Source of the DNA: a virus
Direction: 5' to 3' (one strand)
IMG/VR virus record: IMGVR_UViG_3300025785_001096
Location: 1-64,000 of that record
Length of the DNA: 64,000 bases
Position numbers and translations under genes: made by a program. Every line of letters starts with the position of its first letter. Position 1 is the first letter of the stretch. Positions 1 through 64,000 of the stretch are shown one piece after another. The notes under the pieces were generated by a model. It saw nothing but the letters and a program-made list of their open reading frames with translations. It was not told the DNA's origin and did no database searches.

Positions 1-404
1 TAACAGCGTCATCCAAACTCAACCACTTTGGAGACTTCTTCTGACAGGATAGAACAGCGTTAAACAAGGTCAGACAGGTTTTAGGAACGGCAACGGTCCC
101 ACAATGTAAGAGTCTTGGACACGCAGACTTTAAAGCGAGGTGGGAGTAGGTGGAAGCCCTGCACCTAATAACAAAATTGTCCGGCACAGGATCCGCAAGG
201 ACTGCAAAGACGTATAGCTAGAATTTACTAGTGAACTGGAATTGATCAGCCAGCTACGGGCATCTCGGAGAGGATAACTCTCCAACTAATTCAGCAGACC
301 CACACTCGCAAGAGACGATTCATCTGCTTCCGCTGTACACGAAACGTGGGATGGGCTGTGTACACGGGGTTTTTGGTTATCCTGACGCAAAAAAACCATA
401 TCCC
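1..404 (+). ncRNA. Large structured RNA candidate, 5' end cut by window
   Basis: No convincing reading frame fits this 400-base stretch, but it is full of short perfect helices: 148-152 with 162-166; GGAGAG (267-272) with CTCTCC (278-283) around a GATAA loop; AGCAGA (293-298) with TCTGCT (323-328) enclosing a GCAA-capped helix at 305-314; TGTACAC (334-340) with GTGTACA (358-364). It lies directly upstream of a tRNA cluster. Known phage RNAs of this size and setting include GOLLD and ROOL, but I cannot match a covariance model by eye. It lacks the P4 signature of RNase P RNA and a tmRNA 3' end. The strand is inferred from neighbours. Confidence 0.55.
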
Positions 405-413
405 AATAAATAC
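405..413 (+). promoter_or_regulatory. T4-like late promoter box
   Basis: AATAAATAC lies 26 bases before the start of the next small gene. The same A-rich box recurs before many other late-type genes in this window. Confidence 0.5.
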
Positions 414-438
414 TAGTAATACTTAAAGGATCACAGCA

Positions 439-609
439 ATGGCCACATACAATGTTAATGTACAAGGTACATTTTATAAAACTTTTGAATTTGATGGTGA
501 AGGTTACGACCTACCTACTATTTTATCTCAAATTGATGCAGACAAAAAATCGGGTGCTCTTGTAGTTGATGAAACTCAACCTGTTGGCGTTAGTGTAACT
601 CCAGCCTAA
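439..609 (+). CDS. Small late protein, unknown function (56 aa)
   Basis: The frame encodes 56 residues, starts MATYNVNVQG and ends with VGVSVTPA. It has a late promoter box just upstream, an AAAGGA ribosome site and a rho-independent terminator just downstream, so it looks like a one-gene transcription unit. It has no membrane segment, cysteine or recognisable motif. The strong isolated expression signals suggest an abundant small protein. I do not recognise the family. Confidence 0.7.
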   Translation: MATYNVNVQGTFYKTFEFDGEGYDLPTILSQIDADKKSGALVVDETQPVGVSVTPA

Positions 610-634
610 CAGTTTTTTCTGCGAGATTCATAAC

Positions 635-659
635 AATCCCAGCTGGTCTGGGATTTTTT
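635..659 (+). terminator. Rho-independent terminator
   Basis: AATCCCAG and CTGGGATT form a helix followed by a T run, separating the small late gene from the tRNA cluster. Confidence 0.75.
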
Positions 660-660
660 A

Positions 661-737
661 CGGCCCTTAGCTCAACTGGATAGAGTTCTGGTCTTCGAAA
701 CCAGCGGTTGGCGGTTCAACTCCGTCAGGGCCGGCCA
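661..737 (+). tRNA. tRNA-Arg (anticodon TCG)
   Basis: Acceptor CGGCCCT (661-667) pairs with AGGGCCG (727-733). The anticodon arm is CTGGT-CTTCGAA-ACCAG, and the T arm is GGCGG-TTCAACT-CCGTC. CCA is encoded at 735-737. It reads CGA-type Arg codons. Confidence 0.9.
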
Positions 738-763
738 TAATACTTTATGTGTAACAATTCAAT

Positions 764-844
764 ACCCTGGTGGCGGAACTGGCAGACGCACCAGCTCAAG
801 AGGCTGGCATATGATTGTGGGTTCAAATCCTACCCAGGGTACCA
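764..844 (+). tRNA. tRNA-Leu (anticodon probably AAG)
   Basis: Acceptor ACCCTGG pairs with CCAGGGT, and CCA is encoded at 842-844. The D arm has the 3-bp stem typical of tRNA-Leu. The anticodon stem CCAGC/GCTGG leaves loop TCAAGAG, giving anticodon AAG with C rather than U at position 33. The variable arm is only about 9 bases, short for a class II tRNA. The Leu identity fits both the body and the anticodon, but the odd loop calls for caution. Confidence 0.75.
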
Positions 845-867
845 AAATAAAAGATATATAGTATTAT

Positions 868-942
868 TCCCCGATAGCTCAGCGGTAGAGCAGCAGACTG
901 TTAATCTGTTGGTCCCTGGTTCGATCCCAGGTTGGGGAGCCA
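868..942 (+). tRNA. tRNA-Asn (GTT)
   Basis: Acceptor TCCCCGA (868-874) pairs with TTGGGGA (932-938). The anticodon loop is CTGTTAA, and CCA is encoded at 940-942. It lies 24 bases after tRNA-Leu. Confidence 0.93.
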
Positions 943-943
943 A

Positions 944-1888
944 TCAAAGTAGTGCTGTTAAATTTTGTATAATTTTGCTACAAGGCAAAATACTTTTGAC
1001 AGAATCTACACTATGTCCCAAGTATGCGTGACCAAGATGATGTTTTTTATCATACAGGCCTTTGACCAATCCCAATGTGCCATTGGCATCATCATGCCCT
1101 CGGTACGGGCCAAACTGCAACATATTTTGTTTGCGTTCTACAATAGAATCGGCAGTGGGAAAAGTATGCGGACGCTCTTTAAGGTCGTCTTTGGTGGCAT
1201 TGACAGCAGCCAATTTTGTTTCAAGTTTGACAGGACTTTCGGCAGACATAGCAAATAGAGTGCCAACTGCTACCATTTCTGCACCCAAGTCTATGTAGTC
1301 TCGAACCTGTTCGGCAGTACCAACACCGCCATATGGTATCAGTATGGCATCAGGTGTCAGTTCGCGTTGTTGTAAAAACAAATCTCTAGTGGGAGTTTTA
1401 CCAGTGAAGCCAGCAGCTTCGTTGCCCTTGATACAAAACCCGTCGAGAAAGTATTTTTTCATTGTTGCCACATTCATTGGGCTGTAGCTTCTTTTGAAAA
1501 TTTTAGCACCCAGTTCGTGCATTGTTTTTAAAGATTTGATGACCAGTTCTTCTTTTTCCAAAGAAAATTCATCGTAGGATCTAGTGGTGTCAGAATAGCC
1601 GTAGATAATTTCCACGGTTGGAATGTTGTAAGATTTTACAATGTTATAGCAGGCTTGCGAGTCTACCAACTCGTTGATTTCAAAACTGATATGCACACGG
1701 TTAGAATTGGTTTGACTGACTAATTTGTCCAAATCTTTTTGCATTAGATTTAAACGTCCGTTGTAGGTCCAAGAACACAAACTGGGATAGCCGCCGGCCT
1801 GTTGAATAGCCACTCCCAGTTCAACTGTGGAGCCTTTATTCATACACGCTTCAAGAATTGGGTATTTTGATTGAAAAATTGTTGACAT
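944..1888 (-). CDS. Nitronate monooxygenase-like FMN TIM-barrel protein
   Basis: This 314-residue protein resembles the nitronate monooxygenase / 2-nitropropane dioxygenase family, FMN enzymes that oxidise alkyl nitronates. Supporting motifs are KGNEAAGFTG (about 154-163, the usual flavin/substrate loop), GGVGT (187-191) and GAEMVAVGT (202-210), the phosphate-binding end of the barrel. Length is close to the family norm. It is one of very few minus-strand genes and ends two bases from tRNA-Asn. A late-type box lies on its own strand directly upstream. The true substrate in a phage is unknown, and a related IMPDH/GMPR-like barrel cannot be excluded. Confidence 0.75.
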   Translation of the reverse strand: MSTIFQSKYPILEACMNKGSTVELGVAIQQAGGYPSLCSWTYNGRLNLMQKDLDKLVSQTNSNRVHISFEINELVDSQACYNIVKSYNIPTVEIIYGYSDTTRSYDEFSLEKEELVIKSLKTMHELGAKIFKRSYSPMNVATMKKYFLDGFCIKGNEAAGFTGKTPTRDLFLQQRELTPDAILIPYGGVGTAEQVRDYIDLGAEMVAVGTLFAMSAESPVKLETKLAAVNATKDDLKERPHTFPTADSIVERKQNMLQFGPYRGHDDANGTLGLVKGLYDKKHHLGHAYLGHSVDSVKSILPCSKIIQNLTALL

Positions 1889-1894
1889 CTAAGT

Positions 1895-1902
1895 TATTTA
1901 TT
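1895..1902 (-). promoter_or_regulatory. Late-type promoter box for the minus-strand oxygenase gene
   Basis: On the minus strand the bases read AATAAATA, seven bases before the ATG at 1888. The spacing matches other near-leaderless late genes here. Confidence 0.45.
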
Positions 1903-1914
1903 AGCTGAATATTG

Positions 1915-1943
1915 TTGACACTATTTAACTTAAACTGTATAAT
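1915..1943 (+). promoter_or_regulatory. Consensus sigma70 promoter
   Basis: A perfect TTGACA (1915-1920), a 17-base spacer and a perfect TATAAT (1938-1943). The predicted start near 1950 falls at the foot of the first hairpin of the following structured leader. Confidence 0.85.
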
Positions 1944-1947
1944 ACTA

Positions 1948-2145
1948 GAACACTCCGTTAGCTATCCGGCGGTTAGTCAGGATAGGGTTCAGTCAAACCA
2001 TAGAGACTAGGTGTTCAAGATCTTCCTTCGGTTATGCTAATAGCTTGGTAAAAATCTTGGGGCAGAGCTAGATTGTCCAAATAGAAATAGCAGTACGGAT
2101 ACTAAGCCCAGTTGGGGGTCGTAAAGTGTGCGGTAGCCCAACACC
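1948..2145 (+). ncRNA. Structured leader or small RNA
   Basis: The transcript from the consensus promoter would fold at once. GAACAC (1948-1953) pairs with GTGTTC (2011-2016) around CTATCC/GGATAG (1962-1967 with 1980-1985). CAAGAT (2016-2021) pairs with ATCTTG (2054-2059). GTTGGG (2111-2116) pairs with CCCAAC (2137-2142) just before a ribosome site. No protein start with a good ribosome site precedes 2165. It may be a regulatory leader for the small gene plus omega homologue downstream, or a free sRNA. The family is not recognised. Confidence 0.5.
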
Positions 2146-2164
2146 TATTTTAACAGGAGCAGGT

Positions 2165-2308
2165 ATGAGCAGAAAAGACACGCTGGATCGAGCATACGGC
2201 AATGTGCCACGAGAAATACCTGATCCGTTTAGTATTTTTGATTGGCTTCCAGCCAGACCAATCAAATATTTTTGGCTTAAATGGATTGTAAGAAAAATTT
2301 TTAGATAA
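2165..2308 (+). CDS. Small basic protein, unknown function (47 aa)
   Basis: The start at 2165 is chosen for the AGGAG ribosome site at 2155-2159; upstream in-frame starts would run into the leader helix. The protein starts MSRKDTLDRA and ends in a basic, aromatic helix (WLKWIVRKIFR) that could bind membrane or nucleic acid. It is co-transcribed with the omega homologue 7 bases downstream. No family is recognised. Confidence 0.55.
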   Translation: MSRKDTLDRAYGNVPREIPDPFSIFDWLPARPIKYFWLKWIVRKIFR

Positions 2309-2315
2309 GGACAGT

Positions 2316-2522
2316 ATGAAAAATTACGACAGCAGGCACCCACAACTTGATGTGGAAAAATGTGTGGAATTATCAGGCGGTAACAGATTTCATATGATCA
2401 TTGCAGCTTCGGAACGTGCCAGAGAGCTTAGACAAAAAAATCGTCACAGCGAACGTACAGAACACTTGCATAGTGTGATTACTTCGTTGTTGGAAATACA
2501 AACAGGCACCAAAATCGGTTAA
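2316..2522 (+). CDS. rpoZ: RNA polymerase omega subunit homologue
   Basis: This 68-residue protein aligns along its core with bacterial RpoZ. VELSGGNRFHMIIAASERAR (residues about 18-37) matches the conserved segment around GNRF and AA.RAR, and the C-terminal part VITSLLEIQTG matches the V.AL.EI..G helix of omega. In cells omega clamps the C-terminal region of beta-prime and aids RNA polymerase assembly. A phage copy could enter host polymerase and tune it for phage promoters; that role is inference. It is slightly shorter than E. coli omega because the acidic C-terminal tail is missing. An initiator-type tRNA gene begins 6 bases after its stop. Confidence 0.82.
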   Translation: MKNYDSRHPQLDVEKCVELSGGNRFHMIIAASERARELRQKNRHSERTEHLHSVITSLLEIQTGTKIG

Positions 2523-2527
2523 TCTAA

Positions 2528-2601
2528 CGCGGGTTGGAGAAGGAGTATCTCGAGGGTCTCATAAGCCCTAGTCTCTGGTGCGATTCCAGAACCCGCAACC
2601 A
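2528..2601 (+). tRNA. Initiator-type tRNA-Met (CAT)
   Basis: CGCGGGT (2528-2534) pairs with ACCCGCA (2591-2597), leaving the C1-A72 mismatch that marks bacterial initiator tRNA. The anticodon arm AGGGT-CTCATAA-GCCCT contains three consecutive G-C pairs, another initiator feature. CCA is encoded at 2599-2601. The T loop reads TGCGATT, with G at position 55 in place of the usual T, and the D loop is short, so the body is shorter (71 bases without CCA) than in E. coli. Confidence 0.85.
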
Positions 2602-2624
2602 ATAAGTAGTATAAGTAAGTATTC

Positions 2625-2700
2625 GGGGGTGTAGCTCATCTGGTAGAGCGCCTGCTTTGCAAGCAGGATGTAGCGGGTTCAAGTCCTGTCACCTCCACCA
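2625..2700 (+). tRNA. tRNA-Ala (TGC)
   Basis: Acceptor GGGGGTG pairs with CACCTCC. The anticodon arm is CCTGC-TTTGCAA-GCAGG, and CCA is encoded at 2698-2700. Confidence 0.94.
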
Positions 2701-2720
2701 AATTCAACAAGGAGAAGTCC

Positions 2721-2924
2721 GTGGCATCAAAATCATTACAGCGTAAAAAGCCTGGATACACCAAAGGCGGCGATGTTAAAATTGTCAGCTTGAGCGGTCC
2801 ACAATTAACTGCACTATTGGGCAGTACCAGCAAAAAGAAAACCAAGGCCAAGATACAAAACAGATTGGCTCGTTTGAAATACGTAGCACCAGCACCAACA
2901 GCAGAAGACGCACCAACTGAATAA
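2721..2924 (+). CDS. Small basic protein, unknown function (67 aa)
   Basis: It starts with GTG at 2721, supported by AAGGAG at 2709-2714. The N-terminal two-thirds is Lys/Arg-rich, and the tail is Ala/Pro/Glu-rich (APAPTAEDAPTE). The charge pattern could suit nucleic-acid binding, but no domain is recognised. It follows tRNA-Ala closely and precedes the 2OG-oxygenase-like gene by 2 bases. Confidence 0.6.
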   Translation: MASKSLQRKKPGYTKGGDVKIVSLSGPQLTALLGSTSKKKTKAKIQNRLARLKYVAPAPTAEDAPTE

Positions 2925-2926
2925 GT

Positions 2927-3532
2927 ATGTCGATTGTTGCCACAGAGTTTTATTGTAAAATACTGGATCACTTGCCACGGATTCCTCAGGATCTATTAGA
3001 AAGTGACGAATTTGAGTTGGCAAAAACTCGTCCGCACGGATTAGATTTTCCTGCACACAGTGGTTATATCAATAGACCCGATGGCGCCACTTCTGCACCT
3101 AGAGTCAGCAGTAGTGTCATTTCTGAATCGTTGATAAAATGGATACACAGTTACATACGTCCCAAGTTGGCCTCAGAGACGTTGATATTTAGACAAACAG
3201 ATGTGGTTGAGGCCAGCAATTTTTATCCGCCACACATTGATACTTCTCGCAAGTTTGTGCTGTTGTACAATTTGTCTGATTCAGGTGGCGACTTGGTGTT
3301 TTGGCAAGAAAAAAATCAACCGATCTTTAGAGAGTTGGTCAAAGGGTCAGTGAAAGACTATGGTTCGTTACAAGAACTATATCGAGTATATACTCCTCCA
3401 AACAGTTGGTACATTGCCAACACACAAGTGATACATAGTGTTGAAAATTTGACCAAGGTTAGACAGACCATACAGATAGATTGCAGTGAGACAGACAACA
3501 TAGTAGTTGACTATTTAAAGCCGTTAGTGTAA
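2927..3532 (+). CDS. 2-oxoglutarate/Fe(II) oxygenase-like protein
   Basis: This 201-residue protein has a double-stranded beta-helix oxygenase layout: HID around residue 103 (HxD iron ligands), GGDLVFWQ in the middle, and IHSVENLTKVRQTIQI near the end, providing the distal histidine and the arginine that would hold 2-oxoglutarate. Such proteins hydroxylate proteins, nucleic-acid bases or small molecules; the substrate here is unknown. Two further proteins in the window (18702 and 37229) show related patterns. It lies between tRNA-Ala and tRNA-Ser. Confidence 0.6.
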   Translation: MSIVATEFYCKILDHLPRIPQDLLESDEFELAKTRPHGLDFPAHSGYINRPDGATSAPRVSSSVISESLIKWIHSYIRPKLASETLIFRQTDVVEASNFYPPHIDTSRKFVLLYNLSDSGGDLVFWQEKNQPIFRELVKGSVKDYGSLQELYRVYTPPNSWYIANTQVIHSVENLTKVRQTIQIDCSETDNIVVDYLKPLV

Positions 3533-3544
3533 AATGTATAGCAA

Positions 3545-3634
3545 GGAGAGGTGGCCGAACGGTAAGGCAGCGGATTGCTAATCCGTACAACGTGTTAAAG
3601 CGTTGACTGGGTTCGACTCCCAGTCTCTCCGCCA
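3545..3634 (+). tRNA. tRNA-Ser (GCT)
   Basis: Acceptor GGAGAGG (3545-3551) pairs with TCTCTCC (3624-3630). The anticodon loop is TTGCTAA, there is a long class II variable arm, and CCA is encoded at 3632-3634. Confidence 0.93.
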
Positions 3635-3644
3635 AAATGTAATA

Positions 3645-3904
3645 AATAAGTTTGGGCATATGGTGTGGCGACCATCTGATACTTGTGGTAGTTTGAGTAG
3701 TGGTGTAGCGGAGCAATCCGCACCGGCCCCGTGGTGCTTTGCACAATATCGGATACTTCCGAGGGTACAGCGAATTTTAAAACCGCGAAAAAGTTGCTAG
3801 ATACTATGAAAAAGCCCGTGAGGGTGAGCCATTTGGCCAAGTCGCTCTTGGTTGGCATTGTAGTCCACAGTCGAAAAGCAGATTTTAGTATGCCCAAACT
3901 TATT
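3645..3904 (+). ncRNA. Structured RNA closed by a 16-bp helix
   Basis: Bases 3645-3660 and 3889-3904 are perfect reverse complements (16 bp) and enclose about 230 bases with several small hairpins. These include GCGGA-GCAA-TCCGC (3708-3721), GTGC-TTT-GCAC (3734-3744), TCGGA-TACT-TCCGA (about 3749-3762) and GCCC-GTGA-GGGT (about 3814-3825), two of them with GNRA-type loops. Reading frames across it are on both strands and implausible. An AATAAATA box at 3641-3648 touches its 5' edge. It follows tRNA-Ser and precedes the solute-binding-protein gene. It matches no ncRNA class I know; it lacks RNase P, tmRNA, SRP and group I intron signatures. Confidence 0.7.
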
Positions 3905-3941
3905 AATTACGTCTATATTTTGTAAAGTTTTACCTGTAAAA

Positions 3942-3949
3942 GGTAAATA
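3942..3949 (+). promoter_or_regulatory. Late-type promoter box
   Basis: GGTAAATA followed by C lies 32 bases before the ATG at 3982. A GGAG ribosome site follows in the leader. Confidence 0.45.
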
Positions 3950-3981
3950 CTTATATAACAAATCCCTTTGGAGAAACTCAT

Positions 3982-4953
3982 ATGAATCAAACAAGAAAAA
4001 TTCGCTGGTTAATTGCACACGAGCCTGTAAATCTATTTTTACGCACAGCCGAAGCATTTAAAGCTAAAATTGCCGAATTAACAGACAACCAATACGAAGT
4101 TGAAATTTTCACACCAACACAATACCGTGAAATGAATCAACTCGAAGTTAACCAAGCTACCCCACAACTTGACCCAATGTTAGGTATGGAAGCTGGCGAA
4201 CTAGAAATGAGCCAACTGCACATTACAGAATTGGCCAAATGGCATAGCGCAGATTTCTTTGCACTAGAATTACCATTCCTATTCAAAGATCACGATCATT
4301 GCGCTCGTGTACTAGAAGGCCCAATCGGTAAAACTATGTTAGCTAACTTGCAAGATCGTAGCCCAGCTACTGGTTTAGCATTCACATATTCAGGTGGTTT
4401 CCGTTGCGTTGCTAGCGATGCAGAAATTACAAGCCTAAGCGACTTGGAAGGTATCAAGTTTGCTACAACACACAACCCAGTAACTATCGACACAGTTGAA
4501 GCTATTGGTGCACAAGCTGAATCATTCACAATCCAAGACTTTATTACCAAGTTCAAGGAAGAGGGTTACACAGCTGATGCGTTGGAAACAACAATTCCAC
4601 GTTACCTAGCTCAGTTCCAAGACACAAGCAAGAAGTTCTTGACCAACACCAAGCACAATATGTTCTTGACCAGCATCATTATCAGCAACAAGTTCTTGGC
4701 AACTTTAGATGCTGACACACAAGCTAAATTTAACGAAGCTTGTTTGTATGCTAGCCGTTTAGAGCGTCAGTGGTCAGTTGAAGATGCAGAGAAGTTTGCT
4801 GCCGACACAGCTAGCCAATCCGATCTAGGCATTGCATATCGTGAATTGACAGCTGAAGAAACAGCTGAACTAAAAGCTAAGACAGCTCCAATCGTTGAGA
4901 AGTACAAAGACTTCTTTACAGCTGGTTTGGTTGATGGTATCATCCGTTCATAA
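3982..4953 (+). CDS. TRAP-type (DctP-like) solute-binding protein without signal peptide
   Basis: The 323-residue protein resembles periplasmic solute-binding proteins of TRAP transporters. It starts with a conserved first strand (IRWLIAHEP), has the hinge-region segment TYSGGFRCVAS (about 133-143), then SLSDLEGIKFATTHNPV (the usual DLxGxK region with R-to-T changes) and GAQAESF. True DctP proteins carry a Sec signal peptide, but this one begins directly with the mature domain, so it should stay in the cytoplasm or virion. No transporter membrane genes are nearby. It has a late box, a strong ribosome site and its own terminator, pointing to high late expression. Family fairly sure; role unknown. 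Confidence 0.72.
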   Translation: MNQTRKIRWLIAHEPVNLFLRTAEAFKAKIAELTDNQYEVEIFTPTQYREMNQLEVNQATPQLDPMLGMEAGELEMSQLHITELAKWHSADFFALELPFLFKDHDHCARVLEGPIGKTMLANLQDRSPATGLAFTYSGGFRCVASDAEITSLSDLEGIKFATTHNPVTIDTVEAIGAQAESFTIQDFITKFKEEGYTADALETTIPRYLAQFQDTSKKFLTNTKHNMFLTSIIISNKFLATLDADTQAKFNEACLYASRLERQWSVEDAEKFAADTASQSDLGIAYRELTAEETAELKAKTAPIVEKYKDFFTAGLVDGIIRS

Positions 4954-4977
4954 TCAAACTGTAACAAAAATAAAAAG

Positions 4978-5002
4978 AGCACTTCTTGTAAGTGCTTTTT
5001 TT
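4978..5002 (+). terminator. Rho-independent terminator
   Basis: AGCACTT (4978-4984) pairs with AAGTGCT (4990-4996), followed by a T run. Confidence 0.88.
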
Positions 5003-5008
5003 ATGACC

Positions 5009-5016
5009 GATAAATA
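5009..5016 (+). promoter_or_regulatory. Late-type promoter box
   Basis: GATAAATA ends 8 bases before the ATG at 5025, so the transcript would have almost no leader. Confidence 0.5.
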
Positions 5017-5024
5017 TTCGTGCA

Positions 5025-5543
5025 ATGACATTTCAACAACAACTCGAACTTTGTACATTCAAAAGTTACTACGATAATTCAGTTCAAACTTTGGACTACA
5101 GCAAATTGTTTGCCAATCGGCGCACCTTGGTGTTCAGCATACCTACACCACTGCCCAGCATCAAACAATTTTTAAGATATGAAAATAACTATCAACAGTT
5201 GACAGATCGTGGTATATCGAAGATTGTATGTGTAAGTTCGGATTATCTACTGATAGGTCCTTGGGCTGACAAACAAAGCAATCGTATTCGTGGCTTGGCC
5301 GACAACAACAAACAATTTGTTACGGCATTGGCCGAACACTATCAAATTGATAAACCGGTAGATTATCTGGCCCGAGTCTGGCAGTACACCGTGGTTATCG
5401 ACAACGGTATACCGGAACAACTATGGCAAAATCCTGTCAAGAATGATACAGCCTGGAAAATCATCAAGCATCCAAAATTTCGTTATCACGGATGTTGGCC
5501 AAATAAGGTAATAGAATATCTTGACAACAGCAAAGTAAAATAA
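5025..5543 (+). CDS. Peroxiredoxin-fold protein lacking the catalytic cysteine
   Basis: This 172-residue protein follows the Prx5/redoxin layout: strand RRTLVFSIPTPLPS (about 32-45) sits where peroxiredoxins have the PGAFTPTCS loop, then LTDRGISKIVCVSSD (about 60-74) matches the second beta-alpha unit, and a late strand region follows. The peroxidatic Cys is replaced by a Ser/Ile stretch, so peroxidase activity is unlikely. It may be a structural or regulatory relic. The late promoter box directly upstream suggests late synthesis. The fold is inferred from pattern only. Confidence 0.5.
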   Translation: MTFQQQLELCTFKSYYDNSVQTLDYSKLFANRRTLVFSIPTPLPSIKQFLRYENNYQQLTDRGISKIVCVSSDYLLIGPWADKQSNRIRGLADNNKQFVTALAEHYQIDKPVDYLARVWQYTVVIDNGIPEQLWQNPVKNDTAWKIIKHPKFRYHGCWPNKVIEYLDNSKVK

Positions 5544-5559
5544 GTATAATATTAGTAAC

Positions 5560-5634
5560 GCCGGTTTAGCTCAGGGGTAGAGCAACCGCCTTGTAAGCGG
5601 TAGGTCGTCAGTTCAAATCCGACAACCGGCACCA
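5560..5634 (+). tRNA. tRNA-Thr (TGT)
   Basis: Acceptor GCCGGTT pairs with AACCGGC. The anticodon arm is ACCGC-CTTGTAA-GCGGT, and CCA is encoded at 5632-5634. It is immediately followed by the HNH endonuclease gene. Confidence 0.94.
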
Positions 5635-5677
5635 TTTTGTATTGGTAGAACTAAATATAATTATAAGGAGTTCTACT

Positions 5678-6103
5678 ATGACAATATATAAATGTCTTTG
5701 TTGCAAAAAAGAATCAGTTGCATCAAGACAAAAAGTAAACAAGTATTGCAGCATTACTTGCCAAAAAGAATTTGAATATCAGACCAGAGTCAAGCAATGG
5801 CTAGTTGAAGGCAAAGACTGGAAAGGAATGATACCAAATTGGGTACGTCGTGCGCTAGAAGAAAAATACGGTCATAAATGCAGTAGATGCCAGATAACAG
5901 AATATTATAATGAACCAATGGTTTTAGAAGTTGATCACATAGATGGAAATAGTACCAATAACACTATTAAAAATCTAAGATTACTTTGTCCAAATTGCCA
6001 TAGTCAAACACCAACATATAAAAACAGAAACGTAGGTAACGGTAGAGCATCACGAAGAAAGAAGTTATGTCAGAAGAAAAGAAGTCAAAAAATCCTTTTA
6101 TAG
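5678..6103 (+). CDS. HNH homing endonuclease
   Basis: This 141-residue protein starts at the ATG at 5678, eight bases after AAGGAG. It has an N-terminal zinc-ribbon-like part with CxxC pairs (YKCLCCKKE, YCSITC), then a classical HNH core: CSRCQ, VLEVDHIDGN (His-His), NLRLLCPNCH (zinc pair). These enzymes nick or cut DNA and spread by homing. The gene is AT-richer than its neighbours and sits right behind tRNA-Thr, typical of a free-standing phage homing endonuclease. Its 3' end overlaps the next small gene. Confidence 0.88.
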   Translation: MTIYKCLCCKKESVASRQKVNKYCSITCQKEFEYQTRVKQWLVEGKDWKGMIPNWVRRALEEKYGHKCSRCQITEYYNEPMVLEVDHIDGNSTNNTIKNLRLLCPNCHSQTPTYKNRNVGNGRASRRKKLCQKKRSQKILL

Positions 6104-6243
6104 CAGCTGCAATGGCTGCCAAAGCGGCAGCCGCTAATCCCCGAGTACCGGGCGCCCGAACAGCACAAGTGCAAAATGCCAAATTTGGCAATCAAGTCAG
6201 CACAAACAAACCAGCCAAAAAATCAGCAGGACGCGGTAGATAA
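6067..6243 (+). CDS. Small Ala/Lys-rich protein (58 aa)
   Basis: The frame begins MSEEKKSKNPF inside the end of the HNH gene (37-base overlap) and ends GRGR. The middle is Ala-rich (AAAMAAKAAAA), the C terminus basic. It has no membrane-like stretch of natural length and no known motif. Base composition is closer to the phage average than to the HNH gene, so it could be the original neighbour of tRNA-Thr onto which the endonuclease landed. Function unknown. Confidence 0.55.
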   Translation: MSEEKKSKNPFIAAAMAAKAAAANPRVPGARTAQVQNAKFGNQVSTNKPAKKSAGRGR

Positions 6244-6252
6244 TCAAAATCG

Positions 6253-6281
6253 TTGACAAGTAATTCAATAGGTGTTAAACT
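6253..6281 (+). promoter_or_regulatory. Sigma70-type promoter for the glycan cluster
   Basis: Perfect TTGACA (6253-6258), a 17-base spacer and TAAACT (6276-6281). The next gene start is at 6314. Confidence 0.75.
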
Positions 6282-6313
6282 AGCTACTAGTTAAACCCTA
6301 AATGGAGAAGTTG

Positions 6314-6478
6314 ATGTTTGAGTCATTAGAAATCCGCCGTGCGGCCAATGGTTTTATTTTGGTAGTTAACACCGAAGAAGAAGCCACAGAATATGTTTAC
6401 GATACCGAACGCAAATTGATTCGTGTTGTCAAACAGTATCTGGGTGAGCGAGTAAGTCGAGACGAAACAGTAGATTAA
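6314..6478 (+). CDS. Small acidic protein, unknown function (54 aa)
   Basis: The sequence starts MFESLEIRRAANGFILVV and is rich in Glu. GGAG at 6304-6307 serves as ribosome site. The stop overlaps the start of the next gene (TAATG), so translation is probably coupled. It is the first gene after a strong promoter. No family is recognised. Confidence 0.6.
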   Translation: MFESLEIRRAANGFILVVNTEEEATEYVYDTERKLIRVVKQYLGERVSRDETVD

Positions 6479-7038
6479 TGGGTTTATTAAAGACGTTTGA
6501 TTTATCTGCATATGGTTGTAATGTTTATGTAGAAACAGGTATTGGTCAAGGCAACACCTTGAGCAAGGCCGTTCCTGTATTTGAACGTTGCTTCAGCGTT
6601 GACCTAGATCGGGAATTGTTTGAAGCGGCACAAAAGAGATTTCCTACTGCTACACTTTACAATGGCCTGTCAACAGAGGCCCTGGAGCACTGGTTGTCTA
6701 CTGGCCAACTTGCAGACGATGACCGTGTGTTATTTTTCTTAGATGCACATTTCCCCAACTCTGATTTTCGCGGCGCTCCTTACAATGTTGACTCCCCCAG
6801 TGCTGTACCATTACAGCGCGAATTAGAATTGATCAAGCAGTATCGCCCCGCAGGTCGCGATTACATCATATGCGACGACTTACGAATCTATTGTCAAGGT
6901 CCGTTTGAAGAAGGTAACTGTCCGGATATACAAGTCCCCGGTGGACTGACATTTTTGAATGATTTATATCCCCGGAGTCGGATCACCTTAGACTACAGGG
7001 AAACTGGTTACTTATTAATTGATTTAAGAAATGAGTGA
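6478..7038 (+). CDS. SAM-dependent methyltransferase-like protein
   Basis: The 186-residue protein shows a Rossmann-type start VYVETGIGQGNT (about 17-28, the SAM loop), CFSVDLDRELFEAA (the acidic end of strand 2), and FFLDAHFPNS (about 84-93, strand 4). LDAHFP-type motifs occur in macrocin-O-methyltransferase/FkbM relatives that act on sugars. It opens a run of sugar-modifying genes and is coupled to the genes before and after by overlaps. Acceptor unknown. Confidence 0.65.
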   Translation: MGLLKTFDLSAYGCNVYVETGIGQGNTLSKAVPVFERCFSVDLDRELFEAAQKRFPTATLYNGLSTEALEHWLSTGQLADDDRVLFFLDAHFPNSDFRGAPYNVDSPSAVPLQRELELIKQYRPAGRDYIICDDLRIYCQGPFEEGNCPDIQVPGGLTFLNDLYPRSRITLDYRETGYLLIDLRNE

Positions 7039-7618
7039 CGAAACTACCAAAGCACGACTACGCCGAGCAACAGACTCTAGATACGTTACACAATATTTTG
7101 TTGGCAACGGCATTGACATCGGATGCGGTGAGGACACCTTAGGCAAACATCGGGACCATTACACTAATATTATTTCTGTAAAAGCCTGGGATTTACCCGA
7201 CGGCGATGCACAGTATATGAACGGTGTTGCGGATAATACATTTGACTTTGTACACAGTAGTCATTGTTTGGAACACCTTCGCGACCCGCACGAAGGGTTG
7301 AGCAATTGGATACGTATATGTCGTCCAGGCGGTTATATTGTTGTAACTATACCCGAAGAAGATCTATACGAGCAAGGTGTTTGGCCTAGCCGATTCAATA
7401 CTGACCATAAAACTTCTTGGACTATTGCCAAGACTGACAGCTGGAGCCCGGTCAGCATCAGTCTTGTTCCCTTCTTGTACGGATTCATTGATCAGATTCA
7501 AATAGTCAAAATAGAATTAATCGACCACAAGTACGATTATACAGTAAAATCTGTAGATCAAACCAGAGGCCTAGCAGAATCTGCCATTGAATTTATTATT
7601 TGTAAAAGAAATGTTTGA
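7031..7618 (+). CDS. Class I methyltransferase (Methyltransf_11-like)
   Basis: This 195-residue protein has GNGIDIGCGEDTLG (about 26-39, motif I), then DNTFDFVHSSHCLEHLRDP (post-motif II) and RPGGYIVVTIPEED (motif III). This is the standard set for small-molecule or glycan methyltransferases. It overlaps the previous gene by 8 bases and the next by 8. It most likely methylates a sugar or nucleotide-sugar made by this cluster, which is inference from context. Confidence 0.8.
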   Translation: MSDETTKARLRRATDSRYVTQYFVGNGIDIGCGEDTLGKHRDHYTNIISVKAWDLPDGDAQYMNGVADNTFDFVHSSHCLEHLRDPHEGLSNWIRICRPGGYIVVTIPEEDLYEQGVWPSRFNTDHKTSWTIAKTDSWSPVSISLVPFLYGFIDQIQIVKIELIDHKYDYTVKSVDQTRGLAESAIEFIICKRNV

Positions 7619-8378
7619 TTTTGTTTATAACCAGAATCTTGGTATTGGTGATTGTCTATCAGTATTTAATACCAATCTTCCGGTCTGGAGTCCTAGTCCA
7701 CACTATGCAATACTAAGAAAATATACTTCTTTAACTACGCTTGATACTCCAATCGGCAACGGGTTAGATGTTACTAGCCTACACGACCGAGATATGAGTC
7801 ATCATCATTTGTTTAATCGAGTGCGTATTGCAACTGGGGTTGACCCAATCAAAAACCCACGTGCAATATTAGACCTAATAGAATACCGCCCCAAAAAAGA
7901 TAATATTGCTTTTAGTTTTGATGCAGGCCGCTTTGCTTCGGGGCAACATCATTTTCACACCCGTCCTCGTCAATTGTATGATGAACACAAACAAACTGTA
8001 CAAGAATTTATTTCGGCCAATTGCGATAAATTTAATTTCATTGAAATAGGGTTACAACCGAGTGGATTTAACAATTCGCTCAATTTAACAGATATTGGTC
8101 TAGAAAAAACTATTGATATATTATCTGTATGCTGTAGTTATTTTGGTATGCACTCAGGAATGATGCACCTGGCAACTGCCATTGGTGTACCTTGCACCAT
8201 TGTTATCAATTTTCCTACCATTGATAGAATATATTCTAATCCGGCAGTACACAACAGCGCAGATAAAGTGGAGTGGGAAAAGCAATGGTTATATCCTCAA
8301 CATAGATATTTGCACGAAGATGTAATTAATTCTAAATATGCAATAACGGTAGAGAATTTGTCAAACGTGTTACAATAA
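7611..8378 (+). CDS. Glycosyltransferase family 9-like protein
   Basis: The start at ATG 7611 gives 255 residues; an upstream TTG would extend it into the previous gene. The C-terminal part YFGMHSGMMHLATAIGVPCTIVINFP is the hallmark of ADP-heptose LPS heptosyltransferases and relatives, where nucleotide-sugar binding and the D/H-SG...HLA motif lie. The N-terminal GIGDCLSVFN resembles the GDxL loop. Shorter than cellular WaaC/F (about 320 aa). It probably adds a sugar to a phage or host glycan. Confidence 0.65.
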   Translation: MFDFVYNQNLGIGDCLSVFNTNLPVWSPSPHYAILRKYTSLTTLDTPIGNGLDVTSLHDRDMSHHHLFNRVRIATGVDPIKNPRAILDLIEYRPKKDNIAFSFDAGRFASGQHHFHTRPRQLYDEHKQTVQEFISANCDKFNFIEIGLQPSGFNNSLNLTDIGLEKTIDILSVCCSYFGMHSGMMHLATAIGVPCTIVINFPTIDRIYSNPAVHNSADKVEWEKQWLYPQHRYLHEDVINSKYAITVENLSNVLQ

Positions 8379-8417
8379 GCATTAAATATCGTATACTAAA
8401 CAATTTGAAAGAATAGA

Positions 8418-8996
8418 ATGACACTACAAGAAATGTTAGACTTAACCGGTCAACGTAAACCATCATTTGAAATAATGATTGAGCATTTGAAAACCAAAGA
8501 AGATCCATTTATTGTCGAAACTGGCTGCGCTCGTATGGAAAACAATTTTGACGGCGACGGTATGAGTACCCTTATATTTGACAAATACATTAACGATCAT
8601 AACGGAATTTTTTGCTCGGTTGATATTACTCCTGCCAATGTCGAATTTGCAAGATCAAAAATAAGCAACAAAACCAATTTGGTATGTGGCGATAGTGTTA
8701 GTTTTTTATGGCAGTTATCCAAACAGCTAGAGGAAGCAGACACCTATATTGATCTGTTGTATCTTGATAGTTTTGATTTTGAGTTACATAATCCGCACCC
8801 AAGTTCGTTGCATCATTTAAAAGAATTAACTGCAATAATTTCTCGTTTAAAATCAGGTACTATGATTTCGGTTGATGATAATCATTTTGTCCCCGGCGGC
8901 CGTATTGGCAAGGGCGAGTATGTTGATAAATTTTTTACAGACATTGGAGTTAAAAAAATTTATAACGGATATCAATATATCTGGCTAATAGAATAA
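8418..8996 (+). CDS. Class I SAM methyltransferase-like protein
   Basis: The 192-residue protein has FIVETGCARMENNFDGDGMST (SAM loop), GIFCSVDITPANVEFAR (acidic residue after strand 2), CGDSVSFL and DLLYLDSFDF (strand 4 with acidic pair), and MISVDDNHF. This is the Methyltransf_24/cephalosporin-hydroxylase-like arrangement seen in sugar-modifying clusters. It has a 39-base gap upstream, the largest in the cluster. Confidence 0.65.
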   Translation: MTLQEMLDLTGQRKPSFEIMIEHLKTKEDPFIVETGCARMENNFDGDGMSTLIFDKYINDHNGIFCSVDITPANVEFARSKISNKTNLVCGDSVSFLWQLSKQLEEADTYIDLLYLDSFDFELHNPHPSSLHHLKELTAIISRLKSGTMISVDDNHFVPGGRIGKGEYVDKFFTDIGVKKIYNGYQYIWLIE

Positions 8997-9006
8997 AAGG
9001 TAAAAA

Positions 9007-10047
9007 ATGTCAAAAACAGTATTAATAACAGGTGGTGCCGGATTTATTGCACATCACGTGATTGATAAGATCTTACGAGACACAGACTGGCGCATTGTCT
9101 GTTTAGATCGACTAGATATTTCTGGCAACTTAAATCGTCTACACGATATGCTACAGGATCACGATCGTGCAGAAGTAGCTGCTCGCTTACGCATTGTGTT
9201 TCACGACCTTAAAGCTGAACTAAATGAAATGATTGTCAAGGACATTGGCCCAGTTGATATTGTCCTACATTTGGCCGCTGGATCGCACGTGGATCGCTCA
9301 ATCACCTTCCCAATGGAGTTTGTACAAGACAACACAGTAGGCACAGTCAATATGTTGGACTATGCTCGCAAGCACCTGCCCAACCTAGAACGCTTTGTAT
9401 ACTTTAGCACAGATGAAATCTTTGGTGTTGCTCCCCCGGGTGTTAGCTATAAAGAATATGATCGCTATAATTCAACTAACCCTTATTCAGCAAGTAAAGC
9501 GGCTGCAGAAGAGTTTTGCGTGGCCTACGAAAATACCTACAAGATGCCAATTGTTGTCACCCACACTATGAACGTGTTTGGTGAGCGCCAGCATCCAGAA
9601 AAGTTTATTCCAATGTGTATCCAACGTGCTAGAGATGGCGAAAAGGTTTATATCCACGCTAACCCAGAAAAGACCGAAGCCGGCACACGTATGTACATAC
9701 ACGCAAAGGATGTAGCCGAAGGACTGATGTTTATTCTAAACACACTACCTCAAGACTACAAACACACTGGCGATTATGGCCACGCACATTGCCCCAAGTT
9801 TAACCTGGTAGGCACAGAAGAAATTGATAACTTGACTTTGGCGCAGATGATTGCTGATGCACAGGGTAAAGAACTTAACTACGAAATGGTTGACTTCCAC
9901 GGAAGCCGACCAGGCCACGACTTGCGTTATGCCCTTGATGGCGGCTTGTTAAAGAGCCTAGGGTGGGAACCTACAATTAAACTAAGTGAACGCATTCGAG
10001 AAATGACTCTTTGGACTTTGGAGAATACACGTTGGCTCAGCAAATAA
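9007..10047 (+). CDS. NAD-dependent sugar epimerase/dehydratase (RmlB-like)
   Basis: A 346-residue extended short-chain dehydrogenase. GGAGFIA (9-15) is the NAD loop, LHLAAGSHVDRSI matches the dTDP-glucose 4,6-dehydratase AAxSHVDRSI motif, STDEIFG carries the catalytic Asp-Glu, and NPYSASKAAAE provides the YxxxK pair. The C-terminal GSRPGHDLRYALD and LGWEP are typical of RmlB. It would turn an NDP-hexose into the 4-keto-6-deoxy intermediate that the neighbouring methyltransferases and transferases could use. Length matches the family. Confidence 0.9.
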   Translation: MSKTVLITGGAGFIAHHVIDKILRDTDWRIVCLDRLDISGNLNRLHDMLQDHDRAEVAARLRIVFHDLKAELNEMIVKDIGPVDIVLHLAAGSHVDRSITFPMEFVQDNTVGTVNMLDYARKHLPNLERFVYFSTDEIFGVAPPGVSYKEYDRYNSTNPYSASKAAAEEFCVAYENTYKMPIVVTHTMNVFGERQHPEKFIPMCIQRARDGEKVYIHANPEKTEAGTRMYIHAKDVAEGLMFILNTLPQDYKHTGDYGHAHCPKFNLVGTEEIDNLTLAQMIADAQGKELNYEMVDFHGSRPGHDLRYALDGGLLKSLGWEPTIKLSERIREMTLWTLENTRWLSK

Positions 10048-10763
10048 AACACGCCTTTATAGTAACGTCGGCTATTAACAGCAAATTTGGTGTATACACA
10101 CCCGAACAAAGACTGGAACAAACCATTGGTACCATAGACAGTATCAAGGCACGAATTCCCAATGCCAAGATTGTCGTGATGGAATGTTGTGGTACTCCTC
10201 CTACCGCAGAACAACGAGCTCGATTAGAATCTGTGTCAGATGTATTTCTTGACTACAGTACGGATCCTGATGTACAAGATATGTACGACAATGATAACTG
10301 GGACGTGGTCAAGAACGGCACAGAAATTATGGTATTTGGCCGAGTGCTAAACGAACTCAAAGCTCGCAATTGGTTTGCAGAAAATAAAATCGATCGCATA
10401 CACAAAATGTCCGGGCGTTATGTATTAAACGATATGTTTGATCCCGACACATACGATCAACTTGAAATTGAAGATAAAATAATTATTGGCCCAAAACATA
10501 AAAGTCAATTTTCCCTAGCAACAACTACAGTACCACTACAGTATATGGCTCGCTTATGGTCGTGGCCTACCGCACGATTAGATGAAGTAATCTCAGTCTA
10601 CGAAGATAGTTTTTTATTCTTTGCAGAACGATTGGCCAACAATGGTTATATAGATATTGAACACGTACTGTATAAATTTTTAAATCCCGATCACGTACAC
10701 GAAATACAAAATCTTGGTGTGGAAGGTTGTATTGCACCAACTGGACAGGCTATTAAAAACTAA
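10032..10763 (+). CDS. Unknown protein of the glycan cluster, possible glycosyltransferase
   Basis: The TTG at 10032 is chosen because GGAG lies 9 bases upstream; it overlaps the dehydratase gene by 16 bases. The 243-residue protein has an alternating alpha/beta pattern (FIVTSAINS, AKIVVMECC, DRIHKMSGRYVLND, EDKIIIGPK). The KxSGRY segment is reminiscent of glycosyltransferases acting on acceptor chains, but I cannot assign a family. It is immediately followed by the C-methyltransferase with a one-base overlap. Confidence 0.5.
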   Translation: MAQQIKHAFIVTSAINSKFGVYTPEQRLEQTIGTIDSIKARIPNAKIVVMECCGTPPTAEQRARLESVSDVFLDYSTDPDVQDMYDNDNWDVVKNGTEIMVFGRVLNELKARNWFAENKIDRIHKMSGRYVLNDMFDPDTYDQLEIEDKIIIGPKHKSQFSLATTTVPLQYMARLWSWPTARLDEVISVYEDSFLFFAERLANNGYIDIEHVLYKFLNPDHVHEIQNLGVEGCIAPTGQAIKN

Positions 10764-11968
10764 TGAACGATTGTAACCCTATTACAGAATGTTTGGCCTG
10801 TGGCGGGTCTTGGCTAGTACCCACATTGGATCTAGGTACACAGCCCTTGGCTAATAACTTTAAATCTGGCCCAGCAGAACCAGAACCCAGTTATCCACTT
10901 GCAATTAATCGCTGTGGCGACTGTGATCATTTACAACTTACACACGCAGTTGATCCCCAACTAATTTATACACACTATCTATATGTAAGTGGCACATCGG
11001 GTACCTATGTAGAATATATGAATTGGTACGCCCGTTTTGTTCGTGAGCACTTCAATCACTGGACATCAAGTGTGTTAGACATTGGCTGCAACGATGGCAG
11101 TCAACTAGATGCATTTAAATCAATTGGCTATGCTACCTATGGTGTAGATCCGGCCAAAAACTTATATCCCACAAGTAGTGCAAAACACTCAGTGGTTTGT
11201 GGGTTCTGGAATGAAGAAACAGCTAACGGACTCGGTAGAGACTTTGACGTTATTACAAGTCAAAACGCATTCGCCCACATTCCAGATCCATTGAGTTATC
11301 TTAAACTAGCCCGAGACTATTTAAAGAACGACGGCAAAATCTTTATTAGCACAAGTCAAGCGGATATGGTTGTCAATGGTGAGTTTGATACTATCTATCA
11401 CGAACATATTAGCTACTACAATGCCGAGTCAATGAAGGCACTGGCAGAACGTGCCGGTCTATATCTAGTTGATGTAGTTAAAACTCCTATACACGGAACA
11501 AGTTATATTTTTGTATTGGCTAAACAGCCCAACAATCAATATCGTATTGAAAATGTTCTAGCTACAGAAAGCCATCTACATCAAGGATCTACTTATCGTA
11601 AGTGGGCGGATGGAGTAAATCAATTGCTAATAGATCTCAAAGATCAACTTGACGAGTATCGTCATTGGGGATATAAGATTGTTGGCTACGGTGCAGCCGC
11701 CAAAGGTATGACGCTAATCAACGCCAGCAACATTACCCTAGATTGTGTTGTTGACGATAATCCGTTGAAGCAAGGATTATATTGCCCGGGTACTACAATA
11801 CCGGTGGTCAGCAGTGACTATATCAAATCAATTGCCAAGGACCAGCTGGTTGTGTTTGTGCCATTGGCCTGGAATTTTTACACAGAAATAGTTGGTAAGA
11901 TTAAAAAAATTAGACAATCTGAAAAAGATATGTTCTTGCGTTATTTCCCTGAAATCATAACAGAATGA
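10763..11968 (+). CDS. NDP-hexose C-methyltransferase-like protein
   Basis: A 401-residue protein with the three-part architecture of sugar C-methyltransferases such as TylC3. It has an N-terminal zinc-binding module (CLACGG ... CGDCDHLQL), a central SAM domain (VLDIGCNDGSQL at about 108-119, YHEHISYYN with the characteristic HEHxxYY catalytic motif), and a C-terminal domain with YGAAAKGMTLIN. It would add a methyl group to a keto-sugar carbon, fitting the dehydratase two genes upstream. Full length, all key motifs present. Confidence 0.87.
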   Translation: MNDCNPITECLACGGSWLVPTLDLGTQPLANNFKSGPAEPEPSYPLAINRCGDCDHLQLTHAVDPQLIYTHYLYVSGTSGTYVEYMNWYARFVREHFNHWTSSVLDIGCNDGSQLDAFKSIGYATYGVDPAKNLYPTSSAKHSVVCGFWNEETANGLGRDFDVITSQNAFAHIPDPLSYLKLARDYLKNDGKIFISTSQADMVVNGEFDTIYHEHISYYNAESMKALAERAGLYLVDVVKTPIHGTSYIFVLAKQPNNQYRIENVLATESHLHQGSTYRKWADGVNQLLIDLKDQLDEYRHWGYKIVGYGAAAKGMTLINASNITLDCVVDDNPLKQGLYCPGTTIPVVSSDYIKSIAKDQLVVFVPLAWNFYTEIVGKIKKIRQSEKDMFLRYFPEIITE

Positions 11969-12849
11969 AAATAGAAACTCCACTCAACATACTTGTTAGA
12001 CGTAGAGCCGCCATTGGCGATGTTATTATGACCACTGGTGTTGTTCGCGAACTTAAAAAACAATATGAAAATTCTAATATTGATGTAGTAACAGAAAAAC
12101 TAGCAGTATGGCGTAACAATCCGCACATACGCAATATGTATCACGTGAATGATCCTCCCACAATTGAAAACTATGACGTGTATATTAATTTAGACAACGC
12201 ATACGAATCTAATCCTGTTAATCATTTTGTAGACAGTATGTTTTACCGTGCATTTGGAGATAACGTATTGGACCACAGCGTTGAGCTTTTTCCGGACGAC
12301 AATGATCGGCAAGTAGTTGAAGAATTTCTTAAACCTGTGGGCGATAGGTTTGTTGTAGTCCATATGCGTAATTGGCATTATGCTCAAAAAAATATTTCTA
12401 TGGATATTTGGTTTGACGTTTATGCAAGATTATTTGAAGCTCGCACAGATTTCAAAGTAGTTTGTGTTGGTGGTCCAACAGATTATGTTATTGATCATCC
12501 CCTGTTTGTAGATGCTAGAGAACAGTTCAACGATCAACAGTTAAAGTATCTATGCGACCACGCATTATGTTTTGTAGGCATTGACTCGGGGCCTTATTGG
12601 TGTGCAGCTGCCAGCAAAGCACCTATAGTAGCATTACTTACAAACATACCGGTAGACAGCATACTGCCACACCGTAAACGTGTGATGGGATATAATTGCA
12701 CAGCAGTACAGACACTTGAAGAATGTCGTGGATGCTACAACGAACAACAACGTCCTGTAGTAACCTGGACCTGTAAAAAGGGCACAACACCTTGTAACAA
12801 CAATTTTGATGTTACGGCAATAACAACAGCAATAGAAAGCTATCTATGA
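11965..12849 (+). CDS. Glycosyltransferase family 9 (heptosyltransferase-like)
   Basis: The 294-residue protein starts NILVRRRAAIGDVIMTTGVVRELK, the classical R..IGD.....P.....K motif of ADP-heptose transferases. Its C-terminal CFVGIDSGPYWCAAASKAPIVALL matches the GxDSGxxHxAAA donor-binding loop, with Tyr-Trp replacing the usual His. Start overlaps the previous stop (ATGA). It probably transfers the modified sugar to an acceptor. Confidence 0.78.
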   Translation: MKIETPLNILVRRRAAIGDVIMTTGVVRELKKQYENSNIDVVTEKLAVWRNNPHIRNMYHVNDPPTIENYDVYINLDNAYESNPVNHFVDSMFYRAFGDNVLDHSVELFPDDNDRQVVEEFLKPVGDRFVVVHMRNWHYAQKNISMDIWFDVYARLFEARTDFKVVCVGGPTDYVIDHPLFVDAREQFNDQQLKYLCDHALCFVGIDSGPYWCAAASKAPIVALLTNIPVDSILPHRKRVMGYNCTAVQTLEECRGCYNEQQRPVVTWTCKKGTTPCNNNFDVTAITTAIESYL

Positions 12850-13220
12850 TTATAATGGCACCAATTAGTGTAGGCGAACTAATAGATAAAATTACTATCC
12901 TACAAATTAAACAAACTAAGATTACCGACGAAGCCAAGCTAGTGAATGTACGGCGAGAGTTGGCACAGTTACTAGCCATCTTTGATGACCTAATCATTCC
13001 CGACGTGTCCGACCGCGCAAATCGTTTGAGAGAAATCAATGCAGAGCTTTGGGACATTGAAGATTTTAAAAGACTATGCGAACGAGATGGTGCATTTGGT
13101 ACACAGTTTATACAAGCGGCTCGCCAGGTCTACATAAAAAATGATCTACGTGCCCAGTTGAAACGAGATATTAACGTACAATGTGGCAGTACCATGGTAG
13201 AAGAAAAAAGTTATAAATGA
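12846..13220 (+). CDS. DUF6165-like small protein
   Basis: The 124-residue protein begins ISVGELIDKITILQIKQTKI and continues as charged helices. This SVGELIDKI.ILxIK pattern is that of the DUF6165 family, found next to glycosyltransferase genes in bacteria and phages. The biochemical role is not known to me. It is coupled by 4-base overlaps with GT9-like genes on both sides, supporting a helper role in the glycan pathway. Confidence 0.6.
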   Translation: MIIMAPISVGELIDKITILQIKQTKITDEAKLVNVRRELAQLLAIFDDLIIPDVSDRANRLREINAELWDIEDFKRLCERDGAFGTQFIQAARQVYIKNDLRAQLKRDINVQCGSTMVEEKSYK

Positions 13221-13978
13221 AAACCTATAGACATTCGGGTACCCTAGGTGACTTAATCTACAGTTTATACATAGTCAAAAAAATGGGTGGTGGCGAATTT
13301 CAGGTTGGTATAGAAAACCTTGAACCTTGCCTAGCCAAGTACGGCTACGACCCTGCTGGGGTAGACACACAACATCGTGGACGTTTTACTACGCAAGATT
13401 TTGAATGGCTTGCTCCGTTGTTGGAACGTCAAACTTATATTACAGACGTTGTTACCTGGCACCCAGGTGATGCTGAGCCTGAGGTAGACCTGGACCGTTA
13501 CCGTGCGGTGCTCTACCGCACATTTGAAGGTAACATACTACAGGCATACCATAAAACATTTGGCATTCCGTTCTTGATGTCAGATTATGATACTCCTTGG
13601 TTAGAAGCAGACGCTCGTACAGTGAAACCCATTGTAGTAACACGTTCGGCAAGATACCGCCCAGCTGACGGGGAAGAAGGTTGGCGCAATATTATTGAAA
13701 CAGGTATGCTTGCTGATAATGCTGTATTTGTGGGTATTCCAAGCGAGTACGAAGATTTTACTAAAACTTTTGGTATTGATCTTGAGTATTATCAAGCCCG
13801 GGACTTTTTGGATTTGGCCAATGTGATAGCTGGCGCTGATCTAGTGGTGTGTAATCAGGGCTTTACTTACAGTTTGGCAATTGGCCTGGGTCGTGCAACC
13901 GTTTTGGAAGCCAACAAAATAGTACCCTTACAAATAAACGAGTGCTTCTTCCCAAGAACAAATTGTCAATATTTCTGA
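13217..13978 (+). CDS. GT9-like glycosyltransferase, atypical
   Basis: The 253-residue protein opens with HSGTLGDLIYSLYIVKKMGG, the GDxIxSLP-type loop of family 9 transferases. It ends with DLVVCNQGFTYSLAIGLGRATVLEAN, which occupies the donor-site position (N-Q-G replaces D-S-G). Both halves are shortened relative to cellular enzymes. It is the last gene of the cluster; a promoter for groES follows directly. Confidence 0.6.
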   Translation: MKTYRHSGTLGDLIYSLYIVKKMGGGEFQVGIENLEPCLAKYGYDPAGVDTQHRGRFTTQDFEWLAPLLERQTYITDVVTWHPGDAEPEVDLDRYRAVLYRTFEGNILQAYHKTFGIPFLMSDYDTPWLEADARTVKPIVVTRSARYRPADGEEGWRNIIETGMLADNAVFVGIPSEYEDFTKTFGIDLEYYQARDFLDLANVIAGADLVVCNQGFTYSLAIGLGRATVLEANKIVPLQINECFFPRTNCQYF

Positions 13979-14030
13979 GATAAATATTTTTGCGGTAGTT
14001 GTTGACAATGCCGCAATCTTGTAGTACAAT
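13979..14030 (+). promoter_or_regulatory. Dual promoter before groES
   Basis: A late-type GATAAATA box (13979-13986) is followed by a sigma70 site: perfect TTGACA (14002-14007), 17 bases, TACAAT (14025-14030). The chaperonin genes could therefore be expressed both early and late. Confidence 0.7.
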
Positions 14031-14071
14031 AAACAAACTAAATTTTATTCATTTCATTAAAGGAGATTATG

Positions 14072-15993
<1,922 letters not shown>

Positions 15994-16016
15994 TTTAGAC
16001 TAAATACTTGCAATAC

Positions 16017-16059
16017 ACCCGCTAGGTGGTATTATATTACCTAACCCTAGCGGGTTTTT
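16017..16059 (+). terminator. Rho-independent terminator after groEL
   Basis: ACCCGCTAGG (16017-16026) pairs with CCTAGCGGGT (16046-16055), with a small inner GGTA/TACC pairing and a T run after. Confidence 0.9.
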
Positions 16060-16067
16060 AGTTCAAG

Positions 16068-16075
16068 CATAAATA
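16068..16075 (+). promoter_or_regulatory. Late-type promoter box
   Basis: CATAAATA followed by C, 18 bases before the ATG at 16094, with AAGGA between. Confidence 0.5.
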
Positions 16076-16093
16076 CATTAAAGGAATACTAAA

Positions 16094-16474
16094 ATGTCAG
16101 AAGTTACCAAAAATATATTGTACACCCTGTACGCACAGTCAGATCTACCACACGCTGAAGAAACAGCAAACCTGCGTCAGTGGGTTGCCAACAATGGCCT
16201 AGATTCAGCAGTTAGCCAAATTGAACCAGGTCCTTACACAACACCAGCCAATGTAACAGTTGATTATTGTGTTCAGTTTGGGATAACAGCACCATCTTTA
16301 GTAAAACTTACAAAATCACAAACATCAGACGCAATTGAGTGTACTAAAATTGCCGAAGGCTCAGCTGCAATTTTGGCTTTGACAGCAGAACAAATCACTG
16401 CTCTTAAAAACGAATACGACAGATTCATAAACGGCACAGGCAACAAGCCAGTGGTTGCACGTAGAATTGGTTAA
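16094..16474 (+). CDS. Late protein of unknown function (126 aa)
   Basis: A single-gene unit between two terminators with a late box and AAAGGA. The protein is mildly acidic with a basic end (KPVVARRIG), has no membrane segment or signal, and shows a helical C-terminal half (LTAEQITALKNEYDRFING). Strong isolated expression suggests a virion or abundant late protein. No family is recognised. Confidence 0.65.
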   Translation: MSEVTKNILYTLYAQSDLPHAEETANLRQWVANNGLDSAVSQIEPGPYTTPANVTVDYCVQFGITAPSLVKLTKSQTSDAIECTKIAEGSAAILALTAEQITALKNEYDRFINGTGNKPVVARRIG

Positions 16475-16503
16475 TTTTTAAGTTAGCACACACTAACATA
16501 ACA

Positions 16504-16526
16504 AACCCGCTGAGGCGGGTTTTTTA
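16504..16526 (+). terminator. Rho-independent terminator
   Basis: AACCCGC (16504-16510) and GCGGGTT (16515-16521) with a TGAG loop and T run. The end of the T run abuts the next -35 box. Confidence 0.9.
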
Positions 16527-16555
16527 TTGACCATTAAAGATCATAATGCTATACT
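16527..16555 (+). promoter_or_regulatory. Sigma70 promoter giving a leaderless transcript
   Basis: TTGACC (16527-16532), 17 bases, TATACT (16550-16555). The expected start, 7 bases past the -10 box, is the A of the ATG at 16562. Confidence 0.8.
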
Positions 16556-16561
16556 AGTGTT

Positions 16562-17026
16562 ATGAAATATTTTGCATATGGTATGAATACCAATTTAGGC
16601 CAAATGGCCAATCGTTGCCCCAACGCCAAGAGCTTGGGCCGAGCCACTTTGATCGGGCACGAATTTCGATTTGCACGTCACGCAGATATAATCGAAAATC
16701 CCGATTATAATACTCAAGGAGTGCTGTGGGAAATCACCGCCGATTGCGAACACAATCTAGACGCATTAGAAGGTTTCCCCACCTATTATCTAAAGAAAAT
16801 GGTCAGAGTATTACATAATGGTCGGGCTGTAGAATGTATGGTATATTATATGGCCGGCGATTATCCAGACGAATTACCCAGCGATGGATATTTAGAAATG
16901 TTATTTGAAGGTTATCAAGCACATAATATCGATACTGAACAAATATACAGTAGCCTGGCCCTAATTGAACAGATCGATATACGTCGAGCAGAAGCAGAAA
17001 AAACCTATTTTCAATATTTTAATTAA
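16562..17026 (+). CDS. Gamma-glutamylcyclotransferase-like protein
   Basis: This 154-residue protein begins MKYFAYGMNTNLGQMANRCP, the YGSN-type substrate loop of gamma-glutamylcyclotransferases. It continues with GHEFRFARH and LDALEGFPTYY, where the Glu is the expected general acid/base. The family releases 5-oxoproline from gamma-glutamyl peptides or amines; the phage substrate is unknown. No ribosome site precedes it because the transcript is predicted leaderless. The next gene follows 7 bases later. Confidence 0.82.
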   Translation: MKYFAYGMNTNLGQMANRCPNAKSLGRATLIGHEFRFARHADIIENPDYNTQGVLWEITADCEHNLDALEGFPTYYLKKMVRVLHNGRAVECMVYYMAGDYPDELPSDGYLEMLFEGYQAHNIDTEQIYSSLALIEQIDIRRAEAEKTYFQYFN

Positions 17027-17033
17027 GGATCGT

Positions 17034-17240
17034 ATGAAACTCAAGAACGCTATTATCAACGAATATGAAACAGCATTTCCATTTGAGCAAGAATATAATC
17101 TCTGGATTGCCGGTATGGAACGTGATTTTCAAGAAGAAGTAGAATATCGTGCAGGGTTAGTGGTCACTGACCAAACTCGGGTGGTGTTGCATAAAGACAA
17201 CACCCAAGATCGTGGCTATTACATAGGTCTAGATCGCTGA
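17034..17240 (+). CDS. Small protein of unknown function (68 aa)
   Basis: The ATG at 17034 follows AAGGA. The sequence MKLKNAIINEYETAFPFEQE has a hydrophilic, helix-prone first half and a C-terminal strand-like half. It is the second gene of the leaderless unit. A promoter for the next gene begins 7 bases after its stop. No homologue is recognised. Confidence 0.6.
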   Translation: MKLKNAIINEYETAFPFEQEYNLWIAGMERDFQEEVEYRAGLVVTDQTRVVLHKDNTQDRGYYIGLDR

Positions 17241-17246
17241 TTTTGG

Positions 17247-17275
17247 TTGACCCAAAAATGCCATAATGCTATAAT
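17247..17275 (+). promoter_or_regulatory. Sigma70 promoter, member of repeated promoter-leader cassette
   Basis: TTGACC, 17 bases, perfect TATAAT (17270-17275). The spacer, -10 region and leader through the AAGGAG ribosome site closely resemble the promoter at 49967. Confidence 0.88.
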
Positions 17276-17304
17276 ACTTGTATAGTGAATAACAAGGAGC
17301 AACG

Positions 17305-17601
17305 ATGCAGAACCATTTAGCAGATTTATCAGTTGAAGAATTGCAAAGTTATTTGAGCGATTTCCATAAAGACTTTTTTGGTTTTCGTCCACGTTATGCT
17401 ACTCCTGAGCAATGGCGTAGTCGTGAGTATTTAGAAGCTTCGATCAATGCTATCCACAATCAAATGGATCGCTTGAAAGAGACCCGTGCCGGACGCGATG
17501 AACTTCGTGCCGCAGGTTGGGTGGTAGAGGAGTCAGATTTTGATGTGTTGGAACAGGCCGAAGAGCTTGCCGATGCAGACGCAGTATATTATGGTGCTTG
17601 A
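17305..17601 (+). CDS. Early protein of unknown function (98 aa)
   Basis: It has AAGGAG 8 bases before the ATG at 17305. The 98-residue acidic protein is predicted all-helical: MQNHLADLSVEELQSYLSDFHK, then a basic centre and an Asp/Glu-rich end (EQAEELADADAVYYGA). Acidic helical early proteins in phages are often inhibitors of host factors, but that is only a possibility here. Its stop codon lies within the next promoter. Confidence 0.6.
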   Translation: MQNHLADLSVEELQSYLSDFHKDFFGFRPRYATPEQWRSREYLEASINAIHNQMDRLKETRAGRDELRAAGWVVEESDFDVLEQAEELADADAVYYGA

Positions 17602-17626
17602 CCTATAATTGTCAAAATAGTATAAT
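17598..17626 (+). promoter_or_regulatory. Sigma70 promoter overlapping a stop codon
   Basis: TTGACC (17598-17603), 17 bases, TATAAT (17621-17626), followed by the same ACTTGTAT leader start as at 17276 and 49996. Confidence 0.88.
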
Positions 17627-17655
17627 ACTTGTATTAAATCAAAAAAGGAGCTAGT

Positions 17656-18702
17656 ATGTCAAACATATCTTTTATTCGCATCAAAAGTGGTGCTTATCGC
17701 ACTACAGACGTCAGCGGTCAGGTTTTCCAATTGGTAGAACAGTTTAAAACCACTGCCAAAGGCAATTATGTGACTGTAAAAAACAGCGGCCGTTTCCCCG
17801 GCTTTCCAGAAGAAATCCGTGTCAAGGTAGACGCTATGAGCGATTATGATTTTGTTAGTGAAGCCGAGTTTGTTGAGCAAGGTAATACACCGGTCAAAGA
17901 AACTCAGGCATTAGAAACTGCACAAGAGAGTGACGAAGAAGTTATTGAACGTATTCGTCAGCGTTTTGAAATTTTGGACGAGATGGCCACTGCCGCTACC
18001 AACGGCGACATCCGTGCAATGATTGTATCAGGTCCCCCAGGAGTTGGTAAGTCGTTCGGTGTAGAGCGTATTGTTGAGAAGGCTTGTTTGTTCGACCAGA
18101 TTTCTGGCAAGCGTCTCCGTGCCGAAGTTGTCAAAGGTAGTGCCAGTGCCCTAGGTTTGTATACTACACTTTACAAGTATAGTGATTCAAACTGTGTGTT
18201 GGTATTTGACGACTGTGACTCAATTCTTGTTGACGATGTTGCACTCAACCTGCTGAAGGGTGCTTTGGACTCTGGTAAGAAGCGTAAGATTTCGTGGTTA
18301 AGTGATAGCAATATGTTGCGTCGCGAAGGCGTTCCGGACAGCTTCAACTTCAACGGCTCAGTGATCTTTATCACTAACCTTAAGTTCGATCAAATGAAAA
18401 GCCAGAAGTTGCGTGATCACTTGGATGCACTACAATCACGTTGTCACTACCTAGACTTGACTCTTGACACAATGCGTGACAAAGTGTTGCGTATCAAGCA
18501 GATTGCCAAGGATGGTGAGTTGTTTGCTGAGTATGATTTTGAGCAAGCAGTACAAGACGAAATCATTGAGTTCTTGGAAGAGAACAAGAATAAATTCCGT
18601 GAAATGAGCTTGCGTATGGCAATCAAGGTAGCAGACTTACGTAAGAGCTTTCCGCTCAAATGGAAGGCTATGGCTCAAGTTACTTGTATGAAAGCTGCTT
18701 AA
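17656..18702 (+). CDS. AAA+ ATPase
   Basis: A 348-residue protein. A roughly 110-residue N-terminal part is followed by a single AAA+ module: Walker A GPPGVGKS (126-133), Walker B VLVFDDCDS (181-189), sensor-1 region VIFITNLKF, and an arginine-bearing helix (LRDHLDALQSRCHYLDL). Such stand-alone AAA+ proteins are common in large marine T4-like phages. A loader or remodelling role is likely, but no partner can be assigned. It is strongly promoted as an early gene, with AAGGAG at 17645. Its stop overlaps the next start. Confidence 0.88.
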   Translation: MSNISFIRIKSGAYRTTDVSGQVFQLVEQFKTTAKGNYVTVKNSGRFPGFPEEIRVKVDAMSDYDFVSEAEFVEQGNTPVKETQALETAQESDEEVIERIRQRFEILDEMATAATNGDIRAMIVSGPPGVGKSFGVERIVEKACLFDQISGKRLRAEVVKGSASALGLYTTLYKYSDSNCVLVFDDCDSILVDDVALNLLKGALDSGKKRKISWLSDSNMLRREGVPDSFNFNGSVIFITNLKFDQMKSQKLRDHLDALQSRCHYLDLTLDTMRDKVLRIKQIAKDGELFAEYDFEQAVQDEIIEFLEENKNKFREMSLRMAIKVADLRKSFPLKWKAMAQVTCMKAA

Positions 18703-19277
18703 TGCTTAAACCGTTTGTACCAGTAGACTGTGATCCTGTATTACAGTCTACTATCCAAACTAAAACCGTTGAGTTCTTGACAACACGGACTGAACTTTTT
18801 GATCATTTGGACGAGTTGAGTCTTTGGAACAAACTGAATACAGCAGAGTATGTACGAGCAGTTCCTGAGTTGGTTCAGTGGACCAGAGACTTAGGCCTAA
18901 GGTTGCGTGAAGTAAGTGTTACAGTATGCAATAACAACCAAGATGTAGGATTGCACGTGGACGAGTTGCCGGTAACTGCCAAAATAAATTTTCCCATTTT
19001 GAATACTGCCGGCAGTTACAACGAATGGTATAGTGTACCCGAAGAAATTTTTAACTCAGTGACTCCGATTATCAACAAGTTTGGCAATGCCTATTACGAT
19101 CTAGAGTCAGTGGATCTTGGCAAGTGTGAACTGGTAGGACGATTTGAATTGTTGCAACCGGTGGTGTTTAACAGTCAAATTCCACACAGTATTCGTATGC
19201 AGTCGGCTACACAATTTCCCAGATTGGTTTTGGCCTGTACATTTTTTAAGGAACCTGTAAACTTTTTATCGCTGTGA
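18702..19277 (+). CDS. 2OG-Fe(II) oxygenase-like protein
   Basis: Start chosen at the TAATG overlap (18702), giving 191 residues. The HVDELPVTAKINFPI segment (about 87-101) gives an HxD pair, and FNSQIPHSIRMQSATQFPRLVLACTFF gives the distal His and Arg, the usual order for this superfamily. The first helices are unrelated to the protein at 2927. Substrate unknown. Two hairpins and a terminator follow. Confidence 0.5.
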   Translation: MLKPFVPVDCDPVLQSTIQTKTVEFLTTRTELFDHLDELSLWNKLNTAEYVRAVPELVQWTRDLGLRLREVSVTVCNNNQDVGLHVDELPVTAKINFPILNTAGSYNEWYSVPEEIFNSVTPIINKFGNAYYDLESVDLGKCELVGRFELLQPVVFNSQIPHSIRMQSATQFPRLVLACTFFKEPVNFLSL

Positions 19278-19353
19278 TTCAATCTAGCTCCTGAATCACA
19301 GTCTGGCTCCCGAAGCCAGTTTGCCCCGGGTAGAAATACCTGGGGATTTTTTT
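19272..19353 (+). terminator. Terminator preceded by two extra hairpins
   Basis: CTGTGATTC (19272-19280) pairs with GAATCACAG (19293-19301) across the stop codon of the gene. CTGGCT/AAGCCAG follows (about 19303-19319). A 9-bp GC-rich helix (19324-19332 with 19337-19345, GAAA loop) and T run then form the terminator proper. Confidence 0.85.
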
Positions 19354-19380
19354 GACTTTGCAGTTTAAATACAGTATAAT
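19352..19380 (+). promoter_or_regulatory. Sigma70 promoter giving a leaderless transcript
   Basis: TTGACT starts inside the terminator T run, then 17 bases and perfect TATAAT (19375-19380). The predicted start is the A of ATG 19387. Confidence 0.85.
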
Positions 19381-19386
19381 ACACAT

Positions 19387-20568
19387 ATGAAATACTCATA
19401 CCCACACATTGAAGATTACATTGAGTTTATTGCTGGTTTTCGAGATGCCGCTGGCAAGAATGCCTACAGTATTTTTCAACTGCCGGCTAGTTCGTTGAAC
19501 CTGGCCAGATACGATGTCAAAATTGTTGAAAGTTTTGCCGAGCAAGCACGTAACAACATTGGATTCACTGACAAGCAATCGGCCTTGGCTGTGGCATTGG
19601 TATTAAAATACGAGCGACAATTAAACAAACACAAGATAGATATAGAATCTGTCAAAACAAATCCAGTATTTAGAAATCCCATTCGCAACATCGATCGCAG
19701 TACACGAGTGTGGGTCGAAGACAACCTAATTAAAATACGTTTTCCGTACGATCAAAATCTTATTGAGCATATTAGAACCGAAAGTCGTGAAAGCTCTGGC
19801 CGCATACATTTCAACAGAGAAGCTCGAGTATGGCAAGCTGATTTGACTGAATACAATGTGAACCTGATATACACTTTTAGCAAGAACAACAATTTTGTCA
19901 TTGACAAAAGTTTATCGGATCTGATGGATTTGATTCTGTCCGCAGAAAAAAATTCTTACCGAATTGAATTGACACAACACAACGACCAATTGCATATTGC
20001 AAACGCTGCCAACAGTTTGATCGAGTATGTTGACACAAATCTTGGTGGGTTTGGTCTTGACAATCTACTGCGCCTGGTTGATCATTCGCCCTTGCTGGGG
20101 TACACAGTTGATCCGGCTATTGAAGAAACTGTTATCAAACAGCACGGTCCTAGGTTTTGGAGTTTGTGTACCAACAGAGAAGTCAAAGTAGATCGAAACG
20201 GGTCGCAAGTGGATCAGGTACAAGAGTTGATTGCCTACGCAGCTGTTACCAATAGATTTCCCATATATGTATACGAACCCGATCAAAGCAACCGATTGAC
20301 AATGCAAATGATTGGATATTTTGACAAAGAGCAAGTGGCCAACCTAAACAACCGAGAACAAATAACAGCAGATACTCGTTTGATATACACCAATAAAATA
20401 CCAAGAATTCCCGTGGGCAATATTCCTTTGTTGATCAGTACAGCAGGTATGCTGTTTGGCGGAGATCGTCAAGTGTGGATTCAGACAGCAGAGAAGGTTG
20501 TTTATTTTACAAATGATGTGTATAATAAGAATGTAAAAAAAGGACGAGACATTTGCAAGCTCGATTAA
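19387..20568 (+). CDS. HARP-like domain protein, probable UvsW partner
   Basis: A 393-residue protein with no helicase motifs. Residues about 98-170 (RVWVEDNLIKIRFPYDQNLIEHI then GRIHFNREARVWQADL and YNVNLIYTFSK) resemble the HARP domain, which precedes the helicase core in SMARCAL1-type annealing helicases. The next gene, overlapping by 16 bases, is the UvsW helicase, so the pair may act together in fork remodelling. The remaining 200 residues are not recognised. Leaderless predicted mRNA. Confidence 0.5.
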   Translation: MKYSYPHIEDYIEFIAGFRDAAGKNAYSIFQLPASSLNLARYDVKIVESFAEQARNNIGFTDKQSALAVALVLKYERQLNKHKIDIESVKTNPVFRNPIRNIDRSTRVWVEDNLIKIRFPYDQNLIEHIRTESRESSGRIHFNREARVWQADLTEYNVNLIYTFSKNNNFVIDKSLSDLMDLILSAEKNSYRIELTQHNDQLHIANAANSLIEYVDTNLGGFGLDNLLRLVDHSPLLGYTVDPAIEETVIKQHGPRFWSLCTNREVKVDRNGSQVDQVQELIAYAAVTNRFPIYVYEPDQSNRLTMQMIGYFDKEQVANLNNREQITADTRLIYTNKIPRIPVGNIPLLISTAGMLFGGDRQVWIQTAEKVVYFTNDVYNKNVKKGRDICKLD

Positions 20569-22037
20569 TTATCAAAGACGAAGTCAACGTCAAGATCGAA
20601 GGATTGGATCTTAGTGATCGTACGGCTTTGGTTCGCAAGTTCAAATATGAAGTGCCGGGCGCTCGTTATCAGCCGGCAGTTAGACTGGGACGTTGGGACG
20701 GCAAGGTTGCCTTCTTTCAGCTAGGTGGATCTAGTTACATCAATCTCCTGCCTGAAATCATTGAGTATTTGGAAAGTCGCAATTACGACATAGAAATTGA
20801 AGACCTCAGAGATTATTCAACCAGTTTTAGTTTTGAACAAATTACCGAAGACACGTTCAGCGACACGCTATGGCCCAAAGGTCATCCAGCCGAAGGTCAA
20901 CCTATAGTACTTAGAGATTATCAAATACAGATTCTAAACGAGTTTTTGGCCAATCCACAAAGCATACAAGAAGTGGCCACAGGTGCAGGCAAAACTATTA
21001 TGACCGCGGCCTTGAGCAAAAGCGTAGAACCTTATGGGCGATCAATTGTTATTGTTCCTAACAAGAGCTTGGTAACACAGACCGAAGATGACTATGTCAA
21101 TATGGGTCTTGATGTTGGAGTGTACTTTGGTGATCGCAAAGACATTGGTCGTACTCATACCATTTGTACCTGGCAAAGTTTAAATGTCTTGTTAAAGAAC
21201 ACGCAGGCTGGTACAGGCGATGTCACCATCGGCGATTTTATTGAAGATGTAGTGTGTGTCATGGTAGACGAAGTACATATGGCCAAAGCCGACGCATTAA
21301 AAACTTTGCTTACTGGTGTGTTTGCACGAGTACCTATCCGCTGGGGACTAACTGGGACTGTTCCCAAAGAAGATTACGAAAAAGTCAGTTTGTTTTGTAG
21401 CTTGGGTCCGGTAATAGGAAAATTAAGTGCAAGTGAATTACAAGAAGCCGGGCACTTGGCCAACTGTCACGTGAACATAGTACAGTTACAAGACTCGGTA
21501 GAGTACAGAGACTATCAAAGCGAATTAAAATACCTAGTGACCAATATTGATCGCGTGGCGTATCTGGCCAGATTGATTGACTCAATCAAAGATGGTGGCA
21601 ACACATTGATCTTGGTTGATCGAATAGAAACTGGCCGCCTACTGCAAACAGAGCTAAGTACATTATTCAGCCTGCTGTCAGACAAACCCGACGTAGCTTT
21701 TGTCAGTGGTGCTACCAAAGCCGGGGATAGGAAAGAAGAATATGATGACGTTGCGACAAGTACTAACAAGATTATTATTGCTACTTATGGTGTCGCCGCT
21801 GTTGGTATTAATATTCCTAGGATTTTTAATCTTGTGCTTATTGAACCGGGTAAATCCTTTGTCCGTGTTATCCAGTCAATCGGCCGTGGTATACGCAAAG
21901 CGGAAGACAAAGACTTCGTTCAAATCTGGGACATAACCAGCACCTGTAAATTTGCCAAACGGCATTTGACCAAACGCAAGCAGTTCTACAAAGAAGCAAG
22001 CTACCCATTTACTATAGAAAAGGCCTCTTGGCAATGA
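20553..22037 (+). CDS. uvsW: UvsW-like recombination helicase
   Basis: A 494-residue superfamily 2 helicase. The N-terminal 90 residues match the UvsW substrate-recognition domain (YQPAVRLGRWDGKVAFF). Motif I is ATGAGKT (142-148), motif II VDEVH, motif III GLTGT, and motif VI QSIGRGIRK. T4 UvsW unwinds branched DNA and R-loops and helps switch replication modes. The start is TTG at 20553 with an AAAGGA site 8 bases upstream, overlapping the HARP-like gene. Length matches T4 UvsW (about 500 aa). Confidence 0.92.
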   Translation: MQARLIIKDEVNVKIEGLDLSDRTALVRKFKYEVPGARYQPAVRLGRWDGKVAFFQLGGSSYINLLPEIIEYLESRNYDIEIEDLRDYSTSFSFEQITEDTFSDTLWPKGHPAEGQPIVLRDYQIQILNEFLANPQSIQEVATGAGKTIMTAALSKSVEPYGRSIVIVPNKSLVTQTEDDYVNMGLDVGVYFGDRKDIGRTHTICTWQSLNVLLKNTQAGTGDVTIGDFIEDVVCVMVDEVHMAKADALKTLLTGVFARVPIRWGLTGTVPKEDYEKVSLFCSLGPVIGKLSASELQEAGHLANCHVNIVQLQDSVEYRDYQSELKYLVTNIDRVAYLARLIDSIKDGGNTLILVDRIETGRLLQTELSTLFSLLSDKPDVAFVSGATKAGDRKEEYDDVATSTNKIIIATYGVAAVGINIPRIFNLVLIEPGKSFVRVIQSIGRGIRKAEDKDFVQIWDITSTCKFAKRHLTKRKQFYKEASYPFTIEKASWQ

Positions 22038-22534
22038 GAATATTAACATTAGATAATACAGCATATCCCATGGACCAGGTCCCGGGAGAAATAGATGAGG
22101 TACGTTTTTGCGTACTTGACAACAGTGATCCCAAGGACCCTGATTACTTTTACATTCCCTTGATCTTTTTAGAATCATTCAACAGCCCAGCTTTGGTACT
22201 AAAAATTGGCGAAAATGTTGTGCGTATGCCTGTGGACTGGCAACTACTGATTGGTGAACCCGACTTTGGCGATTTAGAAGTAGTACCGTTGACCAGTATC
22301 AATGATCGCGGTTTTAATGTTTTTACATTCAATCCCTTGACCAGTTTCAAACCTGAGTTCCACCCGGTGGAGATTGTAGATATCTACCAAGATGTCAAAT
22401 GGTATTTTCCCAAACTCAAACCCGGGCAACTGTTGGCAATACCCCTAACCGAAGGCCCAGAACCAATGTGTGCTTTTTTCATCAAAGACATCAGTCGTCA
22501 AAGTGAGGTTATAGATTATAGCAAGGTTTGGTAA
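22034..22534 (+). CDS. Unknown protein in the uvsW operon (166 aa)
   Basis: The ATGA overlap fixes the start at 22034. The protein is beta-rich and acidic (VPGEIDEVRFCVLDNSDPKDPDYFYIPL ... VVRMPVDWQLLIGEPDFGDLEVVPL) with no membrane segment. The repeated strand pattern looks like a compact beta-barrel. No family is recognised. Translation is coupled to uvsW and the next gene. Confidence 0.6.
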   Translation: MRILTLDNTAYPMDQVPGEIDEVRFCVLDNSDPKDPDYFYIPLIFLESFNSPALVLKIGENVVRMPVDWQLLIGEPDFGDLEVVPLTSINDRGFNVFTFNPLTSFKPEFHPVEIVDIYQDVKWYFPKLKPGQLLAIPLTEGPEPMCAFFIKDISRQSEVIDYSKVW

Positions 22535-22824
22535 TGACCATATACAAAGCCAGCCAGATATCGTCATATGATGTATATGAAAGTCCCGATGGTGGGCTAA
22601 CCATATACAAACGCCAAGCCGGTTCAAGTGAACGAGTGCTACACAGCGTGGCACCCGAACTGCAAGCTCGTATTGAATTGGAACGCCGTCGTAACGAATG
22701 GATGGACATATTCAACACAGCCGAACGAACGCCGGCTTTACAAGAAGCCATAGATCGTGTTATACTAGTGTATGAATTGTCACGTGACCCCAAAACACTA
22801 CCGCCCGATTGGCATCCAGTATGA
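22534..22824 (+). CDS. Unknown protein (96 aa)
   Basis: Begins at the TAATG junction. MTIYKASQISSYDVYESPDGG suggests a short beta-sheet, and the middle (APELQARIELERRRNEWMDIFNTAE) is a charged helix. It lies in the uvsW operon and overlaps the SGNH-like gene by 4 bases. No family is recognised. Confidence 0.6.
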   Translation: MTIYKASQISSYDVYESPDGGLTIYKRQAGSSERVLHSVAPELQARIELERRRNEWMDIFNTAERTPALQEAIDRVILVYELSRDPKTLPPDWHPV

Positions 22825-23525
22825 GTAATGTATTGCTAACATTTGGTGACAGTTGGCCTGCTGGCGGCAAGCTGGAGGACAAATCTCTAGCGTTTCCCAC
22901 GCTCTTAGCTCAACGTCTGGGCCTAACATTGGATGATCGCAGTCGTATTGCCACCAGCTTTGATCACGTGGTTATGTCGTTTACAAACTTCTTAGAGAAA
23001 GACTACAATGCCGACACACAATACACAGCACTATTCTGTATCACAGACATCAGTAGAGGCATAGCCTGGCATCCAAATGCAGTACCACCTGCACGTGATC
23101 AACTGTGGGAACAGGATCCGCACACACTAGAACTACAGGTTGGCAACACAGTGGACAATCTGTCGCCGGCCTATTACAAATACATACATTCGGAAAGATT
23201 AGAGTTATTTAATTATCACAAGAATGTGACCTTGTTGACATTGTTGTGCCGAGAGTATAAAATCACAGACTACTACGTACACAATTTTTACAATCCAGAA
23301 TTTGAGTTTCAAGTCATTGACCCGGTAAGGTTTTATCCCGGCACATTGAGACAAGTACTTGAAACAGCACCGTTCAAGGAGTATGTACCAAGTTACAGTA
23401 CTGGTACGCCAACAGAAGCAAACGCTAGAAGCTCGCATCTGTTGTTTCCGGGTGGTCATCCAACAGTGGCCGGGCACGATGTGATAGCAACAGAACTAAC
23501 CAAATGGATCAACAGTGGAAGATAA
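22821..23525 (+). CDS. SGNH hydrolase-like protein A
   Basis: A 234-residue protein with the SGNH esterase frame. Block I is FGDSWPAG (nucleophile Ser with GDSW in place of GDSL), and the late block is GGHPTVAGHDVIATEL, with the catalytic His but without the usual Asp three residues before it. Cellular members deacylate sugars, lipids or peptidoglycan. Three related proteins occur at 37815, 43452 and 58620. Its place in a DNA-repair operon is unexpected. Starts at ATGA overlap; substrate unknown. Confidence 0.65.
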   Translation: MSNVLLTFGDSWPAGGKLEDKSLAFPTLLAQRLGLTLDDRSRIATSFDHVVMSFTNFLEKDYNADTQYTALFCITDISRGIAWHPNAVPPARDQLWEQDPHTLELQVGNTVDNLSPAYYKYIHSERLELFNYHKNVTLLTLLCREYKITDYYVHNFYNPEFEFQVIDPVRFYPGTLRQVLETAPFKEYVPSYSTGTPTEANARSSHLLFPGGHPTVAGHDVIATELTKWINSGR

Positions 23526-23985
23526 ATTAAGCATCAAAAGTGAGATGGCAGCATTTGATCGTAAAAACCGCGAGTTTTACGACAGCCTCTCAGATGAAGA
23601 AAAGAAAAAGTTTAGTCCGTTCTTGATGATTCGGTATGGTGCCACTGTAACTGGTAATGCAGATTTACAGGCCTACTACTTGATGAGTTGTAACGAACGA
23701 TTGAATAAAAATTTCTTCGACGTCAACGCCACACAGCACAAAAAGCTACAGTGGTTGTTGGCCACCACAGTGAGTCCGGGTATGGGCAATCAGTACCATC
23801 AGTGGTTGGCAGCCAAGAAACGAGAAACTGGCAACAACAAGGCCAAGAAATTTTTACGCGAACTACGCCCTGATCTTGGTGAAGATGATATTGAGCTGTT
23901 GTCAGAAATTAACAATAAAGATGATCTTAAACAGTATGCAAAAAGTCTCGGCTGGGACGATAAACGAATCAAGTCCGATCTATAA
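23515..23985 (+). CDS. Possible clamp-loader small subunit (gp62-like)
   Basis: The frame starts with GTG at 23515 (11-base overlap) and encodes 156 mostly helical, charged residues. The segment LLATTVSPGMGNQYHQWLAAKK loosely matches the region of T4 gp62 where a basic Trp-containing helix contacts the loader (AAVPRGKRYGKWAK). The C-terminal DDLKQYAKSLGWDDKRIKSDL resembles its end. This is weak evidence. Position among replication genes agrees. Otherwise unknown. Confidence 0.35.
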   Translation: MEDKLSIKSEMAAFDRKNREFYDSLSDEEKKKFSPFLMIRYGATVTGNADLQAYYLMSCNERLNKNFFDVNATQHKKLQWLLATTVSPGMGNQYHQWLAAKKRETGNNKAKKFLRELRPDLGEDDIELLSEINNKDDLKQYAKSLGWDDKRIKSDL

Positions 23986-24658
23986 GTGTCGGTATTGTGA
24001 AAAAGAATTCCGCAAAGAGTCCAGTCTTGCGGTGCATCTCTGTGAGCCCAAGCGACGTTGGCAACAGGAAAAGGAAGTGGGAGTACAACTGGGACTTAAA
24101 GCCTATTTGAGATTCTACGAAGTAACACAAGGTAGCGCCAAGCTAAAAAGCTATGAAGATTTTGTTAGCAGTCCTTATTATAACGCTTTCGTCAAATTTG
24201 GACGATACTGTCAATCTGTACGTTGTATTAGCTTTGTTAATTTTCTTGACTGGCTACTGCGTAATAATAAAAAAATAGACCATTGGTGTCGAGACACCTT
24301 GTATGAAGAGTGGATGCTGGAGTATCTAAAGAAAGAAGCAGTACAAGACGCATTGGAAAGGGCACTAAATGAAATGCAAGACTACGCAGACGACCACCCT
24401 GAGCTTAGGAATGGTTTTACTGATTATTTTATGTATGGCAACACTAACCGTATCTGTCATCATATCGCTACCGGTCGCATTAGCCCTTGGATTATATATA
24501 ACTGTGACTCAGGGGTTGCGTTCCTTGATGGGCTTACCGAAGAACAGGTGGTAATGATACTACCTTGGATTGATCCTGCACACTGGCAACGCAGGTTTCA
24601 AGATTATCTTGGTGATACCGAATGGGTCAAGGATGTGCTAAAGAAGGCAGGCTTATGA
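23936..24658 (+). CDS. Zinc-finger protein of replication operon
   Basis: The ATG at 23936 is the best of several overlapping starts, giving 240 residues. It begins with a C2H2-type finger, YKCRYCEKEFRKESSLAVHLC, followed by a helical body (YEDFVSSPYYNAFVKFGRYC, FLDWLLRN) and an acidic C-terminal part ending DPAHWQRRFQDYLGD. The finger suggests nucleic-acid binding. It overlaps both neighbours, so it is tightly coupled. Family not recognised; start uncertain. Confidence 0.6.
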   Translation: MQKVSAGTINESSPIYKCRYCEKEFRKESSLAVHLCEPKRRWQQEKEVGVQLGLKAYLRFYEVTQGSAKLKSYEDFVSSPYYNAFVKFGRYCQSVRCISFVNFLDWLLRNNKKIDHWCRDTLYEEWMLEYLKKEAVQDALERALNEMQDYADDHPELRNGFTDYFMYGNTNRICHHIATGRISPWIIYNCDSGVAFLDGLTEEQVVMILPWIDPAHWQRRFQDYLGDTEWVKDVLKKAGL

Positions 24659-25248
24659 AATTTCGGTCAGACATTGACATTGACTTTGGAGATCGCACAC
24701 AGGCCTTGCGGTTGTTAACGCACACGCCAGCCAGCATATTGCGTGACGACAAGTTGGTGCCGCACAACACTGGTATATATGTAACCGACATTCCGCAGGA
24801 TCCGTTCACAGGTTTGGCCAGTATAGATTATGAGGCAGCCGAAGACCGAGGCTATATGAAGTTGGACTTGCTAAACGTATCATTATATACGCAGATAAAG
24901 AATGAACAGCACCTGCAAGAATTAATGACAGCCGAACCCTTGTGGGACTTGTTGTATGAGCCAGAGTTCTGTGGGCAGTTAATTCACATCAACAATCATT
25001 ACAAGACACTAATTCAAATGCCCGAAGCTGTGACCACGATTGCTAGAATGGCCATGTTTTTGGCAGTAATACGGCCGGCCAAACGACACCTGATCGGACT
25101 GCCCTGGGCCGAAGTGGCCAAAACTGTGTGGGAAAAACCTGCGGATGGCGACTACTACTTCAAGAAAAGCCACGCAGTGGCCTATGCTCATTTGGTAGTG
25201 GTCAATATGAATTTGATTTGTGAACGGCTCAGCTACGGGTTTGCCTAG
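24655..25248 (+). CDS. Miniature DNA polymerase III alpha (DnaE)-like protein
   Basis: This 197-residue protein carries, in the right order, patches of the catalytic core of C-family DNA polymerases. SDIDIDF (5-11) matches PDFDVDF with the paired Asp. HNTGIYV (37-43) matches HAGGVVI. IDYEAAEDRGYMKLDLLN (57-74) matches the YAGLVKFDFLG region with the third Asp. KKSHAVAYA (170-178) matches NKSHSAAYA of the fingers. The cellular core is about five times longer and the PHP, thumb and tau-binding parts are absent. Whether it synthesises DNA is unknown; it could be a primer-extension or regulatory enzyme. It overlaps the zinc-finger gene by 4 bases. Confidence 0.65.
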   Translation: MKFRSDIDIDFGDRTQALRLLTHTPASILRDDKLVPHNTGIYVTDIPQDPFTGLASIDYEAAEDRGYMKLDLLNVSLYTQIKNEQHLQELMTAEPLWDLLYEPEFCGQLIHINNHYKTLIQMPEAVTTIARMAMFLAVIRPAKRHLIGLPWAEVAKTVWEKPADGDYYFKKSHAVAYAHLVVVNMNLICERLSYGFA

Positions 25249-25619
25249 GGCATTTTTCGTACCAGCGTAATTGATTTACGCTTGCTACGTTTACTGGCCA
25301 TTTCTTTTAGGCTCACATACGGGCCCATAATAATTTCTACGTCTTTTGAGTTCATGGTACGTAGACACGCTTTGAATATTGCCCAATCCTGTTTTAAAAA
25401 CACATTGATCGGCATTAATCTATTGCTTTCCCACCACCAAGTTTCCCCCAAGCTCAGGAATAAACGCTTGACTTCAGTGTCTTTCAGTTGTCCAAAATCG
25501 TAAAGAGTAGTTATAACTTCGTCTGAATTTTGTATGATGCCGATGTAATCATTACCGCCGTAGGTGATGTGAGAAAGGAAAGGGTAGGAGCTAAGTACTG
25601 ATGTCTGTTCGTTATTCAT
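25245..25619 (-). CDS. Conserved-looking phage protein (124 aa), unknown
   Basis: Minus-strand gene, converging with the DnaE-like gene (4-base overlap at the ends). The protein has HITYGGNDYIGIIQNSD (strands), a Trp-rich centre (LGETWWWESNRLMPINVFL) and a basic tail (KRSKRKSITLVRKM). The composition suggests a small globular nucleic-acid-associated protein. Its start overlaps the end of the GIY-YIG gene by 8 bases. Not recognised further. Confidence 0.6.
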   Translation of the reverse strand: MNNEQTSVLSSYPFLSHITYGGNDYIGIIQNSDEVITTLYDFGQLKDTEVKRLFLSLGETWWWESNRLMPINVFLKQDWAIFKACLRTMNSKDVEIIMGPYVSLKEMASKRSKRKSITLVRKMP

Positions 25620-26256
25620 TATTCTTACAATTATTAAAGTGATACCGGGTCATATTACCACCACCGCCGGTTTTATTACAATGCGGACAAGTTACTTTTT
25701 TAATATTGCGGATATCAATAACCCCGGATTGTTTGCGTAGTTCCATTGATTTACGCCATTTATCTGTAGTTTCTTTAGTAATTGTTTTCCCTTTATGTGC
25801 TTGCCCTATTTTATCTCTATGTTCTTTAGACAATGGCAAACGTTTAATACCTTTTTGCGAGTCTGACAATCGTTTGCGGTGTATTTCTGATCTGTTTGGT
25901 AATTTTTTACCAGTATTACTAGCACTAATTTTAGCACGAGTTTCGGCAGATCTATATGCTCCGCTAGATCCTTCTCCGCCATTGCTACGGTTATGTAAAA
26001 TTCCAGTTCCTAAATCTTTACGACCAAAAATAGAAATTAATTTTGCCTCCAATTGGTGTGCCTCAGATTCCGATAGATTTTTTGCTATTATTTGTATTTT
26101 AGATCTATCTTTGGGGACAGTGACTGAGTGTTGTTTACTAAACATTCTCCAACCACAGCCCTTACCGATATAGTACGGTGTTCCGTTAGAGGATCGTGCA
26201 TAAGAATATACATAAAATTTTGTTATCTGTTGAGTTAAATCTTCCACGGTGTCCAA
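25612..26256 (-). CDS. GIY-YIG homing endonuclease
   Basis: The catalytic domain reads FYVYSYARSSNGTPYYIGKG (GIY-YIG strands), with later R and E residues, followed by repeated NUMOD3-type DNA-binding segments (SAETRAKISASNTGKK, SEIHRKRLSDSQKG, SKEHRDKIGQAHKG) and a C-terminal zinc-like CPHC...H...C element. Free-standing Seg-like enzymes of this kind spread by homing. The start is uncertain: TTG at 26256 or GTG at 26247. A longer frame exists but crosses the divergent virion gene. A late box on this strand supports the short form. AT-rich relative to neighbours. Confidence 0.85.
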   Translation of the reverse strand: MDTVEDLTQQITKFYVYSYARSSNGTPYYIGKGCGWRMFSKQHSVTVPKDRSKIQIIAKNLSESEAHQLEAKLISIFGRKDLGTGILHNRSNGGEGSSGAYRSAETRAKISASNTGKKLPNRSEIHRKRLSDSQKGIKRLPLSKEHRDKIGQAHKGKTITKETTDKWRKSMELRKQSGVIDIRNIKKVTCPHCNKTGGGGNMTRYHFNNCKNNE

Positions 26257-26273
26257 TAATTGTTGTGCTTGTT

Positions 26274-26281
26274 TATTTATA
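26274..26281 (-). promoter_or_regulatory. Late-type promoter box for the GIY-YIG gene
   Basis: Minus strand reads TATAAATA, the exact T4 late consensus, 17 bases before the TTG at 26256. Confidence 0.5.
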
Positions 26282-26311
26282 TTCTGGATACAGCCAATCA
26301 AAAGAATATCG

Positions 26312-26319
26312 TATAAATA
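26312..26319 (+). promoter_or_regulatory. Late promoter, exact T4 consensus
   Basis: TATAAATA, 18 bases before the ATG at 26338, with GGATAAGGA between. Confidence 0.65.
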
Positions 26320-26337
26320 TAGGATAAGGACCAAAAT

Positions 26338-26781
26338 ATGATTACCGTAAAAGCCTATCTCTACCCAAATACTGCGGAAGTTCAAATTTTTGATCCTCGC
26401 ATATTTACAACAAGGAATCGCCAAGTGTACAGCCGCCCAATCAAAGTTTATCAAGGTATTGATAATCCCATACAAGTCATAGTTAAAAATCAGGATCAAA
26501 AAAGTGTTGACTTGACGGGATCCACAATGACTGCACAAATACAAGATCCTACCAATCAAAAAACTATCAGTTCATATCCAATTACTTGGGCAAACATTCA
26601 GTTAGGCCAAGGTAATTTTACACTAGACCGCGCTACTATAGACAGTTTGGAAAACCGTTTCTACAAACTAACTTTCAGTGCCAACGCTGCCGGCACAGTT
26701 ACTCCGGTGTACATTGATGACAATTATGGTGTTCCTTTGGATCTAGAAGTACTACCAGCGTACTATTCTACAACCCCGTAA
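26338..26781 (+). CDS. Probable virion protein with beta-sandwich, BppU-like
   Basis: The 147-residue beta-rich protein has a central region YQGIDNPIQVIVKNQDQKSVDLTGSTMTAQIQDP. This resembles the N-terminal domain of baseplate upper proteins (BppU family) that attach receptor-binding parts. It has a consensus late promoter and no signal peptide, so a baseplate, neck or fibre-adaptor role is likely. Similar domains occur widely in phage decoration proteins; the exact position in the particle cannot be read from sequence. Confidence 0.55.
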   Translation: MITVKAYLYPNTAEVQIFDPRIFTTRNRQVYSRPIKVYQGIDNPIQVIVKNQDQKSVDLTGSTMTAQIQDPTNQKTISSYPITWANIQLGQGNFTLDRATIDSLENRFYKLTFSANAAGTVTPVYIDDNYGVPLDLEVLPAYYSTTP

Positions 26782-26784
26782 CAG

Positions 26785-26813
26785 TTGACGTAGTACAAAA
26801 TATCCTGTATAAT
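26785..26813 (+). promoter_or_regulatory. Sigma70 promoter giving a leaderless transcript for primase
   Basis: TTGACG (26785-26790), 17 bases, perfect TATAAT (26808-26813). The predicted start is at 26820-26821, on the primase ATG. Confidence 0.85.
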
Positions 26814-26820
26814 ATACAGA

Positions 26821-27855
26821 ATGTTGAACTCTATTCGCGACGCTGTAACTCAAATATTACCGCATAAACGTAAAACCAATTCCAGTTCGGGTTGGACCAG
26901 TTTCAACGGCGTTTGTTGTCCTCACAATGGCGAAAGCACAGACACTCGTGGACGTGGCGGATTAGTAATGAACGCAGATGGTGGTGTTAGTTATCATTGT
27001 TTCAACTGCAACTTCAAAGCCAGCTATGTTCCGGGTCGTCACTTAACATACAAATTCCGTAAGTTACTAAGTTGGCTAGGTGCAGACGAAGGTACTGTTA
27101 AGCGATTAGTAATTGATGCTATCCGTATCCGTGAATTGGTAGCACCTGAAACTCTAGTAGAAATAGAAGAAGCAGAACCTGTAAACTTTAAGGCAAGACC
27201 CTTGCCAGAAGAAGCACAGACATTTCACGCACTCAGTAATTTTTACACATTAAACAATGATCGTGATGTACCTAAAGAATTTCACAACGCGGTTCTGTAC
27301 ACAGCTGGTAGAAAAATAGATTTGTCTAGATACGAATTTTATTGGACTCCAGAAACACAATACAATTTAAACCGTCGTGTGATCGTTCCTTTTACCTGGC
27401 GGAATCAAATCATTGGATACACGTCAAGAACATTTGATGAGACTGTTAAACCCAAGTACCACTCAAGTTACGAACCTAACTATGTGTTCAACGTGGATCG
27501 TCAATTAAAAGACGCTAAGTTTGTTATTGTAGTCGAAGGTCCATTTGACGCCATGGCTGTAGATGGGGTAGCAGTACTCAGTAACGAGTGCAGTGAGACG
27601 CAAGCTGACATCATTGATAGCTTGGGCAGAGAAGTCATTGTAGTACCTGATGCAGATCGGGCCGGTGCTAGGTTAGTCGACCAGGCGGTTGAATTTGGCT
27701 GGTCAGTATCCTTCCCAGTTTGGCAAGAGACTCACAAGGACGTGGCATCGGCTGTGGAAGAATTTGGCAAATTGTTTGTTATCAAGAGCATTATTGAAGC
27801 ACGTCAGTCGAACAAATTAAAAATTGAGCTACGCAAGAAAAGAATATATAATTAA
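26821..27855 (+). CDS. DNA primase, gp61-like
   Basis: A 344-residue DnaG-type primase. The N-terminal zinc finger uses C33, H35, C60 and C63 (CCPHNGE, SYHCFNCNF). The core includes VVEGPFDAM (TOPRIM Glu) and VVPDADRAG (TOPRIM Asp pair). T4 gp61 makes RNA primers for lagging-strand synthesis together with helicase gp41, whose gene starts 3 bases downstream. Length equals T4 gp61. The mRNA is predicted leaderless. Confidence 0.93.
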   Translation: MLNSIRDAVTQILPHKRKTNSSSGWTSFNGVCCPHNGESTDTRGRGGLVMNADGGVSYHCFNCNFKASYVPGRHLTYKFRKLLSWLGADEGTVKRLVIDAIRIRELVAPETLVEIEEAEPVNFKARPLPEEAQTFHALSNFYTLNNDRDVPKEFHNAVLYTAGRKIDLSRYEFYWTPETQYNLNRRVIVPFTWRNQIIGYTSRTFDETVKPKYHSSYEPNYVFNVDRQLKDAKFVIVVEGPFDAMAVDGVAVLSNECSETQADIIDSLGREVIVVPDADRAGARLVDQAVEFGWSVSFPVWQETHKDVASAVEEFGKLFVIKSIIEARQSNKLKIELRKKRIYN

Positions 27856-27858
27856 ACT

Positions 27859-29298
27859 ATGGCAAAAGAATACACACCCGAAATACAAAAATTATTCTTG
27901 GAAATGATGATGCAGGACGCACAGAGTTTTGTGCGTGTGCAAAACATTTACAATCCAGAAAACTTTGATCGTACACTGAGAGATGCGGCCAAGTTTATAC
28001 AGCAACACAGCGCAGAGCATAAAACTTTGCCAACCTATGAACAGATTCGGGCAGTTACTGGTATAGACTTGAAGCCAATTCCCAATGCCATTGATGGACA
28101 TCAAGAATGGTTTATGCAGGAGTTTGAAGGTTTCAGCAGAAAAGAAGAACTCAGCCGTGCTATTCTCAAAGCCGCGGATTTGCTGGAAGAAGGTGACTAC
28201 GATCCTGTGGAGAAACTGATCAAGGATGCAGTACAAATCTCATTGACCAAAGACCTAGGCACTGACTATTTCGATGATCCCAAAACACGTATTGACCGTT
28301 ACTTCAATTCGGGCGGACAAGTGTCAACCGGTTGGCCAACCATGGACAAGATTTTGTACGGCGGATTCAGCCGCGGCGAGCTCAATATCTTTGCTGGCGG
28401 ATCGGGATCGGGCAAAAGTTTGGTCATGATGAACATTGCATTGAGTTGGATACAGCAAGGACTCTCGGGTGTTTATGTAAGTTTAGAACTTAGTGAAGAA
28501 CTGGTGGCCTTGCGTACTGATGCTATGTTGACCAGTATGGGCACCAAAGACATTCGCAAAGACATTGATACTACAGAACTCAAAGTCAAGATGGTGGGTA
28601 AAAAAGCTGGCAAGTATAGAATCAAAGCACTACCAGCACAAAGCAACGTGAATGATATTCGTAGCTTTATCAAAGAATATCAAATACAAACCAACAACAA
28701 GGTAGACTTTGTCATGGTTGACTACTTGGACTTGGTAATGCCAGTGAGTGTAAAAGTCAATCCCAACGATCAGTTTATCAAAGACAAGTATGTGGCAGAA
28801 GAACTGCGTAACTTGTCGCAAGAGCTGGGTGTGCTGTTAGTTACAGCGAGTCAGTTGAATCGTAGTGCAGTAGAAGAAATTGAATTTGACCATAGCCATA
28901 TTGCTGGTGGTATTTCAAAGATCAATACTGCGGACAACGTGTTTGGTATCTTTACCAGCCGTGCAATGAAAGAACGTGGGCGTTATCAAATCCAGTGTAT
29001 GAAGTCACGTAGCTCAACAGGTGTGGGACAAAAGATTGATCTAGAGTACAATATTGAAACCATGCGTATCACTGACCCGGGAGAAGAAGGACAAACAAGT
29101 TCAGGTGGATCAAAACCGGCGGCCAATATTTTAAATCAAATCAAAACCGGCAGCACAGTGACTGATGCCAAACCCTGGGCCAAACCGCAGGCACGAGAAG
29201 GATTTGACTTGGAAAACGCCGGTCCTACTCCGGGCAGTAGTGTAGAAAGCATCAAATTAAAGCAGATGCTGGCCGGTCTTAAATCTAAATCCGAGTGA
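27859..29298 (+). CDS. Replicative DNA helicase, gp41/DnaB-like
   Basis: A 479-residue RecA-type hexameric helicase. It has a helical N-terminal domain for ring assembly (1-150), Walker A GGSGSGKS (180-187), Walker B FVMVDYLDL, then SQLNRSA and the arginine-finger region FTSRAMKERGRYQIQ. The C terminus carries a 70-residue Pro/Gly/Ser-rich extension not needed for the core. It would unwind DNA at the fork and recruit the primase encoded just before it. Slightly longer than T4 gp41. Confidence 0.95.
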   Translation: MAKEYTPEIQKLFLEMMMQDAQSFVRVQNIYNPENFDRTLRDAAKFIQQHSAEHKTLPTYEQIRAVTGIDLKPIPNAIDGHQEWFMQEFEGFSRKEELSRAILKAADLLEEGDYDPVEKLIKDAVQISLTKDLGTDYFDDPKTRIDRYFNSGGQVSTGWPTMDKILYGGFSRGELNIFAGGSGSGKSLVMMNIALSWIQQGLSGVYVSLELSEELVALRTDAMLTSMGTKDIRKDIDTTELKVKMVGKKAGKYRIKALPAQSNVNDIRSFIKEYQIQTNNKVDFVMVDYLDLVMPVSVKVNPNDQFIKDKYVAEELRNLSQELGVLLVTASQLNRSAVEEIEFDHSHIAGGISKINTADNVFGIFTSRAMKERGRYQIQCMKSRSSTGVGQKIDLEYNIETMRITDPGEEGQTSSGGSKPAANILNQIKTGSTVTDAKPWAKPQAREGFDLENAGPTPGSSVESIKLKQMLAGLKSKSE

Positions 29299-29303
29299 AC
29301 TTC

Positions 29304-29311
29304 AATAAATA
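29304..29311 (+). promoter_or_regulatory. Late-type promoter box
   Basis: AATAAATA, 22 bases before the TTG start at 29334; GGAG follows. Confidence 0.5.
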
Positions 29312-29333
29312 ATACTAAACTGGAGCTGAAATC

Positions 29334-29582
29334 TTGCAAAAGCGGGCCCGTAGTATTCTTGATGAATTAGATAACCTAATAGTACACAAAGATCGTGAGA
29401 ATCTTGTGGAAAGCCGTGCCACCCACGTTATTCAGGGTGCTATCAATCTAATCAACTACATACGTGAAAATTACGACGCTGAACAAGCGGGGGAGTTGGA
29501 ACGTAGATTAATTAATTCAATCCGTAATCAAGAGCCAGAAAAATTCAAGCGTGGTGTACGGAGAATGAAACGTGAAAATTAA
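29334..29582 (+). CDS. Small helical late protein (82 aa)
   Basis: The TTG start at 29334 is supported by TGGAG 12 bases upstream and a late box. The protein is a highly charged helix bundle: MQKRARSILDELDNLI, ATHVIQGAINLINYIRENY, AELERRLINSIRN. It ends with a basic RRMKREN. Proteins of this size and pattern occur next to head genes in cyanophages, but no function is assigned. It overlaps the next gene by 11 bases. Confidence 0.6.
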   Translation: MQKRARSILDELDNLIVHKDRENLVESRATHVIQGAINLINYIRENYDAEQAGELERRLINSIRNQEPEKFKRGVRRMKREN

Positions 29583-30705
29583 TGAAGTTATTGTAGAAGC
29601 ACTTAACACTAATACTGGTACTCCAAATCCTGCTGCGCCAGCCAACCCACCGGCCGACGATAATCAAACACAGTGGACTGGTCGCAAACCAGCTGCACCA
29701 GCAAAGCCTGATTACAGTCAGAAACCTGGTGCTTATGCTACCAATCCCGGAACAACAGCAAAGTACAATGTTCCGACTGGCATCCCAAATCCCACTCCTG
29801 CAACTCCCGCTGCACAACCTGCCCCAGCTGCTCCAATTGATACAGCATATCAAGATCAACTTGATCAAAATATTCAGCAAAAACAACAAGCGGCAGTGGC
29901 TGCCAATCAGGCCAACACACCTGCACAAAAAGCCAAGCAAGGCCTAAAGAACTTGGGAGGTGCATTGTCCAAAGGTATCCAAGGTGCGGTCAAAGGATAT
30001 CAACAGGCACGCAACACTCGTCAAGCAATTGATCAAGCAAAACAGGCCGGTGGATTGAATCTAGAATTAGAAACCAATGCAGCAAACAAATTTTTAGCAC
30101 AACGTGGTGCTGTTACCAACTTAAAAGATCCTGCCACATTCCAAAAAGAACTGCAGGCGTGGGCCGGTAAGAGATATCCTGGACTTGATGTTGGCAACAT
30201 AGATGTCAGCAAGGTAAGACCTGGCAACAAAAACGACGTGCAAAATTATGTTACACAGGTCTATAGTACCTATATGGCAGACCGTGCCAACAAACCCAAG
30301 ACAGCGGCACCTGCTACCAAAACTGCCGCGGCACCTGCTGCAACACAGTCAACTATTATTGATCCTGCAACAGGTAAACCATTTGCACCTGCAACACAAC
30401 CAGCGGCACAACCTGCGCCGGCCGCTACAACAGCTGCACCGGCAACTGCAGCTCCGGCTCCTGATGCACACGATGAAAAAGATATCAAACACGATATGGT
30501 ACCTGGTATGGAAATTGTACAGCAAGAACCTATTATTGTAAAATACAAAAACAGAGAGTTTGGCCTTGATGACAATGGCCAATGGGTACACCTAGGTGGT
30601 ACTAAAACTCCACACCAGTCATTCCAAGCTATGTTAGACAAGGCCGCTGGTTTCAGTGAAAGTTTTGATCCAGCTGCAATCTTAGAAAACAAATTGCGAA
30701 AGTAA
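29572..30705 (+). CDS. Ala/Pro-rich internal or virion protein with capsid-targeting N terminus
   Basis: The 377-residue protein (GTG start after GGAG) begins MKINEVIVEALNTN, like T4 internal proteins (MKTYQEFIAEA). It contains I-x-E sites at 3-5 and 7-9 where a gp21-type prohead protease could cut. Most of the chain is low-complexity Ala/Pro/Gln (AAPATKTAAAPAATQ) with a folded segment around 110-225 (LKNLGGALSKGIQGAVKGYQQARNTRQ, LAQRGAVTNLKDP). A C-terminal MVPGMEIVQQEPIIVKYKNREFGLDDNGQWVHLG finishes it. A packaged protein is likely. Confidence 0.55.
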   Translation: MKINEVIVEALNTNTGTPNPAAPANPPADDNQTQWTGRKPAAPAKPDYSQKPGAYATNPGTTAKYNVPTGIPNPTPATPAAQPAPAAPIDTAYQDQLDQNIQQKQQAAVAANQANTPAQKAKQGLKNLGGALSKGIQGAVKGYQQARNTRQAIDQAKQAGGLNLELETNAANKFLAQRGAVTNLKDPATFQKELQAWAGKRYPGLDVGNIDVSKVRPGNKNDVQNYVTQVYSTYMADRANKPKTAAPATKTAAAPAATQSTIIDPATGKPFAPATQPAAQPAPAATTAAPATAAPAPDAHDEKDIKHDMVPGMEIVQQEPIIVKYKNREFGLDDNGQWVHLGGTKTPHQSFQAMLDKAAGFSESFDPAAILENKLRK

Positions 30706-30706
30706 A

Positions 30707-31798
30707 ATGGAATTAAATTTTATCAATGAGGTCCTGCTAGAAGTCAAAGCAGCACCAGCACGTACTCCACATCCTGAAGATGCCATATTTGATGGCACAG
30801 CAGTCGCTGAACGTATGGTAGGTGCAATGGAATCTGTAATCAAAGATCCTGGCAGCCTGACAATCAAGTGGGATGGATTTCCTGCCTTGGTATTTGGTCG
30901 TAATGCCGACGGTCAGTTGACTGTGATGGACAAGTATATGTTTGACAAGCCGCACGGTCGAGTTACCAGCCCTGAAGATTGGGTACGTTACGATCAAGAG
31001 CGCGGCAAGAATCGTAACGATTTGTATCAACGCATTGCCAACATTTGGCCTGGTCTAGATCAAGCGGTGGGCAATGTACCTGGATACTTCTGGGGCGATC
31101 TGCTATGGAGTGCACCACTTCGACCAGTCAAAGGCCAGTTTGTGTTCAAACCCAATGTGGTTGAATATCATATTCCAGTAAAAAGCAGTCTAGGTCAACA
31201 GATAGCCGGACGCCAAGGCGGTATTGTGGTACACACTTATCTGGCCGACGAACACGCTAGACCACAACCTTGGAACGGGCAAGGGCTTGACTTTAATGCA
31301 CCCACAGCAATTTTGACGCCCAGTGCCAATATCAAATTTACATTGGATGATCCTGTGCGTTTGCACAAAGCCGCAGTGAGCACCTTAAAGAAGTACAGCA
31401 CAGTGGCCGACAGCTTTTTGGCCGGCCTAGATGACAAAGCACGTGCTGCGTTGAAACAGTATGCAAACAAAAAGATTACTGGGCAAACGCACGAAGAATT
31501 ATCAGATTGGTTACAATCTGCTAATGTTACTCAAAAATTACGCAAGTTTTTGTTGGGTGAAAACCAAGACGGATACCTGTATCAGCACATCAACGGTGTG
31601 GCCGCAGTTTTTGCGATTTGGAACGCGGTTTATGCGTTCAAAGTCAATTTAACCGAGCAACTGGAACGCCAGGTACAAGGTATTGGGCAATATGTAAACG
31701 GACAGCCAGCTGGCGAAGGATTTGTATTCAGTACCCCAGAAGGCCCAGTAAAATTGGTACAAAGAACTGTGTTTAGCCAGGCATTATTTGCCCGTTAA
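30707..31798 (+). CDS. DUF6267-like phage protein with processing-like N terminus
   Basis: A 363-residue protein with the start MELNFINEVLLEVKAAPART, containing I-N-E and L-L-E sites suited to prohead-protease cleavage. The body reads LTIKWDGFPALVFGR, VMDKYMFDKPHGRVTSPEDW, NVPGYFWGDLLWSAPL and GIVVHTYLAD. These resemble the active-site pattern of a nucleotidyltransferase/ligase-like fold (K-W-D-G, KxDG motif around 60-63). Large T4-like marine phages carry similar genes. If it is a ligase-type enzyme it is unusual in being late and possibly packaged. Function not assigned. Confidence 0.5.
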   Translation: MELNFINEVLLEVKAAPARTPHPEDAIFDGTAVAERMVGAMESVIKDPGSLTIKWDGFPALVFGRNADGQLTVMDKYMFDKPHGRVTSPEDWVRYDQERGKNRNDLYQRIANIWPGLDQAVGNVPGYFWGDLLWSAPLRPVKGQFVFKPNVVEYHIPVKSSLGQQIAGRQGGIVVHTYLADEHARPQPWNGQGLDFNAPTAILTPSANIKFTLDDPVRLHKAAVSTLKKYSTVADSFLAGLDDKARAALKQYANKKITGQTHEELSDWLQSANVTQKLRKFLLGENQDGYLYQHINGVAAVFAIWNAVYAFKVNLTEQLERQVQGIGQYVNGQPAGEGFVFSTPEGPVKLVQRTVFSQALFAR

Positions 31799-31823
31799 TA
31801 ACAACCCGTTTTTTGTTCGAAAG

Positions 31824-31831
31824 CATAAATA
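31824..31831 (+). promoter_or_regulatory. Late-type promoter box
   Basis: CATAAATA; a strong AAGGAG ribosome site at 31861 and ATG at 31874 follow. Confidence 0.5.
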
Positions 31832-31873
31832 ATTATAGGTCCATTGAGACCACACATATTAAGGAGATTTAAA

Positions 31874-32230
31874 ATGGCAATTCAGACACGTTATGCAGGT
31901 GATGCAAATGGCGTTAACAACGTTGACGCAACATATGATGGTACACTAGATACAGTTATCGGTTTAGGTTTAACAAAGAACCCAATCGGCTTAAAGATTA
32001 CTTCTATCGGCACATTATCAGCAGCTGACTCAGCTACTGGTGGTATCGTTGAATCAATTCTAAAGCAAATCGCTATCGATTCTACTATCACAGCATATCA
32101 AGTTAGCTCAACTCAGTTAAGCGTTCTTTTAGAAGCTACTGGTTCTAACGATGCAACTAAACAAACTCGTGTACGTACAATTTCAGCTAACGCTGTTGTA
32201 TCAAGCGCAGGTGGCATCAAGTTTGCTTAA
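31874..32230 (+). CDS. Probable abundant virion protein (118 aa)
   Basis: The ATG at 31874 follows AAGGAG. The 118-residue protein is small, Thr/Ala/Ser-rich and beta-like (MAIQTRYAGDANGVNNVDATYDG ... VRTISANAVVSSAGGIKFA), with no charge clusters. Smooth, highly expressed-looking codon use, a late promoter and its own terminator fit a decoration, tail-tube-accessory or other abundant structural protein. No specific family is recognised. Confidence 0.6.
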   Translation: MAIQTRYAGDANGVNNVDATYDGTLDTVIGLGLTKNPIGLKITSIGTLSAADSATGGIVESILKQIAIDSTITAYQVSSTQLSVLLEATGSNDATKQTRVRTISANAVVSSAGGIKFA

Positions 32231-32251
32231 TAGTTTTTAACTATAACGAAG

Positions 32252-32278
32252 AAAGCAATCTTTATGATTGCTTTTTTT
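32252..32278 (+). terminator. Rho-independent terminator
   Basis: AAAGCAATC (32252-32260) pairs with GATTGCTTT (32266-32274), then Ts. Confidence 0.9.
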
Positions 32279-32284
32279 GTGGCC

Positions 32285-32292
32285 GATAAATA
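32285..32292 (+). promoter_or_regulatory. Late-type promoter box
   Basis: GATAAATA followed by CTA, ending 8 bases before the ATG at 32301; a near-leaderless transcript is expected. Confidence 0.5.
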
Positions 32293-32300
32293 CTAGCACT

Positions 32301-32738
32301 ATGTCAGAATCTAATTTGTATTTTTTTCAAGGCTACAGTCTAGTAGACATCACTGCTACCGGTGTGGTCCGCAGCTCAGATCCTGACGCAGTAGAACGAC
32401 ATCAACAGCGCAACTGGGAAACAGTCATACAATGTATGAGCCTGCGTACTCAACCACAACATATACAACTGCCTACTGTGGTAGAAATTGAATTGGATCG
32501 ACTGAGCTTTGGTGATTTCTATGAAGGCATACAGCAGGTATGGACCTGGCAGTGGGCTGTAGAAGGCAACGGAGTATACGACCTTCCAGGCAAACCTATA
32601 GGTGGATTGCAACAGGATTTTGAGCAGGTACCTATCATTACCGGACTTGCCGAAACTGCTCGATTTATGTTGCCGATATTTTATCCATATGGCACTATAA
32701 AAAACATATACTTTAGGCAAATCAATCCCGTAGCATAA
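32301..32738 (+). CDS. Late protein, unknown (145 aa)
   Basis: Start at 32301 from the late box and absence of earlier starts on that transcript. The protein has an N-terminal SNLYFFQGYSLVDITATGVVRS beta pair and an aromatic, hydrophilic body; the C terminus reads YPYGTIKNIYFRQINPVA. No signal or membrane helix. Likely structural from its promoter class. The next late box overlaps its stop codon. Confidence 0.55.
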   Translation: MSESNLYFFQGYSLVDITATGVVRSSDPDAVERHQQRNWETVIQCMSLRTQPQHIQLPTVVEIELDRLSFGDFYEGIQQVWTWQWAVEGNGVYDLPGKPIGGLQQDFEQVPIITGLAETARFMLPIFYPYGTIKNIYFRQINPVA

Positions 32739-32741
32739 ATA
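32734..32741 (+). promoter_or_regulatory. Late-type promoter box
   Basis: CATAAATA then CTA, overlapping the end of the preceding gene and serving the gene at 32834 through a 90-base leader. Confidence 0.5.
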
Positions 32742-32833
32742 CTAATAGATGCTATAAGGCAACTATTAAGGCTCATATCACGGCACACACAGGCAAATCA
32801 ACGCATCGCTTAACATGAAAAAAGCGAGGAACT

Positions 32834-33094
32834 ATGTCTACAACTGACATCGAAAAGAAGAGTCTAGAAGCCCACGTAGAACTTTGCGCGGAGCGATACT
32901 CTGCTTTGGAGACAAAATTAATACATCTTGATGGTCGTATGGACAAATTAGAAGCCCATATTGTTGACATCAAGGATTCCATTGGCCGTGTCGGTAGCGA
33001 CAGTAACAAAACTCTTATCACAATTGGTACTGCTATTTTTGTAGCACTACTAGCTGGTGTTTTTGGTTTAGTGGTACACCTCGTATCAAAATGA
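32834..33094 (+). CDS. Small coiled-coil, tail-anchored membrane protein (86 aa)
   Basis: The first 60 residues form a coiled coil (YSALETKLIHLDGRMDKLEAHIVDIKDSIG), and the C terminus is one membrane helix (TLITIGTAIFVALLAGVFGLVVHLV). This is the layout of XhlA-like accessory lysis proteins and of small phage membrane adaptors. GAGGA precedes the ATG. Role in lysis is possible but unproven. Confidence 0.6.
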   Translation: MSTTDIEKKSLEAHVELCAERYSALETKLIHLDGRMDKLEAHIVDIKDSIGRVGSDSNKTLITIGTAIFVALLAGVFGLVVHLVSK

Positions 33095-33300
33095 AAATCG
33101 TAGAATTAATTAACCAAGTACAAATTGCCTTAAATAATGAACAAGCTGATTTATTGGGACGTTTTCAACACGAACCCAGCATATTAAAAAACTCTCTAAA
33201 TGAAAGAGAACAGCTTATAGCAAATCAACTAACGACGCAAGATATATTACTTCGTCGTAATGAAAATGGCAAGATCACATACTCAAAAAAAATACGCTAA
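33091..33300 (+). CDS. Small protein, unknown (69 aa)
   Basis: Overlaps the previous stop (ATGA). Helical and charged: MKIVELINQVQIALNNEQADLLGRF. The opening resembles the M-K-I/L-x-E starts of the nearby internal proteins, but it lacks the small residue after a clear I-x-E site. Extensive overlap with the next gene (41 bases). Confidence 0.5.
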   Translation: MKIVELINQVQIALNNEQADLLGRFQHEPSILKNSLNEREQLIANQLTTQDILLRRNENGKITYSKKIR

Positions 33301-33799
33301 AAAACCTCGTACTTCGGTCCCGAAGGAAATAACCAACGTTGCTGCAGATTATATCAAACATTGGACTTCTCGCGAGTTAGGCCGTATACAAAGCAATGAA
33401 CCACGTCCAGTTTGTGTGCAAGTCAAAGACGGATATCTAGTGGGACTGTATAGACTCACTGTAAATCCCAACAAAACTTGCGACTTATTTGATGTCAATA
33501 GAGAACTGGTGCACCGTTTTGAAAGCAAAATTTCAGCAATTTTGTACGCTATTTACTTGACCAAACAACAGTATGCCAGGGCAGATGAAATACTGTCAGT
33601 TGATAGAATAATAAATAAATGTTATACAGATATGTTATGTTTACGTAATATTATTGAAAAGGCAAAAAAACAACAAGATTATGTAACAGTAGATACCCGT
33701 CTTCCCAGGTTAGAAATGGCTGAAACTCGGCTAAATCTTGCTCGGGACAGGATGACAAAAATACATAATATAGCTAAATACTACAAAGTTTGGGAATAA
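33260..33799 (+). CDS. Unknown late-region protein (179 aa)
   Basis: It starts inside the previous gene with a strongly basic N terminus (MKMARSHTQKKYAKKPRTS). A folded region follows (PVCVQVKDGYLVGLYRLTV, CDLFDVNRELVHRFESK) and a helical C terminus. The basic start could bind DNA. A GCTAAATAC late-like element lies at its 3' end before the next gene. Family not recognised. Confidence 0.6.
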   Translation: MKMARSHTQKKYAKKPRTSVPKEITNVAADYIKHWTSRELGRIQSNEPRPVCVQVKDGYLVGLYRLTVNPNKTCDLFDVNRELVHRFESKISAILYAIYLTKQQYARADEILSVDRIINKCYTDMLCLRNIIEKAKKQQDYVTVDTRLPRLEMAETRLNLARDRMTKIHNIAKYYKVWE

Positions 33800-33804
33800 A
33801 CAAA

Positions 33805-34512
33805 ATGAGACTCTCTGAAATGCGTACCGAAGTAACACCACAAAAAATTAACAAAGTTATGGAAAGCCGCTTTGGTTTTTCTATTGACTATGACAATTTA
33901 ACTTATGCCAAGGCACAGCGTTTGGCCAAAGCACTGGGTGAAAACATTCAATCAATCAAACGTTCTTTTGGCGCACACACCGCTGAAAAGAATCCAAAGT
34001 ACATAGAACTTATGTTGGTCAAAGAAGGCCTGAACAAATGGCTAACTAGCGAACAAGGTTTGTTTGAAAGTGAAATGGGCAAGAGCGAAGCAGTATTGGC
34101 TGCCAAAGATATGGTTGACTCTGTGCAAGATATGTTGGAAAAAGTATCCAAGATGCAAAACGAACAGATGCCAGCCCTGGTAGATACAATTCGTGACCAA
34201 ATCGGCAGCGAGCAAGCAGAACAATTCAAAGGTGCAATGGCTCCTTTACTAACAAGTTTATACCAAGCAGTCAGCACAGGTCGTGACCAAGCTGACACAG
34301 CAGTTCGTGGCCTAGCCGGCGAACAAGTTGAACAGCCAATGGATATGGGCATGGGCGGTGACACTGGATTAGATGCAGGTGCTCCTGCAGACGCCGGTGC
34401 TGATCTTGGTCCAGAACCAGAAAGCGATTTAGATGCTGATGGCGCTGATGGGTTTGATGCTACTGATGCCGCAGTTGGTGGTGAAGAAGAATTAGGCCGC
34501 GAGCGTCGTTAA
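33805..34512 (+). CDS. Internal or virion protein with helical core and acidic tail
   Basis: The 235-residue protein begins MRLSEMRTEVTPQK, with an L-S-E site and amphipathic start like other putative packaged proteins here. The middle is helical (MLEKVSKMQNEQMPALVDTIRDQIGSEQAEQF, LYQAVSTGRDQADTAVRGLAGEQ), and the C-terminal 50 residues are almost only Gly, Ala, Asp and Glu. Similar long proteins sit in the head region of T4-like cyanophages. A capsid core or scaffold-like role fits the acidic composition. Start at 33805 rather than TTG 33790. Confidence 0.6.
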   Translation: MRLSEMRTEVTPQKINKVMESRFGFSIDYDNLTYAKAQRLAKALGENIQSIKRSFGAHTAEKNPKYIELMLVKEGLNKWLTSEQGLFESEMGKSEAVLAAKDMVDSVQDMLEKVSKMQNEQMPALVDTIRDQIGSEQAEQFKGAMAPLLTSLYQAVSTGRDQADTAVRGLAGEQVEQPMDMGMGGDTGLDAGAPADAGADLGPEPESDLDADGADGFDATDAAVGGEEELGRERR

Positions 34513-34937
34513 TGAAAATTCGTGAAATTGTTCTTGAGTCTCTAGACATAGTAGACGAAGTAATTGAGGACGAAGCTGATAGCCGCGGTGATTCAGCTTT
34601 AATCACAACACTTGAATGGCTTCGCAATGAAGCGCAAACCAGCGGTGCAGTAACTCCACGTGTCAAAGTTGATACAGTAATCGATCGTGTACGCGATATA
34701 CCCGGCAACGAAGCATTTAATTATGCTGCCTTGGAAGCTGCACACGATCATAACGATACTGTAAAAAGTCTAATCAAAGACATCAAAGATGATGACAAAT
34801 CTGGCTCCAAATATATCTATTTGTCTTTGCCAGAAAACACAGTTGACCCAGAAGATCCACTTGGTGCCCAAGGCGCCCCAGCCGGTGATCCCAGCAAAAT
34901 TGTTTCCAAAATGGCCAATCGTGCCGCTTCTAAGTAA
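34512..34937 (+). CDS. Acidic internal or virion protein with capsid-targeting N terminus
   Basis: The 141-residue protein starts MKIREIVLESLDIVDEVIED, very similar to the 29572 protein and to T4 internal proteins, with I-R-E at 3-5 and V-L-E at 7-9. It overlaps the preceding gene by one base. The rest is a helical acidic domain (FNYAALEAAHDHNDTVKSLIKDIKDDDKS). A packaged or core protein is inferred. Last gene of this late block. Confidence 0.55.
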   Translation: MKIREIVLESLDIVDEVIEDEADSRGDSALITTLEWLRNEAQTSGAVTPRVKVDTVIDRVRDIPGNEAFNYAALEAAHDHNDTVKSLIKDIKDDDKSGSKYIYLSLPENTVDPEDPLGAQGAPAGDPSKIVSKMANRAASK

Positions 34938-34954
34938 TAAGCCTACCAAATTTG

Positions 34955-34984
34955 TTGACCAAAAAGGTGTAAATACTGTATACT
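34955..34984 (+). promoter_or_regulatory. Sigma70 promoter before the small secreted genes and iscU
   Basis: TTGACC (34955-34960), 18 bases, TATACT (34979-34984), then a leader with AAAGGAG and ATG 35011. Confidence 0.75.
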
Positions 34985-35010
34985 AGTTTACTAGTGTAAA
35001 GGAGTCTATC

Positions 35011-35316
35011 ATGAAAAAACTCGTTTTGTTGATACTGTTGATGTGTTCCACATTGGCACACGCCGAATACTGGCATCACGGTGGTGGCCGCTATTACTAT
35101 CATCCTGGTTATGGTTGGGTAGCACCGGCTGTGGTAGGCGGATTGATTGTGTACGAAGCCACACGTCCTCCAGTGATTATTCAACAGCAACCAGTTTACA
35201 TACAGCAGACTTATCCACCAGCACAACCAGTATACCCAGCACCGGCTGGATACCATTGGGAAGCCTTGCTAGACGGCACGTGTAATTGTTATAAAACAGT
35301 ATTGGTACCTAACTGA
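35011..35316 (+). CDS. Small exported protein (101 aa)
   Basis: A clear Sec signal peptide (MKKLVLLILLMCSTLAHA, cut after AHA) precedes a Tyr/Pro/His-rich mature part (HHGGGRYYYHPGYGW, PVYIQQTYPPAQPVYPAPAG) and a short C-terminal domain with a CNC motif. A hydrophobic stretch in the middle (VAPAVVGGLIVY) may insert in a membrane. Similar glycine/tyrosine-rich exported proteins are common in beta- and gammaproteobacteria, so host origin is possible. Envelope role unknown. Confidence 0.65.
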   Translation: MKKLVLLILLMCSTLAHAEYWHHGGGRYYYHPGYGWVAPAVVGGLIVYEATRPPVIIQQQPVYIQQTYPPAQPVYPAPAGYHWEALLDGTCNCYKTVLVPN

Positions 35317-35477
35317 TGAAAAAGATATATTTTATTTTTGTATTATTAACAGCCGGCTCTGTTCAAGCTGCCGGTTTACAACAGTTGGTAGACAGCTTTA
35401 AAAAACCAGTTGCACCGGCGCCAGCACCACAGGCACCCAAACCACCACAGCCACCCAAGTCCCCAACAGGAAAATAA
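35316..35477 (+). CDS. Small exported Pro-rich protein (53 aa)
   Basis: Coupled by an ATGA overlap. A signal peptide (MKKIYFIFVLLTAGSVQA) is followed by AGLQQLVDSFKKP and a tail of Pro-Ala/Pro-Lys repeats, which could span the periplasm or bind another protein. Together with the previous gene it forms an exported pair placed before iscU. No family is recognised. Confidence 0.6.
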   Translation: MKKIYFIFVLLTAGSVQAAGLQQLVDSFKKPVAPAPAPQAPKPPQPPKSPTGK

Positions 35478-35478
35478 T

Positions 35479-35859
35479 ATGGCCTACAGTGACAAAGTAA
35501 TTGACCACTATGAAAATCCGCGCAACGTGGGTTCGTTTGCCAAAGACGATACCAACGTGGGTACCGGTATGGTCGGTGCACCGGCCTGTGGTGATGTAAT
35601 GAAACTTCAAATAAAGGTGGTAGATGGGATTATTCAAGACGCTAAGTTCAAGACGTATGGGTGCGGTAGCGCGATTGCAAGTAGCTCGCTGGTTACAGAA
35701 TGGGTTAAAGGCAAAACACTCGATGCCGCAATGGAAATTAAAAATTCTCAAATCGCAGAAGAACTCGCACTTCCGCCAGTCAAAATCCACTGCTCAATCT
35801 TGGCCGAAGATGCAATCAAGGCGGCTGTAAATGATTACCGTAACCGACACAGCACGTAA
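35479..35859 (+). CDS. iscU: Iron-sulfur cluster scaffold IscU
   Basis: A 126-residue full-length IscU. It keeps all cluster ligands: C37 and D39 in APACGD, C62 in YGCGSA, H104 and C105, plus the LPPVK motif (98-102) that docks on the HscA chaperone; LPPVKIHCSILAEDA reads like the cellular protein. It assembles 2Fe-2S/4Fe-4S clusters from sulfur delivered by IscS. No iscS, hscA or fdx is present, so host partners would be used. IscA follows with a 29-base overlap. Confidence 0.95.
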   Translation: MAYSDKVIDHYENPRNVGSFAKDDTNVGTGMVGAPACGDVMKLQIKVVDGIIQDAKFKTYGCGSAIASSSLVTEWVKGKTLDAAMEIKNSQIAEELALPPVKIHCSILAEDAIKAAVNDYRNRHST

Positions 35860-36157
35860 AAAAATTCAAGCCAATTTGTCAAAACGCGGCTCGGGCGTTG
35901 GAATTCGTGTGGGCGTACGAACCACCGGATGTTCGGGTATGGCCTATACACTGGAATATGTAGACAAATACGAAGGAGAAGAAGGCATTATCAATTATGC
36001 TCAACCTGATTTTGTTGTTCTAGTGGATCTCAAAGACACCGTATATCTAGACGGTATGACAATAGATTATGTACGCCAAGGGCTCAACGAAGGATTTGAA
36101 TTTATCAATCCCAATGAACGAGATCGTTGCGGTTGTGGTGAAAGTTTTAGAGTATGA
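35831..36157 (+). CDS. iscA: A-type iron-sulfur carrier IscA
   Basis: The 108-residue protein has the complete HesB/IscA fold: VTDTARKKI at the start, TTGCSGMAY with C34, and CGCGESF with C100 and C102 at the end. These three cysteines hold iron or a cluster for delivery to target enzymes. HesB-type genes are known in marine T4-like phages; pairing with IscU is less usual. It overlaps iscU and the following gene, so all three are co-translated. Confidence 0.95.
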   Translation: MITVTDTARKKIQANLSKRGSGVGIRVGVRTTGCSGMAYTLEYVDKYEGEEGIINYAQPDFVVLVDLKDTVYLDGMTIDYVRQGLNEGFEFINPNERDRCGCGESFRV

Positions 36158-37239
36158 TAGTTTTCAGCGATAGTCAAATTATTGATCAGGATTGGTTACC
36201 ACAGTTACAGTTGCCTTCGTACACCTTGTGTCACAGTTTTGACGAATATGCGGCCAGTGCAGATCCAGTAAAAATAGCATTTACTATGCAACGCCTACAT
36301 TGCAACGAAGATATAAATTGTACAGCATATCAAGGATTTGAAGACAAAGTAAACAAACTCAGTGCTATCAGCCAATTGGTGTTTAGTTTTGAAAGTGAAT
36401 TGCATCATTACCATTGGGATATGTGGGACCAATGTCATCACAACAATGTGTATTGGGTTGTGCCCGGGCAAGTCAACGATGCTCCTGACATGAATGGCCA
36501 TATTGTTTTTTGGGGAGACTGGTTCAAAACAACCACGTTGTTGTATAAAAAGTTACCGGCACAGTTGAATCAAATTTCTTATACGTTACCCAAACCCAAA
36601 TACTTTGATGCATTACTGGGCAGTCCCAAACCACACAGAACTTTTGTTGCCGACTCGGTCAAGTCTAACAAATTAGAAGATAAATTTATTATAACCTATG
36701 GTGGCAAATGGGACGACAACAGTTTCTATGCCCGCGATTATTTTATTTGGGAACCTGGTGTTGAAGTGGTCGGCAAGCAAGAGCCAGGTACAGCTGGTCC
36801 TGTGCGCTACTACGGTGTACACACTGGACTGAGTAGAGTGATTCCAATCTCTGTGTTTAACGACACAGCCTACAGCGTTATTGCCGAAACGGACCACGAC
36901 AATACCCTAAGCTTCTACAGCGAAAAAACAGCCAAACCCATGATTGCTAGAAGATTATTTGTGGCCTTTACCGGATATAAATTTTTGGCCAATCTGCACA
37001 GTTTGGGATTTCGAACCTTTGATTCGGTCATTGACGAAAGTTACGATTTGATCAAGAACGACACAGAACGTTACACACAGGCATTTGAGCAGGTCAAGCG
37101 ATTGTGTGCAATGGACCAAACTGAAGTGTACAACCGCATACAAGATGTGTTGGAACACAATTTCAATTTGATTATGAAAACTGATTGGACTGTGTATGCT
37201 GCCAATCAAATTACCAAATTGATCAACAATGCAACTTAA
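36154..37239 (+). CDS. Possible glycosyltransferase, unknown family (361 aa)
   Basis: The C-terminal half contains FYSEKTAKPMIARRLFVAFTGYKFLANLHSLGF, recalling the FTEK...P..G donor-site region of fucosyltransferase-like GT10 proteins, followed by TFDSVIDESYD. The N-terminal half is aromatic and histidine-rich (ELHHYHWDMWDQCHHNN). Related sequences occur in aquatic phages. Starts at an ATGA overlap with iscA and overlaps the next gene by 11 bases. Confidence 0.5.
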   Translation: MIVFSDSQIIDQDWLPQLQLPSYTLCHSFDEYAASADPVKIAFTMQRLHCNEDINCTAYQGFEDKVNKLSAISQLVFSFESELHHYHWDMWDQCHHNNVYWVVPGQVNDAPDMNGHIVFWGDWFKTTTLLYKKLPAQLNQISYTLPKPKYFDALLGSPKPHRTFVADSVKSNKLEDKFIITYGGKWDDNSFYARDYFIWEPGVEVVGKQEPGTAGPVRYYGVHTGLSRVIPISVFNDTAYSVIAETDHDNTLSFYSEKTAKPMIARRLFVAFTGYKFLANLHSLGFRTFDSVIDESYDLIKNDTERYTQAFEQVKRLCAMDQTEVYNRIQDVLEHNFNLIMKTDWTVYAANQITKLINNAT

Positions 37240-37834
37240 TATAAATCCGGTACATCGTAATCTATTCAAAGATCCACTGACCTGGGACGTGCATTTGGAT
37301 ACCGGTTACACACAAGAGCAAGTACACAGTGAATTGGTTGCGCTTGATTGGAATTTGGCACAGCAGTCGGTTCAGCCTAACCGATTAGAAATGGGACCGG
37401 AGCCAACCAGCCCGTGTTTAAAAACAATATTGAATTATCTCCGAAGCCCTGAGGTTAAAAATCAAGTGATTGATCAATTGTACGAAGGGGAAATCTATTC
37501 TTACTGGAGCATTGATCCCGACGATATGAAACGTATCACTGTGTCGGGCGGTATGTTTGTACTGGATCGTCCGGGCTTTATATGTCGTAGACACGTGGAT
37601 TCAAGAAGTCTAATTAGCACCGGAATGATAATGTTTGGCGCCGAAGACAATCCTGACCAACGTACATTTTTCTACAGAGACAACACAACCAAAGAACGTT
37701 ACTGGGAATCCAGCAGCAAGTTTGAGCGCGGTTGGATCAATGCCAACTTACACAACACCTGGCACGAAGGTTACAACAACAGCACACAGGATAGATATTC
37801 TTACCTGTTTCATATCAGTCTAAAGATTTTCTAA
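37229..37834 (+). CDS. 2OG-Fe(II) oxygenase-like protein
   Basis: The 201-residue protein has FICRRHVDSRSLISTGMIMFG (HxD pair in RHVD), a long insert rich in charged residues, and LHNTWHEGYNNSTQDRYSYLFHISL (distal His and Arg). The pattern resembles, but is not closely similar to, the proteins at 2927 and 18702. The substrate could be a glycan or protein, given the neighbouring glycosyltransferase-like gene. It converges with the minus-strand SGNH gene (20-base overlap). Confidence 0.5.
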   Translation: MQLNINPVHRNLFKDPLTWDVHLDTGYTQEQVHSELVALDWNLAQQSVQPNRLEMGPEPTSPCLKTILNYLRSPEVKNQVIDQLYEGEIYSYWSIDPDDMKRITVSGGMFVLDRPGFICRRHVDSRSLISTGMIMFGAEDNPDQRTFFYRDNTTKERYWESSSKFERGWINANLHNTWHEGYNNSTQDRYSYLFHISLKIF

Positions 37835-38564
37835 CCAATTCAGCCCAGGCCTTTTGTGTTGCAACAGCCGGATGAAATTGATCTGCTTGTAAGTCTTTGT
37901 TGGTCACGGCCATTTCGTAAATGCCATCTCGTTGATCATTGGTAAAAATCCACCGACTCCAGTCCATATCTTGCAACAACTGAACTATGTCGGGAAATTG
38001 CCCTATACCAAAGTCACCGTTGCGACTGAGATTGTTTTCGGTTCCCCAATAGTTTATGTAACTCATAAATTTATATTTGATATGTCGGCTTTCAAGAAAT
38101 CCACGCAGTTTGATCATTTCCATTACGTTGATGGTGGCCAAACTCAACGGAGTGCTGACTTTGTACATTTCTCTAAACATGGTTTCGGCCACTTGATTTT
38201 TAAACCAAGTTCCCATCTCGCCACCTGAAAATATATAGCCCAATTGATTACCGGGTAACCTGCGATAAAATCCGTAACTGTCAAACAACTTTTCCCAGGC
38301 CGGGTCCTCCAACCCAGTTAAATAATCTAGTCTACTGACACCAGACCACATGACAGCTACACAATCATATTGTATACGTGGATTTGTCAATATGTGTCGT
38401 ATTACACCGTCGCAAATGTATTGATTGCCGGCACCAGCTTCGCCAAGATTGTTTATGGTCCACGTGGGTTCCAGTTCTGCCAACTGTCTTGGCCAACATA
38501 AATTTGGACCACCTGGATATTCGGGGCATTGTGTAAAACTGCACCCGCTTGTTAGAATTTTCAT
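37815..38564 (-). CDS. SGNH hydrolase-like protein B
   Basis: The 249-residue minus-strand gene starts MKILTSGCSFTQCPEYP (block I with Ser in GCSFT). It continues with NNLGEAGAGNQYICDG (Gly/Asn blocks) and ends with DQFHPAVATQKAWAE (D-x-F-H-P catalytic pair). This GCSFT subfamily is frequent in large phages. It has its own late box on the minus strand. Substrate unknown; perhaps deacetylation of surface sugars. Confidence 0.7.
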   Translation of the reverse strand: MKILTSGCSFTQCPEYPGGPNLCWPRQLAELEPTWTINNLGEAGAGNQYICDGVIRHILTNPRIQYDCVAVMWSGVSRLDYLTGLEDPAWEKLFDSYGFYRRLPGNQLGYIFSGGEMGTWFKNQVAETMFREMYKVSTPLSLATINVMEMIKLRGFLESRHIKYKFMSYINYWGTENNLSRNGDFGIGQFPDIVQLLQDMDWSRWIFTNDQRDGIYEMAVTNKDLQADQFHPAVATQKAWAELVRKSLD

Positions 38565-38569
38565 TAAAA

Positions 38570-38577
38570 TATTTATT
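38570..38577 (-). promoter_or_regulatory. Late-type promoter box for SGNH protein B
   Basis: The minus strand reads AATAAATA 5 bases before the ATG at 38564. It is back to back with the sigma70 site of the plus-strand gene. Confidence 0.5.
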
Positions 38578-38604
38578 GCTTATTAAAACGGAAGATGTTA
38601 TAAT
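38576..38604 (+). promoter_or_regulatory. Sigma70 promoter giving a near-leaderless transcript
   Basis: TTGCTT, 17 bases, TATAAT (38599-38604); the ATG at 38612 is 7 bases on. Confidence 0.7.
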
Positions 38605-38611
38605 TAACCTT

Positions 38612-39322
38612 ATGCTTAAACCAAAATTTGACTATACACCTTGTGACAGAGAAACAATCAACGGCAAACGACATTATTGTTTACCAGACGGCAGCAAAGT
38701 TCCCAGCGTTACAACAATCCTGGACCGGACCAAAAGTGCAGAATCCAAAGCCGCACTGGCTAATTGGAAAAAAAGTGTCGGGGAAGCTAGAGCACAGCAG
38801 ATCACCACCGAAGCTGCCAATCGTGGAACACGTATGCACAGCTACTTGGAGCACTATGTTAAAACTGGTGAAATGAAAGAGTTTCCAACTAACCCGTTTG
38901 CACAGCCTTCGTGGTTCATGGCTGCACAGGTTATCTTGGAAGGATTTGTCAAAGTCAATGAAGTATGGGGAGTTGAAGTACCGGTTTATTATAGTGGGTT
39001 ATATGCTGGCACCACAGATTCGGTGGGAGTACACGACAACAAGCCGGCTATAATGGACTACAAACAAACCAACAAATTAAAAAAACGCGAATATATCACC
39101 GACTATTTTGTACAGTTGGCGGCCTATGCACAGGCACACAACAATATGCACGGAACCGACATCAAAAAAGGCGTAATCCTTATGTGTCAACAGCCTAAAC
39201 AGCTGGAAGATGGCTCTTACGACACTCCTGTTTACCAAGAGTTTGTGTTGGAAGGCGCCGAATTTGATCATTATTGTGACGAGTGGAACAAACGTGTAGA
39301 GCTGTACTACCTTACTGCATAA
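38612..39322 (+). CDS. PD-(D/E)XK exonuclease-like protein
   Basis: The 236-residue protein (ATG 38612) has VPSVTTILDRT at the start, EAANRGTRMHSYLEHYV (the RGxxxH region), YAGTTDSVGVHDNKPAIMDYKQTNK (the D...xDYK catalytic core) and DYFVQLAAYAQAHN (Q-motif helix). This is the RecB/lambda-exonuclease-like nuclease family used in phage recombination or host DNA breakdown. Promoter class suggests early expression. Confidence 0.8.
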   Translation: MLKPKFDYTPCDRETINGKRHYCLPDGSKVPSVTTILDRTKSAESKAALANWKKSVGEARAQQITTEAANRGTRMHSYLEHYVKTGEMKEFPTNPFAQPSWFMAAQVILEGFVKVNEVWGVEVPVYYSGLYAGTTDSVGVHDNKPAIMDYKQTNKLKKREYITDYFVQLAAYAQAHNNMHGTDIKKGVILMCQQPKQLEDGSYDTPVYQEFVLEGAEFDHYCDEWNKRVELYYLTA

Positions 39323-39325
39323 ATA
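39318..39325 (+). promoter_or_regulatory. Late-type promoter box
   Basis: CATAAATA then C, overlapping the stop codon of the nuclease gene and 27 bases before the tail-spike ATG, with AAGG in the leader. Confidence 0.55.
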
Positions 39326-39352
39326 CATTATTATCATTAAGGTTACAGTAAT

Positions 39353-40690
39353 ATGGCTATTGTTCAAATCAGTAGAATTCAACATCGCAGAGGTCTACAG
39401 CAAGATCTTCCACAATTGGCTAGCGCAGAGCTAGGTTGGAGCATTGACACCCGTCGTTTATATATCGGTAACGGCACTTTGTCGGAAGGAGCTTCAGTTG
39501 AAGGCGTTACTGAGATTTTGACCAGCCAAAGTAATTTCTTAGAATTTGTCAACACCTATACGTTCAAAGGTACTGATGCCGGTTACACCAGTCTTACTGG
39601 GCCAACACAACTCAGTCCAGTACTGAGAAGTTTACAAGCCAAGCTGGATGAAACAGTCAGTGTACGAGATTTTGGTGCTACCGGCAACGGCATTACCGAC
39701 GATACCAATGCTATTCAACGTGCAATACAACAAATTTATGTTTCTGACCTAAACGTTCCGGTACCAACAGTACGTAGAACTATACGGATTCCAGCTGGCA
39801 AATATGTTGTTTCATCGCCTATCAAGGTTCCGCCCAACTGTACCATTGTTGGAGATGGAAAAAACAATACTATACTGTCTAGTATCAATGGCACAGTATT
39901 TGTCACAGCCGACAACAAATACAACACTGGTGCTGGTCTTGGCACTGGTGGTGCAGTACTGCCATCCAACATCAGCGTCAGTAGATTGACCATAACAAAA
40001 ACTGCCAACACCGTTGATCCAGTTGCAAGCATTGACAGCGCCACAAATATATCTTTTGATGAAGTGGTCTTCAATGGTGATGCAACTGTTGAACACTTGG
40101 TGGAATTGGCCAGTTCTAAAAATCCTTGCAATGCAGTCACATTCAATCGCTGTGTGTTTACCGGCGCAGTCAATGGCATACGTGCTGTTGTTGCCACCAG
40201 TACCAATATCAATGTCAAAAATAGCACGTTCTCTGGTCAATCAGGAACGGCTGTGGTAACTGATGCTAACTTGTCCGGTTTTGTTAGTGTAGGCAACGAA
40301 TTCAATTCCGTGGCTCCATTCACCAGATTATACGGCAACAATTACAGCATCGGCGATCACGCCACAGCCGGAACTCCAGGTATCCATATGGGTAGCGCAG
40401 TTTATGGGCCTGGTGGAAATGTATCCTTGTCTGGTAATGCAGTGACAACTGTTACCACATTGACATCATCGGGAGTGGTTGATTATCAGTTAACCAACAA
40501 TACCGACTATAGATTTGGTACTATCAAGTATACCATTGGCAACACTGGAACAATTTATTTTACAGATGAATACTCCGAATCTACCACAAACTTCTTGTCA
40601 GCCAATCTGTATGTTGCAACTGGTGGAAACCTTACCTGTTTTGCCAGTGGCGCAGCTGTCATAAATTTTAATATTAAAAACTTTTCCTAA
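39353..40690 (+). CDS. Tail spike or fibre with pectate-lyase-type beta-helix
   Basis: The 445-residue protein opens with RIQHRRGLQQDLPQLASAELGWSIDTRRLYIGNGT, the N-terminal virion-attachment repeat found in many tail fibres. VSVRDFGATGNGITDDTNAIQRAI (about 100-123) then marks the start of a right-handed beta-helix (Pectate_lyase_3) with repeating strands to about residue 320. A C-terminal beta domain ends it. It would bind and perhaps cut surface polysaccharide. Late promoter upstream agrees. Confidence 0.85.
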   Translation: MAIVQISRIQHRRGLQQDLPQLASAELGWSIDTRRLYIGNGTLSEGASVEGVTEILTSQSNFLEFVNTYTFKGTDAGYTSLTGPTQLSPVLRSLQAKLDETVSVRDFGATGNGITDDTNAIQRAIQQIYVSDLNVPVPTVRRTIRIPAGKYVVSSPIKVPPNCTIVGDGKNNTILSSINGTVFVTADNKYNTGAGLGTGGAVLPSNISVSRLTITKTANTVDPVASIDSATNISFDEVVFNGDATVEHLVELASSKNPCNAVTFNRCVFTGAVNGIRAVVATSTNINVKNSTFSGQSGTAVVTDANLSGFVSVGNEFNSVAPFTRLYGNNYSIGDHATAGTPGIHMGSAVYGPGGNVSLSGNAVTTVTTLTSSGVVDYQLTNNTDYRFGTIKYTIGNTGTIYFTDEYSESTTNFLSANLYVATGGNLTCFASGAAVINFNIKNFS

Positions 40691-40693
40691 ACA

Positions 40694-41143
40694 ATGTTTC
40701 AACTAAAAGCCGAGGACCGGTTGAGGTCCTGGCGTGACTTTCGATCCACGTTAGATTCGTTAACATTAGACCAAGCACTGGCTCGTACTGCTGAGTACTG
40801 GGCCCGCGCACCATTTGTGCCTTATCATTTGGATCCAGAATCCATTGATACCTGGCCCACACCCTGGGAATTGGTTGACGAAAATGTCTATTGTGACCTT
40901 GCAAAATGCCTGGGAATAGTTTATACTATGCTATTAACCAAGCATAGAATGGAACTGGACATAGAAATTAGAGTGTACGAAAACCCACAAAATTTATATG
41001 AGTTTAATTTAGCTTGGTTCAATCAAGGAAAATATATCCTGAATATGATTGACGGAGATATAGTAAATATCAAACAAGTCGAACAAACGTTGCAGTTAAA
41101 AAAAACAATTACAGCAGTACAGTTAAAACTAGAACAATATTAA
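40694..41143 (+). CDS. Conserved phage protein of unknown function (149 aa)
   Basis: The sequence has SWRDFRSTLDSLTLDQALARTAEYWARAPFVPYHLD and TWPTPWELVDENVYCDLAKCLGIVYTMLLTKH. I recall proteins with this WPTPWELI pattern as conserved in T4-like marine phages without assigned function. The Cys pair YCDLAKC could bind a metal. It sits three bases after the tail spike and ten bases before nrdA. Confidence 0.65.
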   Translation: MFQLKAEDRLRSWRDFRSTLDSLTLDQALARTAEYWARAPFVPYHLDPESIDTWPTPWELVDENVYCDLAKCLGIVYTMLLTKHRMELDIEIRVYENPQNLYEFNLAWFNQGKYILNMIDGDIVNIKQVEQTLQLKKTITAVQLKLEQY

Positions 41144-41152
41144 GAGAAATCA

Positions 41153-43450
41153 ATGACATCAATCAAAGTTACAAAGCGGGAAGGTCACACAGAAGACCTC
41201 GATTTAGAAAAATTACACAAAGTGGTATTTTGGGCAACACAAGGCATTACAGGTGTCAGCGCCAGCGAAGTAGAAATTAAAAGTCACATACAATTTTACA
41301 ACGGCATTCGAACAGCCGACATTCAAGAAACCTTGATCAAAAGTGCTGCAGATTTGATCTCAGAAGAAACTCCCAACTACCAATACGTAGCAGGTCGATT
41401 GATCAACTATCACCTGCGTAAACAAATTTATAACGATTATAATCCTTGCTCACTGCTGGAATTGGTCAAACGCAACGTGGAAAGTGGATTTTATGATCGT
41501 GGTCTATTGGAAGCCTATTCTGAACAAGAGTGGATCACTCTAGACACGTACCTAGATCACAAACGCGATGAGAATTTTACCTATGTGGCCATGGAACAAT
41601 GGCGTGGCAAGTACTTGGTACAAAATCGCGTAACCGGTGAAATATTTGAAACACCGCAAATGGCCTATATGCTGATAGCGGCCACTCTATTTCAATCGTA
41701 CCCTGCAGACACACGCTTACGTTGGGTAAAGGATTATTATGATGCAATCAGTCTTGGAGACATTAGTCTTCCCACTCCTGTTATGGCTGGTGTACGCACT
41801 CCACAGAAACAGTTCTCCAGTTGTGTACTGATTGAAGCCGACGACAGCCTGGACAGTATCAATGCTACCAGCAGCAGCATTGTCAAGTATGTTAGTCAGA
41901 AAGCCGGTATTGGAATTGGTGCCGGACGTATCCGTGCATTAGGTAGCCCGATCAGATCCGGCGATGCTTATCATACTGGTGTTGTACCTTTTTACAAATT
42001 GTTCCAAAGTGCCACACGTAGTTGTAGTCAAGGTGGTGTGCGTAATGGTGCCGCCACCTTATACTATCCTATCTGGCATTTGGAAATTGAAGACCTTATT
42101 GTGCTAAAGAACAACAAAGGCACAGAAGATAACCGTGTACGTCATATGGACTATGGTGTACAGTTTAACAAATTGATGTATGAACGATTAATTTCAGGCG
42201 GGGATATCACTTGCTTTAGTCCTCATGATGTACCTGAAATGTATGATGCGTTTTTCAATAACCAAGAACGCTTCAAAGAGTTGTACGAACGAGCAGAACG
42301 TAACACCAAGTTACGCAAGAAGACCTTTAAGGCTGCTGATCTGTTTACACGTTTTATGCAGGAACGCAAAGATACTGGACGTATCTATTTGCAGAATGTA
42401 GATCACGCAAACACTCACAGTCCTTTTGATGAAAATGTAGCACCCGTAAAGATGTCAAACCTTTGTTGTGAAATTGATTTACCAACAGTTCCACTAAAGG
42501 ATGTCAACGACGAGGATGGTAGGATTGCACTCTGTACCTTGAGCGCAATCAATTGGGGCAATGTAAAAAGCCCAAATGACTTCCAGAAACCGTGTGAACT
42601 GGCAGTACGTGGTTTAGATGCATTATTGAGTTATCAGAATTATCCTGTACGTGCGGCGGAACTTGCCACTGAAGAGTTCCGTCCACTAGGAGTTGGTATT
42701 ATTAACTTTGCCTATTTCTTGGCCAAGAACGATGTCAGTTATTCAGATCCTGCTGCATTGGCCTTGGTTGATGAGTATGCTGAAGCCTGGAGTTACTACC
42801 TATTAAAAGCTTCAGCTGATCTCGCCGTTGAACAAGGTGCCTGCGGTCGTTGGAAAGATTTAAAGTCGTCGGCAGGTATTCTTCCTATTGACACACGCAA
42901 ACGCGAAATTGACGAATTGGTACCACACCAAGAGCGTATGCCCTGGAACGAACTACGTACTCAAACACAAGCTACTGGTCAGCGTAATGCTACCCTAATG
43001 GCTCTAATGCCTGCAGAGACAAGTGCTCAAATTAGCAATGCAACAAACGGCATTGAGCCCCCACGTAGTTATGTGTCAGTTAAACAAAGCAAACACGGTG
43101 TACTGAAACAAGTGGTACCCGAGTTCCGCAAATTAAAAAACAAGTATGAATTGTTATGGGATCAACGTAGTCCCGAAGGTTATTTAAAACTGTGTGCAGT
43201 ACTACAAAAATACATTGATCAAGGTATTAGTGTAAACACATCCTACAATCCACGCTTTTACGATGACGAAAAAATTCCAATGAGCGAAATGCTCAAAGAC
43301 GTAATACAGTTTTACAAGTATGGCGGTAAACAGTTGTATTATTTCAATACCAATGATGGTCAAGGCGAAATTGACATTGATAAATTAAGTCAACAACAGG
43401 TAGAACAAACACCAACTGATGATGCAGATTGCGATAGCTGTGTGATTTAA
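41153..43450 (+). CDS. nrdA: Class Ia ribonucleotide reductase, alpha subunit
   Basis: A 765-residue enzyme. An N-terminal ATP-cone (VTKREGHTEDLDLEKLHKVV) is followed by the barrel with QFSSCVLIEADDSLDS (first redox Cys), MSNLCCEIDLPT (Asn, radical Cys and Glu) and LCTLSAINWGN (second redox Cys). The C terminus ends DADCDSCVI with the CxxC tail pair reduced by glutaredoxin. It makes dNDPs from NDPs for phage DNA synthesis. nrdB and glutaredoxin follow, separated by an SGNH-like gene. Confidence 0.98.
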   Translation: MTSIKVTKREGHTEDLDLEKLHKVVFWATQGITGVSASEVEIKSHIQFYNGIRTADIQETLIKSAADLISEETPNYQYVAGRLINYHLRKQIYNDYNPCSLLELVKRNVESGFYDRGLLEAYSEQEWITLDTYLDHKRDENFTYVAMEQWRGKYLVQNRVTGEIFETPQMAYMLIAATLFQSYPADTRLRWVKDYYDAISLGDISLPTPVMAGVRTPQKQFSSCVLIEADDSLDSINATSSSIVKYVSQKAGIGIGAGRIRALGSPIRSGDAYHTGVVPFYKLFQSATRSCSQGGVRNGAATLYYPIWHLEIEDLIVLKNNKGTEDNRVRHMDYGVQFNKLMYERLISGGDITCFSPHDVPEMYDAFFNNQERFKELYERAERNTKLRKKTFKAADLFTRFMQERKDTGRIYLQNVDHANTHSPFDENVAPVKMSNLCCEIDLPTVPLKDVNDEDGRIALCTLSAINWGNVKSPNDFQKPCELAVRGLDALLSYQNYPVRAAELATEEFRPLGVGIINFAYFLAKNDVSYSDPAALALVDEYAEAWSYYLLKASADLAVEQGACGRWKDLKSSAGILPIDTRKREIDELVPHQERMPWNELRTQTQATGQRNATLMALMPAETSAQISNATNGIEPPRSYVSVKQSKHGVLKQVVPEFRKLKNKYELLWDQRSPEGYLKLCAVLQKYIDQGISVNTSYNPRFYDDEKIPMSEMLKDVIQFYKYGGKQLYYFNTNDGQGEIDIDKLSQQQVEQTPTDDADCDSCVI

Positions 43451-43451
43451 T

Positions 43452-44261
43452 ATGAAACCTAGTGTATTAGTTGCTGTAGGATGTAGTTGGGTAGCCGGTG
43501 CCTTCATGGACTGTGACCCCGCTGCGACTGACTTTGACTACAATCACACAGTTGATCCTGAGTTCCGCAACAAAAACAGCTTTGCTGGACTACTACAACA
43601 ACAACTTGGTTTAGATACTGTGCATTTTATTGCACAAAACGGCGCCAGCAACGACAACCAATTGCGAAAACTAATGTCTTTTGTTGACTCCAACAGAGAC
43701 AAATACGATCGTATGTTTGTGTTATGGGGCTTATCAAGTATCTATCGTTGGGAAACTTACAGCAGTACATTGAGTTCAGTTGAAGACAATGCCTATGGTA
43801 GAATCAATCACAAACCTGGCATAGAAAAAGAACTCAAATATTATTTTGGCCATTTTTGGAATCAAGAACACGAGTTAGAAAAACTTGGCAACAAAATTTT
43901 GCTTTTAGATGGGTACTTGACATCGTTGAACATTGATCACTTGTTTGTAAACAGTTTTCAAGGGTATTCAGCAAAAGATTTAAAAATACACAATATCCAA
44001 GACAAAAATTTTTATTTACCAGCAGATTCAGAAAATGATCTGGTTAGTTTATTATGTCGCAAAAATCAGATATATATTAAACAGTCAAAAATGCCTTTTT
44101 TAAATCTGTTGCGACCAACTGCCAATCAAATTATCAGCAGTAACATTAGAGAGCTACAGCAATCAGGATGGTTAGATCGTGCCACAGCACATCCAACAGT
44201 AAAAGCACACCAGTTGATTGCTGATGAATTATACAATTATATAAAGGAAAAACAACAATGA
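43452..44261 (+). CDS. SGNH hydrolase-like protein C inside the nrd operon
   Basis: A 269-residue protein with VAVGCSWVAGAFMDCDP (GCSW nucleophile block), QNGASNDNQLRKLMSF (Gly/Asn blocks), a long variable middle and TAHPTVKAHQLIADELYNYI (His block). It lies one base after nrdA and overlaps nrdB by 4 bases, so it is co-translated with ribonucleotide reductase although no functional link is obvious. It may be a recent insertion of a paralogue. Active-site Asp before the His is not evident. Confidence 0.65.
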   Translation: MKPSVLVAVGCSWVAGAFMDCDPAATDFDYNHTVDPEFRNKNSFAGLLQQQLGLDTVHFIAQNGASNDNQLRKLMSFVDSNRDKYDRMFVLWGLSSIYRWETYSSTLSSVEDNAYGRINHKPGIEKELKYYFGHFWNQEHELEKLGNKILLLDGYLTSLNIDHLFVNSFQGYSAKDLKIHNIQDKNFYLPADSENDLVSLLCRKNQIYIKQSKMPFLNLLRPTANQIISSNIRELQQSGWLDRATAHPTVKAHQLIADELYNYIKEKQQ

Positions 44262-45385
44262 GCGTATTTAATATAAGAAAAACGGATCACACCAAATCAT
44301 TGGCTTTCCTTGACACCAACGGCACACCGGCGGTACAGCGTTACGACGTATTGAAGTATCGTCAGTTTGACAAATTGACTGACAAGCAACTGGGGTTCTT
44401 TTGGCGTCCAGAAGAAATTGACGTTATGCGTGATGCCAAAGACTTCAAAGAACTAACCGACTTTGAACAACATATTTTTACCAGCAACCTGAAGCGTCAG
44501 ATCCTGTTGGATAGTGTGCAAGGTCGCAGTCCAAATTTGGCCTTTCTTCCATTGGCCACTATTCCTGAATTGGAAACTTGGATTGAAACTTGGGCATTTA
44601 ACGAAACTATTCACAGTCGTAGTTATACACACATTATCCGCAACGTGTATGCCAATCCCAGCGAAATCTTTGACGAGCTGTTGGAGCTGGACGAAATTGT
44701 GGCCTGTGCTCAAGACATCAGCAAATACTATGATGATCTGATTGAATATGGCAATTGGTATCGTATGTTGGGTTTGGGCGAGCATACAGTCAATGGTAAA
44801 AAGATTGTTGTGGATATGTATCAACTTAAAAAGAAATTGTGGTTGGCATTAAACTCAGTCAACGCATTAGAAGGTATTCGTTTTTATGTTAGTTTTGCTT
44901 GCAGTTGGGCATTTGCGGAATTAAAAAAGATGGAAGGCAATGCCAAGATAATTAAACTTATAGCCCGGGACGAAAACGTACACTTGGGGTCCACGCAAAC
45001 CCTGTTAAAATTATTGCCTACAGATGACCCAGACTATGCATTGTTAAAAATTGAAACCAAGGCCGAGTGTGAGCAAATGTTTCTGGCAGCTGCTGCACAA
45101 GAAAAAAGCTGGGCCCGGTACCTGTTCAAAGATGGATCAATGATTGGTCTCAATGAAGTGTTGTTGAGCCAGTATGTGGATTGGTTGACCTGCAAACGTA
45201 TGACAGCAGTGGGACTCGACTGTGGTATGAAGCCAGGCTCAAGTAATCCGTTACCTTGGACAGCCAAATGGATTGCTGGTGCTGAAGTACAGGTAGCACC
45301 GCAAGAAACAGAAATTACCACCTATGTAATTGGTGGTACAAAACAAGATGTCGACAAAGACACATTTAAAGGATTTAGTTTATAA
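44258..45385 (+). CDS. nrdB: Class Ia ribonucleotide reductase, beta subunit
   Basis: The 375-residue protein closely follows E. coli NrdB: FFWRPEEIDVMRDAKDF (iron ligand Asp region), WAFNETIHSRSYTHIIRN (Glu and His ligands and the radical Tyr of RSYTH), and NAKIIKLIARDENVHLG (Glu/His ligands). It houses the di-iron tyrosyl radical that starts catalysis in NrdA. Full length. Confidence 0.98.
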   Translation: MSVFNIRKTDHTKSLAFLDTNGTPAVQRYDVLKYRQFDKLTDKQLGFFWRPEEIDVMRDAKDFKELTDFEQHIFTSNLKRQILLDSVQGRSPNLAFLPLATIPELETWIETWAFNETIHSRSYTHIIRNVYANPSEIFDELLELDEIVACAQDISKYYDDLIEYGNWYRMLGLGEHTVNGKKIVVDMYQLKKKLWLALNSVNALEGIRFYVSFACSWAFAELKKMEGNAKIIKLIARDENVHLGSTQTLLKLLPTDDPDYALLKIETKAECEQMFLAAAAQEKSWARYLFKDGSMIGLNEVLLSQYVDWLTCKRMTAVGLDCGMKPGSSNPLPWTAKWIAGAEVQVAPQETEITTYVIGGTKQDVDKDTFKGFSL

Positions 45386-45630
45386 TGATCACAGTATATT
45401 CAAAAAATCATTGCCCATTTTGCGATCAAGCAAAATCGTTGTTAAAATTAAAAGGCATTGCATTCGAAGAAATCAAAATTGATGAAACACCCGAAGCACG
45501 TGAGTTTGTTTTAAGTGAAGGTCATCGTACAGTTCCACAAATCTACCAGGACGGCAAGTTGTTAGTAGAAGGCGGATTTCAAGGTCTTAAAAAGCAGTCA
45601 GAAGAGTTTTTCAATCAACTAAAAGGATAG
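45385..45630 (+). CDS. Glutaredoxin
   Basis: An 81-residue glutaredoxin with active site HCPFC (about 9-13) and the cis-Pro/GSH-binding segments RTVPQIYQDG and EGGFQGLKK. It overlaps the nrdB stop by one base and would reduce the C-terminal cysteines of NrdA. Length and motifs are standard. Confidence 0.96.
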   Translation: MITVYSKNHCPFCDQAKSLLKLKGIAFEEIKIDETPEAREFVLSEGHRTVPQIYQDGKLLVEGGFQGLKKQSEEFFNQLKG

Positions 45631-45633
45631 TAA

Positions 45634-45942
45634 ATGTTAATCAATAAAGGATATGAAGCAGGCGACATCGTTTGCTTCAAAATCGTCACTGGTGATGAAA
45701 TCATTGCCAAACTTGTAAGTGAAGGATCAGCTGGATTTGTAGTCAGTCGTCCTTGTACTGTTATTCCAAGCCCACAAGGTCTAGGCCTGATGCAAAGCCT
45801 GATTTCTGCGGATATAAATACTAATGTAACGCTGAAAAACGAGCATATTCTTATGCACGGTCCTGTAATCAAAGATATTGAAAATCACTATATCCGCACT
45901 ACCACAGGTATTGAACCAGCGTCAAAAGGAATAATTACCTAA
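45634..45942 (+). CDS. Small SH3/Lsm-like barrel protein (102 aa)
   Basis: The text AGDIVCFKIVTGDEIIAKLVSE followed by FVVSRPCTVIPSPQGLGLMQS and VTLKNEHILMHGPV gives five to six regular strands like an Sm/SH3 barrel. Similar proteins occur in T4-like cyanophages after tail or nrd genes. Function unknown. An exact late promoter box lies within its coding sequence. Confidence 0.6.
   Translation: MLINKGYEAGDIVCFKIVTGDEIIAKLVSEGSAGFVVSRPCTVIPSPQGLGLMQSLISADINTNVTLKNEHILMHGPVIKDIENHYIRTTTGIEPASKGIIT
45813..45820 (+). promoter_or_regulatory. Late promoter box inside a coding region
   Basis: An exact TATAAATA followed by CTAATG lies 121 bases before the PAAR gene. It is the only late-type signal serving the PAAR and large structural genes. 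Confidence 0.45.
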
Positions 45943-46226
45943 TGCCAGCAGCCGCAAGAAAAGGTGACCCAGACACCAGCGATGGTGCAATTACCAGTGA
46001 GTGTGTTGATTCCGTGTTGATCAACGGCAAACCAGCGGCAGTGGTAGGCAGTATGGATAGAGATCACGCACCATATGGTCGACCACACAGACCCCACGTG
46101 CCCAATCCCATTGTGTCGGGCAGTAGCACAGTTTTCTTTGGTGGTAAAGCAGCCGCACGTGTAGGCGACCCATTTCAATGCGGACACAAAGTTGCCAGCG
46201 GTAGTCCAGATGTTAACATTGGGTAA
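45942..46226 (+). CDS. PAAR-domain tail spike tip
   Basis: This 94-residue protein begins MPAAARKGDPDTSDGA and has the repeated glycine-rich turns of the PAAR cone (VLINGKPAAVVGSMDRDH, TVFFGGKAAARVGDPFQCGHKVASGSPDVNIG), with His and Cys residues to hold the metal at the point. In contractile tails PAAR caps the central spike that pierces the outer membrane. Length and pattern are standard. Confidence 0.92.
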   Translation: MPAAARKGDPDTSDGAITSECVDSVLINGKPAAVVGSMDRDHAPYGRPHRPHVPNPIVSGSSTVFFGGKAAARVGDPFQCGHKVASGSPDVNIG

Positions 46227-46228
46227 CC

Positions 46229-48028
46229 ATGGCAACCGCACTCGCTCTCAACGCCGCTAGTACTATCCTTTCAGGCCAAGGGTTGGCTCCCAACGCCAAT
46301 CTGATTGCGCAGATTTCTGCATTTCAAGCACACACCCCCATTGTGCAATTGGCAAATCTTTTTGCCTACATACAAACCGATGCCAATGCGGCCGCTAACC
46401 TAATGCCAGTATTGAGCACAATAGGTGGATCAAGTGCCAATCGTTGGATATTGGATCTTTGTCCAACCGACACATTGGTTTATATCACAAACAGGCCGTT
46501 GGTGTACGGCAACATCGCCGGTAATTACAAACCAAGATTCAGCACTACTATAAGCAATCAAGCAACTGGTCCATTCTCAGGTGGCCTGGCCACATTTGCC
46601 AATGTGTACACCACTGTGGCTGCATATACCATTTCAAGTTTTGATGTGGTGGCCAGTGCATTTATGCTTGGTGGAAAAACTTATGCCGACTCTGGAATTG
46701 GATTTACGGGGCCGGGCGATTTGGCAACCGGCGGAATTGGCAATGTTGGCCCAACGATCGCTACTGCTGTCAGTGGGTGGGGCACAATGTATGATATCAA
46801 AAACATTGCCACAGCCGGCGACACCTATGTGTTTGGAAAAAATTTACTCAGTCAAAAACTTGGCACGTATGGTAATCTTTCCGATCAATTGACCAGCGTG
46901 GGATTGGATGTGTCAGATCTGACCACTATTCCCTCATCTACTACTACCACAAGTCAAGTGGCTTCTTCAACCACATCGAGAAGCCTGATTGGGCAAGTTG
47001 ATTTGCCAAGTTTGGCCACTGTGACCACAACTACAGTAGTGACTGGTAGTAGCCCAGCAGTAGTACAAAACATTTATGCCAATGTCACCGGTAGTGATTT
47101 ATCAGCTATTATATCAGCCACTAACTTTACTGGCAATACTGCTGCAATACGCAATCTCAATGACTTTTTAGATATCACTCGGGTGGTTCCTGCCAACGTC
47201 CTGCCAATATTAAACAGCCTTGGTGCCAACACTTTTGCCACATTTGGTCAGCTGGTACACAACAAAATAGGACAAGGCAATTTTAAATCCTGGGCCGATC
47301 TCTCAGCGTTTTTATCCAGTGTTGTGGTACCTGCGCTGAGCAATACTTCAACTACCAGCACCACTCCACTGTTAAACAATGTATCAGTATTGACCAACGG
47401 CATCAAAGGATCTGGCCCATTTCAAAATCTCATTATCAGCGATATGTTAGGAGCAGTCGGCGGCGGCAGTTATGTTACCAATTTAACTACATTGAACAAC
47501 TACTATAACACAGTGGTTACTCCGGCAGTTACATCTGCTATGAGCAACTTGGTTGTCTGTGTCAATCAATTTATGGCAAACTCTGCTGCCGGCAATGCCA
47601 ACACAGTGGTGGCCAACGTAGCATCAGTAACATCTGCATTGAACGCTATTCCTGCCAGTGCCAATTTGACTCTTTGCCAAACAGCCTATAACACAATGTG
47701 GGCCAATGTACAAACAGAAATTGCCGCACTCAAAGCTGCTGGAGTAGACTACAGTGGTACTGTTACAGCACTAAACAGCTTTGCACAGAATTTTTACAGC
47801 ACAGCGGCAGATCGAGACCGACTGGAAACTTATCAATTTTTTGCCAATTTAATTACCAACGATGCTGCCGGTGATACCTTACGTGCGACTGTGGCAGAAA
47901 CTATCAATACTCAATTGTTGGGATCACGAGGAATTGTCCTTAACAACAATGCCGATCCTAATTCTGCCATTTCAAATGCTGCCAAGCAAAACGTACCATT
48001 AACTACATACTTATCCCAAAATAAGTAG
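46229..48028 (+). CDS. Large structural protein after PAAR (599 aa)
   Basis: Three bases after PAAR. The protein is Ala/Thr/Asn-rich with NRWILDLCPTDTLVYITNRP and YAMSSFD-like strands early on. A central low-complexity Thr/Ser linker (SSTTTTSQVASSTTSRS, about 230-250) and a helical C-terminal third follow (VTSALNAIPASANLTLCQTAYNTMW). It is likely part of the baseplate hub or spike complex because of its place and late control. No named family is recognised. Confidence 0.65.
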   Translation: MATALALNAASTILSGQGLAPNANLIAQISAFQAHTPIVQLANLFAYIQTDANAAANLMPVLSTIGGSSANRWILDLCPTDTLVYITNRPLVYGNIAGNYKPRFSTTISNQATGPFSGGLATFANVYTTVAAYTISSFDVVASAFMLGGKTYADSGIGFTGPGDLATGGIGNVGPTIATAVSGWGTMYDIKNIATAGDTYVFGKNLLSQKLGTYGNLSDQLTSVGLDVSDLTTIPSSTTTTSQVASSTTSRSLIGQVDLPSLATVTTTTVVTGSSPAVVQNIYANVTGSDLSAIISATNFTGNTAAIRNLNDFLDITRVVPANVLPILNSLGANTFATFGQLVHNKIGQGNFKSWADLSAFLSSVVVPALSNTSTTSTTPLLNNVSVLTNGIKGSGPFQNLIISDMLGAVGGGSYVTNLTTLNNYYNTVVTPAVTSAMSNLVVCVNQFMANSAAGNANTVVANVASVTSALNAIPASANLTLCQTAYNTMWANVQTEIAALKAAGVDYSGTVTALNSFAQNFYSTAADRDRLETYQFFANLITNDAAGDTLRATVAETINTQLLGSRGIVLNNNADPNSAISNAAKQNVPLTTYLSQNK

Positions 48029-48067
48029 GGTTATAACGGCCAATTTCTCCAAGAAACACTACTTACC

Positions 48068-48096
48068 TTGACTTGTTAAGACTTATGTAGTATTAT
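48068..48096 (+). promoter_or_regulatory. Sigma70 promoter before the SleB hydrolase
   Basis: TTGACT, 17 bases, TATTAT (48091-48096). The 60-base leader contains an ACATTC/GAATGT hairpin (about 48125-48144) before AAAGGAGG. Confidence 0.7.
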
Positions 48097-48164
48097 AACT
48101 ACTGAGATATGGCCGTAAATATCTTACATTCCTTAAAAAGAATGTACAACCAAAGGAGGACAGT

Positions 48165-48842
48165 ATGAGAACGATTGTTTCAACTATCGTAGCAATATTA
48201 GCCCTGACCGTAATGGCACCCGGTCAAGCAGAAGAAGTACAACAGAGTTTTTTTAACGCAGTAACAACACAGGCGCAAAGTCGCTTGGATACCTTGGTAG
48301 ATGCTATTATGACACCCATAGTAGACATCACAGTCACCAGCAAGGACATAGACTGCCTTGCGCACAATATCTACTATGAAGCTGGCGGCGAACCCGAAGA
48401 AGGCAAAGTAGCAGTGGCCATGGTTACCATTAACCGCGTCCGCGATGGTCGTTTTGGTAACTCCATTTGCTCAGTGGTCGGTCAACGCACCGTTGTGGTT
48501 CGTGAACGCACAGTCAAAAAAACCGAAGTAGTAAATACCGGTTGGTTTGGTCGTCCTGAACCAAGAACAATAACTGAAATCAAAATGGATCAAGTACCTG
48601 TATGCCAGTTCAGTTGGAAATGTATGTTTGTTCGCAAACCCAAAGAAGCTGACGAACGCTGGGCAGAAAGTCAACGAGTAGCCACAGCATTGTTGCGAGG
48701 CAACTATGCAGACTGGCAGGACAAATACAGTGACGCATTGTATTTCCACGCCGCCGGAGTAAGACCACCCTGGGCACGTCAGAAACACTATGTGGCCCGT
48801 ATAGGTGGACATTTCTTTTACGCTGACTATCAGAAATCATAA
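48165..48842 (+). CDS. SleB/CwlJ-type cell-wall hydrolase with signal peptide
   Basis: A Sec-type signal (first about 22 residues, to GQAEE) is followed by the Hydrolase_2 catalytic domain: CLAHNIYYEAGGEPEEGKVAVAMVTINRV (catalytic Glu region) and SDALYFHAAGVRPPWA. The domain cuts peptidoglycan. Within it is an insert with VVVRERTVKKTEVV. Export by the host Sec route without a classical holin is possible. It has AAAGGAGG and its own promoter, and likely serves lysis or entry. Confidence 0.88.
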   Translation: MRTIVSTIVAILALTVMAPGQAEEVQQSFFNAVTTQAQSRLDTLVDAIMTPIVDITVTSKDIDCLAHNIYYEAGGEPEEGKVAVAMVTINRVRDGRFGNSICSVVGQRTVVVRERTVKKTEVVNTGWFGRPEPRTITEIKMDQVPVCQFSWKCMFVRKPKEADERWAESQRVATALLRGNYADWQDKYSDALYFHAAGVRPPWARQKHYVARIGGHFFYADYQKS

Positions 48843-49495
48843 TGTTCTTTGAAGCCCTTGAGCGTTTACAAAGTATCGCTGAGAGACACAGTGGTAAACA
48901 ATACACGCCCAAGGGACTAACACATTTGATTCGTATGCAGTTTTGTGACCCCCAATTGGTATTCAATACCGAGCGCGACAGTCGTGTGGAACCAGGTAAT
49001 TTTTGGATCAAAGGCGAATATCGTCCAGCCGACGACGAACAACAAGATCCTTGCATTTATATTACCTTGACTTTTCCCACTCGTAAAAAAATCTGTTACA
49101 TTGATGGTACCGATTGGGATACCATGGGATTTCACATCGCTGATGTAATAACACACGAATATCTGCATCAGTATTACTGTCGCCGCCGCGGTTATCGACA
49201 CGGACGCGGTTACCGAGCACGAACCACTTTGCGTTACACAGAAACAATGCAAGACTATTTAGGTTGCGAAGACGAATTGTTGGCCTACAGTTTTAATGTT
49301 GCAAGCGAAATGATAGTGTACAATCGTCCAATGGAACGAACACACGCATATCGACTGTATCGCCGACATTTTAAACACGATCCAAAAGTGCTAACACAAT
49401 TAAAAAAACACGCCAATAAATATCTTAAACGACTGGAGCCAAACAATGAGCAAAGTATCTCAAGATCAAGAATTAGAAATGGGCGACATATATGA
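48842..49495 (+). CDS. HExxH metallopeptidase-like protein
   Basis: The 217-residue protein has VITHEYLHQYYCRRRGYRHG (HEYLH zinc motif, about residue 103) and later EDELLAYSFNVASEMIVYN, whose Glu could be the third ligand. No signal peptide. Coupled to the SleB gene by a one-base overlap. It may process a phage or host protein. SprT-like and Wss-like alternatives cannot be told apart by eye. Confidence 0.65.
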   Translation: MFFEALERLQSIAERHSGKQYTPKGLTHLIRMQFCDPQLVFNTERDSRVEPGNFWIKGEYRPADDEQQDPCIYITLTFPTRKKICYIDGTDWDTMGFHIADVITHEYLHQYYCRRRGYRHGRGYRARTTLRYTETMQDYLGCEDELLAYSFNVASEMIVYNRPMERTHAYRLYRRHFKHDPKVLTQLKKHANKYLKRLEPNNEQSISRSRIRNGRHI

Positions 49496-49667
49496 CACAG
49501 AAATCAGTGACGAAGATTACGGTTTCATACTTGGACCAGACGGTGAATTAAAGTCGGTATTTTTACCTGACAGCATACCCTTTAAACAACCCAAAAATGT
49601 TCAAAAAATCTTTAAAATGTTTGGCATTCGTGATGCTGAACAGCTAGATAACGACACCCTGCACTAG
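49446..49667 (+). CDS. Small acidic protein, unknown (73 aa)
   Basis: Begins 50 bases inside the previous gene after a CTGGAG site. It is very acidic at the front (MSKVSQDQELEMGDIYDTEISDEDYGF), with a more basic helical end (QPKNVQKIFKMFGIRDAEQL). The composition suggests a small binding protein. Unknown. Confidence 0.55.
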   Translation: MSKVSQDQELEMGDIYDTEISDEDYGFILGPDGELKSVFLPDSIPFKQPKNVQKIFKMFGIRDAEQLDNDTLH

Positions 49668-49693
49668 ACCAAAAATTGCCAAAATGCTATAAT
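49665..49693 (+). promoter_or_regulatory. Sigma70-type promoter, leaderless, repeated cassette
   Basis: TAGACC, 17 bases, TATAAT (49688-49693). Its last 25 bases are identical to those of the promoter at 49967. The ATG at 49699 lies at the expected start. Confidence 0.8.
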
Positions 49694-49698
49694 GCAGT

Positions 49699-49926
49699 AT
49701 GAATACAGTTATAGCAACACGCATCAAATGGACAGCTACTGCCATCACCCTAGCAGGTGCAGTATTCGCTAGTCTTAATATCTACCCACTAAGTGCCATA
49801 ACCCTGAATTTGGGTAGTGCAACCTTCCTGATCTGGGCAGTTTTGATACGGGATCGAGCTATGATCACTGTAAATGCCGGGCTTTTAGCCATATACACAG
49901 CGGGTCTGGCTGTAAAACTCCTTTAA
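49699..49926 (+). CDS. Small three-helix membrane protein (75 aa)
   Basis: The protein is hydrophobic throughout: WTATAITLAGAVFASLN, PLSAITLNLGSATFLIWAVLI and MITVNAGLLAIYTAGLAVKLL make about three membrane helices with a conserved-looking RDR between helices 2 and 3. No signal for lysis function, though a holin-like or inner-membrane role is possible. Leaderless predicted mRNA. Confidence 0.65.
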   Translation: MNTVIATRIKWTATAITLAGAVFASLNIYPLSAITLNLGSATFLIWAVLIRDRAMITVNAGLLAIYTAGLAVKLL

Positions 49927-49966
49927 AATCAACAACTTACAACACTTAAAATTCCTGGTATTTTGG

Positions 49967-49995
49967 TTGTCCAAAAATTGCCAAAATGCTATAAT
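49967..49995 (+). promoter_or_regulatory. Sigma70 promoter, repeated cassette
   Basis: TTGTCC, 17 bases, perfect TATAAT (49990-49995), followed by the same leader as at 17276 up to AAGGAG. Confidence 0.88.
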
Positions 49996-50024
49996 ACTTG
50001 TATAGTAATTAACAAGGAGTAGCG

Positions 50025-50453
50025 ATGAGTACAGTTCAATTTGCAGGTTTTAGCCGTATGAATGGTGTTTTAAAGTTCCGTACTGCTAACGAAATTAGCC
50101 GTGCCCAACAGTTGGCTAAACTGGGTGATACAGACATCTCAATGGCAATCTTGCCTAACCCAATGAGCAAAAATGATGCCGCTAAGTATGTGCTCACTAA
50201 CTTGGCTGTTTCGTACCCCAAGTATAACACCCCTGAAGCCACAGGCCTGCTTACCAGTTTGATCCGAGACGAAAACCCGTTCGCTAAACCCAAAGCGGTC
50301 AAAAAGACACGCACCGTGGTAGCTAAAAATGCCGTGGTCAAGACTTCAGTCAAAAGTCAGGTATATCCTGAAATTGAGTTGACACCCAAACAGGCTGCCA
50401 AGATCCGTGCTGAGTTTATGAAGAAGCTCAAAGCCGCTTACGAGGCCAACTGA
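50025..50453 (+). CDS. Early protein, unknown (142 aa)
   Basis: The protein has FSRMNGVLKFRTANEISRAQQLAKLGDTD at the front, and a strongly basic centre (KPKAVKKTRTVVAKNAVVKTSVK) before a final helix (PKQAAKIRAEFMKKLKAAYEAN). The basic linker suggests nucleic acid or ribosome contact. AAGGAG and a strong early promoter imply high early expression. Possibly a host-takeover factor; unknown family. Confidence 0.6.
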   Translation: MSTVQFAGFSRMNGVLKFRTANEISRAQQLAKLGDTDISMAILPNPMSKNDAAKYVLTNLAVSYPKYNTPEATGLLTSLIRDENPFAKPKAVKKTRTVVAKNAVVKTSVKSQVYPEIELTPKQAAKIRAEFMKKLKAAYEAN

Positions 50454-50454
50454 T

Positions 50455-50703
50455 ATGCCGTATGTGCCTAAAGAACTCCGTACTGAATCATTCATTGCTG
50501 GCTTCAGTGATGTTTATATGACTGTACAGGCCAATCCCGAATTGCGTATGATTCCGATCAGTCAGTTAGAATCCTTACGCCACAGTTTGAAACAGTTGGG
50601 TTATCGTTTTCGTATAGTATATCGTGGCCCACATTGTCGGAATCGTAGCACACTTAAACAGAATGCTCGTGCTTTTAATGTTTATTTTAAGGACTTGGTA
50701 TGA
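50455..50703 (+). CDS. Early protein, unknown (82 aa)
   Basis: The sequence MPYVPKELRTESFIAGFSDVYMTVQANPEL is followed by a basic, aromatic end (RIVYRGPHCRNRSTLKQNARAFNVYFKDLV). It follows the previous gene by one base. The basic C terminus could bind RNA. No family is recognised. Confidence 0.55.
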   Translation: MPYVPKELRTESFIAGFSDVYMTVQANPELRMIPISQLESLRHSLKQLGYRFRIVYRGPHCRNRSTLKQNARAFNVYFKDLV

Positions 50704-50909
50704 ATGCTTTATACAGTTATTTGGGTTATGAATATTGCCCTTGGGACGATGTTGAAGAAGACAACATCAAGACTTACCACGAGTGCTACAAGAACGGTGT
50801 CAGAGTCAAGATGCCTGAAGCATTTTACTCAACCAGTCCTTATGAGCTTGTGCCGTATGACAAGTTTGTTGAGTATGTTCAAACTGTAGAAGTATTTGTT
50901 CAAGGCTAA
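50700..50909 (+). CDS. Early protein, unknown (69 aa)
   Basis: Overlaps the previous stop by 4 bases. The sequence is Tyr-rich and acidic (YSYLGYEYCPWDDVEEDNIKTYHECYKNGV) and contains two cysteines that might bind metal. A compact single domain is expected; function unknown. Confidence 0.55.
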   Translation: MNALYSYLGYEYCPWDDVEEDNIKTYHECYKNGVRVKMPEAFYSTSPYELVPYDKFVEYVQTVEVFVQG

Positions 50910-50910
50910 T

Positions 50911-51165
50911 ATGTATCGTCTCAATGTGCTCTTGATGGTTGCTGTAGTGTATTTTGGTTTGCACTCGGTGAGCGGGTATTTGTATTGCCAAGACAACTTC
51001 TGCCCAGGCGACAGTGAAGCAGACTATGTGTATACTGTAAAAGATGAAGATGGCAAGACCTGGTACATCGAAGATGGCAAACCTGTTTCGGAAGAGGTAT
51101 ACAGAGAAGCACACAGAAATATATTTGAGTTTATGGAGGAGAAAGACAGCAATGGAAGAAAATAA
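50911..51165 (+). CDS. Small membrane-anchored protein (84 aa)
   Basis: The ATG at 50911 gives an N-terminal hydrophobic segment (VLLMVAVVYFGLHSVSG) that is a signal or anchor. It is followed by YCQDNFCPGD with a Cys pair likely bridged in the periplasm, and an acidic tail (YVYTVKDEDGKTWYIEDGKPV). Unknown function; perhaps a superinfection-exclusion or envelope protein. Confidence 0.55.
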   Translation: MYRLNVLLMVAVVYFGLHSVSGYLYCQDNFCPGDSEADYVYTVKDEDGKTWYIEDGKPVSEEVYREAHRNIFEFMEEKDSNGRK

Positions 51166-51334
51166 AAGAATTAGTGTATTGCGTTACACTCTTACTCGAG
51201 ATCAGATTGGAACTTTTGTATCAGGCCTGCACGAAATACAGGCTGATATGATCGAAGCCACAGTGGCCGTAAAAGAATCTCAAGGTTTTCCCGAAGCCAA
51301 CCAAATTATCAATCACGTCAGGAGTTTGAAATGA
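51152..51334 (+). CDS. Small protein, unknown (60 aa)
   Basis: The start at 51152 is supported by GGAGGAG at 51135. It is helical: RYTLTRDQIGTFVSGLHEIQADMIEATVAV. Overlaps the previous gene by 14 bases and the next by 4. No homologue is recognised. Confidence 0.55.
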   Translation: MEENKRISVLRYTLTRDQIGTFVSGLHEIQADMIEATVAVKESQGFPEANQIINHVRSLK

Positions 51335-51594
51335 TGAACGATCACGATAGAGCCAATCTAGAATTTTTGCTTAAGGCCACACCCGAAGCATTAGAAGAGT
51401 GGAGTCAGGAAGTAACCCAAGACGATTTGGATTATGCACAAGAGCTGTTAGATGCTTACCAACTTGAGCTGAACGAACGGGCACGGATGTTAGGTGTGCC
51501 AGAAAACCACGATGCCGAGTTTGAACAGGCAATCATTGACGCCGAAGCACGTGGTAGTGTATACTACGAATTTGAGGAATATAGTGTCCATTAA
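51331..51594 (+). CDS. Acidic helical protein, unknown (87 aa)
   Basis: The 87-residue chain is almost all helix with a large excess of Glu and Asp (FLLKATPEALEEWSQEVTQDDLDYAQELLDAYQLELNERAR). Such acidic proteins in early phage regions can mimic DNA, but there is no direct evidence. CAGGAG precedes it; it overlaps the UvdE gene by 11 bases. Confidence 0.55.
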   Translation: MMNDHDRANLEFLLKATPEALEEWSQEVTQDDLDYAQELLDAYQLELNERARMLGVPENHDAEFEQAIIDAEARGSVYYEFEEYSVH

Positions 51595-52615
51595 ACGCAT
51601 AGGTTTTTGTTGCAAGTGGTTAAATGACCCTTCAGAATGTGGTGGTATGAAAGTCAATGCCGTTGACCGCGATCTCAATGGTCGCTCAACCACAATGCGT
51701 TGGTTGCGTGAGCATCCTGCCGAAGCTGAACAGCGTCAGTGGGATATCATGAATCACAATGCGGCGGCCGCTGTAAGACTGATTGAACGTGTGGCTACCT
51801 TGCCGCCTGAACGCCGTATGGTTCGCTTGGGTTCGGAAATGCTACAGGGCTATACCGAGAAGGACTGGAAGGCCTGGTGGCAACGCAGGGAGATACAAAA
51901 TCATCTTGAACGCATCTTTGCACCCATTGGCGAAACTGCAAGACGTCTAGACGTTAGACTCAGCTTCCATCCCGGACAGTTCTGTGTGTTGGCCAGTGAA
52001 GCTGAAGAAATAGTAAATAGAAGTATAGAGGAGTTTGAATATCATGCTGATATGGCCAGGTGGATGGGTTACGGAAAAACCTTTCAGGATTTCAAGATCA
52101 ATGTCCACATCTCAGGTAAGCGCGGTCCCGCCGGTATTCGCTCTGCCCTCCAACGGCTTTCTCCCGAAGCGCGAAATTGTATTACCATCGAAAACGACGA
52201 AATGTCGTGGGGAGTTGACGCCAGCCTTGAACTGGTCCGCGACTGCGCTCTTGTGCTTGACATACACCATCACTGGATCCGTACAGGAGAGTACATTCAG
52301 CTCACCGACGATCGAGTTCTACGCTTGATCGAATCCTGGCGCGGCGTTAGACCAGCCTTGCACTATTCGGTATCAAGAGAGGATGTGCTGGTTGGACACA
52401 ACAATGCTGCTCAACCTGAAATGGCACATTTGTTGGAATCGGGTTACAAGAAACAAAAACTGAGGGCACACAGTGACTTCTACTGGAATCAACCTGTGAC
52501 TGACTGGGCATTGACATTTTGGGAAAACTTTGACATACAATGCGAAAGCAAAGGCAAAAATCTTGCCAGCGAACAGGTGTACAATCGAGCAGTTGAACTG
52601 GGACTAGTACGATAG
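51584..52615 (+). CDS. uvdE: UV damage endonuclease UvdE
   Basis: The GTG at 51584 (SD GAGGA at 51574) gives 343 residues starting MSIKRIGFCCKWLND. The barrel carries the metal-binding motifs of the family: RLSFHPGQFCVLAS, HADMARWMGYG, KINVHISGKRG, ITIENDEMSWG, LVLDIHHHWI, LHYSVSRE and KLRAHSDFYW. It nicks DNA 5' of UV photoproducts and some abasic sites, giving excision repair independent of UvrABC. Full length; a longer frame from 51494 is rejected because it lies within the previous gene. Confidence 0.93.
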   Translation: MSIKRIGFCCKWLNDPSECGGMKVNAVDRDLNGRSTTMRWLREHPAEAEQRQWDIMNHNAAAAVRLIERVATLPPERRMVRLGSEMLQGYTEKDWKAWWQRREIQNHLERIFAPIGETARRLDVRLSFHPGQFCVLASEAEEIVNRSIEEFEYHADMARWMGYGKTFQDFKINVHISGKRGPAGIRSALQRLSPEARNCITIENDEMSWGVDASLELVRDCALVLDIHHHWIRTGEYIQLTDDRVLRLIESWRGVRPALHYSVSREDVLVGHNNAAQPEMAHLLESGYKKQKLRAHSDFYWNQPVTDWALTFWENFDIQCESKGKNLASEQVYNRAVELGLVR

Positions 52616-52639
52616 TACTTGTATTACCAATACCCGGTG

Positions 52640-52647
52640 CATAAATA
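52640..52647 (+). promoter_or_regulatory. Late-type promoter box
   Basis: CATAAATA ends 5 bases before the ATG at 52653, so the transcript is expected to be leaderless. Confidence 0.5.
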
Positions 52648-52652
52648 TTTTT

Positions 52653-52997
52653 ATGCGATCAACCGAATTTATCAATCCCGTCAATGAAGAAAAGTGGATT
52701 CAAAAAGCCATCAAGCACAAGGGTGGCCTGCACCGTAGTTTACACGTTCCTGCAGACCAACCTATTCCAGCTGGTAAGCTAGAAAAAGCCACACACAGTA
52801 CCAATCCACGGATTAAAAAACAGGCAGTATTGGCCAAGACGTTAAAAAGTCTACACCAAGAAGATACAGTAACAGAAAAAGCTCCCCCGGGAATGGAAGA
52901 TATGGTCTTGAAGTTAAAGAAAGAATACCCCGGCGAACCAGCTAAAGCATTTGCCACAGCCTGGAGCATTTACAACAAGAAACACGGCAAACGCTAA
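52653..52997 (+). CDS. Small late protein with PGMEDMV...W..YNKK tail
   Basis: The 114-residue protein begins MRSTEFINPVNEEKW and has a basic middle. It ends with APPGMEDMVLKLKKEYPGEPAKAFATAWSIYNKKHGKR, a tail repeated in many aquatic-phage proteins and thought to be a small DNA-associated helical module. A late promoter box lies directly upstream, so it may be packaged or structural. Function unknown. Confidence 0.6.
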   Translation: MRSTEFINPVNEEKWIQKAIKHKGGLHRSLHVPADQPIPAGKLEKATHSTNPRIKKQAVLAKTLKSLHQEDTVTEKAPPGMEDMVLKLKKEYPGEPAKAFATAWSIYNKKHGKR

Positions 52998-53020
52998 CCC
53001 TGCTTTCGTTTTGTTTTTAC

Positions 53021-53028
53021 CATAAATA
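53021..53028 (+). promoter_or_regulatory. Late-type promoter box
   Basis: CATAAATA then CTC, 20 bases before the ATG at 53049, with AAAGG between. Confidence 0.55.
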
Positions 53029-53048
53029 CTCAAATAAAGGTAAAAACA

Positions 53049-54086
53049 ATGTCCGCACTGAGCTCCAACGTAAAAATCACACTACCCCCAGTACCTATTC
53101 CTTTTAGCGGAACAACGGCCTGGGCTGCATTGACACCCCTAGTCAACACAATCAACAACAATTTTAATGTGATTGCCAATGGTGCTGGATTTATCCCGGG
53201 TACTGTTAGACTGGTCAATGGCCGCCCGGTTAATTTGAGTACTGGTGATTTAACAATACTATTATCAGATGTGCCTGGATCAACCAGTAATGCGTATGTA
53301 AATTCTACTTTTGCTACTATCAGCGCATTGACTGGTCTAGTTGCAAATGTCAATTCCGGTTTTACAGCCGCCAACGCAGCAATTCAAACTTTAAGAAATA
53401 CAGTCAACTCATTACCATCCGGTAATGTGTCTGGCAACACCGCACAGGTATCCAGCTGGATACAATCAAACATAGCCGCAGTAACAGCGGCATGGTCGGC
53501 CAACGCTGCCGCACAACAAACATCCATCAACAGCACTACTAACAATTTAAATTCTTTTGCTACATATTCTAATGTACAAATTGGATCGGTGTATACTAGC
53601 CTAGATTCAGTCAACACCAGCGTTGGACAATTGGTATCAAACGTTTCTGCACTATTTGCCAATGCCGCTACTCAGTCTACACAGATTGCCGCAGTAGCTG
53701 GGAACTTGACTGCATACCAAACAGCAGCCAACTCTACATTGTCTGCCACAGTCAGCAATGTATCCACTCTACAATCTCAAACAACAAACTTGGCCAACAC
53801 ACAGAATTCTGTTAACACTACACTGGCTTCTTTATCAACTGAAATTAGTAACCTTACTGGCCAACTGTCGGTCACCAATTCAAACCTATCAGCAAATGTC
53901 ACAGCGTTTGCTGCAAACATAGCCACTCTATTTTCCAATGCAGCTACACAGGCCACAGCCATAGCTTCTATCAACAGCAATGTGGCCCTGTTGGCAAATA
54001 ACAACAATCGCACAATTCACGTGAGCAACCAAGCACCTGGGCCCACAGATGGAAATGTTGGCGATATTTGGTATCAAACAATCTGA
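53049..54086 (+). CDS. Long coiled-coil fibre or baseplate protein (345 aa)
   Basis: The first 100 residues form a globular start (PPVPIPFSGTTAWAALTPLVNTINNNFNVI), followed by about 200 residues of heptad-like Ala/Ser/Asn/Thr repeats (VSNVSTLQSQTTNLANTQNSV, TLFSNAATQATAIASINSNV). This is typical of trimeric fibre stalks. It ends TIHVSNQAPGPTDGNVGDIWYQTI, a common tail-fibre C-terminal motif. Late promoter upstream. It is coupled to the protease gene by a one-base overlap. Confidence 0.75.
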   Translation: MSALSSNVKITLPPVPIPFSGTTAWAALTPLVNTINNNFNVIANGAGFIPGTVRLVNGRPVNLSTGDLTILLSDVPGSTSNAYVNSTFATISALTGLVANVNSGFTAANAAIQTLRNTVNSLPSGNVSGNTAQVSSWIQSNIAAVTAAWSANAAAQQTSINSTTNNLNSFATYSNVQIGSVYTSLDSVNTSVGQLVSNVSALFANAATQSTQIAAVAGNLTAYQTAANSTLSATVSNVSTLQSQTTNLANTQNSVNTTLASLSTEISNLTGQLSVTNSNLSANVTAFAANIATLFSNAATQATAIASINSNVALLANNNNRTIHVSNQAPGPTDGNVGDIWYQTI

Positions 54087-55330
54087 TGATTTCTAATTAT
54101 ATATCCTATGTAGGTCAAGATCCCAGTGCAGTACGTCTCGGTGATTCTGGACTCACACCCACTGCGGTAGTCAATGCATATGGTGTACCGGCTGGTACCG
54201 GAGCCGGGGTAAAGATTGGTATTGTCAGTTTAGGTGGCGGTTGGCTAGCCTCAGATTTTGATCAGTCAATGACAGATTTAGGATTATATCCAACTGTTAC
54301 CAGTGCCAACATTCACACAGTATTGATTGATGGAGCTGTAAATAATTTTGATGGTGGTAATGGAAGTATTGAAAATACTTTGGATCTTTATTGTGCGGCG
54401 GCTGTGGCCCCTGAGGCCGATATCACAATCTACATTGGACAAAACACCATTAGTGGTTTTGCAAGAGTACTTGATCGAGCAGTAACCGACAACTGTGATG
54501 TTATCACGGTCAGTTGGGGATTGGCTGAATATGGATTTTTAGAAGGTGTTTTCCGTTGGATGTTCGAACCAATTTTTGCAAGAGCAGTTGCTCAAGGCAC
54601 CACAATATTTGTTGCCACAGGAGACTTGGGATCTGAAGCCACATACGGAACTGGGCTATCAATACAGTACCCAGCAGGCAGTCCTAATGTTGTTGCTGTT
54701 GGCGGAACCAATCTACTGCTGTATCCATCGGGTGCAATACAGTCAGAAACTGTTAGTCAAACCAGTGGTGGTGGAGTAAGCAGTATTTTTGCAGCGCCAG
54801 CGTGGCAACAAGGGTTAACATACACTTCATATTCAAACGTACCCGGCACACCATCACGCACACTACCTTTGCTTAATCGTGGCACACCAGACATATCCGC
54901 ACCAATGAACGCTTACGACTTGTATCTGGCCGGTGCAATACAGCAAGTGGGCGGCACCAGTGCAGCTGCTCCTGTAATGGCCGGAGTAATGGCAAGAACA
55001 CAGGCCGCAAATGGCGCCAGACTGCCGCAACTAAATCCCTTGTTTTATAACAACCCAGGTGCATTTTATGATTTTGCGTCGGGCAATGATACAGGTTGGA
55101 TTGACACTGGATATCGATCAACTGTGGGATGGGATCCAGTAGTGGGACTAGGGCGTATTGAAGGATCGGCACTTGCAGGTATGTTTGCACCGCAAAAGCC
55201 CAAGATCAAAACAGCCGACAGCACCTGGAGTACAGTGGCCAATACCTGGGTCAAAACAGACTCGGTTACCTGGACCCAAATTCAGACTGTATGGGCCAAA
55301 ACTGTTAATGGTTGGCAACAGACACACTGA
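54086..55330 (+). CDS. S53 sedolisin (kumamolisin-like) protease
   Basis: A 414-residue protein with the full serine-carboxyl catalytic set: Glu96 and Asp100 (SIENTLDL), Asp180 (VATGDLGS, oxyanion Asp) and Ser292 (GGTSAAAPV). The calcium site ending GWDPVVGLGR is also present. Cellular sedolisins are secreted acid proteases with propeptides; this one has no prodomain or signal peptide. A 35-residue tail with regularly spaced Trp (STWSTVANTWV, VTWTQIQTVW) may fix it to the particle. Between fibre genes with late control, it may digest surface proteins. Confidence 0.85.
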   Translation: MISNYISYVGQDPSAVRLGDSGLTPTAVVNAYGVPAGTGAGVKIGIVSLGGGWLASDFDQSMTDLGLYPTVTSANIHTVLIDGAVNNFDGGNGSIENTLDLYCAAAVAPEADITIYIGQNTISGFARVLDRAVTDNCDVITVSWGLAEYGFLEGVFRWMFEPIFARAVAQGTTIFVATGDLGSEATYGTGLSIQYPAGSPNVVAVGGTNLLLYPSGAIQSETVSQTSGGGVSSIFAAPAWQQGLTYTSYSNVPGTPSRTLPLLNRGTPDISAPMNAYDLYLAGAIQQVGGTSAAAPVMAGVMARTQAANGARLPQLNPLFYNNPGAFYDFASGNDTGWIDTGYRSTVGWDPVVGLGRIEGSALAGMFAPQKPKIKTADSTWSTVANTWVKTDSVTWTQIQTVWAKTVNGWQQTH

Positions 55331-55331
55331 C

Positions 55332-55339
55332 CATAAATA
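55332..55339 (+). promoter_or_regulatory. Late-type promoter box
   Basis: CATAAATA then CTAG, 21 bases before the ATG at 55361. Confidence 0.55.
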
Positions 55340-55360
55340 CTAGATACAAGGTAAACTACA

Positions 55361-55681
55361 ATGACTTTTAGCGCAGTTAATATTGGCACCACAGCAAACG
55401 ATCAAACCGGTGATCCCCTACGCGATGCTTTTAGCAAAATCAACACAAATTTTGCCAACATTGCCAGTGGTTCTGAAAATTTACCAGTGGTCAGTGTAGC
55501 CGGTCGTGGCGGCAATGTGTTGTTGACTGTAAACGATGTGTTGGGCGCGGCCAGCATTGCTTATGTAAACACACAGACCAGTTATACCATGGCCAACAGC
55601 GCAAACTGGACCAGCAATGTTTATACCATTTCATCGGCACTGGATCAAATTGCTCAACGTTTGACCAACGCAGGATTCTAA
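55361..55681 (+). CDS. Tail-fibre-related protein (106 aa)
   Basis: Begins MTFSAVNIGTTANDQTGDPLRDAFSKINTNFANI, an N-terminal module widespread in phage fibres (also echoed by TLVNTINNNFNVI in the 53049 protein). The remainder is SYTMANSANWTSNVYTISSALDQIAQRLTNAGF. It is probably a small particle-associated adaptor. Late promoter present. Confidence 0.7.
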   Translation: MTFSAVNIGTTANDQTGDPLRDAFSKINTNFANIASGSENLPVVSVAGRGGNVLLTVNDVLGAASIAYVNTQTSYTMANSANWTSNVYTISSALDQIAQRLTNAGF

Positions 55682-55682
55682 T

Positions 55683-55883
55683 ATGTCACAGAATGGTATC
55701 AGTCACTTATCTACAAAACAAGCACGTCAGGCTGCCAAATTGGCCGCAGCCGCAACCAAACGTGCCGCAACTGGACGCCCGAGTACTTTAGACACAACCG
55801 AATTACCCAGTACCTATTCGGGCAATACCGCAGTGGCCGGCACACATACCGGAGGCCTAATACTGGGTCGCCCTTGGAAATAA
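55683..55883 (+). CDS. Small Ala/Thr-rich protein (66 aa)
   Basis: Starts one base after the previous stop. It has an N-terminal basic helix (TKQARQAAKLAAAATKRAATGR) and a Thr/Gly-rich C terminus. May be a virion component because of its late operon. Unknown. Confidence 0.5.
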   Translation: MSQNGISHLSTKQARQAAKLAAAATKRAATGRPSTLDTTELPSTYSGNTAVAGTHTGGLILGRPWK

Positions 55884-55884
55884 T

Positions 55885-56115
55885 ATGAAAATTGCCGACA
55901 TCTTGAGATCAGTAGCTGACGCATTGGAAAAGGCCGAATCTGAATCACACATTGGCACAGCCAGTCCGTTTACCTCTGCCAATCAACCTTGTGACACCTG
56001 CCGAGCAACACCTTGTGCCTGTGATACCCAATCCGATGCGGAACAGCCAGACGAACTAGCAGTGATTCGCCAATTGGGTGGTATAGCGCCCGCTGTTGCC
56101 GTAGTTGGCCAGTAA
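55885..56115 (+). CDS. Small Cys-containing protein (76 aa)
   Basis: Begins MKIADILRSVADALEKAE, an amphipathic helix resembling the starts of the putative packaged proteins. PCDTCRATPCACD then has four cysteines that could bind zinc. It is the last gene of a late operon, followed by a terminator. Unknown function. Confidence 0.55.
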   Translation: MKIADILRSVADALEKAESESHIGTASPFTSANQPCDTCRATPCACDTQSDAEQPDELAVIRQLGGIAPAVAVVGQ

Positions 56116-56140
56116 CAGACATAAGTCATTGATTTAATAA

Positions 56141-56164
56141 AAATGCTAGAGCTGGCATTTTTTT
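56141..56164 (+). terminator. Rho-independent terminator
   Basis: AAATGC (56141-56146) with GCATTT (56155-56160), then Ts. Confidence 0.75.
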
Positions 56165-56211
56165 ATGGCTAAATTTTTTACGTAGACATATAGACTGTAA
56201 TAAAACTGTAG

Positions 56212-56240
56212 TTGACTTTACAACACTTATAATTTATATT
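56212..56240 (+). promoter_or_regulatory. Sigma70 promoter
   Basis: TTGACT (56212-56217), 17 bases, TATATT (56235-56240). No gene begins within 200 bases, so it may serve a small RNA or a long leader. Confidence 0.65.
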
Positions 56241-56246
56241 GTTAAT

Positions 56247-56400
56247 ACACAGAAGTAAACATTTAGTTAGCGATCTTGCATAACTGAAGTACTAGTACTA
56301 CTTTTGCCGCGACTGATCCAGGCAATGCTGGATACCGTTTGAGTATGTCAAACCGGAATTTGTGGATATGTGGATTTTTGATATCAATTTGATACCAAAT
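56247..56400 (+). ncRNA. Possible small RNA or long leader
   Basis: About 155 gene-free bases after a promoter contain two clear hairpins: ATCCAG/CTGGAT (about 56317-56334) and GTTTGA/TCAAAC (about 56337-56353). Nothing else explains the gap before the next promoter. No terminator is visible at the 3' end. Confidence 0.35.
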
Positions 56401-56405
56401 ATCAG

Positions 56406-56458
56406 TTGACGGCAAATGTGTTTTAGTGTATAGTTACAGTATCTTCTACTGGTAAATA
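56406..56458 (+). promoter_or_regulatory. Tandem sigma70 and late promoters
   Basis: TTGACG (56406-56411), 17 bases, TATAGT (56429-56434), then a late-type GGTAAATA box (56451-56458) ending 6 bases before the ATG at 56465. Confidence 0.65.
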
Positions 56459-56464
56459 CTAACT

Positions 56465-58135
56465 ATGATACTTGCTTACCTATTGTTACTGACGGGCTTG
56501 ACCATTAGCTCGGTCGCAATCTACTACAGCGTGGTGGGTTTAACTGCCATCTTCTCTGCCGCAGCGGTGCCCATTATGATCATGGGTGTGAGTTTGGAAG
56601 TGGCCAAGTTGGTATGTGCTACCTGGATCAAACAGCATTGGAGCCGTGTTCCAATGCTGATGCGTATCTATATGTGCGTGGCCGTTACAGTATTGATGCT
56701 GATCACAAGTATGGGTATCTTTGGCTTCTTGAGCAAAGCACACAACGATCAAAATTTGGTGTCGGGTGATGTAGGCGCCAAACTGGCTATTTTTGATGAA
56801 AAAATCAAAACAGCACGTGACAACATCGAAGCTGATCGCAAACAGCTACAGCAAATGGATGCCGCAGTTGATCAGGTAATGAGCCGTAGCAGTGATGAAA
56901 AAGGGGCTGACAAATCCAACGCTATTCGCAATAGCCAAAAGCGTGATCGTGCGGCCTTGGCCAAAGATATTGAAGCCAATCAAAGAGTCATTAGTCAACT
57001 CAATGATGAAGCTGCTCCTATACGTGCTGAGAATCGTAAAGTCGAAGCTGAAGTAGGTCCTATCAAGTATATTGCCGCATTTATTTACGGTACTGCACCC
57101 GACGCATCAATGTTGGAAAAGGCAGTGACCTGGATCATCATAATGATTGTTATAGTATTTGATCCGCTGGCAGTTATTATGTTGTTGGCCAGTCAAATGA
57201 CATTTGCTTGGCAACGCAATCCTGCGCCAACAGTTGAGCAAGAACCTGACCAGGGAGAAGAATCTGAACAAGAAGAAAAACTAGTACTGGTCAATGATGA
57301 CACTCCAAATTACGAAGGTGTGCGTATGCCCAATGGCGAGTGGGTCCAGACCGGTCCCAGTTTTGAACCACAGGAACCACACTACGAGCGCCAGTCACTT
57401 CCGTTAACAGATGAACAACTTGATCAGATTAATGCTATGCTGGCCGAGTATGCCGAACACGCTGAAACTGAACTGCCCGAACTGGAAAGTATCAAAGAAG
57501 AAACTCCGTTCCGCGGGCGTGGGTTGGCACCCAGTATGCCAATGACAGCCAGCTATGTGCAACCTGTTGCCACTGAGCGATTGCCTGCAAATTTAGAAAC
57601 AACTTGGACTCCGGCCACACAAGAAGACGCAGATCAAGTGGTACAACAGTTGAAAGAAGTTGGATATTTAACTGCTGATGGTGAAATCAATCCCGACTAT
57701 GCGCCAAACGAAGATGGAGTTGATGTGGTAGAAGCAAAAGCACCACCCGAAGATCCAGAACCACCCGAAGTACCTGAAGCACGACCCGGCGCCAATCGTG
57801 GAGTTGATATGAGTAAACTGTTGGCAGTGGGAATACAAGCAGACAATCAACTTGATTCGGCCAAAGCCAGCAATACCGGATTTGGCAACGAATACCCAGC
57901 CAATCCCGCAAAGGGCGACATCTACTTGAGAACCGATTACTTACCAAATCGTTTGTTCAAATTCAATGGCAGCAAGTGGATAGAGGTTGACAAAGATCAA
58001 ACAGACGTGTATGCTTATGATGATCTGTATATACAGCACTTGATTGCCGAAATTGATGCTGGACGTTATGATCCCGATTCATTGACTGATGTAGAACGCG
58101 AACAAATTCGACAATATTTGGAAAAGAATGCATAG
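56465..58135 (+). CDS. Large membrane protein with coiled coil and acidic cytoplasmic part
   Basis: The 556-residue protein has about three membrane helices at the start (1-90: ILAYLLLLTGLTISSVAIYY, VPIMIMGVSLEVAKLVC, VAVTVLMLITSMGIFGFL), a roughly 100-residue coiled coil (AIFDEKIKTARDNIEADRKQLQQMD), then a fourth helix (AVTWIIIMIVIVFDPLAVIMLLASQM). A 300-residue acidic Pro/Glu-rich tail ends with a small fold (GDIYLRTDYLPNRLFKFNGSKWIEV). Similar proteins occur in other large T4-like marine phages. A role in membrane remodelling or lysis timing is possible. Two promoters feed it. Confidence 0.75.
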   Translation: MILAYLLLLTGLTISSVAIYYSVVGLTAIFSAAAVPIMIMGVSLEVAKLVCATWIKQHWSRVPMLMRIYMCVAVTVLMLITSMGIFGFLSKAHNDQNLVSGDVGAKLAIFDEKIKTARDNIEADRKQLQQMDAAVDQVMSRSSDEKGADKSNAIRNSQKRDRAALAKDIEANQRVISQLNDEAAPIRAENRKVEAEVGPIKYIAAFIYGTAPDASMLEKAVTWIIIMIVIVFDPLAVIMLLASQMTFAWQRNPAPTVEQEPDQGEESEQEEKLVLVNDDTPNYEGVRMPNGEWVQTGPSFEPQEPHYERQSLPLTDEQLDQINAMLAEYAEHAETELPELESIKEETPFRGRGLAPSMPMTASYVQPVATERLPANLETTWTPATQEDADQVVQQLKEVGYLTADGEINPDYAPNEDGVDVVEAKAPPEDPEPPEVPEARPGANRGVDMSKLLAVGIQADNQLDSAKASNTGFGNEYPANPAKGDIYLRTDYLPNRLFKFNGSKWIEVDKDQTDVYAYDDLYIQHLIAEIDAGRYDPDSLTDVEREQIRQYLEKNA

Positions 58136-58364
58136 CAATTTTGTAACACCACCTGACTACGTGGAAACAGTATTGATCATCGACGCTCCTGAAGAACAGA
58201 TCAAGATATTGGCCACCTTGATAGAACACCGTGGACAAGCGTACAATGTGTATTTTTACCGACAAGAAATGAATCAACCCGAGTGGTTTGACTTGGTAGC
58301 ACGTAAAGCAGATGTAGTAATAGATGCAAAATTAACCAACCCCGAAGATTACTTCAATAAATAA
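58128..58364 (+). CDS. Small protein, unknown (78 aa)
   Basis: The 78-residue alpha/beta protein (VETVLIIDAPEEQIKILATLIEHRG, NVYFYRQEM, DLVARKADVVIDAKLT) overlaps the membrane-protein gene by 8 bases. The alternation suggests a small flavodoxin-like or ferredoxin-like fold. Its 3' end holds a late box for the bS21 gene. Confidence 0.55.
   Translation: MHSNFVTPPDYVETVLIIDAPEEQIKILATLIEHRGQAYNVYFYRQEMNQPEWFDLVARKADVVIDAKLTNPEDYFNK
58356..58363 (+). promoter_or_regulatory. Late-type box directly before bS21
   Basis: AATAAATA ends 5 bases before the ATG at 58369, overlapping the end of the previous gene. A leaderless bS21 mRNA would result. Confidence 0.4.
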
Positions 58365-58368
58365 ACTT

Positions 58369-58620
58369 ATGGCATATTATCAAAAAGGCTCAGCAGTTGT
58401 GTGTAAAGGTAACACAGTTACAGTCGGCATCGACGGTAACGTGGAAAAGGCTATGCGTAAATTCAAGAAGAAGGTATTGGAATCAGGCCTACTACGTGAA
58501 TTAAAAGAACGCGAAACCTACGAAAAACCCACCACAGCACGTAAGAAAGCTAAAGCAGCGGCCAAGAACCGCTGGCGCAAAAAATTAGCTTCCGAAAGCC
58601 TACCCAAAAAACTGTACTAA
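58369..58620 (+). CDS. rpsU: Ribosomal protein bS21 homologue
   Basis: An 83-residue protein. VEKAMRKFKKKVLESGLLRELKERETYEKPTTARKKAKAAAKNR matches bS21 (ALRRFKRxCEKAGVLxExRRREFYEKPTxxRKRxKAAA), including the YEKPT signature. Strongly basic with a C-terminal helix. bS21 sits at the 30S platform near the anti-Shine-Dalgarno end of 16S rRNA and affects initiation; phage copies could exchange with the host protein and favour phage messages. It is followed directly by an SGNH-like gene. Confidence 0.95.
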   Translation: MAYYQKGSAVVCKGNTVTVGIDGNVEKAMRKFKKKVLESGLLRELKERETYEKPTTARKKAKAAAKNRWRKKLASESLPKKLY

Positions 58621-59279
58621 TGAATCCTATAATCTATCTGGGCTTTGGCGATAGCTGGGCCTACGGTGATGAATTGGATCTCTCACGAGAGTTTCCATAC
58701 ATTGCAGTATTGGCCAAACACCGTGGATCTACTTATAGCAATTATGCTCGTCCTGGCACCAGTTTGCCACAATTGGTAATTCAACTACGCAAGTTTCTCA
58801 AAGAAAATCACAATCCTGCCAATCGCTATTGTGCAGTATTTTTCCTCACAGCCAAAGAACGATCTTTTGTGTATCATCAACAGGTAGATCAAGCATTTAA
58901 TCCGCGCGGTATTTTTCCTCCCGATCCAGTTGCCGACGAATTAACAAAAATGAATGACCTGTACTACAAGTATTTTTATTCCGACGAATCAGCTGATTAT
59001 CAAGCCAACGTCACCTTGCTGGTATTGCAGAGTCTTTGTCGGCAGTACAACATACAAGATTACTACTTGCCGGGTTGGCAAAACAACACATTCTGGCCCG
59101 AAGTTGATCGTGCTAGAATCTACCACACCACTTGCCAAGAACTGTTGAATTTGGAAATGGATCGGCACGGATGTGCTTTAAAAAACAATCCGTATTTTAC
59201 TCCCAACATTTCTCACCCAAATCAAATGGGACACGAAAAAATAGCCAATGCGTTGCACAATTGGATTTCAAATAATTGA
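58620..59279 (+). CDS. SGNH hydrolase-like protein D
   Basis: A 219-residue protein close in layout to the 22821 protein: YLGFGDSWAYGDELDLSREFPYIAVLA (GDSW block), ARPGTSLPQLVIQLR (Gly block), and NISHPNQMGHEKIANALHNWI (His block). Both share a LYYKYFYSDE/YYKYIHSER segment, so they are paralogues. It overlaps the bS21 stop by one base. Substrate unknown. Confidence 0.7.
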   Translation: MNPIIYLGFGDSWAYGDELDLSREFPYIAVLAKHRGSTYSNYARPGTSLPQLVIQLRKFLKENHNPANRYCAVFFLTAKERSFVYHQQVDQAFNPRGIFPPDPVADELTKMNDLYYKYFYSDESADYQANVTLLVLQSLCRQYNIQDYYLPGWQNNTFWPEVDRARIYHTTCQELLNLEMDRHGCALKNNPYFTPNISHPNQMGHEKIANALHNWISNN

Positions 59280-59298
59280 TTTAAATTGAAAATTCGTG

Positions 59299-59306
59299 TA
59301 TAAATA
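59299..59306 (+). promoter_or_regulatory. Late promoter, exact T4 consensus
   Basis: TATAAATA followed by TA; the Hsp20 gene starts at 59370 after an AAAAGGAG site. Confidence 0.6.
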
Positions 59307-59369
59307 TATTTGTAGTGCCGATAGTCGGGCTACACATTTAGTCATTAACTTGCTTAAAAGGAGAAAAAT

Positions 59370-59822
59370 ATGACACAATTACAAATCCACACCCTTGATT
59401 TACCTGCATTCGTAAACCAGATTCATCGCCAGACCATTGGCTTTGACAGTTTATTTGAACAGCTGAATCGCAATTTTGCCAACAGCAAAAGCGACAACTA
59501 CCCGCCACACAATGTGGTCAAGCTGGATGACACTCACTATGTTATCGAAGTGGCCGTTGCTGGTTTTGCTGAAGATGAAATTGATGTTGAATTAAAAGAC
59601 AACGTCTTAACTGTACGAGGCGAACAAGCCAAACGTGAAACCGAAGTTGAGTACTTGCACAAAGGTATCAGTGCTAGAAACTTTACTCGTACCTTCCCAT
59701 TGGCCGAACACATTGAAGTACGTGGTGCCACAGTTAAGAATGGTATTTTGGCCATTGCTTTGGAACAAGTGGTTCCAGAAGAAGACAAGCCTAAAAAAAT
59801 TGCCATTACATTTGCAAAATAA
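59370..59822 (+). CDS. Hsp20 small heat-shock chaperone
   Basis: A 150-residue IbpA-like protein. A short N-terminal part with GFDSLFEQLNRN leads to the alpha-crystallin domain: YPPHNVVKLDDTHYVIEVAVAGFAEDEIDVELKDNVLTVRGEQ, then ARNFTRTFPLAEHIEVRGATVKNGILAIALEQ (with the GILAI motif) and KPKKIAI at the end (an I-x-I-type anchor, here IAI). It holds unfolded proteins for refolding. Hsp20 genes are typical of T4-like cyanophages. Late promoter. Confidence 0.95.
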   Translation: MTQLQIHTLDLPAFVNQIHRQTIGFDSLFEQLNRNFANSKSDNYPPHNVVKLDDTHYVIEVAVAGFAEDEIDVELKDNVLTVRGEQAKRETEVEYLHKGISARNFTRTFPLAEHIEVRGATVKNGILAIALEQVVPEEDKPKKIAITFAK

Positions 59823-59840
59823 GCTGTAAGGCTGTATAAT
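59812..59840 (+). promoter_or_regulatory. Sigma70 promoter for clpS
   Basis: TTGCAA (59812-59817) in the end of the Hsp20 gene, 17 bases, perfect TATAAT (59835-59840). The transcription start would lie inside the following terminator stem. Confidence 0.7.
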
Positions 59841-59872
59841 AAAGGGAAAGGTACTTCTTTCCCTTTATTTTT
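59841..59872 (+). terminator. Terminator that overlaps the clpS transcription start
   Basis: AAAGGGAAAG (59841-59850) pairs with CTTTCCCTTT (59857-59866), followed by Ts. It stops Hsp20 transcripts, whereas transcripts from the promoter just upstream start within the stem and cannot form it. Confidence 0.85.
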
Positions 59873-59875
59873 AAT

Positions 59876-60208
59876 ATGAGCGAAACTTTAATGTCAAAAA
59901 CCAAAACACACATAGAAATACGTCCACGTATTGAGCCCAAACTCAACATACAGGAACCACCACAATTCCGTGTTATCTATATCAATGATGAAACAACTAC
60001 ACAAGAGTTTGTAGTTGAAACACTCAAGGTAATATTCAATTATGACCAAGGTGCCGCTGAAGCATTGACGATGCAAGTACACGAGGAAGGATCGGCTGTG
60101 GTAGCGGTATTGCCGTATGAAATGGCCGAACAAAAAGGCATTGAAGTTACCATGCTGGCTCGCAACAACGGATTCCCTTTACAAGTCAAAATTGAACAAG
60201 ACGTATGA
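59876..60208 (+). CDS. clpS: ClpS adaptor protein
   Basis: A 110-residue ClpS. An N-terminal flexible part is followed by PPQFRVIYINDETTTQEFVVETLKVIF (the N-degron pocket with the ND...T pattern), AEALTMQVHEEGSAVVAVLPYEMAEQKGIEVT (M..VH..G and AE.K motifs). ClpS brings N-end-rule substrates to ClpAP and blocks other ClpA substrates. No clpA or clpP is nearby, so it would act on the host protease. Full length. Confidence 0.94.
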   Translation: MSETLMSKTKTHIEIRPRIEPKLNIQEPPQFRVIYINDETTTQEFVVETLKVIFNYDQGAAEALTMQVHEEGSAVVAVLPYEMAEQKGIEVTMLARNNGFPLQVKIEQDV

Positions 60209-60681
60209 TTTTCAACCACGTTAAAAAGCTCAAGGCCGAAGGCAAGCGCATTGGTATTACCTTTAGTACCTTTGATATGCTACACGCAGGACATATTGCT
60301 ATGCTGGCCGAAGCAAAGAATCATTGCGATTACTTGATTGCTGGCTTGCAAACAGATCCCACTATTGATCGTCCCGATACCAAGAATAAACCGGTACAGA
60401 GCATTGTGGAACGCCAAATCCAATTGGCTGCTTGTCGTTATGTAGACGAAGTGGTAGTTTATCAAACTGAACAGGATTTGATCGACTTGCTCTTAATTCT
60501 GCCTATTGATGTTCGTGTACTAGGTGTTGAATACGAAAACAAAGCATACACCGGCGAGCAAGAAGGATTTGTACGTGGTATTCGACCAATCTTTAATCGT
60601 CGTGATCATTCGTTCTCCAGTTCAGGGTTACGTACACGTGTAGTTGAAGCAGAATCAATGAAGCTCCTAAAAGGAAAATAA
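60205..60681 (+). CDS. Cytidylyltransferase (glycerol-3-phosphate or RfaE-like)
   Basis: A 158-residue nucleotidyltransferase. ITFSTFDMLHAGHIAMLAEAK holds the HxGH motif (HAGH), followed by LIAGLQTDPT and the C-terminal SFSSSGLRTRVVEAES, equivalent to the xSSTxIR signature. Family members make CDP-glycerol, CDP-ethanolamine or ADP-heptose. A link with the heptosyltransferase-like genes is possible but unproven. Overlaps clpS by 4 bases. Confidence 0.88.
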   Translation: MIFNHVKKLKAEGKRIGITFSTFDMLHAGHIAMLAEAKNHCDYLIAGLQTDPTIDRPDTKNKPVQSIVERQIQLAACRYVDEVVVYQTEQDLIDLLLILPIDVRVLGVEYENKAYTGEQEGFVRGIRPIFNRRDHSFSSSGLRTRVVEAESMKLLKGK

Positions 60682-60893
60682 TGTTTAAAGAAACCAACTA
60701 TCGCAGTCTATTCAAAGCCATAACCTGGCGTCTTACCACTAGTGTTTTGACTTTTGGCGTAAGCTATATGGTTACCGGTAGCCTAGGCGGTTCGGGTAAA
60801 ATTGCCGGAATCTTGTTTATAGTAAATTCCATCTGGTATTTTACTCACGAACGTTTATGGAACACACGTCAAGTGGGCAAACTTGCCGAATAA
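60681..60893 (+). CDS. DUF2061 membrane protein
   Basis: The 70-residue protein carries NYRSLFKAITWRLTTSVLTFGVSYMVTG (DUF2061 signature R..K.i.WR...t..t) and two membrane helices, ending FTHERLWNTRQVGK, also typical. These small inner-membrane proteins are common in marine bacteria and viruses; function unknown. Coupled to the nucleotidyltransferase by a one-base overlap. Confidence 0.88.
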   Translation: MFKETNYRSLFKAITWRLTTSVLTFGVSYMVTGSLGGSGKIAGILFIVNSIWYFTHERLWNTRQVGKLAE

Positions 60894-60894
60894 G

Positions 60895-60923
60895 TCGACT
60901 TTTAATCAACAATACAGTATAAT
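60895..60923 (+). promoter_or_regulatory. Sigma70-type promoter giving a leaderless transcript
   Basis: TCGACT, 17 bases, perfect TATAAT (60918-60923); the predicted start is the A of ATG 60930. Confidence 0.75.
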
Positions 60924-60929
60924 AGCATT

Positions 60930-61484
60930 ATGGACGTAATGCTCGATTTAGAATCTCTAGGAACCAGACCCGACTGTGCCATTCTCACCTTGGGTGCCGT
61001 CAAGTTTGACCCATACGTTGTGGACAGTTTTGGTGCCAGCCTATACTTCCGCATTGATGTTGACGAACAGCTGGCTCTGGGCAGAGAGGTACAAGAGGAC
61101 ACACTACGATGGTGGAGTACTCAAAGTAGTGATGTGTATGACGAAGCATTCAGCGAACGCGATCGGGTTAGCCTAGAATCAATGTACCGACAGTTGAATA
61201 AATTTCTAGTGGGTGTGGAAAACATCTGGTGTCAAGGTCCTGCGTTTGACATTGTTATCCTAGAAAATATCTATCGTCAACAGGGCTGGCCCACTCCGTG
61301 GCAGTTCTGGCAGATCCGTGATAGTCGTACCTTGTTTGGTGTACACGGCGATCCAAGAGAAAAGAACAAGGCCGGCTTGCACAATGCTCTAGAAGATTGC
61401 ATTAGCCAAGCACAAGGCGTACAAGAAATATATCGCAGTTTAAAGTTAGAGAAAAGAACTTATGCAAATAGTGTGGCATCCTGA
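60930..61484 (+). CDS. DexA-like 3'-5' exonuclease (DEDD family)
   Basis: The 184-residue protein opens MDVMLDLESLGTRPDCAILTLGAVKFDP (the DxE motif). It has WCQGPAFDIVILENIYRQQGWP (second Asp), and GLHNALEDCISQA (H....D of the DEDDh set), with WNQRDIRT-like FWQIRDSRTLF in between as in T4 exonuclease A. DexA degrades ssDNA or RNA ends. Leaderless mRNA predicted. Overlaps the next gene by 23 bases. Confidence 0.88.
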   Translation: MDVMLDLESLGTRPDCAILTLGAVKFDPYVVDSFGASLYFRIDVDEQLALGREVQEDTLRWWSTQSSDVYDEAFSERDRVSLESMYRQLNKFLVGVENIWCQGPAFDIVILENIYRQQGWPTPWQFWQIRDSRTLFGVHGDPREKNKAGLHNALEDCISQAQGVQEIYRSLKLEKRTYANSVAS

Positions 61485-61791
61485 AGCAGTTGAAAAATTA
61501 CGTGGCGTTCATACTGTGTTGGAATTGGAATCATTCGCAGTCAACGGGGAAATGCTACGAGCCTGGTGCATTGTACCCCCAGAAAAAATTGGTCTTGACG
61601 GATTGGCATCTTTGCCGGCGTTGAAAGATCTACACGCAAAATTGATAGAGGCCTGGAAAGCCAAAGACCTGCGCTTGTGCGAGGACATCATTCCGCATCT
61701 AACCGGCAAATTTGGTGGTGAGCTAGATTCTTTTTACGAAGAATTAACAAAAAAAATCACAAACATCAAAAATGAATCCGTCAATTCTTAA
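61462..61791 (+). CDS. Unknown protein (109 aa)
   Basis: The sequence WHPEAVEKLRGVHTVLELESFAVNGEMLRAWCIVPPEKI is followed by helices (LPALKDLHAKLIEAWKAKDLRLCEDIIPHL). Similar helix-rich small proteins are found after exonuclease genes in T4-like phages, but no function is known to me. It overlaps the PP-loop gene by 20 bases. Confidence 0.6.
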   Translation: MQIVWHPEAVEKLRGVHTVLELESFAVNGEMLRAWCIVPPEKIGLDGLASLPALKDLHAKLIEAWKAKDLRLCEDIIPHLTGKFGGELDSFYEELTKKITNIKNESVNS

Positions 61792-62920
61792 TTCTGTTTA
61801 TGGTTACTACAAGGTCGGCGATCAGTATTACATAAACAAAACAGAGGCGCTGTACAACGCCACCAAAAACAAACAGTCAGCCGAGTGGCACTTTCACGAA
61901 GATGTGTACGGCAAGATAGACTGGAGTTCAAGACCGGCTGGTACATTGGACGATCTCTATAGAGAACGAGCACAACAAATACGTGACCGATACGACTACA
62001 TAATTTTGTTGTTCAGTGGTGGTATGGATTCGTGGGCAATGCTGGAAGCTTTCTTGATCAATGGAATACACATCGACGAAATAGTCACACGCTGGCCCAG
62101 AGCTGAACGCAAGTTTGTCAAAGTCGGTACCAATAGAGATCAAATCAATATGGGCAGTGAATATGAATTTGCTGTACACCCAGTTCTGAAGTACGTAGAA
62201 AAACATTGTCCTGATACAAAAATTACAGTAGACGATTTTAGCGAGTGTTTTCACCAAGAGCTGACCGAAGCTGATTTTATGAAGACCAACGGTTGGCAGT
62301 TCTTGGCAAACTTTTTCAAGTACAGTCGCAGTACAGAATCAGAACTGGAACAAGTACGACATCATCGCTCTATTGGATTGATCAGTGGCAGTGAAAAAAT
62401 ACATTTGATGTCCAAGAACAATAATCTGTATGCGTTCTTTACTGATCAAAGCAATGGCGGGGACAACAACCCAAACAGAAAAATGGAATTTTTTTACTGG
62501 TCGGTTGACGCTCCACTAATACCAGTGCTACAATCTCATTGTATTAAAGATTTTTTAGTAGAACAACAACGGATCAATCCTGAAAAACTAAAACTAATGA
62601 TAGACGATTGGCGCACAATCTATCAGCAAGTATGCTATCCTAGATACAGCATTGACACATTCCAAGTTAAAAAACAATTTGGCTCACGTGTTTGGCAAAG
62701 TGATGCGTGGACTTATCAATATAGTCCTACCTACTACCACAGCTGGAAGTGGCTTACAGATCAATACTTTGACAACATTGATGATCAGTATATTGCAAGA
62801 TTAAATGATGTACCTACTGCACCCAAAGGCTCAAACAATATGATAGTGGGGTTAAATCTGTTCAATAGCCCGTTGTATCTAGTGAGTCAAAACACAAATC
62901 TCCCCGAGTTCAAACGATAA
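61772..62920 (+). CDS. PP-loop ATP pyrophosphatase-like protein
   Basis: A 382-residue protein with the N-type ATP pyrophosphatase loop LFSGGMDS at 80-87 (SGGMDS 82-87), followed by a Rossmann-like fold (IDEIVTRWPRAERKFVKVG). No glutaminase domain, CxxC or tRNA-binding domain is seen. Candidates are amidotransferase-like sugar enzymes (WbpG type), asparagine-synthase-like or QueC-like proteins. The C-terminal half is aromatic-rich and unlike QueC. Likely adenylates a carboxyl or carbonyl on a phage-made metabolite. Confidence 0.7.
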   Translation: MNPSILNSVYGYYKVGDQYYINKTEALYNATKNKQSAEWHFHEDVYGKIDWSSRPAGTLDDLYRERAQQIRDRYDYIILLFSGGMDSWAMLEAFLINGIHIDEIVTRWPRAERKFVKVGTNRDQINMGSEYEFAVHPVLKYVEKHCPDTKITVDDFSECFHQELTEADFMKTNGWQFLANFFKYSRSTESELEQVRHHRSIGLISGSEKIHLMSKNNNLYAFFTDQSNGGDNNPNRKMEFFYWSVDAPLIPVLQSHCIKDFLVEQQRINPEKLKLMIDDWRTIYQQVCYPRYSIDTFQVKKQFGSRVWQSDAWTYQYSPTYYHSWKWLTDQYFDNIDDQYIARLNDVPTAPKGSNNMIVGLNLFNSPLYLVSQNTNLPEFKR

Positions 62921-62939
62921 TTACACCCAGATAATCATT

Positions 62940-63026
62940 CCTCCTACTTTAGTTAAATACTAATAAGCATTATGGCACCTAGACCATAATAACCCTATAA
63001 TAAAAATAATAATAAGGGAGTAGGAG
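62940..63026 (+). promoter_or_regulatory. csgF leader with late box and SD-pairing hairpin
   Basis: GTTAAATA (62952-62959) is a late-type box, and a TATAAT lies at 62996-63001. CTCCTACT (62941-62948) is complementary to AGTAGGAG (63019-63026), which contains the csgF ribosome site, so a transcript begun far upstream could hide it, while one from the late box lacks the pairing arm. Confidence 0.55.
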
Positions 63027-63028
63027 CA

Positions 63029-63505
63029 ATGCGTTTTATCAAACAAGCTATCACAGCTTTTCTAACCGCAACCGCATTTTCAGCAGTGGCGACCCCTATT
63101 AACGACTACAGTTTCAAAAGCCCAAGCCTAAACGGGTCTGGATACGGTGCCTTCCAATTGGGCTTGGAAAACGAACAATACACACGACAACAGGCAGTGG
63201 CTGCATCAATCAAGGCTGCTGCAGATGCTGCTGCCGCTGCCGCACAAAACACTCCCTTGCAACAATTTTTAACCAACTTAGAGTCACGAATCTACGCACA
63301 AATCAGTCAGAACGTGGCCACCAGTATGTTCAGCACACCGGGACAAGTACAGCCCGGGCAGATAGCTTTTGGTGCTGGACAAATATCTTGGGGACAGGTA
63401 ATCTTGCCCGGTGGCGGACAAGGAATACAGTTGCACGTGTTTGATGGTATGAATACTACAACTATCAACGTTCCGATGGGACAATTTACTCCGGGTGGCA
63501 ATTGA
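63029..63505 (+). CDS. csgF: CsgF-like curli accessory protein
   Basis: A 158-residue exported protein. A Sec signal (MRFIKQAITAFLTATAFSAVA) precedes NDYSFKSPSLNGSGYGAFQLGLENEQ, which matches the conserved start of mature CsgF ([23 protein letters not shown]) that plugs into the CsgG pore. A helical middle (AAADAAAAAAQNTPLQQFLTNLESRIYAQIS) and a beta end (WGQVILPGGGQGIQLHVFDGMNTTTINVPM) complete it. GGAGTAGGAG precedes the ATG. Confidence 0.8.
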   Translation: MRFIKQAITAFLTATAFSAVATPINDYSFKSPSLNGSGYGAFQLGLENEQYTRQQAVAASIKAAADAAAAAAQNTPLQQFLTNLESRIYAQISQNVATSMFSTPGQVQPGQIAFGAGQISWGQVILPGGGQGIQLHVFDGMNTTTINVPMGQFTPGGN

Positions 63506-64000
63506 TGAAACGAATCTTAATTTTATCCGCTCTCATTTTAGCCCTGTCTGGTTGTGCCGTTAGCCAGAAAGTGGGTATCTTGGAAGAAAAACCCAAGTTG
63601 ATGAAACAGGAAATGATCAAAGAACTTGACTCAGTTCCGCCTCCTGCCAAAGGACGCCTAACTGTAGCAGTCTACAACTTTAGCGACAAGACCGGACAGC
63701 GTAAAGCAACCCCAGGTGTGGCCAGTTTCAGTACAGCAGTCACACAAGGTGGTGATGCACTATTGATACGTGCCTTACAAGACGTAGGACACGGTACTTG
63801 GTTTGATGTTGTAGAACGTGGCAACATAGATGCCTTGACCAAGGAACGCTTGATCATTACACAGATGCGTCAGGCCTATGAAGGTGCCAATGCACAGAAA
63901 CTGATGCCATTACAGTTTGCCGGTATCATCATTGAAGGTGGTATCATTGGCTACGATTCAGGCCTAGAGTCCGGCGGTGTGGGCTACAACTTCTTGGGTA
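63505..64000 (+). CDS. csgG: CsgG-like outer-membrane curli secretion lipoprotein, 3' end outside window
   Basis: Starts at 63505 in an ATGA overlap with csgF and runs off the end. It has a lipoprotein signal with lipobox (LALSGC), then RLTVAVYNFSDKTGQRK, GGDALLIRALQD, GTWFDVVERGNIDALTKERLIITQMRQ and FAGIIIEGGIIGYDS, all hallmark CsgG segments. CsgG forms the ring-shaped outer-membrane channel that exports curli subunits. No csgA/B visible. Such csgGF pairs have been noted in T4-like phages of pelagic bacteria, as far as I recall. Confidence 0.92.
   Translation, partial: MKRILILSALILALSGCAVSQKVGILEEKPKLMKQEMIKELDSVPPPAKGRLTVAVYNFSDKTGQRKATPGVASFSTAVTQGGDALLIRALQDVGHGTWFDVVERGNIDALTKERLIITQMRQAYEGANAQKLMPLQFAGIIIEGGIIGYDSGLESGGVGYNFLG

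Follow-up and report, generated by a model that had tools for sequence, protein, structure and literature searches.

A previously uncatalogued structured RNA of ~250 nt, very likely an independent gene of phage tRNA regions

Phage T4 encodes RNAs C and D (species 1 and 2), two small stable non-coding RNAs located beside its tRNA cluster and on the tRNA strand (AF158101). These RNAs are not known to have a defined function. GOLLD, a structured phage and prophage RNA, and ROOL, another phage and prophage RNA, are both often found near tRNA islands, likewise without a known function (PMC12286853). Here, we describe a previously uncatalogued RNA of ~250 nt, found in large uncultured phages, that constitutes a third, much smaller family among the unexplained RNAs found beside phage tRNAs (T4 C/D, GOLLD, ROOL). 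Structured RNAs of about this length and this degree of conservation are rare, and several of those found by comparison proved to be ribozymes or the cores of ribonucleoproteins.

The element occupies positions 3645-3904 of the + strand of the window, by which we mean the whole 64-kb stretch of viral DNA analyzed here. The sequence AATAAGTTTGGGCATA at 3645-3660 finds its perfect complement at 3889-3904, a 16-bp inverted repeat (17 bp as a closing helix once a G-U pair is counted) that is the longest perfect one in the window with arms at most 400 nt apart, the next being of 13 bp. In 20 windows simulated with a first-order Markov model, perfect inverted repeats reached a maximum of 15 bp, and 16 bp in none (0/20). 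The 260-nt strand has a minimum free energy (MFE) of -86.3 kcal/mol (z = -2.74), a stability attained in 0/200 shuffles. A preliminary description had reported complementary ends of 16 bp closing a 260-base element, which held with exact coordinates, and a location between tRNA-Ser and a solute-binding-protein (SBP) gene, which held in the window (tRNA end at 3634, start of the DctP-type gene at 3982). Its claim of a "late-type box" (TAATAAATA) at the 5' edge failed: the box belongs to the closing helix P1, its counterparts in homologues (GTATTAATAAG, GTACTAATAAG, AGCAATAAG, TGTAACAAG) show no conservation, and the resemblance is coincidental. A late promoter at this edge was thus ruled out. 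The statement that the element fits no RNA class was supported, since a scan of Rfam 15 gave no family at the gathering score and, at E ≤ 10, only tRNA and chance matches; the only Rfam matches in the window are tRNAs. Four homologues (L008, L032, L016 and L014) had no Rfam match at E ≤ 1, and a short-stretch likeness to 16S/23S rRNA noticed by eye was dropped because Rfam gave no rRNA family at E ≤ 10. Searches of the open-licence literature did not turn up any account of this RNA.

Homologues were reached through the solute-binding protein, which led to a relative (L005/L011) carrying a 251-nt counterpart behind tRNA-Ser; IMG/VR was then scanned for exact occurrences of conserved blocks, which yielded the rest of a consistent set of 11 sequences, namely the window (= L009), L008, L010 (= L007/L013), L011, L012, L014, L015, L016, L017, L018 and L032. 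Each of them has a phage contig of its own (8 to 357 kb), and pairwise identity is 64-99%. A looser IMG/VR scan added a much more divergent twelfth copy (L044), located between tRNA-Tyr and tRNA-Ala inside a 15-tRNA array; the other viral contigs retrieved by looser motif scans (L019-L031, L033, L034 and L045-L072) were unrelated regions and were discarded on inspection. RNA length across family members is 251-261 nt, and each genome searched holds a single copy. The total sample hence amounts to twelve sequences from a single public collection, whose source samples we take, from our reading of the contig sources, to be mainly freshwater. Between phages whose neighboring omega-like protein is 40-53% identical to that of the window, the RNA retains 65-70% nucleotide identity. 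Outside viral contigs, blastn with L008 and L044 against 50,697 INPHARED records of isolated phages returned no homologue, a PLSDB search with L012 found none in plasmids, and scanning GTDB species genomes for exact motifs produced chance matches only. A covariance-model scan of 369 genomes of one bacterial class was also empty, although this result is weak because filters were stricter and no positive genome exists. A host origin of the RNA is therefore unsupported.

Comparison of these sequences shows an RNA of ~250 nt with a 17-bp closing helix, a hairpin (hp1), a stem whose asymmetric internal loop (AUAC / GUYGAAAAG) is invariant, and a three-way junction bearing the P4 and P8 arms. RNAalifold predicted 64 pairs on the 11 sequences, 25 of them with two-sided changes, and the addition of P4 by hand brought the consensus to 69 pairs. 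In this consensus, 96.3% of cells are paired and two-sided compensatory changes occur in 30/69 pairs, compared with 10.7 ± 2.1 pairs in shuffles and 2-5 when partners were slid by 1-3 columns. Helices follow the order P1, hp1, P2, internal loop (AUAC / GUCGAAAAG), P3 and three-way junction; besides an optional hairpin, the P4 arm comprises P5, which encloses hairpins P6 and P7, while the P8 arm comprises a GNRA-type hairpin, P9, and P10/P11. The 11-sequence alignment (A2) and the covariance models (R1/R2) cover the whole element, which scores 260 bits against R1. The structure being maintained in at least 12 phage genomes, 3645-3904 (+) is very likely a real and independent RNA gene, one whose structure is under strong selection.

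All features below are on the + strand. P1 pairs 3645-3661 with 3888-3904 and is followed by hp1 (GGU-GUGGCG-ACC, 3662-3673), in which two of the three pairs covary and the loop columns are invariant. The preliminary description had proposed a search of viral metagenomes for homologues and a covariation test of the closing helix; homologues were found, and the test gave strong support, with two-sided changes in 7/17 P1 pairs and 100% of cells paired. P2 (AUCUG 3674-3678, CAGAU 3879-3883) is almost invariant in A2, as is most of P3 (3681-3688 with 3865-3871) apart from one highly variable covarying pair (UA/AU/CG/GC), so these two helices remain largely untested by the 11 close homologues. Between them, the internal loop opposes AUAC (3679-3682) to GUCGAAAAG (3870-3878), both invariant in A2. 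In P4 (GUGGU 3700-3704, ACCGC 3782-3786), all five pairs show two-sided changes; this helix fails only in L015/L016/L018, whose sequences allow a shifted 7-bp helix, CUGUUGC/GCAACAG, instead. An optional inserted hairpin, GCGGAGCAAUCCGC (3708-3721), has an equivalent in L032, GUGAAGCAAUUCAC, whose stem changes are compensated, and is missing from the other members. P5 (3726-3729/3763-3766), enclosing P6 and P7, delimits the most conserved block (3726-3766), which is shared with L044; one pair of P7 (UCGGA-UACU-UCCGA, 3749-3762) covaries in 5 sequences. The P8 arm (3804-3863) contains P8 (3804-3809/3858-3863), the GNRA hairpin P9 (3814-3825) and P10/P11 (3828-3856), with two-sided changes in 2/6, 3/4, 3/4 and 4/5 pairs for P8, P9, P10 and P11, respectively. 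No non-nested helix with convincing compensatory changes, i.e. no pseudoknot, was found in the alignment, and a GUUGC/GCAAU pairing spotted by eye fails in L008, L015 and L032.

Folding of close homologues one sequence at a time recovered P1 reliably (mean probability ≥ 0.92), with inconsistent inner helices, and missed P4 or P2 in most members. Single-sequence folding being unreliable inside P1, the comparative structure departs from it there, and our model of the interior rests on comparison rather than on energy. The inner hairpins of the preliminary description accordingly held only in part: only P9 (GCCC-GUGA-GGGU) is of the GNRA type, and the others of the single-sequence fold are no more than partly right. 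The divergent copy is scored by R1, which was built without it, at 26.5 bits (E = 1.6e-6, E-values being rough). Its unconstrained MFE structure contains UUUGG/CCAAA in the place of P2, a P3 stem, AAGAAC/GUUCUU (P4), CCCC/GGGU (P5), the UCGGAUACUUCCGA hairpin (P7) and a P8 stem, a topology (P2, P3, P4, P5, P7, P8 around a three-way junction) that matches the family with different sequences; AUAC and GUUGAAAAG of the internal loop are kept. The outer closing helix of L044 has a different sequence (GUUCUA/UAGAAC is possible) and is absent from the MFE structure, and the folding energy is only weakly better than that of shuffles (z = -1.7). The family definition (covarying P1, P4 and P7-P11 plus the conserved internal loop) is met, and we extended it to L044. 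As to known families, Rfam gave none for L044 at the gathering threshold. The tRNA array that holds the divergent copy also includes, at 199-315 (-) of this contig, a sub-threshold match (33 bits, E = 1.6e-4, gathering 69) to YrlA, a bacterial Y RNA-like family.

In the window, a CCA-encoded tRNA-Ser(GCT) (3545-3634, +) ends 10 nt upstream of the RNA and is probably co-transcribed with it. tRNA-Ser is the nearest upstream tRNA in close homologues, and in 5/11 loci its CCA end is separated from the downstream RNA by 5-10 nt. In the other six loci, a sigma70-type -35/-10 pair precedes the RNA, with 9-12 nt between the end of the -10 and the RNA; by direct reading, these pairs are TTGACT-N17-TATAAT (L032), TTGACA-N17-TATACT (L008), TTGCAT-N17-TATACT (L015/L018, with a similar one in L016) and TTGTAT-N16-TATAAT (L012). 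Substitutions are spread equally over the three frame positions (45/40/46), with many indels of 1 nt, which excludes a coding region; minus-strand ORFs over the element extend into the antisense of tRNA-Ser and arise from the conservation of the RNA. Two proteins of 58 aa, encoded at approximately 6068-6244 and 6303-6479 (+), are syntenic with the RNA in 10-11/11 loci; one is strongly basic (NPRVPGARTAQVQ...KKSAGRGR), and a Pfam search with both gave no match above cut-off. Other features of the region deserve mention. At 764-844 and in homologous loci of L008, L014, L015 and L016, ARAGORN called tRNAs whose A34 anticodons (Leu AAG, Ser ACT, Phe AAA) are unusual; these may be real or due to anticodon misplacement. 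An HNH endonuclease gene just after tRNA-Thr (5642-6103, +), with weak similarity to the HNH region of IscB, is likely a free-standing homing endonuclease, and a phage-encoded GroEL chaperonin is found at 14374-15993 (+; PHROG 5725, E = 2.5e-181).

Could the RNA be a cis-acting riboswitch or leader of the downstream SBP gene? Riboswitches are frequent among the complex conserved RNAs that precede transporter genes, and both in the window and in several relatives, the RNA is followed within ~40-80 nt by the start of the gene for the DctP-type TRAP solute-binding protein (3982-4953, + in the window). A riboswitch should however keep the same gene family downstream, and here the downstream gene varies among phages, being an SBP gene, a tRNA-Thr or a different gene: tRNA-Thr follows at 18-24 nt in L014, L017 and L008, and an unrelated gene in L032, while the SBP homologue of L017 is located 2.3-3.3 kb upstream. 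In several relatives, moreover, the interval from the RNA to the next gene contains TATAAATA-like boxes reminiscent of T4 late promoters, a probable late promoter from which the SBP gene could be transcribed without the RNA. The tie to the SBP gene made in the preliminary description thus failed as a general rule, and the riboswitch reading is largely refuted and very unlikely. A transposon-like (MITE-like) inverted-repeat element or a DNA-level structure, suggested by the perfect terminal repeats, is all but excluded: the interior helices covary and the element is single-copy per genome in a fixed tRNA-region setting, which refutes this reading, and promoters point into it.

The main rival, which we consider unlikely, is a 6S-like decoy regulating host RNA polymerase. 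It owes its rank to an omega-like gene that, in 8/9 records tested, is found on the same strand at 0.2-2.7 kb upstream; a phage-encoded omega subunit is unusual. The 68-aa protein of the window (2316-2522, +) matches Pfam Rpb6 below cut-off (E = 1e-4) and does not pass the NCBIfam rpoZ cut-off, which two homologues, from the L017 and L032 genomes, do pass. Against this reading, record G001 has the RNA without an omega match, the structure is a branched three-way junction rather than the 6S rod with a central bubble, and there is no Rfam 6S match; the tRNA genes and the two small ORFs are also syntenic, so the omega linkage is not specific. A ribozyme, for instance a derived RNase P-like RNA processing phage tRNA precursors, is suggested by the tRNA neighborhood and by the invariant internal loop and GNRA hairpin, which hint at a tertiary fold. 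The P1/P3/P4 order of RNase P also resembles the succession of closing helix, hairpin, long-range helix and multibranched core. Yet the RNase P, group I and group II families gave no match at E ≤ 10 for the element and at E ≤ 1 for four homologues, and GAGGAAAGUCC / ACAGAA, conserved regions of bacterial RNase P, were not seen in A2. With no catalytic evidence, this explanation also appears improbable.

We therefore favor, by a modest margin, an independent trans-acting phage ncRNA gene of the tRNA region, a reading whose functional part is inferred in the absence of transcript data. That the RNA acts in trans rather than as a cis-regulator is likely. Given the tRNAs around it, our first guess at its function is a role in translation or tRNA metabolism; this guess rests on analogy and falls somewhat short of being probable. 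Under this favored reading, host RNA polymerase would transcribe the RNA either from a sigma70-type promoter of its own or by read-through from tRNA-Ser, in which case tRNA end-processing would release it. The closing helix P1, being long, would shield the ends, and this inferred protection would allow the RNA to accumulate as a stable species. The invariant hp1 loop, the internal loop and the P5/P7 block may form a binding or active site for a protein, the ribosome or another RNA, through which the RNA would assist the phage takeover of translation or RNA metabolism alongside phage tRNAs; no partner or substrate being known, this functional half remains an analogy. A bolder reading, a new catalytic or ribosome-acting three-way-junction RNA of large phages that would process or guard the phage tRNA pool or reprogram host ribosomes during infection, is unlikely but not excluded. 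The RNA gains in interest from its presence in a phage contig that has clearly diverged, there too inside a cluster of tRNAs, and from a length of ~250 nt that makes synthesis and testing easy.

Set against the known systems, the RNA resembles each in part. Bacterial RNase P RNA has a similar order of closing helix, adjacent hairpin and long-range helix, but its universal CR-I/CR-V nucleotides were not seen in A2 and no Rfam match was obtained at E ≤ 10. T4 RNAs C and D are shorter (139 and 119 nt versus ~250 nt here), and an unfiltered R2 search of AF158101 69500-74500 gave at best 5.5 bits, within rnaD and at chance level; homology with them is thus undetectable. GOLLD and ROOL share the phage/tRNA-island setting and the unknown function. 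However, GOLLD exceeds 800 nt in many members and forms a multimeric nanocage, and the solved example of ROOL, of 659 nt, contains multiple pseudoknots, whereas the present RNA has neither an Rfam GOLLD or ROOL match nor a covarying pseudoknot. Both are two to three times longer, and their criteria (Rfam model match, length > 600 nt) are not met. The RNA thus likely occupies the niche of T4 C/D and GOLLD/ROOL while being, by the tests made, a member of none of them.
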